IMG/VR virus record: IMGVR_UViG_3300047383_000458
Coordinates: 1-22,148 of that record
Direction: 5' to 3' (one strand)
Source of the DNA: a virus
Length of the DNA: 22,148 nucleotides
Shown: positions 1 through 22,148 of the stretch, piece after piece
Numbering within the stretch: position 1 is the first letter of the stretch
How the letters are laid out: each line of letters begins with the position of its first letter
Notes under the pieces: generated by a model
Databases searched by the model: none
Told to the model about the DNA's origin: nothing
Seen by the model: the letters and a program-made list of their open reading frames with translations, nothing else
Position numbers and translations under genes: made by a program

Positions 1-1843
1 TTTTAACTGTTTGCCCAGCCGCCATTTGTAAGGCTTCTTCATAAGTGTCCTGGTCAAACTGATCTAAACCTTTGGAAACTGACAGTTCTGCATAGATTGC
101 TTTGGCAACACCCTTAATAGCTTGCGACATTTTAGGTGTTGTAATTGCTCTTTGGAATAAATCTTGAACAACTGGCTCGGTATTTGTTGGTGTAAACTCA
201 ACAGGCTTTTCCCCGGTCTTTAGTCTTTCCAAACCAGACACAGCTATACGCGCCGCCTCTGTTGATCCCTGATTAACCAAAGCACCGACCATCGCCATTT
301 CCGGGCTATAATCAGCAATTTGTGTAAGCACCTGGCCAGCTGCCTGGTCAAAACTTGAAAGCGCCCCCAGGATATCAAGTTTTGCCTGGCCATCAACTTT
401 ATCTAGCATTAGCGCAACTTCACGCGCTTCATTTGCAAATAACAAATTAGGCGTTGATAATCCGTAAAAGTTAGCCACTTTTTTAGCGTCGAGAACTCTT
501 GCCTCTAAAGCTTGCTCATCTATTTGGACGCGATTGTTCTCATCTAGGGAAATCATAGGAGCGCGTTCAATAAATCCTACACGCTCGGCATACCCCATAG
601 GATCCTCTTTGATGCCCTTTTCCATATTATCAAGGAACTTAGTCGCTCTCTCATAATATGTTTGCTCTATAGCAGTGTCTCTACCTTCGCCGCCAGCGCC
701 TTCAATGCCAGCTTGCAACTCGAGAACTCTCTGCTCAACACCGCTTAATGGTAAATTGCGCAATTCAGAATAAAACTGATCGGCTGCAACTAAATCATCA
801 ACTGCTTTTTTTGCTACACCGCCATCAAATTCAGCAACATCTGAAGCGCTCGCTGACATACTTGCCAAAACTTCTTGAGATAACCGACCGCCGTTTTCTA
901 AAATATCTGTTTGTTCTTTAGAGTTATCAACAACTAAATCTGATTGCGCTTCTACAACGGCTAGATTTCTATTGTACTCTGGTCGAAGCAAGCCATTAAC
1001 AAACCTAATACTGGTTTCGAAATCCATACCATCAAGAGTTTCTTCTCCGCTCAGTATGCCCTCAATAGTTTGACGTTGTTCATCAAGGGGCTTTTGATAA
1101 AACTCAAAAAGCGATCTTTCTTTTATGGCTTTGTTTCTGGTGTTGTCAGCCCAGGTATCTATAAGCTCTTGCTTTGTTCCTAAACCCTGGAGAGTTTCAA
1201 CCGCGCTGGCAATATCGAGATCTATCTCATCAATCGTGTAGCCGGGAACAGTAGCGTTTCCGATAATAAACTCGGCCTCATTAGCACTGACTGCATTTTG
1301 CTTAACCTTACGGTTTTTTAACTGCTCACCAGCGTAAAACTTAGAGTAACGCATCTCTGCCTTACCGGCAGTTTCTTGAAGCCTGGCGCGCAATACACCG
1401 GCAGATACTGGATCAATATCCGACAACGCCGCCGGGAAACCATCAGCAACGTCTTTTAACTGGCTCTGTACTGCGGAGAAGGATGTTTTGTTTATCTGAG
1501 CGGTGTCCAGGATCTTGGTGATCTCTAGCTCGGCCTCGCTTTGTACTTCCGCAACAGCCACCCGATTAGCTGCCTCATATGCAGCTGTCTCTTCTATGCC
1601 TCTAGGCCCGCCCTGTTGCCGCATGGCTTCGAGAATAGGCTGCGCACCCTCAGTGCGTAAACGCTCGACCCCGCGCTTCTCGGCCTCCTGAGCGGCTGTC
1701 TTGTATAAGAACTCTGACATTTGATCGAAAGACCTGGAGATAGCCGTTCCGACATTTGCTTGCTCTCTAAACCCGGCAAAATCTATGCTTTGAGGCTGTC
1801 TCGCCTTAACGCCTAATCTTTGATATCTTGGAAGCCTAGCCAT
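1..1843 (-). CDS. internal virion (ejection) protein, C-terminus cut off by the window edge
   Basis: An open frame of 614 codons runs from an ATG at 1843 to the left edge with no stop, so the protein is longer than seen. It begins MARLPRYQRLGV and is rich in Ala, Glu, Gln and Asp, with long stretches that read as amphipathic helix. I see no signal peptide or membrane segment. Its ATG directly abuts the stop of the gp14-like gene (TAA-ATG), and it sits where T7 encodes its gp15-type core protein, after tail tube B and gp14. In T7 such proteins are packed in the head core and ejected to make a channel across the envelope. The N-terminal motif resembles annotated internal virion proteins as I remember them. 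The role follows mainly from gene order, and no catalytic (lytic transglycosylase) motif is visible in this part. Confidence 0.7.
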   Translation of the reverse strand, partial: MARLPRYQRLGVKARQPQSIDFAGFREQANVGTAISRSFDQMSEFLYKTAAQEAEKRGVERLRTEGAQPILEAMRQQGGPRGIEETAAYEAANRVAVAEVQSEAELEITKILDTAQINKTSFSAVQSQLKDVADGFPAALSDIDPVSAGVLRARLQETAGKAEMRYSKFYAGEQLKNRKVKQNAVSANEAEFIIGNATVPGYTIDEIDLDIASAVETLQGLGTKQELIDTWADNTRNKAIKERSLFEFYQKPLDEQRQTIEGILSGEETLDGMDFETSIRFVNGLLRPEYNRNLAVVEAQSDLVVDNSKEQTDILENGGRLSQEVLASMSASASDVAEFDGGVAKKAVDDLVAADQFYSELRNLPLSGVEQRVLELQAGIEGAGGEGRDTAIEQTYYERATKFLDNMEKGIKEDPMGYAERVGFIERAPMISLDENNRVQIDEQALEARVLDAKKVANFYGLSTPNLLFANEAREVALMLDKVDGQAKLDILGALSSFDQAAGQVLTQIADYSPEMAMVGALVNQGSTEAARIAVSGLERLKTGEKPVEFTPTNTEPVVQDLFQRAITTPKMSQAIKGVAKAIYAELSVSKGLDQFDQDTYEEALQMAAGQTVK

Positions 1844-2311
1844 TTATAATTGTCCAACTCGATAAAGACCTGTGCCGATTGTTGCAACCGCGCCAAACAT
1901 TGACGCCCGGCGAGCATTTTCACCGGCCATCCGATATTGGTGAGCTTGCGTTGCGGCCTGACCTTCAGCAAGCAGTGCATTATCTGCCGCTGTATTCTTT
2001 TCTCGAATACCTTCAGACATAGCAAATTGCTGAATAACAGCCGCAGATCCAGACGTTGCATCAACACCGCCAGCCGCCGCTCGAGCAATAACCGCAGCTA
2101 AGTTTTCATTAAGGTTTCTTAAAACATTGGCGCTTTGCTGCTTGTATGCGATTGCCTCAGATCTGCCGCGCATTTCCGCCTGGGCCGCTTGCGCATTATA
2201 TTCCCTTTGCCTGGCGGCTCCAGCTTGAGCTTGGCCAATCGCGCTAATTGCTGTTGAAGCAACAGTTAAGGCTGTTGCGTTTGCCGATGCGAATGCTGCT
2301 ACTGCTGCCAT
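1844..2311 (-). CDS. T7 gp14-like internal virion protein
   Basis: This 155-residue protein is Ala/Gln-rich. A hydrophobic N-terminal segment (about residues 1-30, MAAVAAFASANATAL onward) is followed by a long helical region rich in Ala, Gln, Arg and Glu. A small Gly/Ala-rich segment at about 95-110 (AAAGGVDATSGSA) and a hydrophobic C-terminus (about 137-150) follow. This matches the gp14-type inner core protein (T7 gp14 is 196 aa), which inserts into the outer membrane during DNA ejection. Placement right after tail tube B and before the large internal protein fits the T7 order. The start is one base downstream of the stop of the gp12-like gene and the stop abuts the next ATG, so translation is probably coupled. 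The family call rests on composition, size and order. Confidence 0.72.
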   Translation of the reverse strand: MAAVAAFASANATALTVASTAISAIGQAQAGAARQREYNAQAAQAEMRGRSEAIAYKQQSANVLRNLNENLAAVIARAAAGGVDATSGSAAVIQQFAMSEGIREKNTAADNALLAEGQAATQAHQYRMAGENARRASMFGAVATIGTGLYRVGQL

Positions 2312-2312
2312 A

Positions 2313-4547
2313 TCAAGACCCCACGCTTAATTTATATTCAAGGCCCAAAACTGTCATAGATAAAGGAACAGTTTGGCCGATTGTGATCTGACCAGTTGCA
2401 CTATAGCCAAGAATGCCATGCGCAGTTTTTACTCCGGTGAATGGTTGCACCGCGCTATCAAGGACATTTTCGCCAAAATTTCTAAAGGAAATTTGCTTGC
2501 CGTTAATAGTAAGATCTTTAGTTTCGTTCAGAATAGCATCGACCTGGACAATTCTTTTTTTCAATCCCTGGACAGATCCAGAAGCCAGAACTGGCTCAGT
2601 CGGCATTGTTTTGGCCTGGACGGTATAGTTTAACCCAACTTGAAAATCAGATGTAGCGGGAGAAACAAAAGTAATTGTTGCGGCATTTTGAGGAACTACC
2701 TGATCCGGGTCTACAACTCCATCGCGCACGATTGAGACAGTCTTACCATCGCCATGACCAATTTCTCTTAGATGATCCATATTAATAGAATTTGCTGGCG
2801 CACCCGGAGTAATATTGGTGCGAAGCGTAGCGCTATCTAAAGTAATGTTAGAGTTAAATTTCTCCAACATATAATTTACAATGCCACTAACTGTACGTTT
2901 TACAATTACATAAACATCTGCAATTTCCACAGCCACAGCAATAAAGTCACCGTCCGTTGTAAACGAACTAGGCGCGATTACATTCTGTCCAACCAGGATA
3001 GAATACACAGACATTGACCCATCATCGCCATTTACAACGAACAATGTATCCGCCTCATCCGTTGACGTTGATCGACGCGCCGCCAGGTCAATCGGATTTT
3101 TAATTAAGTGCGAAGAAAGCACAGATATTTGTTGGATCTGATAAGATGCAGTGCCGCTACCATATTGCATGGCATTGAGAGATTTACCCTGTCGCTGAAC
3201 AAATACTGACGCCCCGTTTAAATCCTCGATCGGCACACCTGGCTTCGATCCCAGGCGCGTTTGTGGGCGTATTAAAAAATTATTGGGCGTAATCGGAGTA
3301 TCTTCAGATTGAATAACAACGAACTCACCACCTGTTGAAAAGATCCGCATATCCGCACCAGCAACAACATTAACAATATTGTTAAGCTGATTTGTGTTAA
3401 TTGTAGCTTCAACGCTTTCATCATCTAATCCAGTGCCAGGATCAAAGTTAAAGTAATCAATTACCCTAGAGCCCCAAATGGTGTTGGGCCTAGATTTAGA
3501 CCCACCAAAATATAACCGACCTTCATGGAATGTAGCCGATCGAGGCCAGCCCCTGGTATTTGACCATACATCTTCATATCCATGCTCGCTTTCCCAATCA
3601 CCAGCAACCACCGCATTTGTGTCAAAAAAGGGAACTTCGACTACAGCCTTCATAACCGTTGCGCTTACAAACTCGATATATCGGGCTCTACCAAAAGTGC
3701 TAACAACCTGGAGATATTCACCAACAGCTGATGGAGCATAAGCCTCAACCTTATATGCCGTAGTGTTATCAGGCTGAGTATCCCATGCTGGATAGACCGT
3801 AAGAACCTTTGTGGATGCAACATAGTCCTCAACGTGCCGCGTTTGCCCGGATCCTGTTCCAGACGTTAAGGTAATGAACATTCCATTTGGATCATCATCA
3901 GATGTAAAGCTGGAAGATGATTTCAAGGTGATGGTATCACTGCCGCCAGCCTGGGCTGTGCCGGTGTCAGTGGTTACGCTTGATGCCGTAATAGTTACAT
4001 TGCCCTCAGTCGCGCTGGGCGTAATGTCGAAGTTAGGCTGGTGCGTATCAAAAGCATAAGCATATTGAGGAATATTGCTGAGAGGTAAGTTTTCGAGCGT
4101 CCAAGATGTATCTGTGTTTCTTACAAGCCGTTTTGTTTGCAGATCTTCATGGCAAAGAATTAGAGTATCTACCGCTTGAGTATATTCAAGCTCATCAAGC
4201 ATTGCCGCCGTAATCGATGCTGCCGCAATATATGGGTTTCCAGTGCCATTTATGTTTGCTTGCAACTCACCATCTTTAAAAACATAAATACGCCCAACCA
4301 CAAAAACCAACATATAGCTATCGGCAACACTAAACTCGAAAGGCACTAATTTAAAATCAGTAAATGATGCGTCAAAGTTATAAATAAACTCTAGGCCATC
4401 CCTGCGCCTTATGCCGCCCTGGGGCTGCACCAAAACATTGGTCGCTTCCTCGAGCGCGTTTTGATATTGCTGCAAGTCAGTCCTGGCGCGCAGCAAAGGA
4501 TCCAGTTCCCCGACCGAGAAATTTGTCTGAAACTGAGTAACCCGCAT
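2313..4547 (-). CDS. tail tubular protein B (T7 gp12-like nozzle)
   Basis: This 744-residue protein has the typical nozzle N-terminus: QFQTNFSVGELDPLLRARTD at residues 5-24, then PQGGIRRRDGLEFI at 42-55. The same pattern of a GEL-P-L--R-DL opening followed by PQGG--RR-G-EF is shared by gp12-like proteins of many podoviruses (T7 gp12 is 794 aa). The protein forms the distal tube of the short tail through which DNA leaves. Residues about 201-268 are a Gly/Ser/Thr/Asp-rich beta-type stretch (FITLTSGTGSGQTR at 224-237) that looks like a small inserted domain. The ATG abuts the stop of the tail tube A gene. The identity is clear from the N-terminal motif and from the adjoining gp11-like gene. Confidence 0.88.
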   Translation of the reverse strand: MRVTQFQTNFSVGELDPLLRARTDLQQYQNALEEATNVLVQPQGGIRRRDGLEFIYNFDASFTDFKLVPFEFSVADSYMLVFVVGRIYVFKDGELQANINGTGNPYIAAASITAAMLDELEYTQAVDTLILCHEDLQTKRLVRNTDTSWTLENLPLSNIPQYAYAFDTHQPNFDITPSATEGNVTITASSVTTDTGTAQAGGSDTITLKSSSSFTSDDDPNGMFITLTSGTGSGQTRHVEDYVASTKVLTVYPAWDTQPDNTTAYKVEAYAPSAVGEYLQVVSTFGRARYIEFVSATVMKAVVEVPFFDTNAVVAGDWESEHGYEDVWSNTRGWPRSATFHEGRLYFGGSKSRPNTIWGSRVIDYFNFDPGTGLDDESVEATINTNQLNNIVNVVAGADMRIFSTGGEFVVIQSEDTPITPNNFLIRPQTRLGSKPGVPIEDLNGASVFVQRQGKSLNAMQYGSGTASYQIQQISVLSSHLIKNPIDLAARRSTSTDEADTLFVVNGDDGSMSVYSILVGQNVIAPSSFTTDGDFIAVAVEIADVYVIVKRTVSGIVNYMLEKFNSNITLDSATLRTNITPGAPANSINMDHLREIGHGDGKTVSIVRDGVVDPDQVVPQNAATITFVSPATSDFQVGLNYTVQAKTMPTEPVLASGSVQGLKKRIVQVDAILNETKDLTINGKQISFRNFGENVLDSAVQPFTGVKTAHGILGYSATGQITIGQTVPLSMTVLGLEYKLSVGS

Positions 4548-5165
4548 TTAATACCTCGCCTGGATAAGTGCGTAATCCTCTACAATTTGCGTTGCCTGGC
4601 CACGGCCATCAATATTCATTGCCTCGCGCATCATACCGCCACGACCGTTTTCAATCGGAGAGCCATAGACCTGGCCACGAAAGTAATCAGCCTTAGATGC
4701 TTGATCTGTTACAACGATTGCTAATTCTGAGGCCAATGCAGTGCGCAGCAAACGCACAAAGTAATTCGGCATTTTACTCTCAGAAATGGTTGCCTGGTAA
4801 TCTATATAAGCAGTTTCTAGGTTTGTATAAACCTGATCGCCATAAACTTCCCAGCCATATCTTAGAGGACGCTCAGTCGTGCCGCTCGTTTCAAATATAG
4901 CCAAAACACCTGACAACATATCACCAGGCATTTGATACGCATATTTCCACTCATTAGTGGGTGCTGTTGATAGTCGAGCCAGCTGCTCTTTCTTTAGCGT
5001 CCACGACCATTGGTAGGTGGAAAGCAAAGTATTTTTTAAATCTGGATAAAGTCGATCACAGGCCTGGGCGCTATCAGTTCCCTCTGTAAACGACGAAAGG
5101 GGCGCAGCCCCTAAGAGGATTAAAGCATCCGAACAAATTGATAGATCCGTATCACCCGCAGCCAT
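4548..5165 (-). CDS. tail tubular protein A (T7 gp11-like adaptor)
   Basis: At 205 residues this is the usual size (T7 gp11 is 196 aa). The N-terminus DLSICSDALILLGAAPLSSF, followed by an acidic helix ending in CDRLYPDLKNTLLSTYQWSW, is the standard gp11 signature: N-terminal helices, a conserved YP----LL-----W-W stretch, then a region ending KYAYQMPGDML. The ring sits between the connector and the gp12 nozzle. The gene lies immediately upstream of gp12, as in T7, and its TAA directly abuts the gp12 ATG. A gap of 49 bp with a strong hairpin separates it from the decoration-like gene upstream. Confidence 0.88.
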   Translation of the reverse strand: MAAGDTDLSICSDALILLGAAPLSSFTEGTDSAQACDRLYPDLKNTLLSTYQWSWTLKKEQLARLSTAPTNEWKYAYQMPGDMLSGVLAIFETSGTTERPLRYGWEVYGDQVYTNLETAYIDYQATISESKMPNYFVRLLRTALASELAIVVTDQASKADYFRGQVYGSPIENGRGGMMREAMNIDGRGQATQIVEDYALIQARY

Positions 5166-5187
5166 TACAACCCTCCAATGTTAGTGA

Positions 5188-5205
5188 GGGCCGGTTTCCC
5201 GGCCC
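5188..5205 (-). terminator. GAAA-tetraloop hairpin between the capsid/decoration and tail genes
   Basis: On the leftward transcript the sequence reads GGGCCGG-GAAA-CCGGCCC, a perfect 7-bp GC stem closed by a GNRA tetraloop. It lies in the 49-bp gap after the decoration-like gene. No U-run follows (TCACTAAC), so a classic rho-independent terminator is unlikely. A partial terminator or a 3'-end stabiliser that keeps capsid mRNA more abundant than tail mRNA fits better. Confidence 0.55.
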
Positions 5206-5214
5206 CCTGGGAGA

Positions 5215-5493
5215 TTAATCACCATCTGTGTTGGCAAGTGTTGTGCCATCATTGACATCAACAACGCCAGAAGCGTTTGACAAAACATAAACAAGCGTTG
5301 CAACTGCAGTTCCGCCTGTGGATGTTAAGCAATAGATAAGATCCCCGACCGCCAGAGTATCTGACAAATCGTTGAAATATCCCGCAGTGTTTACTGTCGC
5401 AATGGTGTCAGTGCTGCTGTAAGAGTAAACAGCTGGAGCATTGCCCCGTTTGCTAGCACCGATTGTTGCGAAGCCGGTAGTAGAAAAAGCCAT
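5215..5493 (-). CDS. putative capsid decoration / head fibre-like protein
   Basis: This is a 92-residue protein of Ala, Ser, Thr, Gly and Val with almost no charge, reading as all-beta. Residues about 21-48 (YSYSSTDTIATVNTAGYFND, then DTLAVGDLIY) match a motif of small head proteins in many phages: a Y-Y-STDT-ATV-TAGYFND opening followed by VGDLI. I recall it from head fibre or decoration proteins encoded next to the capsid gene. It ends in NTDGD. It follows the capsid gene with a 12-bp gap that carries a G-rich ribosome binding site. Binding to the outer capsid is inferred from motif and position. Confidence 0.62.
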   Translation of the reverse strand: MAFSTTGFATIGASKRGNAPAVYSYSSTDTIATVNTAGYFNDLSDTLAVGDLIYCLTSTGGTAVATLVYVLSNASGVVDVNDGTTLANTDGD

Positions 5494-5505
5494 GTGTCAG
5501 CCCCC

Positions 5506-6339
5506 TTATTCAGTACAGCTAATTTTAACAATGCCTTCGTCATCAATGGCAACTGAGCCAGCTGAGAACATTGAACTTACAAGGAACGATGTTTTCTCTG
5601 GAATGTAGTTTACCTCTGATTTCTGAGACATACTTTCCGCATAACCCATGCTGTCCTGATGCCAGGCGAAGCAAGTCCGGGTTGATGGTTTAGGAACGCC
5701 GCCTTCATCACGATCACCCATTGTGATAATGTTGAAGCCCATGAATGAATTGATTTCACCGCGAACCAAAGCTTTTACTGTTGCGAAGTCAGCTGAAGTT
5801 ACTTCAGTCTCACCAAGCAATGCGTCAAGCTGCGAAGAGTGCATTAACAAATGACGCCCTTCAGATGGTACGTTTTTATCATTCATCGCCTTAGCAGCCG
5901 CACGAAGCTTCTCGATGTTCATGTTAGTGCCAGATCCACCCACCGTTGTAGCAACGGTTGAAGGAGAAGATGCGGCATCAAGTGCATCAATGCAAAGCTG
6001 ATCCATACGGCGAGCGATCGCTTTAGAAACAACTTGCACCAATTCACGGCGCTCATCGAAATTAACGTGCGATTGATGGAAAATATCGCTGTACTCAGCT
6101 GCGATATAATCTGACATCGTGGCAGTAACCTGGCTATAGGTTACGTTCAGCGGAGTTACGTCAGTTTGCGGTACGCGAACTGTTGCAACGCCTTTGCCAA
6201 TTTTTGGGAATTTTACAGTATTCCCCTGCACACCGCTCCGGGTACGCATTGTTCCGCGAAGCAGTGCTTCGCCTTGATATGCCTGTTTAACCTCTTGATC
6301 GAAGAGTGTTACAAAGGCCGAAGTGATATTCTGCGCCAT
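5506..6339 (-). CDS. major capsid protein (HK97 fold, podovirus type)
   Basis: This 277-residue protein starts MAQNITSAFVTLFDQEVKQA and continues with a Gly/Val-rich segment in which GNTVKFPKIG is followed by a short beta stretch (VATVRVPQTD at about 51-60). A helical spine containing FDERRELVQVVSKAIARRMD (about residues 93-112) comes next. The beta-rich C-terminal part includes FNIITMGDRDEGGVP (about 198-212). That layout is typical of HK97-fold capsid proteins of T7-like phages. It is shorter than T7 gp10A (345 aa) and shows no sign of a frameshifted long form. A good Shine-Dalgarno (AGGAGG, 6347-6352 on the minus strand) precedes the ATG. The gene follows scaffold and connector, and a 176-bp structured leader with a possible promoter lies upstream, which suits a highly expressed gene. 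Confidence 0.85.
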   Translation of the reverse strand: MAQNITSAFVTLFDQEVKQAYQGEALLRGTMRTRSGVQGNTVKFPKIGKGVATVRVPQTDVTPLNVTYSQVTATMSDYIAAEYSDIFHQSHVNFDERRELVQVVSKAIARRMDQLCIDALDAASSPSTVATTVGGSGTNMNIEKLRAAAKAMNDKNVPSEGRHLLMHSSQLDALLGETEVTSADFATVKALVRGEINSFMGFNIITMGDRDEGGVPKPSTRTCFAWHQDSMGYAESMSQKSEVNYIPEKTSFLVSSMFSAGSVAIDDEGIVKISCTE

Positions 6340-6401
6340 AGCAGAAGCCTCCTATTAGGTTTCTATTAAAACGCTTACCGTTGGCCGATGTAATTCGGGC
6401 G

Positions 6402-6498
6402 GTCGCTTGCGCGGTAATGGCCGCGCCCACCAATGGGTTCACCACATAAAGGGGCCGCGCAGCGGTTAGCCCTTAAACCACATATACACACAAGCGAC
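6402..6498 (-). other. structured 5' leader upstream of the capsid gene
   Basis: The 176-bp gap 6340-6515 holds nested inverted repeats. The outer arms GTCGCTTG (6402-6409) and CAAGCGAC (6491-6498) are perfectly complementary. They enclose hairpin A, GCGCGG/CCGCGC with a 6-nt loop (6409-6426), and hairpin B, CCGC/GCGG with a 3-nt loop (6455-6465) flanked by GGGG/CCC. Hairpin A shares one base with the outer stem. The RNA could fold as a multi-branch leader or give an RNase processing site that raises capsid expression. This is inference from base complementarity only. Confidence 0.5.
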
Positions 6499-6509
6499 TT
6501 TCATTGCAA
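6481..6509 (-). promoter_or_regulatory. possible sigma70 promoter for the capsid gene
   Basis: On the minus strand TTGCAA (6509-6504) is followed by 17 bp and TATATG (6486-6481). Each box matches the consensus at 4 of 6 positions. It lies just downstream of the scaffold stop and upstream of the structured leader, where an extra capsid promoter would be useful. The match is modest and could be chance. Confidence 0.3.
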
Positions 6510-6515
6510 CAATAT

Positions 6516-7277
6516 CTAGCTATTAGCTGCCATCCATTGTTTTTCGATCCTTGTGCGCCATGCTGCATCTGTTTGCCAGCGCGGATCTGCAATAGCCTGG
6601 GCGAGATCTTCCTGGCTCATTTCGGGCGTAGAGACAACCGGCGATGTCGGGATGCCTTCATTCGTATATCCCTGGATAAACTTGGTCATAGCATTGATAG
6701 CATCCGCACTATTCAAGCTATAAGCCAATGCTTCTCGCTCTGTGTTTGTAAGGGATGCCTTGGTAATGTGCCGCTCGAGATAGGATATCTTTTCCTGGCC
6801 ACGCTCACCAAGTTTTTCCATTTCTTGGCGCTGGTCATATTCTACACTTTCAGCACCGTCTTGAGAAAATTCCAAAATCTGCCCGGCAAGTTCCTCAAAA
6901 GCTTGCTGAGATACACCGTACTTCTTAGACCATTCTTGATATACCTGGACAGTTGGATCTTCCGGGTCGAGGCCACGATCAACAAGATCCGTAATTTCGT
7001 AATCACCTTCTGGCGCTTTATGCTTTCCAGACTTAAAGGCTTTCTCAAGCTCGGCATAACTCTTTGCAAGTTTCTCAACATCAGGCCCATCTTCATCCCA
7101 AAATTTTTGCGGGTAGTAATCTGGCCGCTCGAGCGGCTCATCATCATAATCAGCCTGGTCGGCTGGATCTTCTTCACGAAGCTGAATAGGCGCTTCTTGC
7201 TCTTGGGATTGCTCTTCTGGCGCTTGGAGATTTACCAGGGGCGCATCTGCTTCCATTGTTTGCGTTTCTTCAGACAT
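6516..7277 (-). CDS. capsid assembly scaffolding protein (T7 gp9-like)
   Basis: This 253-residue protein is strongly acidic, with Glu, Asp and Gln dominating the first 60 residues. The middle carries RPDYYPQKFWDEDGPDVEKL (about 51-70), then LAKSYAELEKAFKSGKHKAP (70-89), a signature I associate with podovirus scaffolds. The C-terminus is helical and ends in WRTRIEKQWMAANS, with mixed charge as expected for a capsid-binding helix. Scaffolds line the inside of the procapsid and are then released. T7 gp9 is 307 aa. The gene lies between the connector block and the capsid gene, and its start overlaps the Bbp19-like gene by 8 bp with a GGAG ribosome site. A 310-codon antisense frame over this gene is a shadow. 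Confidence 0.83.
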   Translation of the reverse strand: MSEETQTMEADAPLVNLQAPEEQSQEQEAPIQLREEDPADQADYDDEPLERPDYYPQKFWDEDGPDVEKLAKSYAELEKAFKSGKHKAPEGDYEITDLVDRGLDPEDPTVQVYQEWSKKYGVSQQAFEELAGQILEFSQDGAESVEYDQRQEMEKLGERGQEKISYLERHITKASLTNTEREALAYSLNSADAINAMTKFIQGYTNEGIPTSPVVSTPEMSQEDLAQAIADPRWQTDAAWRTRIEKQWMAANS

Positions 7278-7527
7278 TGTTACTCCTTTGCACCCTGCGT
7301 TCGATCAGACGAACCAACTCAGACATGCCTGTTCGCACAAACCCATGACTTGGCTCTTCTCCCGGATACCAGGATGGCTGTTCTATTGTTATCTGTCTCA
7401 GGTGATGTAACACCTTTTGACCTTCCTCAGATTTAAAGACCCTTCCATAAAGTATATCCAGGTCATCCGCCTTGGGCGGTTCCGCAAAAGCTGGGTTCAT
7501 TCCTTCCCACCCCTCTGCCGAACTCAT
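7270..7527 (-). CDS. Bbp19-like small phage protein
   Basis: This 85-residue protein contains LYGRVFKSEEGQKVLHHLRQ (about 26-45), then WYPGEEPSHGFVRTGMSELV, and ends in a basic helix. The pattern of an F-----G--VL--L segment, a short linker, then a small residue cluster followed by L---I matches the Bbp19 family, whose members are typically encoded between the connector and scaffold genes, exactly as here. Function is unknown; a role in head assembly is usually assumed. The ATG overlaps the connector stop (ATGA) and its own end overlaps the scaffold start by 8 bp, so all three are probably translated together. Confidence 0.68.
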   Translation of the reverse strand: MSSAEGWEGMNPAFAEPPKADDLDILYGRVFKSEEGQKVLHHLRQITIEQPSWYPGEEPSHGFVRTGMSELVRLIERRVQRSNNV

Positions 7528-9080
7528 TGCAGCGCTCCCGCAACGGTTTCATCCGTTGGCATTGGTTGCTGTTGCTGCATCATTGCTTGCTGCATTTGCT
7601 GCATCATCATTTGCTGTTCTTCTGGTGTATTTAACACACGCTGATCGATACTCATTTTTTCCGCTATGAATGATAAGCTTTCTGGCACGTTGATAATAGC
7701 CTGGCCCATTGGCCCCATAGCATTGGCAATCTGCATAAACTGAATAAGCTGATTTACCTCTTCCATCTTTGGCGCTTCCGCCAATGGAGAAACCGGGCTG
7801 ATCTTAACTTGGACACCGTTTACCTTGAGCGGCATATTAATTAAGCCCTGGCGATCCAGGACAAACAAGATCCTAGCAACAAGCGGGTTCATAATCTCTG
7901 TCATCAATCGACCGAAAGCAGAGCCCAGGTTAGTGGCAAGTTCTCTTTGGCGCTGGGCTATCTCAGTAGCCGATCGAGCAGACATGGTATCAGGCGGTAG
8001 CGTATCATCCATTAAGATTTTTTTAATGTTTACTCGCAAATCCTGGATAACAATTTGACTTGTGTTGAAATCACCAGCCTTCGGAAGCGGGGCCAGAGCC
8101 GCGCCTTGAGGGCCACCGTTTCGAGCAACCGGGATAATTGCACCGGGTTGGATCTTAATGTTCTGTGGATTTAAAACACCATCATCAGCCGCTAGGTAAA
8201 CCCCAGAGATCGATAGGCTGGCGTTCTTTAACACTAGCTCGAGCGTTTTATTAAGAGTTTTGATGTCAGCGATTGCGTCAACCAATGGGCCACGACCATA
8301 TATTTCACCGGCAGTTTTGCTAAACCTGGCAACGATAAATGGCGAGGACTGCATTTCCCGGTAAACAAGTTCCTGTTTTTTGTGCGGCCAGATCACATGA
8401 TAGTGATATCTTCCTGTTTCCTGGTCGAAAACAACTGCATCAAATAGATCGAGATCTTCAGTCGGACGCCTCTGAATTGCATCTTCTAGCTCTGGCGTCA
8501 TTTGAACGTCAGGAAATTCTCGAGTAATTGTTTCCGCTCTTACGCGCAGCTTGCGATATACGTTATCAATCGTACCGTTTGCGCCTTCCTCGATCGCAAC
8601 AAGATATTGCGGAATGGCTTGGAACCTAATCGATGTAACCTCATCACCAGGCATTACCATCATAACAGCTGTACCAACACAGAGATCCAACAAAAACTCA
8701 CCCATTGCCAGGTCAAAGCTAGTGTTACGCAGCTGATCGAACATAATATCAACGTAGGCGTCCAGGATTTGCTGGGCACGTTCTTTGTCTTGCTCTGGAA
8801 CGGCTGAACCTGGCTCGAGGCGAACCCAATGCCGGTTGGGCGGGAACAGCCCGGATTGCAATCTATTAGCAAACCGCTTGGTTGAACTCATTGCGGTGCT
8901 ATCGAAAACACGCTGCATCTTGCCTTTGCCGGGCGTCTTGCCTTCGTAATAACCGTTATAAAGATTGCGCTGTGGCAAAGCGAACTCATAACAATCTTCA
9001 TAGATTGTGCGCCATTCGTCTTTTCGAGCTTGGGCTTTGGCCTCTCGGGAGACTACTTCAGCGATTGACAACTTAGGCAT
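7524..9080 (-). CDS. head-tail connector (portal), T7 gp8-like
   Basis: This 518-residue protein (T7 gp8 is 536 aa) forms the dodecameric portal through which DNA is packed and to which the tail is attached. Family features include an N-terminal segment containing DEWRTIYEDCYEFALPQRNL (about 21-40), then RVFDSTAMSSTKRFANRLQS (about 58-77) and LFPPNRHWVRLEPG. Further on are GRGPLVDAIADIKTLNKTLE (about 263-282) and LPPDTMSARSATEIAQRQRE, all typical of phage head-to-tail connecting proteins. The C-terminal 40 residues are dominated by Met and Gln (about 487-507), a low-complexity tail encoded by CAG/ATG-rich DNA. The gene overlaps its upstream neighbour by 8 bp and its downstream neighbour by 4 bp. 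Confidence 0.92.
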   Translation of the reverse strand: MPKLSIAEVVSREAKAQARKDEWRTIYEDCYEFALPQRNLYNGYYEGKTPGKGKMQRVFDSTAMSSTKRFANRLQSGLFPPNRHWVRLEPGSAVPEQDKERAQQILDAYVDIMFDQLRNTSFDLAMGEFLLDLCVGTAVMMVMPGDEVTSIRFQAIPQYLVAIEEGANGTIDNVYRKLRVRAETITREFPDVQMTPELEDAIQRRPTEDLDLFDAVVFDQETGRYHYHVIWPHKKQELVYREMQSSPFIVARFSKTAGEIYGRGPLVDAIADIKTLNKTLELVLKNASLSISGVYLAADDGVLNPQNIKIQPGAIIPVARNGGPQGAALAPLPKAGDFNTSQIVIQDLRVNIKKILMDDTLPPDTMSARSATEIAQRQRELATNLGSAFGRLMTEIMNPLVARILFVLDRQGLINMPLKVNGVQVKISPVSPLAEAPKMEEVNQLIQFMQIANAMGPMGQAIINVPESLSFIAEKMSIDQRVLNTPEEQQMMMQQMQQAMMQQQQPMPTDETVAGALQ

Positions 9081-9366
9081 TTTTATTCCTTTTGCTTATA
9101 GCCGCCGCTTTCTTTTTGGCGTCAGCGGTAGATGAAGCACCCCAGGCGCGAAGCGATAATAACTTGCGCGTTGGACGCCCTTTGCTATCACGATCCGGCC
9201 CAGGGTTCCCCGCCATTCGAGCGAGGAAGGACGCTCTGCGGGGGTTATCGCCAGATTTAACAGGGCGTTTTAAATTAGCTCCTGTCTTGCGCTTGAAGAA
9301 AGCGCGACCGGCAGCGTTCAGTCCACCTTTAGGATTTTGATGCGCTTTTTTTACCACGGGGTGCAA
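9073..9366 (-). CDS. DUF6321-like small basic phage protein
   Basis: The conserved core reads AHQNPKGGLNAAGRAFFKRK (8-27), then RRASFLARMAGNPGPDRDSK and GRPTRKLLSLRAWG. That matches a small phage domain (DUF6321-like, from memory) with NP-GGL---GR, then R-SF--R--G, then G-PTR---L-AW. Function is unknown; basic character and late position suggest DNA binding or a virion role. There is no ATG. The frame opens with TTG at 9366, and GTG at 9357 would give a start nearer the domain. It overlaps the 50-residue gene upstream by 38 bp, and a run of seven A (9346-9352) lies in the overlap, so a shifted fusion of the two is possible. The 3' end overlaps the connector start by 8 bp. Confidence 0.68.
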   Translation of the reverse strand: MHPVVKKAHQNPKGGLNAAGRAFFKRKTGANLKRPVKSGDNPRRASFLARMAGNPGPDRDSKGRPTRKLLSLRAWGASSTADAKKKAAAISKRNKNA

Positions 9367-9481
9367 CTTTCTTTTTAGGGGCTGCTTTCTTAGCCGGGGC
9401 TGGCTTTTCAGCTACTGGCGCGGGTGTTTCAACGGCAGCAAGCTTTCTATAAACGCGATCATCATTTTTTGTTTTGGTCAT
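9329..9481 (-). CDS. Lys/Ala/Pro-rich 50-residue protein (possibly an N-terminal extension of the next gene)
   Basis: This 50-codon frame starts at an ATG whose last two bases form the TGA of the upstream gene (ATGA, 9478-9481), the same coupling seen across the operon, which argues that it is translated. It begins MTKTKNDDRVYRKLAAVETP and then becomes a Pro/Ala/Lys tail with many KK pairs, ending KSASKS. The last 38 bp overlap the DUF6321-like gene in another frame. Lys/Ala-rich extensions commonly precede such domains, so it may be the front part of one protein joined by a +1 shift at the A7 run, or an independent small DNA-binding protein. Confidence 0.55.
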   Translation of the reverse strand: MTKTKNDDRVYRKLAAVETPAPVAEKPAPAKKAAPKKKVAPRGKKSASKS

Positions 9482-9843
9482 GCTAAATTCAAAAGCTTGG
9501 CGCGTTTTTTCTTCATTGCGGCCACTCTTTCGCCTTTCTCTTTCTCAAACTTTTTGCGCCGGGCTTGCGCTTCTGCCCGATACCTTTTTTTCGCAGCTGC
9601 TTTTAGCTGCGCTCTAGTTGGCCCTGGCTTCCCTGCGGGGCGGCGATCGTCCTTACTGCTATGAGCCTTTTCGTGGGCGGCTTTGCTTTTAGCAGTTTTT
9701 TCTGGATTGGGATCTACAAAATCCTCACCCTTTAGAGTTGCCGAAAGACCTTTGGTAAAAGTTCCAACATCATATTTAAATTGAGATATGGCAGCTTTAA
9801 CCGGGGGTTTTTTCTTTGGCCTTGTTGAAGAAAACTTTGCCAA
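9478..9843 (-). CDS. basic unknown protein
   Basis: This 121-residue protein is very rich in Lys, Arg and Ala. The N-terminal third is mixed (KPPVKAAISQFKYDVGTFTK, about 12-31). From about residue 60 it becomes a long charged helix with many KK and RR pairs, ending AMKKKRAKLLNLA. No known domain is recognised. The start appears to be TTG at 9843, since no ATG lies near and the upstream stop is only 3 bp away. GGGGGATAGG just upstream can act as ribosome site. It lies between the GNAT-like and connector genes in a run of four small basic proteins, which suggests head-DNA contacts or regulation, but this is inference. Confidence 0.6.
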   Translation of the reverse strand: MAKFSSTRPKKKPPVKAAISQFKYDVGTFTKGLSATLKGEDFVDPNPEKTAKSKAAHEKAHSSKDDRRPAGKPGPTRAQLKAAAKKRYRAEAQARRKKFEKEKGERVAAMKKKRAKLLNLA

Positions 9844-9846
9844 AAC

Positions 9847-10089
9847 CTATCCCCCAAATTTAGTTTTGGCATCTCCAGCGCCTGGGCCTTCTTGCCTTAA
9901 CGGAGAGAATAACAACCGCATTCCACCCCGGCGGCGAGTTCTGCGGCGTTTTTGAGCCGCTTGCATCTCAACCTTTTCCTGGGTTTCTGCCCGTTCCTCC
10001 TGGCGCTCTTGCGCCTCCTTGGCTTTTTCCTCTGCTGCCGTTGGTGGTGCAGGAGCCGGTGAACTTCTTCTTCCGAAAATAGCGCCCAT
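9847..10089 (-). CDS. small phage protein with Pro-rich head and Arg-rich core
   Basis: This 80-residue protein opens MGAIFGRRSSPAPAPPTAAE, continues as a Glu/Gln/Arg-rich helix (about 20-48), then has a strongly basic stretch RRRTRRRGG (48-56) and ends GDAKTKFGG. Many podoviruses carry a protein of this length between the terminase and connector genes with the same build: MG--FG followed by Pro repeats, a charged helix, a GR- or GG-containing segment and a final KT--G. Function is unknown. The ATG overlaps the stop of the GNAT-like gene (TAATG). Confidence 0.62.
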   Translation of the reverse strand: MGAIFGRRSSPAPAPPTAAEEKAKEAQERQEERAETQEKVEMQAAQKRRRTRRRGGMRLLFSPLRQEGPGAGDAKTKFGG

Positions 10090-10571
10090 TATTCAAACCT
10101 CGCCATAGAATAGTAGTCAGCCCCCTCTGGGCCAAACTTTCTTAATTTGCACTCTACCTCAAAGTTTAGGGCTTTAGCAAACCTTAATGCGGCTGTATGA
10201 CCTTCTTTTACAAAGATTTGCATACGTCTGATATCGCTATGTGACATCACATCACCTAAAACGGCTCGAGCGCCTACTAAAATCGATCTTATATGATCTT
10301 CCATGCCCTCACCTGGCATAAACCAGGCTTCGACCAGGCCCGGCCAAACATATCTTACGCCGAACACGCAAACCACGCGGCCCCGTCCAATGCCTGACCA
10401 TGACCATCCATCTTCAGAGTTTTCCCAAACGTAATCTAAATATTGGTCAATATGGCTGGCGTATTCTAATTCATGCTTCCCCAGCTTAATACTTAACAGG
10501 TGGCTCCATTGCAGTGGCACGATTTGCTCATCGGAGCGCATTTTAAAGGTTGGAAGCTGAATAAGGCCCAT
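10089..10571 (-). CDS. GNAT-like acyltransferase-fold protein (T7 gp13 / DUF2833-like)
   Basis: A longer frame reaches 10697, but the ATG at 10571 overlaps the large terminase stop as TAATG, so the 160-residue product is preferred. The C-terminal half looks like a GNAT fold: MQIFVKEGHTAALRFAKALN (about 116-135) followed by FEVECKLRKFGPEGADY and MARFE. That is the usual helix before beta-6, a bulky -GF- equivalent, and a GP-G-DY--MAR ending. Similar proteins beside T7-type terminases are annotated as internal virion protein A or putative acetyltransferase. The acetyl-CoA P-loop (R/Q-x-x-G-x-G/A) is not clear, so activity is uncertain. Confidence 0.65.
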   Translation of the reverse strand: MGLIQLPTFKMRSDEQIVPLQWSHLLSIKLGKHELEYASHIDQYLDYVWENSEDGWSWSGIGRGRVVCVFGVRYVWPGLVEAWFMPGEGMEDHIRSILVGARAVLGDVMSHSDIRRMQIFVKEGHTAALRFAKALNFEVECKLRKFGPEGADYYSMARFE

Positions 10572-12088
10572 TAGAAAACATTGAACTCCGTATCTGCCGA
10601 ATAACTTTTTGCTGCGAAGGATTGGCCATAGGATCCCCGGCGGAGCCTTCGTTGCTCGCCGCCCCCAAGCATGAGATACCCAAACGCATCCCCGCAATGT
10701 GAGTGATCGTTCTTTACCGGGCTATCCTTAAATCTTTCTTGCCCAGCGCCCAGGGATTGACGCTTGAAGAAATACCCGCCGCTAAGAGATTTGCGCAATC
10801 GCAAACACTTTTTATCAACCATCAGCCCCGGCTTACCGTTTACCAGCCTGGACATAGGACTAGCGCCAGCCTCTCGGCGCACCTGGAAGGCATTGCTTTC
10901 TGTCGGCTGCGCCTTGAACCCAAGCGATCGAAGGTGATCGAAGGCTGTAACCTCATAGATCTCATCCCGCTTATTACCAGCTGGATCCCCCCAGATTAGG
11001 ATTTCATGCTTAGAATATCGCTCTGCGATGCGGCCAATCATTTCCTGGCCAAATCTCTCGAGGCCCATGTCAAACGTCACAAGCTCATCAAACACCCGCC
11101 AGGATCCACCCTGCGTTCTCTGCCCAAAGATAGCCGCCGGGGTTAAACCAAAGTCCACACCGATCTGAACCGGGTAATATGGATCAACCTCAACGTCACC
11201 ACTCATCAACTCATCGTCATACTCGGGCCAAACAGGTCTGCCTTCCTGGACAAACGTGTACATTCCCTGCGCATAGCACCTAATCCAATCCGCGTTTTTC
11301 CCACCAAGCAGCTGTTGATAATAACCAGGCGGCAGATTATTGCTGTTCTCCGCAGCCTCATTAACCTTCCACCACTTACCACCAGAGAAAATAAACCCCT
11401 GGGCCTCGGGATTTTCCGGGATCTCACCAGGCTCCGCTTGTAAAACACCGCCAGGCTGGCGCATAAACGTCCAGGGAAACTTGCCGCCAATCGAGTTCTT
11501 CTCAGCAAGATCATGCCACCAGTGATCGTTATCGGGCGGGTTGGTATCCATCCAAATGCCGTACCAGGTCGGAGAACCATCCGCCTTAGTAGGATAACGG
11601 CCAACCCGGTGGGTCAGCCCATCAATCACCGCTTTAGGCAACTCACGCGCCTCGTTTACCCACGCCCCGGTCAACTCAAGAGATAACAACTTCCTCACAT
11701 CCTGGGGCGAAGAAAGGGCCATGAAGATAACTTCACAATCAATTCCAGGTATATCTTCCCTGGTCGGAATTTTAATATGATGCGATATAGGCGGTTGCCA
11801 GCGCATCCCACCCCAAACATCCTCGGGAAATAACTCTTGCCAGGTCTTAATCGTTGTCGTTCTTAGCTCCGGGTAAGTGTTCCTAACAATCACAAACCGG
11901 GAATATCTAATCCCATCCCTCGGACTAGGGCTCTGCCTCACCGCCCGCAACATGATCTCAGCCGCACAACCATAAGACTTCCCAGAACCCACCGGCCCCA
12001 TTAACCCACGAACAAAACTATCATCGTGCAAAAACTTCCAAACAGTAGGGCTGTTCTCAAAATTTAAATCAAGACTTGGTATCTCCAT
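10571..12088 (-). CDS. terminase large subunit
   Basis: This is the packaging motor ATPase and nuclease, 505 residues. The Walker A motif is GPVGSGKS at 31-38. A Walker B-like segment LTGAWVNEARELPKAVIDGL is at 139-158, and a DTNPP motif at 181-185 fits the coupling segment. The RNase H-like nuclease half has IGVDFGLTPAAIFG (309-322, Asp312), IWGDPAGNKRDE (365-376, Asp368) and DHSHCGDAFGYL (461-472), giving the acidic cluster. The pattern is that of podovirus terminases related to T7 gp19. The start overlaps the small subunit gene by 20 bp and the stop overlaps the GNAT-like gene start. Confidence 0.93.
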   Translation of the reverse strand: MEIPSLDLNFENSPTVWKFLHDDSFVRGLMGPVGSGKSYGCAAEIMLRAVRQSPSPRDGIRYSRFVIVRNTYPELRTTTIKTWQELFPEDVWGGMRWQPPISHHIKIPTREDIPGIDCEVIFMALSSPQDVRKLLSLELTGAWVNEARELPKAVIDGLTHRVGRYPTKADGSPTWYGIWMDTNPPDNDHWWHDLAEKNSIGGKFPWTFMRQPGGVLQAEPGEIPENPEAQGFIFSGGKWWKVNEAAENSNNLPPGYYQQLLGGKNADWIRCYAQGMYTFVQEGRPVWPEYDDELMSGDVEVDPYYPVQIGVDFGLTPAAIFGQRTQGGSWRVFDELVTFDMGLERFGQEMIGRIAERYSKHEILIWGDPAGNKRDEIYEVTAFDHLRSLGFKAQPTESNAFQVRREAGASPMSRLVNGKPGLMVDKKCLRLRKSLSGGYFFKRQSLGAGQERFKDSPVKNDHSHCGDAFGYLMLGGGEQRRLRRGSYGQSFAAKSYSADTEFNVF

Positions 12089-12479
12089 CAGAAACCTCCG
12101 CCTCTATTACCGGCCCCTTCATGTTAATCCCAACAATAGAAGGCTTATCACTTTCCTTCTCAGCACTCTCCAAGAAACCAGCCGCCTTAGCTAAGATCCG
12201 CAAAACCGAAACCTTATCGTGCATCTCAATCGCAATCCGACCATCAGGCATAGGCGTGATCTTCTTAATCGCCCGTAAAGCGTAATCAGGAATATCCTTC
12301 TCCGCCTTCAACGTACCATCCAAATTCATAATCTCTGTGATCGAGGTAGTTCCCAGAGCTATTAACTCCTGGGCAACCGCCTCCTTGTGCTGCTCCAATG
12401 TCTCGCTGGTGCGTATCCGCCGCTGTGCTAAACGAACACCACCAAAACGACCTATCGGAGTTTGACGGGTTCTAGCCAT
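12069..12479 (-). CDS. terminase small subunit (probable)
   Basis: This 136-residue protein lies directly upstream of the large subunit and overlaps it by 20 bp, the usual position for the DNA-recognition subunit. It starts MARTRQTPIGRFGGVRLAQR, has a helical middle (LEQHKEAVAQELIALGTTSI, about 28-47), and then DYALRAIKKITPMPDGRIAI before EMHDKVSVLRILAKAAGFLE (about 84-103). The DK---L--LAK--G segment resembles the C-terminal oligomerisation helix of small terminases. Helix-turn-helix recognition is not obvious by eye, so the call rests on position plus this motif. Its ATG overlaps the preceding stop (TAATG). Confidence 0.72.
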   Translation of the reverse strand: MARTRQTPIGRFGGVRLAQRRIRTSETLEQHKEAVAQELIALGTTSITEIMNLDGTLKAEKDIPDYALRAIKKITPMPDGRIAIEMHDKVSVLRILAKAAGFLESAEKESDKPSIVGINMKGPVIEAEVSDGDTKS

Positions 12480-12733
12480 TAAAAGGGTATCTCATCATCT
12501 GGCCCCTGGTTAAAGCTACTTTGCTGAGAACCACCAGAGCTACCGCCCTTCTTACCATCGTCCTCAAACAAACTTAACCAAACCTCACCATCAGAATTAG
12601 GCAATGGCAAACTCTCCAGCTTAACACTGATCCCCTTGCTGCTACTGAACGCAACACCATGACGCTGCCAATACGTCTTGTCGGGCTGATCCTTGCGCTT
12701 ACGACCCTGGACAACACTATACATCTTTTTCAT
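12479..12733 (-). CDS. small protein with SSB-type acidic tail
   Basis: This 84-residue protein starts MKKMYSVVQGRKRKDQPDKT, followed by YWQRHGVAFSSSKGISVKLE (21-40) and SLPLPNSDGEVWLSLFED, a compact beta-rich unit. A Gly/Ser/Gln linker (KKGGSSGGSQQSSFNQG) then leads to the terminal six residues DDEIPF. Bacterial SSB ends in DDDIPF, the tip that docks RecO, PriA, exonuclease I and other partners. The core resembles small phage and bacterial proteins with a K-YW-R-GVAF----G---KL--LP pattern, but full OB-fold length (about 110 aa) is lacking. It opens the late operon, with a strong ribosome site (AGGAAGGA) 7 bp from the ATG. It is possibly a mini SSB-like or SSB-mimic protein. Confidence 0.6.
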   Translation of the reverse strand: MKKMYSVVQGRKRKDQPDKTYWQRHGVAFSSSKGISVKLESLPLPNSDGEVWLSLFEDDGKKGGSSGGSQQSSFNQGPDDEIPF

Positions 12734-12805
12734 ATCTCAATCCTTCCTATTTGAGTAACAAAGGTATCGCATACCGTTGCGAAAAAAACCAGAAAATATT
12801 TATGT

Positions 12806-12848
12806 GGGGGTATGCACACACACGCGCGGGGGGTGGGGGGGCAGGGGG
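12806..12848 (+). other. G-run tract with alternating purine-pyrimidine segment
   Basis: In the 219-bp gap 12734-12952 the plus strand has G5 (12806-12810), an 18-bp strictly alternating pyrimidine-purine tract (12811-12828, TATG then CA and CG steps), G6 (12828-12833), one T, G7 (12835-12841), CA, and G5 (12844-12848). Four G-runs with short loops could form a G-quadruplex, and the alternating tract is of the Z-DNA-prone type. A short inverted repeat GATCG/CGATC follows immediately. It lies between the replication genes and the terminase genes, a plausible place for a packaging or control site. Confidence 0.6.
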
Positions 12849-12914
12849 TCGATCGTGCTGCGAGCGATCCAGGCGGCAAAACGCGCAAAACTGCAATCTA
12901 AAACGTTTACGGCG

Positions 12915-12930
12915 CATAATGCATATTATG
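12915..12930. promoter_or_regulatory. palindrome overlapping the late promoter -10 region
   Basis: CATAAT-GCAT-ATTATG is an inverted repeat with 6-bp arms and a 4-bp spacer. Its right arm shares three bases with the -10 hexamer of the promoter described at 12928-12956, and the rest covers the expected transcription start. It could be an operator for a dimeric repressor. No second copy was noticed. Confidence 0.4.
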
Positions 12931-12956
12931 TTAAGTTTATTATTGAGCGTTATCAA
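12928..12956 (-). promoter_or_regulatory. sigma70-like promoter for the late operon
   Basis: On the minus strand TTGATA (12956-12951) is followed by exactly 17 bp and TAACAT (12933-12928). It overlaps the stop of the initiator gene and fires toward the SSB-tailed gene and the terminase genes, so it is the natural start point for leftward late transcription. The -35 box matches 5 of 6 and the -10 box 4 of 6. Spacing is ideal and the surroundings are AT-rich. Confidence 0.5.
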
Positions 12957-13801
12957 AGCCTTAACCCTTTTGCTATACCTATGATTGTATTGTCCACCCG
13001 TTTATTGGCTGATTTGCCCAGGCTTTTGCTCACCGGGATCTGAAAGTAGCCGATGCCCCTGGCCATATCGCGGTGCTTCGAGCGGCAATACTCTGCGTGT
13101 TGCTTCAGTATCTGGCCCCAGTCCTCCTGCTTCAGACCGTCTTGTATCCATTTCTTCATCGTATCAATGTCTCGATCATTGAGAACTCTCGGAGTTCCGT
13201 AAGCTTCTGCAACTCTCAAAAACATTACACAATTCTTTCTAGCCTCTTCTATTATATTACTATTACTATCTGTTATATGGTCTGGTATGTGTAACCTCTG
13301 GGCGTTACATGTGGTGTAACCTCCAGGTGTTACATGTTCGTCCTTAGATGTGTAACCTCTAGGTGTTACACCTTTCTGATCCTGGTTAGAGTTATCCACA
13401 GCCTTTGAGGTTGAGTGTTCTAATTCTCTTTCCCGTTCTGCGAGTGAGATTTGTTCAGCTGCGTTTAGGTTTGCTCTGGCTTCATCTTCATCTGTGATGT
13501 CATCGTAGATTACTTTCCAGGTGCGTGTAGTTTGTCCTTTGTACTGAGGTCTACCGTATGTGATGTATCCCATATCCTTGAGGCGTTTCAGCTGTCTGTT
13601 GATAGCTGGTCTTGATACGCCGAGATCTTTGGCGAGCCTGGCATTGCTGACGAATGTTCTGCCTATTTCATCGCAGTAAGAGCAGAGCAGCGCCAGGACT
13701 GTGAACGCGCTGGTTCCGTGTAGCTCTTTATCCATCACTGCCTTGAAGGGAATGATGCTGAACTTTCTCAGGTCTTTGCTTCGGATGGTGGGTGGCCGCA
13801 T
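12953..13801 (-). CDS. winged-helix replication initiator-like protein (lambda O type organisation)
   Basis: The start chosen is the ATG at 13801, which overlaps the RusA stop as TAATG. This gives 282 residues, while a TTG at 13810 would add three. Residues about 25-98 form a winged helix: HGTSAFTVLALLCSYCDEIG, then TFVSNARLAKDLGVSRPAIN (helix-turn-helix) and RQLKRLKDMGYITYG. A low-complexity linker (about 100-185) carries the repeated peptides VTPRGYT and VTPGGYT and hosts the iterons. The C-terminus (about 190-282) is helical, with WIQDGLKQEDWGQILKQHAE. Phage initiators such as lambda O combine an N-terminal winged helix that binds iterons, a linker overlapping the origin, and a C-terminal domain that loads host helicase. 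The family assignment is by architecture, not by a diagnostic motif. Confidence 0.7.
   Translation of the reverse strand: MRPPTIRSKDLRKFSIIPFKAVMDKELHGTSAFTVLALLCSYCDEIGRTFVSNARLAKDLGVSRPAINRQLKRLKDMGYITYGRPQYKGQTTRTWKVIYDDITDEDEARANLNAAEQISLAERERELEHSTSKAVDNSNQDQKGVTPRGYTSKDEHVTPGGYTTCNAQRLHIPDHITDSNSNIIEEARKNCVMFLRVAEAYGTPRVLNDRDIDTMKKWIQDGLKQEDWGQILKQHAEYCRSKHRDMARGIGYFQIPVSKSLGKSANKRVDNTIIGIAKGLRL
13290..13370. repeat. three 20-bp palindromic iterons
   Basis: Copies are at 13290-13309, 13315-13334 and 13351-13370, with consensus TGTAACCTCYRGGYGTTACA. All three have perfect TGTAAC/GTTACA arms and differ only in the central eight bases. Starts are 25 and 36 bp apart. Copies 2 and 3 encode HVTPGGYT and GVTPRGYT, but copy 1 is read in another frame (CNAQRLH), so the repeat is conserved as DNA and not as protein. 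These are probable binding sites for the initiator dimer. Confidence 0.85.
13392..13400 (+). promoter_or_regulatory. consensus DnaA box
   Basis: TTATCCACA on the plus strand is a perfect match to the high-affinity DnaA box. It lies 21 bp from the nearest iteron. Alone it could be chance; beside iterons and an AT-rich region it supports an origin that recruits host DnaA. Confidence 0.65.
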
Positions 13802-14211
13802 TAATCCCAATCCACTTCTATTAAAATCATGGGTTCACCGTACCGCTTGGAAACCTTTAGCTCATACACCTGTTTGTCATCTTCAAAGCAAACGCCATTT
13901 AAGGCGTCCAGAGCGATCTTTGCCACGTTATCGATATCAGGTAGCCCAGGATAGACTTCCCCTGCTGTAGCAGCCTCTCTGCGCTTCTTAGACCATGATT
14001 TAGGTATCTGGAACTGTGCCAGGATAGCAACCCGGCAAGGTTGGGTGATTGGATCCATAGATCGGAGCATCATCCAGTTGGATGCTTGTGCTGCTAGCTT
14101 GTGTTCATAGCGCCTGGTTTTTTCCGGGGTGTAGGTGTGTCCTGTCCTGGTGAACCTGGGGCGTCCTTTGCCGACCGGCTGGCCGCTAAGATAAACTGAG
14201 ATCTTACTCAT
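13801..14211 (-). CDS. rusA: RusA-type Holliday junction resolvase
   Basis: This 136-residue protein carries the full RusA pattern. The N-terminal strand ends in GQPVGKGRPRFTRTGHTYTP (10-29), followed by KTRRYEHKL, then IPKSWSKKRR (69-78). The catalytic block is PDIDNVAKIALDALNG (91-106) with Asp92 and Asp94, then FEDDKQVYELKVSKRYG (109-125) with Asp111 and Asp112. RusA cleaves four-way junctions formed by replication or recombination, and in phages also removes branches before packaging. E. coli RusA is 120 aa. The gene sits between the RHH regulator (8-bp overlap) and the initiator gene (TAATG), so all three are probably cotranscribed. Confidence 0.93.
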   Translation of the reverse strand: MSKISVYLSGQPVGKGRPRFTRTGHTYTPEKTRRYEHKLAAQASNWMMLRSMDPITQPCRVAILAQFQIPKSWSKKRREAATAGEVYPGLPDIDNVAKIALDALNGVCFEDDKQVYELKVSKRYGEPMILIEVDWD

Positions 14212-14443
14212 GGTTTCTTAGCCATTCTTCCAGGTCTACCTGGCTATCAGGTTCATGCTCTAGCACTTGTAAAATAATCTTAGAATTGATGTCAGGAATG
14301 TGCAGATTTATAAGATCGGCCAAGACCCTGGCCGCTGTTTCATCCCGGCTATCAGCATAATCTTGCAAGCGCTGCTTGGTTTCAGCCGGTAAACGGCAAT
14401 GAAATTTCACAAGGTTTTCATGTACTTGGCGTTTTTTTGGCAT
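14204..14443 (-). CDS. ribbon-helix-helix DNA-binding regulator
   Basis: This 79-residue protein begins MPKKRQVHENLVKFHCRLPA. The strand VKFHCRLP (12-19) is followed by helix ETKQRLQDYADSRDETAARV (21-40) and LADLINLHI, the beta-helix-helix build of Arc/CopG repressors, with the usual PAE or P-E turn between strand and helix. The C-terminal 25 residues are acidic (HEPDSQVDLEEWLRNHE). It is the first gene of the leftward block and faces the divergent early operon across 103 bp. Two 9-bp direct repeats 22 bp apart in that gap are natural binding sites, so it probably represses the rightward promoter and perhaps itself. The ribosome site is AAGGA, 7 bp before the ATG. Confidence 0.75.
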   Translation of the reverse strand: MPKKRQVHENLVKFHCRLPAETKQRLQDYADSRDETAARVLADLINLHIPDINSKIILQVLEHEPDSQVDLEEWLRNHE

Positions 14444-14474
14444 CTTTTTTCCTTTTTATGCACATTTTTTTACA

Positions 14475-14505
14475 GATATCTCTTGACCGTAATAACGATA
14501 TCTCT
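14475..14505 (+). promoter_or_regulatory. tandem operator GATATCTCT x2
   Basis: GATATCTCT occurs at 14475-14483 and 14497-14505, exactly 22 bp apart, about two helical turns, so both lie on the same DNA face. The last base of each copy is the first base of the -35 and -10 hexamers respectively. A bound dimer pair would block RNA polymerase. Arc/CopG-type proteins bind such tandem sites, and the neighbouring gene encodes one. A further direct repeat TTTTTTACAG (14466-14475 and 14526-14535) is also present. Confidence 0.65.
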
Positions 14506-14510
14506 ATATT
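14483..14510 (+). promoter_or_regulatory. sigma70 promoter of the rightward early operon
   Basis: TTGACC (14483-14488), a 16-bp spacer and TATATT (14505-14510) give a near-consensus promoter. Transcription would begin around 14517, ahead of a strong ribosome site AGGAGGA (14534-14540) and the ATG at 14547. This is the best promoter in the window and points to early expression by host RNA polymerase. A leftward promoter for the RHH gene is not clear. Confidence 0.7.
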
Positions 14511-14546
14511 ACAAGTTGTGATTTGTTTTTTACAGGAGGAAGATTG

Positions 14547-14765
14547 ATGTACAAGGTTGGTCAAAAGGTTATCGGTTATTGGGGTGCGATGCATCCTTAC
14601 AGCTACGGCGAGATTGCCGAGTGGAACCCTGAGCAGTCAATGAAGTTTGTAGTTCAGTGGGATGACGGGAGCAAGTTTCACGGTCGGTGCAGCGACATAC
14701 ATTACGGCAACGTTCAAAGCGCTGGCATTGGGGTTTACTTTGCAGAAAATGAGGAGGCGGCATAA
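14547..14765 (+). CDS. early protein of unknown function, 72 residues
   Basis: First gene of the rightward operon. The ATG at 14547 is preferred over an upstream TTG because AGGAGGA lies 6 bp before it. The protein starts MYKVGQKVIGYWGAMHPYSY and has GEIAEWNPEQSMKFVVQWDD (21-40) followed by GSKFHGRCSDIHYG. The pattern of VGQKV-G, G-I--WN, and VQWDDG is like a small SH3/Tudor-type barrel of short strands with aromatic residues. No named family is recognised. Position directly behind the regulated early promoter suggests a host-takeover or anti-defence role, which is inference. Its stop overlaps the next start (TAATG). Confidence 0.7.
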   Translation: MYKVGQKVIGYWGAMHPYSYGEIAEWNPEQSMKFVVQWDDGSKFHGRCSDIHYGNVQSAGIGVYFAENEEAA

Positions 14766-15259
14766 TGGAATTTGCATTGCCTAAAGACGCGTTTCGGGGT
14801 GGCCACTGCGGCGTTCAAGCCGTTGCGGTTGCTGCGGGCAAGAGCTTGGAAGAGTGCTTCAATCTGTTTCGGAAGCATTGCGATCGGGTTAAGCGCAAGC
14901 GGCGGTGGTCTGGTGGTACTCACTACTGGGAACGGGAAAAGGTTATGGATGCGATCGGCATTCAGTACGAGGTTCTGCCCCAGAGCCACACCGAGGGCAT
15001 GACCATGCAGCGGTTCATCAAAGACGTTGCCAACCCCAATCATGTTTACATGGTTACTACTACCCGGCACGTTCAGTTGATCCGGGGCAATCAAGTTTTA
15101 GACCAGGGCGGCATCAAAGACATTGCCGATCACTGGGGCAAGCGGAAGCGGATCAGCCAGCCTGTGATGCGGATCCTTGCAGCGGAGGTTGCACAAGCCT
15201 TCGACATCGCCGAGGCACAGACCTTCGGCTTACCTTTGTTCGATAATCAAGGAGATTAA
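14765..15259 (+). CDS. C39/papain-like cysteine protease-fold protein
   Basis: This 164-residue protein has RGGHCGVQAVAVAAGKSLEE (11-30), in which Cys15 heads a helix, the typical nucleophile setting of papain-fold enzymes (-CG--A---). TTTRHVQLIRGNQVLDQGG (98-116) then places His102 at a strand start and Asp113 about ten residues later, giving a plausible Cys-His-Asp triad. An Arg/Lys patch (RVKRKRR, 41-47) lies between. The C-terminus (about 120-164) is helical. Phages carry similar small proteins with unknown targets. It could be a protease, a deamidase or an inactive relative. The gene overlaps its upstream neighbour (TAATG). Twelve of 13 Arg codons are CGG, unlike the structural genes. 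Confidence 0.62.
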   Translation: MEFALPKDAFRGGHCGVQAVAVAAGKSLEECFNLFRKHCDRVKRKRRWSGGTHYWEREKVMDAIGIQYEVLPQSHTEGMTMQRFIKDVANPNHVYMVTTTRHVQLIRGNQVLDQGGIKDIADHWGKRKRISQPVMRILAAEVAQAFDIAEAQTFGLPLFDNQGD

Positions 15260-15262
15260 TCA

Positions 15263-15739
15263 ATGAGTGCTTATTTATGTAATCCTGAACACATCGGCGT
15301 TCTTGCCAATGCAATGAGCCGCAATGGTGTCAGCCTTCGGGGCTGCTACAACAGCCCTGGGGGCATGGCCAAGGCATTAGCCAAAGCAAACTGGATCAGC
15401 ATCGAAGAGCGGTATGGCGCCAAAGATGCGGTTTGGATGAACAACGAGCGGCCCTTCGAGGTTTACGAGGATGAGTGTGCTGCCCAGGCAAGTCGGCCAG
15501 ACATGGACTTGAAGCCTATCGATTTCGTTAAGATGGCTCATGGCTTTGCCTACCAAGCGTGTGAGGCACGGCAGTTTCGGGATGCCGACTACGAGAGCGA
15601 GTATGTTGGCCAGTATCATATAGACAGCTTCATCGATTGCATGTTGCGCAAGATGCCTGGCTACGACGATGCGCCATGGAGCTACGAGCGGAAGGCAGAT
15701 GCGCCCGAAGTTATCGACATTTTTGCTGAGTTAGTTTGA
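15263..15739 (+). CDS. unknown protein with a CDY/PGYDDAPW-type C-terminus
   Basis: This 158-residue protein starts MSAYLCNPEHIGVLANAMSR. The C-terminal third reads FVKMAHGFAYQACEARQFRD (about 90-109), then FIDCMLRKMPGYDDAPWSYE (about 125-144). From memory, a widespread uncharacterised family begins MSAY-V--- and ends with a C-DYQ-CE segment followed by ALPGYDDAPWG, so this seems a divergent member. Function is unknown. The gene follows with a 3-bp gap after the protease-like gene and an AAGGAG ribosome site. Seven of nine Arg codons are CGG, as in its neighbours. Confidence 0.6.
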   Translation: MSAYLCNPEHIGVLANAMSRNGVSLRGCYNSPGGMAKALAKANWISIEERYGAKDAVWMNNERPFEVYEDECAAQASRPDMDLKPIDFVKMAHGFAYQACEARQFRDADYESEYVGQYHIDSFIDCMLRKMPGYDDAPWSYERKADAPEVIDIFAELV

Positions 15740-15750
15740 GAAAAAACACA

Positions 15751-15933
15751 ATGGAATTTATAGTTAAAAAGATCTGTGAGAGTGGTGTTCGGGTTGTCGA
15801 GATCTTCGACAGCTACGAAGCTGCACTTGCCAAAGCAGCTGAACTTAAAGAGGCACAAGAGTTCAGCGAATGCTTCATCGACATTCAAGCGCCTCAAGGT
15901 TTTAAGGTTGCTGGCATGGGAGGTTACCAATGA
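15751..15933 (+). CDS. small unknown protein, 60 residues
   Basis: Start at ATG 15751 (a TTG at 15736 overlapping the previous stop would add five residues). The protein reads MEFIVKKICESGVRVVEIFD, then SYEAALAKAAELKEAQEFSE (21-40) and CFIDIQAPQGFKVAGMGGYQ. Alternating strand, helix, strand gives a beta-alpha-beta plan like small ferredoxin-like or Arc-type folds. No family is recognised. The stop overlaps the next start (ATGA at 15930), so the two are coupled. The single Arg uses CGG. Confidence 0.6.
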   Translation: MEFIVKKICESGVRVVEIFDSYEAALAKAAELKEAQEFSECFIDIQAPQGFKVAGMGGYQ

Positions 15934-16142
15934 AACTTTATTGTCGGTCAGGTGGCGAAACCAATGTTAAGGTTGTTCGGGAAACTGCCAAGGCTATCCT
16001 GGTCAAAGGTAATTGCAGCGAGGCCTGGTTTCCAAAGGCTGCAATAAATGAAAACGGAGAGGTTGCCGATTGGTTTATCGGATCTCTTGTGCATAACTTT
16101 TTATGGCAAGCACCATACAAGGAAGGATCAGCAAATGAATAG
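15930..16142 (+). CDS. small phage protein with AWFPKAAI motif, 70 residues
   Basis: The protein starts MKLYCRSGGETNVKVVRETA, then KAILVKGNCSEAWFPKAAIN (21-40) and ENGEVADWFIGSLVHNFLW. The sequence of strand KVV-ET-KAILV, then EAW-PK--I, then an acidic turn and a helix matches a short phage module I have seen repeatedly in early regions, without known role. The start overlaps the preceding stop (ATGA), and the last 8 bp overlap the small membrane protein gene. Both Arg codons are CGG. Confidence 0.62.
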   Translation: MKLYCRSGGETNVKVVRETAKAILVKGNCSEAWFPKAAINENGEVADWFIGSLVHNFLWQAPYKEGSANE

Positions 16143-16272
16143 CCTGGATAAACTTCGCGCCATGCTGCGCGATATGGAAGATAGCTTGGGCGTCTGGGGT
16201 GATATCCTGGGAGCCCTGTCTTTGTTTGGCATTCTGGTTGTCGGTTTGTTTTTCGCCGGTGTTTACCAATGA
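16135..16272 (+). CDS. single-pass membrane protein, 45 residues
   Basis: This is a 45-codon frame with ribosome site AAGGAAGGA upstream. It starts MNSLDKLRAMLRDMEDSLGV as an amphipathic helix, followed by a hydrophobic stretch LGALSLFGILVVGLFFAGVY (about 25-44) long enough for one membrane span. The N-terminal half is charged and probably cytoplasmic. The role is unknown; superinfection exclusion is one possibility for an early one-pass peptide, but nothing here proves it. It overlaps the zinc mini-protein gene (ATGA at 16269). Confidence 0.58.
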   Translation: MNSLDKLRAMLRDMEDSLGVWGDILGALSLFGILVVGLFFAGVYQ

Positions 16273-16448
16273 AATACATTTACGATGCCAGCGATTTTTG
16301 CAGATCGTGCAAAGGCAAGGGATATTTCAGCGATAAAGATCCGCGTACTGGCATCACAGTCAGCGACGATTGCTTGCACTGCAACGGCACTGGCTTCAAA
16401 GCGATTGTAATCTTAGAGGAGGAGGAAAAAAATGCTCGGAAGCATTAG
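16269..16448 (+). CDS. DnaJ-type zinc-binding mini-protein, 59 residues
   Basis: This is a 59-codon frame with ATGA coupling to the preceding gene. CRSCKGKGYF (11-20) and CLHCNGTGF (35-43) form a pair of CxxCxGxG motifs, the signature of one half of the DnaJ cysteine-rich domain, which binds one zinc ion. The 14 residues between them are polar. There is no J-domain. The C-terminus is acidic (ILEEEEKNARKH). Such proteins may bind host chaperones or nucleic acid. It overlaps the winged-helix gene by 17 bp, and that gene's ribosome site GAGGAGGA is built from its Glu codons. Confidence 0.68.
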   Translation: MKYIYDASDFCRSCKGKGYFSDKDPRTGITVSDDCLHCNGTGFKAIVILEEEEKNARKH

Positions 16449-16779
16449 AAATATGTTGGCTAAAATCAACATAAAAAAAATGCACCACCGCAATGGCCCA
16501 GATACTGAGCGAGCGGCAGCGCATAAAGTTGCCCGGAGTTTAAAAGGTAGGCGAAGGGAGGTCTTGCTATCTCTATACGGGATGAAGGAGCCCGCCACAG
16601 GGGAAGAGATAAGCCTCGCCGCCGGGCTTAATATTCTCAGTGTTAGGCCCAGGTTGACTGAATTGCAAGAAATGCTTTTGATTGAGGATACACAAATCAG
16701 AAGGAAAAACAGATTTGGAAATTTAGAAATCGTTTGGTCACTTACAGAGGAAGGAAAGAAAATTGCAAATCAACTATGA
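16432..16779 (+). CDS. winged-helix DNA-binding protein, 115 residues
   Basis: The N-terminal 35 residues are basic (MLGSIRNMLAKINIKKMHHR). The rest is a winged helix: RREVLLSLYGMKEPATGEEI (about 41-60), SLAAGLNILSVRPRLTELQE (61-80, recognition helix region), then MLLIEDTQIRRKNRFGNLEI (wing) and VWSLTEEGKKIANQL. The closing LT--GK--A is typical of MarR/ArsR-like wings followed by a terminal helix. It is probably a transcription regulator of the early or late switch, or a replication accessory. A strong GAGGAGG site precedes the ATG, and the end overlaps the Gp157-like gene by 17 bp. Confidence 0.65.
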   Translation: MLGSIRNMLAKINIKKMHHRNGPDTERAAAHKVARSLKGRRREVLLSLYGMKEPATGEEISLAAGLNILSVRPRLTELQEMLLIEDTQIRRKNRFGNLEIVWSLTEEGKKIANQL

Positions 16780-17248
16780 AGAAATCCGCCGCATGGCCGA
16801 CACCATTCGCGAGATCTGCGGAGATGATGAAGATACATACCTCGATACCCTCGACGGTGAAACCGATGCTATGGATATTATGAGCAAGTTAATCCAACAG
16901 CGTATGTATGCAAAAGCTTTTCAACAGGCTTCTAAAGAAATGGCTGCACAGTACACTGAACGCGCTCGACGCATGGCAGATAAGGAAGATGCAGTTACGC
17001 AAGTTATGGGGCATCTCCTGGACGCTATGGGCACAAAAAAGTTGCAGCATCCCCTGGCAACGATCAGCCGCACGAAACCTCGATGGTCTGTTAATGTTGT
17101 GGATGAAGCAGCAATCCCGAAGCAGCTGGTTACAACCCTGGTCAAGCCAGACCTGGCAACAATAAAAAAGCAACTCGATCAGGGTGAGTTTGTTCCCGGC
17201 GTCGAGATTGTACCCGGAAACCCCGGCGTAACAATGAGGGTAAAATGA
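16763..17248 (+). CDS. siphovirus Gp157-like protein
   Basis: This 161-residue protein starts at TTG 16763, with AGGAAGGAAAG 5 bp upstream; the next Met is at residue 11. The N-terminal half is a long helix rich in Glu, Ala, Arg and Met. The C-terminal half reads HLLDAMGTKKLQHPLATISR (about 84-103), TKPRWSVNVVDEAAIPKQLV and PDLATIKKQLDQGEFVPGVE (about 129-148). These match the Gp157 pattern: helix, M---G-KKL--P--T-S, then P-V-VVDE-AIP, then KP----IKK-L--G--VPG. Gp157 family members occur beside recombination genes; one was first linked to phage resistance in Streptococcus. The actual role is unknown. It lies upstream of the annealing-protein candidate. Confidence 0.8.
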   Translation: MQINYEEIRRMADTIREICGDDEDTYLDTLDGETDAMDIMSKLIQQRMYAKAFQQASKEMAAQYTERARRMADKEDAVTQVMGHLLDAMGTKKLQHPLATISRTKPRWSVNVVDEAAIPKQLVTTLVKPDLATIKKQLDQGEFVPGVEIVPGNPGVTMRVK

Positions 17249-17421
17249 TACAGAAAACCTGGCTGGTTTTGCTGGCCTTCACCTCACCAGATGAATGCGC
17301 AGAGTTTATAGAAAAATATCAGGCCAATCTTTTGGGGCCAGTGCAATGCGTCATTCAATATGATGAAACACCAATCCCGAATATCAAACCACCGATTAGA
17401 CCAAAGGAAGGTAATCAATGA
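17245..17421 (+). CDS. small protein with hydrophobic N-terminus, 58 residues
   Basis: This is a 58-codon frame bounded by ATGA overlaps at both ends (17245-17248 and 17418-17421), strong evidence for translation. It starts MIQKTWLVLLAFTSPDECAE, with a short hydrophobic stretch (WLVLLAF) that is too short for a typical signal peptide. FIEKYQANLLGPVQCVIQYD (21-40) follows, then a Pro-rich tail. Two Cys (18 and 35) could pair. The fold may be a strand, helix, strand unit. No family is recognised. Confidence 0.6.
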   Translation: MIQKTWLVLLAFTSPDECAEFIEKYQANLLGPVQCVIQYDETPIPNIKPPIRPKEGNQ

Positions 17422-18188
17422 AACACAACGTTCCCGAAAATGTGGGCAAGGTTCTGAAAGATATTGGCATGACATCCCGGCAAGCTGGCTGGGATTGCCA
17501 CGGAACTTATGTCCTTTTGCATAAAGCCCTGGAGAAAGTTGCAGCGCACCAGGGGATTACTTTCGATCCGCCCGAAATAATCCAATGCGACATGGAAAAA
17601 AAGCTTGCATCGATCATGGTGGTCGGACGCCTGGGCGATAAAACAGAATGGTCGATCGGTGAGGCCGCGCCATACAATAATAAGAACAGCTACCCGTTTG
17701 CGATGGCTGAGAAACGCGCAAAGGATCGCGTCATTTTAAAGCTAGTCGGCTTGCATGGTGATGTTTATTCTGAGGAAGAGGCCGATGCATTCAAGGAAGC
17801 TAAACCGCCAAGCATTAATATGAGCGTTGCGCCCCTGGAACCCGAGCCTGAGCCCGAGATGCCGGCGGAAAGCCTCGAGCAATCGCTTCCCTGGCAAACC
17901 ATGCTGCACAATAAATCACCGTTTAAAGATCCTGTGCCTGGGCAAGATGAGTTTAAAACTCTGTTCTGTCAGCTGATATCCAAATATCAAAAGCCAACCG
18001 TAAAACAGAATGGTTCCCTGGCAACCCCGGCAGAACGCAAAGAACGCCTGGATAGTTTACTCGAGGCGAACAAAGTAAACACTGACAGATTGTCAGAAAA
18101 AAACTTTAAGGAAATCACGAAGGCATATCAAAAAAGTGTTGAACTGTTAGACCGCGAAGCAAAGGAAGGTGGCAAAGATGTTAGATAA
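17418..18188 (+). CDS. Rad52/Erf-like ssDNA annealing protein (candidate)
   Basis: This 256-residue protein has an N-terminal domain (about 1-128) with LKDIGMTSRQAGWDCHGTYV (13-32), a central beta part (IIQCDMEKKLASIMVVGRLG, 54-73), and then EWSIGEAAPYNNKNSYPFAM (77-96) and AEKRAKDRVILKLVGLHGDV (97-116). A strand, a Gly/Asn loop, and a helix in which a basic K-RA-DR precedes the L-GL end resemble the Erf/Rad52 core, in which the helix binds DNA. A Pro/Glu-rich linker (129-155) leads to a charged helical C-terminus. Context (Gp157, RusA, initiator) supports recombination. No exonuclease is seen nearby. The precise superfamily is uncertain. Confidence 0.5.
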   Translation: MKHNVPENVGKVLKDIGMTSRQAGWDCHGTYVLLHKALEKVAAHQGITFDPPEIIQCDMEKKLASIMVVGRLGDKTEWSIGEAAPYNNKNSYPFAMAEKRAKDRVILKLVGLHGDVYSEEEADAFKEAKPPSINMSVAPLEPEPEPEMPAESLEQSLPWQTMLHNKSPFKDPVPGQDEFKTLFCQLISKYQKPTVKQNGSLATPAERKERLDSLLEANKVNTDRLSEKNFKEITKAYQKSVELLDREAKEGGKDVR

Positions 18189-18570
18189 AGAGTGGCAAGA
18201 TTTGTTAGCTAAACAATTCCAGGAACGTAAAGCATTCCTAACACGCCATGCGAAAAAAAGTTTTTCAAGATCTGAGGGAGCGCGGAGACTTGGCACAAGC
18301 GCTTCACAGCTGACCTTTCTTATTAAGAAGCATGGAGTGGATTGGCCCAAAGCAAAGAACTGGCTGGGTGGCCCAAAAGGTTATAGCAAAGAACATTACC
18401 AACACCTTGCAGAAAATGGTTACACTAAAAGTGAAGCGGCCAACGAATTGGGCATCTCTTATAACATGATTAGTAAGGCCCAAAAGGCTTACGATTTAAA
18501 TTTTGTTGATGGTCGAGTAAGGCCAGCGTTTGGGCGTGGGGCCAGCAAAAACTGGGCGGAAATAACTTAG
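18178..18570 (+). CDS. tandem helix-turn-helix protein, 130 residues
   Basis: ATG at 18178 is preferred over GTG at 18169 because AAGGAAGG lies about 9 bp before it. Two HTH-like segments are visible: FSRSEGARRLGTSASQLTFL (29-48) and YTKSEAANELGISYNMISKA (82-101), each with an S-E-A--LG-S---- pattern spaced about 53 residues apart, which suggests an internal duplication. The C-terminus is basic (GRVRPAFGRGASKNWAEIT). It is probably a DNA-binding regulator, perhaps controlling the early to late switch. It is the last gene of the operon, overlaps the annealing-protein gene by 11 bp, and is followed by the terminator at 18671. Confidence 0.68.
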   Translation: MLDKEWQDLLAKQFQERKAFLTRHAKKSFSRSEGARRLGTSASQLTFLIKKHGVDWPKAKNWLGGPKGYSKEHYQHLAENGYTKSEAANELGISYNMISKAQKAYDLNFVDGRVRPAFGRGASKNWAEIT

Positions 18571-18597
18571 CCTGGATCGTGAGGCCAGCCAAACTAA

Positions 18598-18616
18598 ACG
18601 AACAACCACAGTTCGT
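18598..18616. repeat. short inverted repeat ACGAAC/GTTCGT
   Basis: A perfect 6-bp stem with a 7-nt loop lies in the 119-bp gap between the last early gene and the terminator. It may act with the stronger hairpin 55 bp further on. No gene is seen in this gap. Confidence 0.4.
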
Positions 18617-18670
18617 GAACCTCTGGAGGAGATGTTGAAAGACTGACCCCGGAAACAATAAACCAGAAGA

Positions 18671-18719
18671 GCAAAGAGGCTGCAAGCAGTTAAGCTGGCT
18701 TCTTTGCTTTCATTTTTTT
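18671..18719 (+). terminator. rho-independent terminator of the early operon
   Basis: GCAAAGAGGC (18671-18680) pairs with GCTTCTTTGC (18698-18707) apart from one G-U pair, with a 17-nt loop, and is followed by TTTCA and a run of seven T (18713-18719). It stops rightward transcription before it meets the leftward lysis operon. On the opposite strand the same stem is followed by TTTATTGTTT, so weak two-way action is possible. The stop codon of the converging 39-residue gene lies in the loop region. Confidence 0.75.
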
Positions 18720-18809
18720 CATTGCTGCCTTTTTTAATTTTGGATCTTTCTTGTCTGCCTTCGAGGGCCGACCGACCTTTGATCCGTATGTACCTTTTCC
18801 GTATGGCAT
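18690..18809 (-). CDS. tiny basic phage protein MPYGKGTYGSKVGRP, 39 residues
   Basis: This is a 39-codon frame starting MPYGKGTYGSKVGRP and ending in a Lys/Ala tail with many KK pairs. Phage genomes often carry a tiny late protein with this head followed by a poly-Lys tail; I recognise the pattern. Its ATG overlaps the stop of the next gene upstream (TAATG), giving good evidence that it is real. Its stop is inside the early-operon terminator loop. Function is unknown; a DNA-binding virion component is possible. Confidence 0.7.
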   Translation of the reverse strand: MPYGKGTYGSKVGRPSKADKKDPKLKKAAMKKMKAKKPA

Positions 18810-19018
18810 TATGACTTTCCTTTCAGAATATCTGCGTCAGCTTTACGCGCCCCACCCTTGCCGGTGGCCGCACTCTTTAATCGACCCATTGCCCACTGAT
18901 GCGCAGAAACTTTAGGCCTGGAGCCACTTGAGTAATATGCACCCAGGCCGCGCTTGTAAATCTTTTCGGCCTTTGCCTGGCCACCAACAGCACTGACATA
19001 TTTAGCTGGTAATTTCAT
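18809..19018 (-). CDS. small basic phage protein with GARKAD motif, 69 residues
   Basis: The protein starts MKLPAKYVSAVGGQAKAEKI, followed by YKRGLGAYYSSGSRPKVSAH (21-40), then QWAMGRLKSAATGKGGARKA (41-60) and DADILKGKS. The sequence of a YKRG turn, SSGSRP, an -QWA--RL-S helix and GKGGARKAD is a small recurring module in phages and large DNA viruses, without a known activity. It is positively charged. It overlaps the genes on both sides (TAATG downstream, ATGA upstream). Confidence 0.68.
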   Translation of the reverse strand: MKLPAKYVSAVGGQAKAEKIYKRGLGAYYSSGSRPKVSAHQWAMGRLKSAATGKGGARKADADILKGKS

Positions 19019-19200
19019 CGCTTCGACCTTTGCTTGCTAATCTTATCCATTTGCTCGGGCGTCAATTTGCCCATCCGATACAGCGCCCTGGTGCGCAAGA
19101 TCTCACGCCGGGTTGCATCAGGATCCTTTGAACCCTTGAGATATTTCTTAGGAATACCTGACTTCTTATCCTTCGGCTGCGGCGGAAACTTACGCTTCAT
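19015..19200 (-). CDS. small basic phage protein, 61 residues
   Basis: The protein starts MKRKFPPQPKDKKSGIPKKY, then LKGSKDPDATRREILRTRAL (21-40), and ends YRMGKLTPEQMDKISKQRSKR. IPKKYLKG, a charged helix and Y--GKLTP-QMDKI-K-RSK resemble short late proteins of marine and cyanobacterial phages. No known function. It overlaps the endolysin gene by 11 bp and the next gene by 4 bp, so it belongs to the lysis transcript. Confidence 0.62.
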   Translation of the reverse strand: MKRKFPPQPKDKKSGIPKKYLKGSKDPDATRREILRTRALYRMGKLTPEQMDKISKQRSKR

Positions 19201-19708
19201 GTGCCATCTCCAGGGCAGCTTTCAGTGTTTCCTGGTTGCGCCTTGTCCAACCCCGGCCAAATGTTTCAAATGTTTTTAACCGCTCATAAAACTTTTGACG
19301 CTGCTCATAAAGATACTGGATCATATCGCCAGGATCGTTCTCAGCAATTAGCCTGAGAGTTTGCGGCCCGATCGCACCGTCTTGCTTTGCGGATACAAAC
19401 CTTTGGATAACCTTTGCCGGGCGTCCTGTTCCTGAGTTTACACCCCAATCAAATGCTGCCCAATCTAATCCGCTGGGAAGATCATCACCACGAACTCGAT
19501 CCCAATAATTTTTTTTGTAGATCGGAGCAACGTCATCGACAGTTAAGGACTTCATCTCACCATCCATAACCTGACGCCCCACATACTGCTCGTACACTGC
19601 GCGAGTAACGCCCAGGTTAGTTTCACCCCCCGGATCTTTTGGGTGGTTTACATAGCCGCCCTCGTGGTGCAGCAACATCTCTAAGGATTTATCAAAGTTC
19701 TTTTTCAT
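19190..19708 (-). CDS. endolysin, GH108-type muramidase with peptidoglycan-binding C-terminus
   Basis: Start at ATG 19708, where AGGAAG lies just upstream; a longer frame to 19759 lacks such a site. The 172-residue protein has HHEGGYVNHPKDPGGETNLG (14-33), the GH108 signature with catalytic Glu16 in EGGY followed by DPGG-TN-GVT. Downstream are WDRVRGDDLPSGLDWAAFDW (about 69-88) and GVNSGTGRPAKVIQRFVSAK (about 89-108), the usual second half that continues into the PG-binding type 3 domain ending with a Trp-Arg-rich helix. It cuts the glycan chain of peptidoglycan. No signal peptide is seen, so it depends on the holin upstream. Confidence 0.9.
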   Translation of the reverse strand: MKKNFDKSLEMLLHHEGGYVNHPKDPGGETNLGVTRAVYEQYVGRQVMDGEMKSLTVDDVAPIYKKNYWDRVRGDDLPSGLDWAAFDWGVNSGTGRPAKVIQRFVSAKQDGAIGPQTLRLIAENDPGDMIQYLYEQRQKFYERLKTFETFGRGWTRRNQETLKAALEMAHEA

Positions 19709-19709
19709 C

Positions 19710-20099
19710 TTACTTCCTCTTGAAAAACGCCTGTGCCCCGCGCACACCAAAGCTTGCACTTATTGCAATGCCAAGGCTGTAAAAATACCAGTCTGGTGCT
19801 TTGCTCAACTGCTCGAACCCACGATCAACCCAACCCTCTGCGCCCGGGATAAACGCTAAGATCAAAGGTATAGAAAGGACAATTACAAACCACTCATCTT
19901 TCCAGCTAGACTTAGCCCCCTCTGCCATGATGCGTTCCCAATCCGCAACGCTTGTTTTCTCTGACAAAAGTATCTGAGCTTTCGCCTTGGCCTCAGTAAG
20001 CTTTAACTCCGCAGCGGCAGCGTTCTTATCAGCTTTGCCCTGTAGCCACGATCCAGCAAGATTGGCTATCGGCCCAAGTGCAGCGGTAAAGATACTCAT
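19710..20099 (-). CDS. 3TM-family holin
   Basis: This 129-residue protein has an N-terminal hydrophobic segment (about 1-18), a helical charged part (about 22-60, Ala/Lys/Glu-rich), then SWKDEWFVIVLSIPLILAFI (about 64-83) and WYFYSLGIAISASFGVRGAQ (about 103-122). The sequence SWKDE, hydrophobic span, PGAE, then W--Y-LGIAI--SFGVR is the pattern of the holins of three transmembrane spans, also used for gene transfer agent release. It makes the inner-membrane holes that free the endolysin. It lies one base upstream of the endolysin ATG and overlaps the preceding gene (ATGA). Confidence 0.85.
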   Translation of the reverse strand: MSIFTAALGPIANLAGSWLQGKADKNAAAAELKLTEAKAKAQILLSEKTSVADWERIMAEGAKSSWKDEWFVIVLSIPLILAFIPGAEGWVDRGFEQLSKAPDWYFYSLGIAISASFGVRGAQAFFKRK

Positions 20100-20296
20100 T
20101 TCTCAGATCCCAGCCATACGGCAAACGCGCCCGTCATGGCTCCAGAGCAAACGCTAATCATTGCGGATTGCTGCGTTGACAAATCTTCAAGGCTCATTCC
20201 CCATTCGATAACGCGAATATACATGATAGTCATAACCAGCATCATAATGCGTGGCATTATTTTCCATGCCAATATCTTTTCCATAGCTATAGTCAT
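20096..20296 (-). CDS. small membrane protein, possible second holin or antiholin
   Basis: This 66-residue protein has two probable membrane spans, WKIMPRIMMLVMTIMYIRVI (11-30) and SAMISVCSGAMTGAFAVWLG (44-63), with a short polar loop EWGMSLEDLSTQQ between. The core WKIMPRIMML-MT followed by TQQSA--SV--GA-TGAFAVW is familiar from small lysis-region proteins of marine phages. It is immediately upstream of the 3TM holin with an ATGA overlap, so it may tune lysis timing. Start at 20296 has a GAGG ribosome site; Met5 is another option. Confidence 0.68.
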   Translation of the reverse strand: MTIAMEKILAWKIMPRIMMLVMTIMYIRVIEWGMSLEDLSTQQSAMISVCSGAMTGAFAVWLGSEK

Positions 20297-20297
20297 A

Positions 20298-20552
20298 TCA
20301 AACCTCTATGTTTATCTTGGTTCCTTGTGGTCGATCAGCATTTGTCTTGCGGCCAAACCTATCATAACTTTCGCCTAAATCCAAACGCTGCTTCTGCAAT
20401 GCCTCTAAATGCAGATGGTTGTGCCTGTGTTCCTTCTCAACCCGCTGCTCTGTCAAATGGTTTTCAATCGCTTCACGATGCCGTGATTGCTGGTGAATGT
20501 TTGACCCTACATCAAACGGCATCTGCCCCGCACCCTGCACACCGTCAGCCAT
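20298..20552 (-). CDS. unknown polar protein, 84 residues
   Basis: The protein starts MADGVQGAGQMPFDVGSNIH, then is His/Glu/Gln/Arg-rich (QQSRHREAIENHLTEQRVEK, 21-40; EHRHNHLHLEALQKQRLDLG, 41-60), and ends KTNADRPQGTKINIEV. The middle is likely a long helix with ten His in the protein. No family is recognised. The ATG abuts the preceding stop, and its own stop is one base before the membrane protein ATG, so it belongs to the same transcript. Confidence 0.6.
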   Translation of the reverse strand: MADGVQGAGQMPFDVGSNIHQQSRHREAIENHLTEQRVEKEHRHNHLHLEALQKQRLDLGESYDRFGRKTNADRPQGTKINIEV

Positions 20553-21035
20553 CTACCACCACCCCGCGCCAAGCCCGGTCAACCATGTGCCAAGGCCTAT
20601 GATTGCCGCCAGCATCCCAAGCAACAATATCAACAACAGTGTTTCAAAGAATGCAGCCTTGCGCTCTTGCTGCCGGTACAGCGTTTCCTCGCGTTCTTTC
20701 TTAATCTTGCGGCGAAGCTCTACCATCTCGCGCCAGGTTCCATAGCCAAAGCGATTGTTCAGCATTTGCTGCAAGTCTTTCTCTTGCTCTGCCAGCTTCT
20801 TTTGGTGGATGATTATTTGCAAAGCTTCTTGCTCTACAGATCCAGACGAAAACAGCTTAGTGAAGATAGGCGGGTTCTTGCGCTGTTGCTCTGCGCGGCC
20901 AAGATCTGCCGCAGCGCCGTACCATTTGCCTAGCTGACCGGCTACATCTTCTAGCTCCCGGCCCGCATAAACCATTTTCTTAACGAGATTGTAGGCTTGT
21001 GTCGCACCAGCAATAGCTGTGATAGGATCAATCAT
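20553..21035 (-). CDS. coiled-coil protein with C-terminal membrane anchor, 160 residues
   Basis: The protein starts MIDPITAIAGATQAYNLVKK. The middle contains KNPPIFTKLFSSGSVEQEAL and then MLNNRFGYGTWREMVELRRK (about 91-110), ending in a charged helix (IKKEREETLYRQQERKAAFF). A strong membrane span, LLLILLLGMLAAIIGLGTWL, lies at about 133-152. The RFGYGTW----E--R--K motif before a terminal span is common to a marine podovirus/cyanophage protein with no proven role, perhaps virion-associated or spanin-like. The start overlaps the 56-residue gene (ATGA). Confidence 0.68.
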   Translation of the reverse strand: MIDPITAIAGATQAYNLVKKMVYAGRELEDVAGQLGKWYGAAADLGRAEQQRKNPPIFTKLFSSGSVEQEALQIIIHQKKLAEQEKDLQQMLNNRFGYGTWREMVELRRKIKKEREETLYRQQERKAAFFETLLLILLLGMLAAIIGLGTWLTGLGAGWW

Positions 21036-21202
21036 GTGTCTTTCCCTATCTTAACGTAAGCAAAGCAGGGTGCTTTGTAGGGCACACGAACTGTGTATGG
21101 ATAATGTTTATAAATCCCAGAAGGGCAGCGGTATATACAAGCCGTATATAAATAACCGTAGGTTGCCACGCCCACCAGTATGTTGGTGAGCGCACAGAGC
21201 AT
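21032..21202 (-). CDS. small membrane or secreted protein, 56 residues
   Basis: This 56-codon frame fills what would be a 166-bp gap. Its ATG shares a base with the upstream TAA (TAATG at 21200-21204) and its TGA overlaps the next ATG (ATGA at 21032-21035), the same couplings as in the rest of the operon. It begins MLCALTNILVGVATYGYLYT, which could be one membrane span or a signal anchor, followed by a Cys- and Tyr-rich tail (CIYRCPSGIYKHYPYTVRVP, then YKAPCFAYVKIGKDT). With four Cys it may be periplasmic and disulfide-linked. Spanin-like function is possible but not shown. Confidence 0.6.
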   Translation of the reverse strand: MLCALTNILVGVATYGYLYTACIYRCPSGIYKHYPYTVRVPYKAPCFAYVKIGKDT

Positions 21203-21393
21203 TAGCTCATCATGTTTACGCGAAGAAGCAATGCTATGATGAAGGCAGACGCACCAATAACAATAGCCTCCAGGCGCTTAACGCGATTGAACAGATCTTT
21301 AAATTGAATATCCATCTCGGTTTTAATAGCCACGATTTCTTTCTCCAACCCATCGATGCGAGTATGTGCTGATTGTACTGTGCGTTTATCCAT
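21202..21393 (-). CDS. coiled-coil plus transmembrane protein (XhlA-like)
   Basis: This 63-residue protein has a heptad-like helix (THTR-like start MDKRTVQSAHTRIDGLEKEI, then VAIKTEMDIQFKDLFNRVKR, 21-40) and one membrane span, LEAIVIGASAFIIALLLRV (about 41-59). Short helix, coiled coil and C-terminal span is the build of XhlA-type lysis-associated proteins, often found near holins. Function is inferred from build and position. Confidence 0.6.
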   Translation of the reverse strand: MDKRTVQSAHTRIDGLEKEIVAIKTEMDIQFKDLFNRVKRLEAIVIGASAFIIALLLRVNMMS

Positions 21394-21394
21394 T

Positions 21395-21619
21395 TTAATT
21401 TACTGCTTCTGCTTCTTCTGGATTTTCCAACGAACCAGCTAATAGCTCCACAAACTTTTGCCGCCCAGCATTAAGTTGATCTATATTAAACTGAGCGCGA
21501 CTAAGCTTGCTATCCAAATCATTTATATGATTTAAAAAAGCTGATTGCTGAGAAGTAAAATCTTCCAGGTTGTATTCAACATCATTGACCGTGATGGTTT
21601 TCTTTTCGTCTTTTGCCAT
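21395..21619 (-). CDS. DUF6447-like protein, 74 residues
   Basis: The protein starts MAKDEKKTITVNDVEYNLED, then FTSQQSAFLNHINDLDSKLS (21-40), and continues as a helix (RAQFNIDQLNAGRQKFVELL). A short acidic hairpin with TI-V---EY-L followed by L--Q---L--I-DL---L----F---QL---R is the pattern of DUF6447-like phage proteins seen near tail fibre and lysis genes. It is probably a helical dimer. No function is known. Confidence 0.7.
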   Translation of the reverse strand: MAKDEKKTITVNDVEYNLEDFTSQQSAFLNHINDLDSKLSRAQFNIDQLNAGRQKFVELLAGSLENPEEAEAVN

Positions 21620-21630
21620 CTGTCAATTCC

Positions 21631-21852
21631 TTATGAGTTAGCTGCAATAGCTGCATTAGCAGCAGTCATATCTTCCGTTGTCCAGAAGTCTTTAGCAACC
21701 ATCAACTGTAGATGCTCTACATTGCGTGACACAGTGTCAGCCCAATCGGCATCTTCCATGTCCTCTGGTTGCCCAGCATTTAGCAAGTCAACAGAGTGAC
21801 CCATCGCTGTGTAGTGTTGTGCGATTTCTTCTGTGGTTGGTGTATCAGTCAT
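21631..21852 (-). CDS. small phage protein with WADTVxRNVEHL motif, 73 residues
   Basis: The protein starts MTDTPTTEEIAQHYTAMGHS. The core is DWADTVSRNVEHLQLMVAKD followed by FWTTEDMTAANAAIAA. I recognise the motif WADTV-RNVEHL-IMVAKD-WT-EDMTA-N-AI from marine phages and cyanophages, where it sits beside tail fibre genes, and its role is unknown. A strong ribosome site (AAGGAGAAAG) lies before the ATG. It follows the tail fibre gene after a 24-bp gap. Confidence 0.7.
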   Translation of the reverse strand: MTDTPTTEEIAQHYTAMGHSVDLLNAGQPEDMEDADWADTVSRNVEHLQLMVAKDFWTTEDMTAANAAIAANS

Positions 21853-21876
21853 GTCTTTCTCCTTTTCTGACTAATG

Positions 21877-22148
21877 TTATGCGACTTTGACAATGATCTT
21901 TGCACGACCATCATCTTCTATTGCGATTACTTTACCTACCGCAGACATATACTGTTCTAGTGTAGGTGAAGATATTGCTTGTCCTGTAATGCCTGTGACA
22001 TCCTGTACTGGAACAATAAAGTCCCCGACAGTTGCGCCAGTGACATTCACAGGAACCTGACCTGAGAATGCAATGCGATCTACTGTTGCACGAGCCGTTT
22101 CTAGTCTAGCCTCATATGCTGCATATTCTTCGGCGGTTACTTCATCCT
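21877..22148 (-). CDS. tail fibre C-terminus (G2 peptidase/chaperone-like end), start lies outside
   Basis: An open frame enters from the right edge and ends in TAA at 21877, leaving 89 residues. They read as DRIAFSGQVPVNVTGATVGD (about 23-42), FIVPVQDVTGITGQAISSPT (43-62) and QYMSAVGKVIAIEDDGRAKI before IVKVA at the end. The pattern VAFSG-VPV-V-GA--GD-I-P----G--G-A---PT---Y---VGKV, then a short strand pair, resembles the terminal part of intramolecular-chaperone (G2 peptidase-like) domains of phage fibres and spikes, which trim or fold the fibre trimer. This is the receptor-binding gene of the late operon, but only its end is visible, so the class is tentative. Confidence 0.6.
   Translation of the reverse strand, partial: DEVTAEEYAAYEARLETARATVDRIAFSGQVPVNVTGATVGDFIVPVQDVTGITGQAISSPTLEQYMSAVGKVIAIEDDGRAKIIVKVA

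Follow-up and report, generated by a model that had tools for sequence, protein, structure and literature searches.

Five neighbouring rightward genes (14547-16142) of a marine virus encode arginine almost exclusively by CGG, in contrast to the other genes on the same stretch of DNA. The chance seems to us somewhat better than even that these genes are the first part of an immediate-early operon whose CGG regime is held by translation selection via isoacceptors other than those used by the late genes. The sequence is IMG/VR record IMGVR_UViG_3300047383_000458, positions 1-22,148, and this whole stretch of 22,148 nt is referred to as the window. The virus appears to be a marine podophage and a distant relative of the OM43 phage MEP301. 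A preliminary description of the region, made from the sequence, had proposed either recent joint acquisition of the five genes or selection on the translation of takeover proteins. Our data support the latter as the best reading, as far as early genes are concerned.

Codons were tallied in all genes of the window. The five genes, located at 14547-14765, 14765-15259, 15263-15739, 15751-15933 and 15930-16142, contain 26 Arg codons, of which 23 are CGG and 3 are CGC, with CGT, CGA, AGA and AGG absent. This recount agrees exactly with the number given previously. CGG makes up 47 of 318 Arg codons in the leftward genes (Fisher p=7e-15 against the five-gene run) and 4 of 43 in the later rightward genes (p=3e-11). 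Hence the whole-genome count suggested as a check, which was run within the window, detected no preference for CGG in other genes. The reported dominance of AGC for Ser and GTT for Val was also recovered, since AGC and AGT together account for 20 of 25 Ser codons in the five genes versus 118 of 328 (p=2e-5), and GTT for 32 of 38 Val codons versus 151 of 305 (p=3e-5). When every run of up to eight neighbouring genes was scanned for each of the six Arg codons, the top result was exactly the five-gene run (p=2e-15), the best value among 300 control shuffles being 1.5e-5. The signal derives mostly from gene 2 (12 of 13 Arg codons) and gene 3 (7 of 9). Genes 1, 4 and 5 possess just 1, 1 and 2 Arg codons, every one of them CGG.

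The codon switch that had been noticed near 16140 is real. Gene 6 (16135-16272, plus strand, 45 aa), the first past the boundary, carries CGC Arg codons as read from the sequence, and its homologues in relatives use CGC at 2 of 2 Arg codons. The assignment of CGC and CGT to both the capsid and the later early genes held for the major capsid protein gene (5506-6339, minus strand), which has CGC 5, CGT 6 and CGG 2 (CGC/CGT 11 of 13) and mainly TCN codons for Ser, but not for the later early genes, whose Arg codons are mixed (CGC 14, AGA 12, AGG 7, CGA 6). Early and late genes of one genome thus differ in synonymous codons, both in the window count of CGG and in the pooled comparison of early with capsid genes described below.

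The leftward genes comprise a structural set (for tail tube, capsid, connector and terminase), followed by an O/DnaD-like replication initiation gene (12953-13810, minus strand) and RusA. Preference of the O/DnaD-like gene for AGA and AGG constitutes a third Arg pattern in this genome and is significant in several relatives too. The rightward early operon is preceded by a sigma70-type promoter, TTGACC-N16-TATATT, at 14483-14510 on the plus strand (10 of 12 consensus matches), and a TTGACN hexamer is found approximately 60-67 nt upstream of the first early gene in the window and in most relatives inspected. Because of this promoter and its position, the operon is probably immediate-early and transcribed by the host RNA polymerase. 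Downstream of the boundary, gene 8 (16432-16779, plus strand) belongs to the phrog_1123 family, has mixed Arg codons, and serves as a conserved marker of this position in relatives.

Gene 1 (72 aa) shows weak Tudor-like similarity (Pfam Tudor_5, E=4e-4, below the cut-off). Gene 3 (158 aa, Ser AGY 9 of 9) encodes an all-helical protein of unknown function, for which a fold search gave no structural match. Genes 4 (60 aa, with homologues in relatives) and 5 (70 aa, weakly similar to phrog_8389), the latter closing the CGG run, are likewise of unknown function. The suggestion that a protease-like fold is present among the five proteins found support in gene 2 (164 aa, phrog_3754, Val GTT 12 of 13), for which no Pfam match was obtained. 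Its predicted structure (pLDDT 83) matched the ComA peptidase domain 3k8u in Foldseek (probability 0.90, E=0.03) and a phage C39 entry (probability 1.0), and residues C15, H102 and D113 are invariant. The model therefore combines a predicted papain-like fold with the active-site Cys and His, and the gene 2 product looks like a C39-type cysteine protease. It resembles the peptidase domains of ComA and PCAT1 in predicted fold and in the invariant Cys, His and Asp, but differs from these proteins in having no transporter domain. The anti-host or anti-defence roles also suggested for the five genes received no support from any of the results.

The shift acts on codons and not on a DNA motif, as a comparison of reading frames shows: the enrichment of CGG is 3.7-fold in frame 0 and below 2-fold in frame 2, and in frame 1 there is a decrease. 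A constraint on the DNA or RNA itself, e.g. a motif, skew, restriction avoidance or overlapping frames, with CGG as a by-product, might be suspected from the positive GC skew of the early operon and from some short words, such as CAAG, that deviate from synonymous shuffles. However, TC-words outside Ser codons are not generally avoided, the overlapping frame is served equally by CGC and CGG, and C-ending two-fold codons are also raised, contrary to a simple skew of G over C. This makes such a constraint an improbable explanation, and a DNA motif or skew as the main cause was rejected by the frame analysis.

The search for homologues yielded 29 virus loci for gene 2 and 14 for gene 3. CGG is retained across gene 2 homologues of 67-98% identity. 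At 67-68% identity, it occupies 12 of 12, 9 of 9, 9 of 9 and 8 of 9 Arg positions, including 3 of 3 and 2 of 2 Arg residues exclusive to these relatives, while agreement at the four-fold sites of Val, Ala, Gly, Pro and Thr in the same comparison exceeds the expectation from codon use only modestly. With the homologue of locus L118 (37% identity), gene 2 shares only 3 Arg sites. At the unshared sites CGG was used in 8 of 9 cases in the window and 6 of 6 in L118, i.e. 14 of 15 in total. Judging from these alignments, frozen ancestry cannot explain CGG in gene 2, because Arg residues that are unshared at 37% identity are also encoded by CGG. In other lineages gene 2 takes other Arg sets, namely CGC/CGT in L012, L020 and L028 and AGA/AGG in L016. 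On the gene 2 tree, 5 switches among the three codon classes are required, few of which are forced by well-supported branches.

The gene 2 protein is 65% identical in phages whose portal is only 26% identical, and gene 2 is, on this comparison of identities, mobile between phage groups. Among the carriers of a gene 2 homologue are phages whose structural genes are distantly related (L012, L020, L028 and L040). One of these loci, L040, belongs to the cultured Roseobacter phage CRP-902, whose homologue is 53% identical. In this phage (L040:4725-7417) the small genes around the homologue use CGC at 27 of 42 Arg codons, and the adjacent genes on the minus strand use AGA at 34 of 55.

This mobility of gene 2, together with the local CGG bias and its sharp edge, is what speaks for the five genes having been acquired recently and jointly, by horizontal transfer, from a CGG-rich donor. 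Nevertheless, such an acquisition is very improbable. All five genes together were found in no relative, where many separate combinations exist instead, so that the search for the complete set in other phages, proposed earlier as a check, speaks against recent joint acquisition. Neither plasmids nor the bacterial-genome contigs scanned provided a match to gene 2, and hence the genes were not traced as a set to a donor or to other genomes. Furthermore, CGG survives in homologues that have diverged strongly, to as little as 37% identity, and early genes from unrelated families in other genomes show it as well. On these grounds, the claim of recent joint acquisition was rejected.

The distribution of the bias among relatives was surveyed in about 65 related marine virus contigs, starting from 80 loci retrieved with the neighbouring RusA protein as the scan query. 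Counts for relatives are approximate, because genes were called mechanically and several loci share contigs with one another. The operon between the conserved sigma70-type promoter and the phrog_1123 gene often keeps to a single set of Arg codons within a genome. CGG accounts for 22 of 22 Arg codons in the early operon of L118, 9 of 9 in L062, 18 of 19 in L044 and 15 of 18 in L116, whereas L076 uses AGA, AGG or CGA at 17 of 17 and L054 and L055 mainly use CGC/CGT. In several contigs, the Arg bias is weak or absent. Ser AGY and Leu TTR codons are raised in most early operons, whichever Arg set is used. Within CGG genomes, different gene families (9, 16, 22, 48 and 79) are alike in their CGG bias. 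Within a genome, the rate at which early genes from different families coincide in Arg class is.467, compared to.329 +/-.014 after permutation, and beyond the boundary this coincidence is absent (.402 versus.394 permuted). As far as can be judged from these codon counts, the Arg bias therefore belongs to operon position and genome rather than to the gene family, because diverged homologues and unrelated early families keep it. In phage T7 such a shift between early and late genes is absent.

Eight phages of the CGG class were pooled for a comparison of early, capsid and other genes. The CGG share of Arg codons amounts to.92 in early,.09 in capsid and.16 in other genes. The corresponding values are.86,.18 and.38 for the AGY share of Ser and.64,.26 and.37 for the TTR share of Leu. 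Thus, in the CGG group early and capsid genes seem to draw on different isoacceptors for each of the three amino acids with six codons. Phage tRNA genes were not found in the 29 loci.

Under the favoured reading, translation selection on an immediate-early operon, this operon would often have a synonymous regime of its own in this phage group, with one Arg set per genome (CGG in the window) and a preference for Ser AGY and Leu TTR, and the regime would end ahead of the conserved phrog_1123 gene. Early genes would be read by the Arg tRNA with anticodon CCG and the Ser GCU tRNA of the host, and late capsid genes by its ICG Arg tRNA and the UCN Ser tRNAs. Maintenance by translation selection is suggested because the regime seems to follow operon and genome rather than gene family and to have outlasted the saturation of silent sites. 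The selective agent would then be tRNA supply or charging, and the choice of isoacceptor may be due to host-specific supply, to low demand from host mRNAs or to robustness against the shortage of an amino acid. Counter-evidence comes from the CGC/CGT lineages (gene 2 in L012, L020 and L028, and the operons of L054 and L055), which indicate that no single isoacceptor is favoured, and from L060, whose CGA is normally read by the ICG tRNA along with CGC and CGT. Neither the CGC/CGT lineages nor the CGA use of L060 fit a single isoacceptor rule. In the operon upstream of RusA (+352 to +2500 nt), L060 uses almost only CGA, AGA and AGG; its capsid gene, 91% identical to that of the window, uses CGT/CGC.

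A more specific and rather doubtful proposal is that tRNAs are partitioned in time, the early genes employing the Arg CCG or an AGR-reading tRNA, the Ser GCU tRNA and a TTR-reading Leu tRNA as opposed to the capsid set, because the tRNA pool usable at entry differs from the later one. Starved oceanic cells or host defences that cleave tRNAs would be examples of such a situation. Codon choice could then act as a timing or escape device that does not require any phage tRNA.

Alternatively, early genes may be tuned to the preferred codons of each host, in which case the hosts of the CGG group should prefer CGG, AGC and TTG. The lineage-specific choice of the Arg set would agree with this, and so does CGC at 27 of 42 Arg codons around the gene 2 homologue of CRP-902, which fits a Rhodobacteraceae host, these bacteria preferring CGC. 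Nevertheless, we consider host tuning to be rather unlikely, since in the CGG phages themselves the capsid genes rely on CGC/CGT and TCN codons, and one host optimum cannot cover both. Weaker evidence comes from sampled proteobacteria. In 20 alphaproteobacterial ribosomal-protein loci that had been picked for one CGG in S12, CGG reached at most 38% of Arg codons, and the S12 codon pattern in 289 Alphaproteobacteria revealed no CGG-dominant lineage. CGG at both Arg codons of the S12 motif occurred in 0 of 398 Pseudomonadota genomes, this being a strict pattern without a genome-wide positive control. Portal alignment to genome contigs returned 7 scattered MAGs of mostly unrelated taxa, which were unusable as hosts. 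At one locus, L125, a portal gene of 55% identity sits within a Hyphomicrobiales MAG, on a contig of 186 kb, and this may be a relative in prophage form.

Differences in codon use between early and late genes were described for 7 of 14 phages and were put down partly to tRNA adaptation (Mioduser, Goz and Tuller 2017, PMC5683454). In those phages, as in ours, the choice among synonymous codons differs between the early and the late genes of a single phage. However, what was reported there is that whole codon vectors separate statistically, whereas in our case nearly all Arg codons of a short operon are of one kind, the Ser and Leu boxes are shifted as well, the edge is sharp, and the regime is kept across genomes and families with a lineage-specific choice. 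Early/late codon differences are hence already known, and what we describe is a sharper variant of them, bound to an operon and specific to the lineage. In the open-licence literature, no report was found of Arg codon or isoacceptor use in phage early genes that resembles this operon-bound, genome-specific box switch.

Robustness under amino-acid shortage is a possible basis of the codon choice, drawn from analogy. Elf et al. are said to have described in 2003 that codon robustness under amino-acid starvation is isoacceptor-specific. In Bacillus subtilis under the serine shortage that induces biofilm formation, TCN codons lower translation and AGC/AGT do not (eLife 2013, PMC3862929). The early operons likewise choose AGY for Ser, although the B. 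subtilis system concerns biofilm control and the likeness may be confined to codon choice. Parallels to the robust Ser codons may exist among those of Arg and Leu.

If the regime is set by isoacceptors, the codons of early operons would reveal, for ocean bacteria that have not been cultured, the charged tRNA pool that a phage meets on entering its host. Immediate-early operons could then also be recognised, and phages grouped by host or host state, from sequence only. The lineage switch between CGG, AGR/CGA and CGC/CGT, with AGY mostly kept, makes the question of early and late codons directly testable.

The head-tail connector and the capsid of the window are 59% and 63% identical to those of MEP301, the structural gene order is alike, and both contain RusA. 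MEP301 differs in its GC content of 40%, compared to about 46-50% in the group of the window, and in the absence of a CGG-pure early cassette. It lacks an RNA polymerase and reportedly relies on that of its host, and sharing of at least 40% of genes with MEP301 defines the MEP301-type group (PMC8024684). Finally, 16269-16448 of the window encodes a small CxxC...CxxC protein resembling the motifs of the DnaJ zinc finger and of antitermination protein Q.
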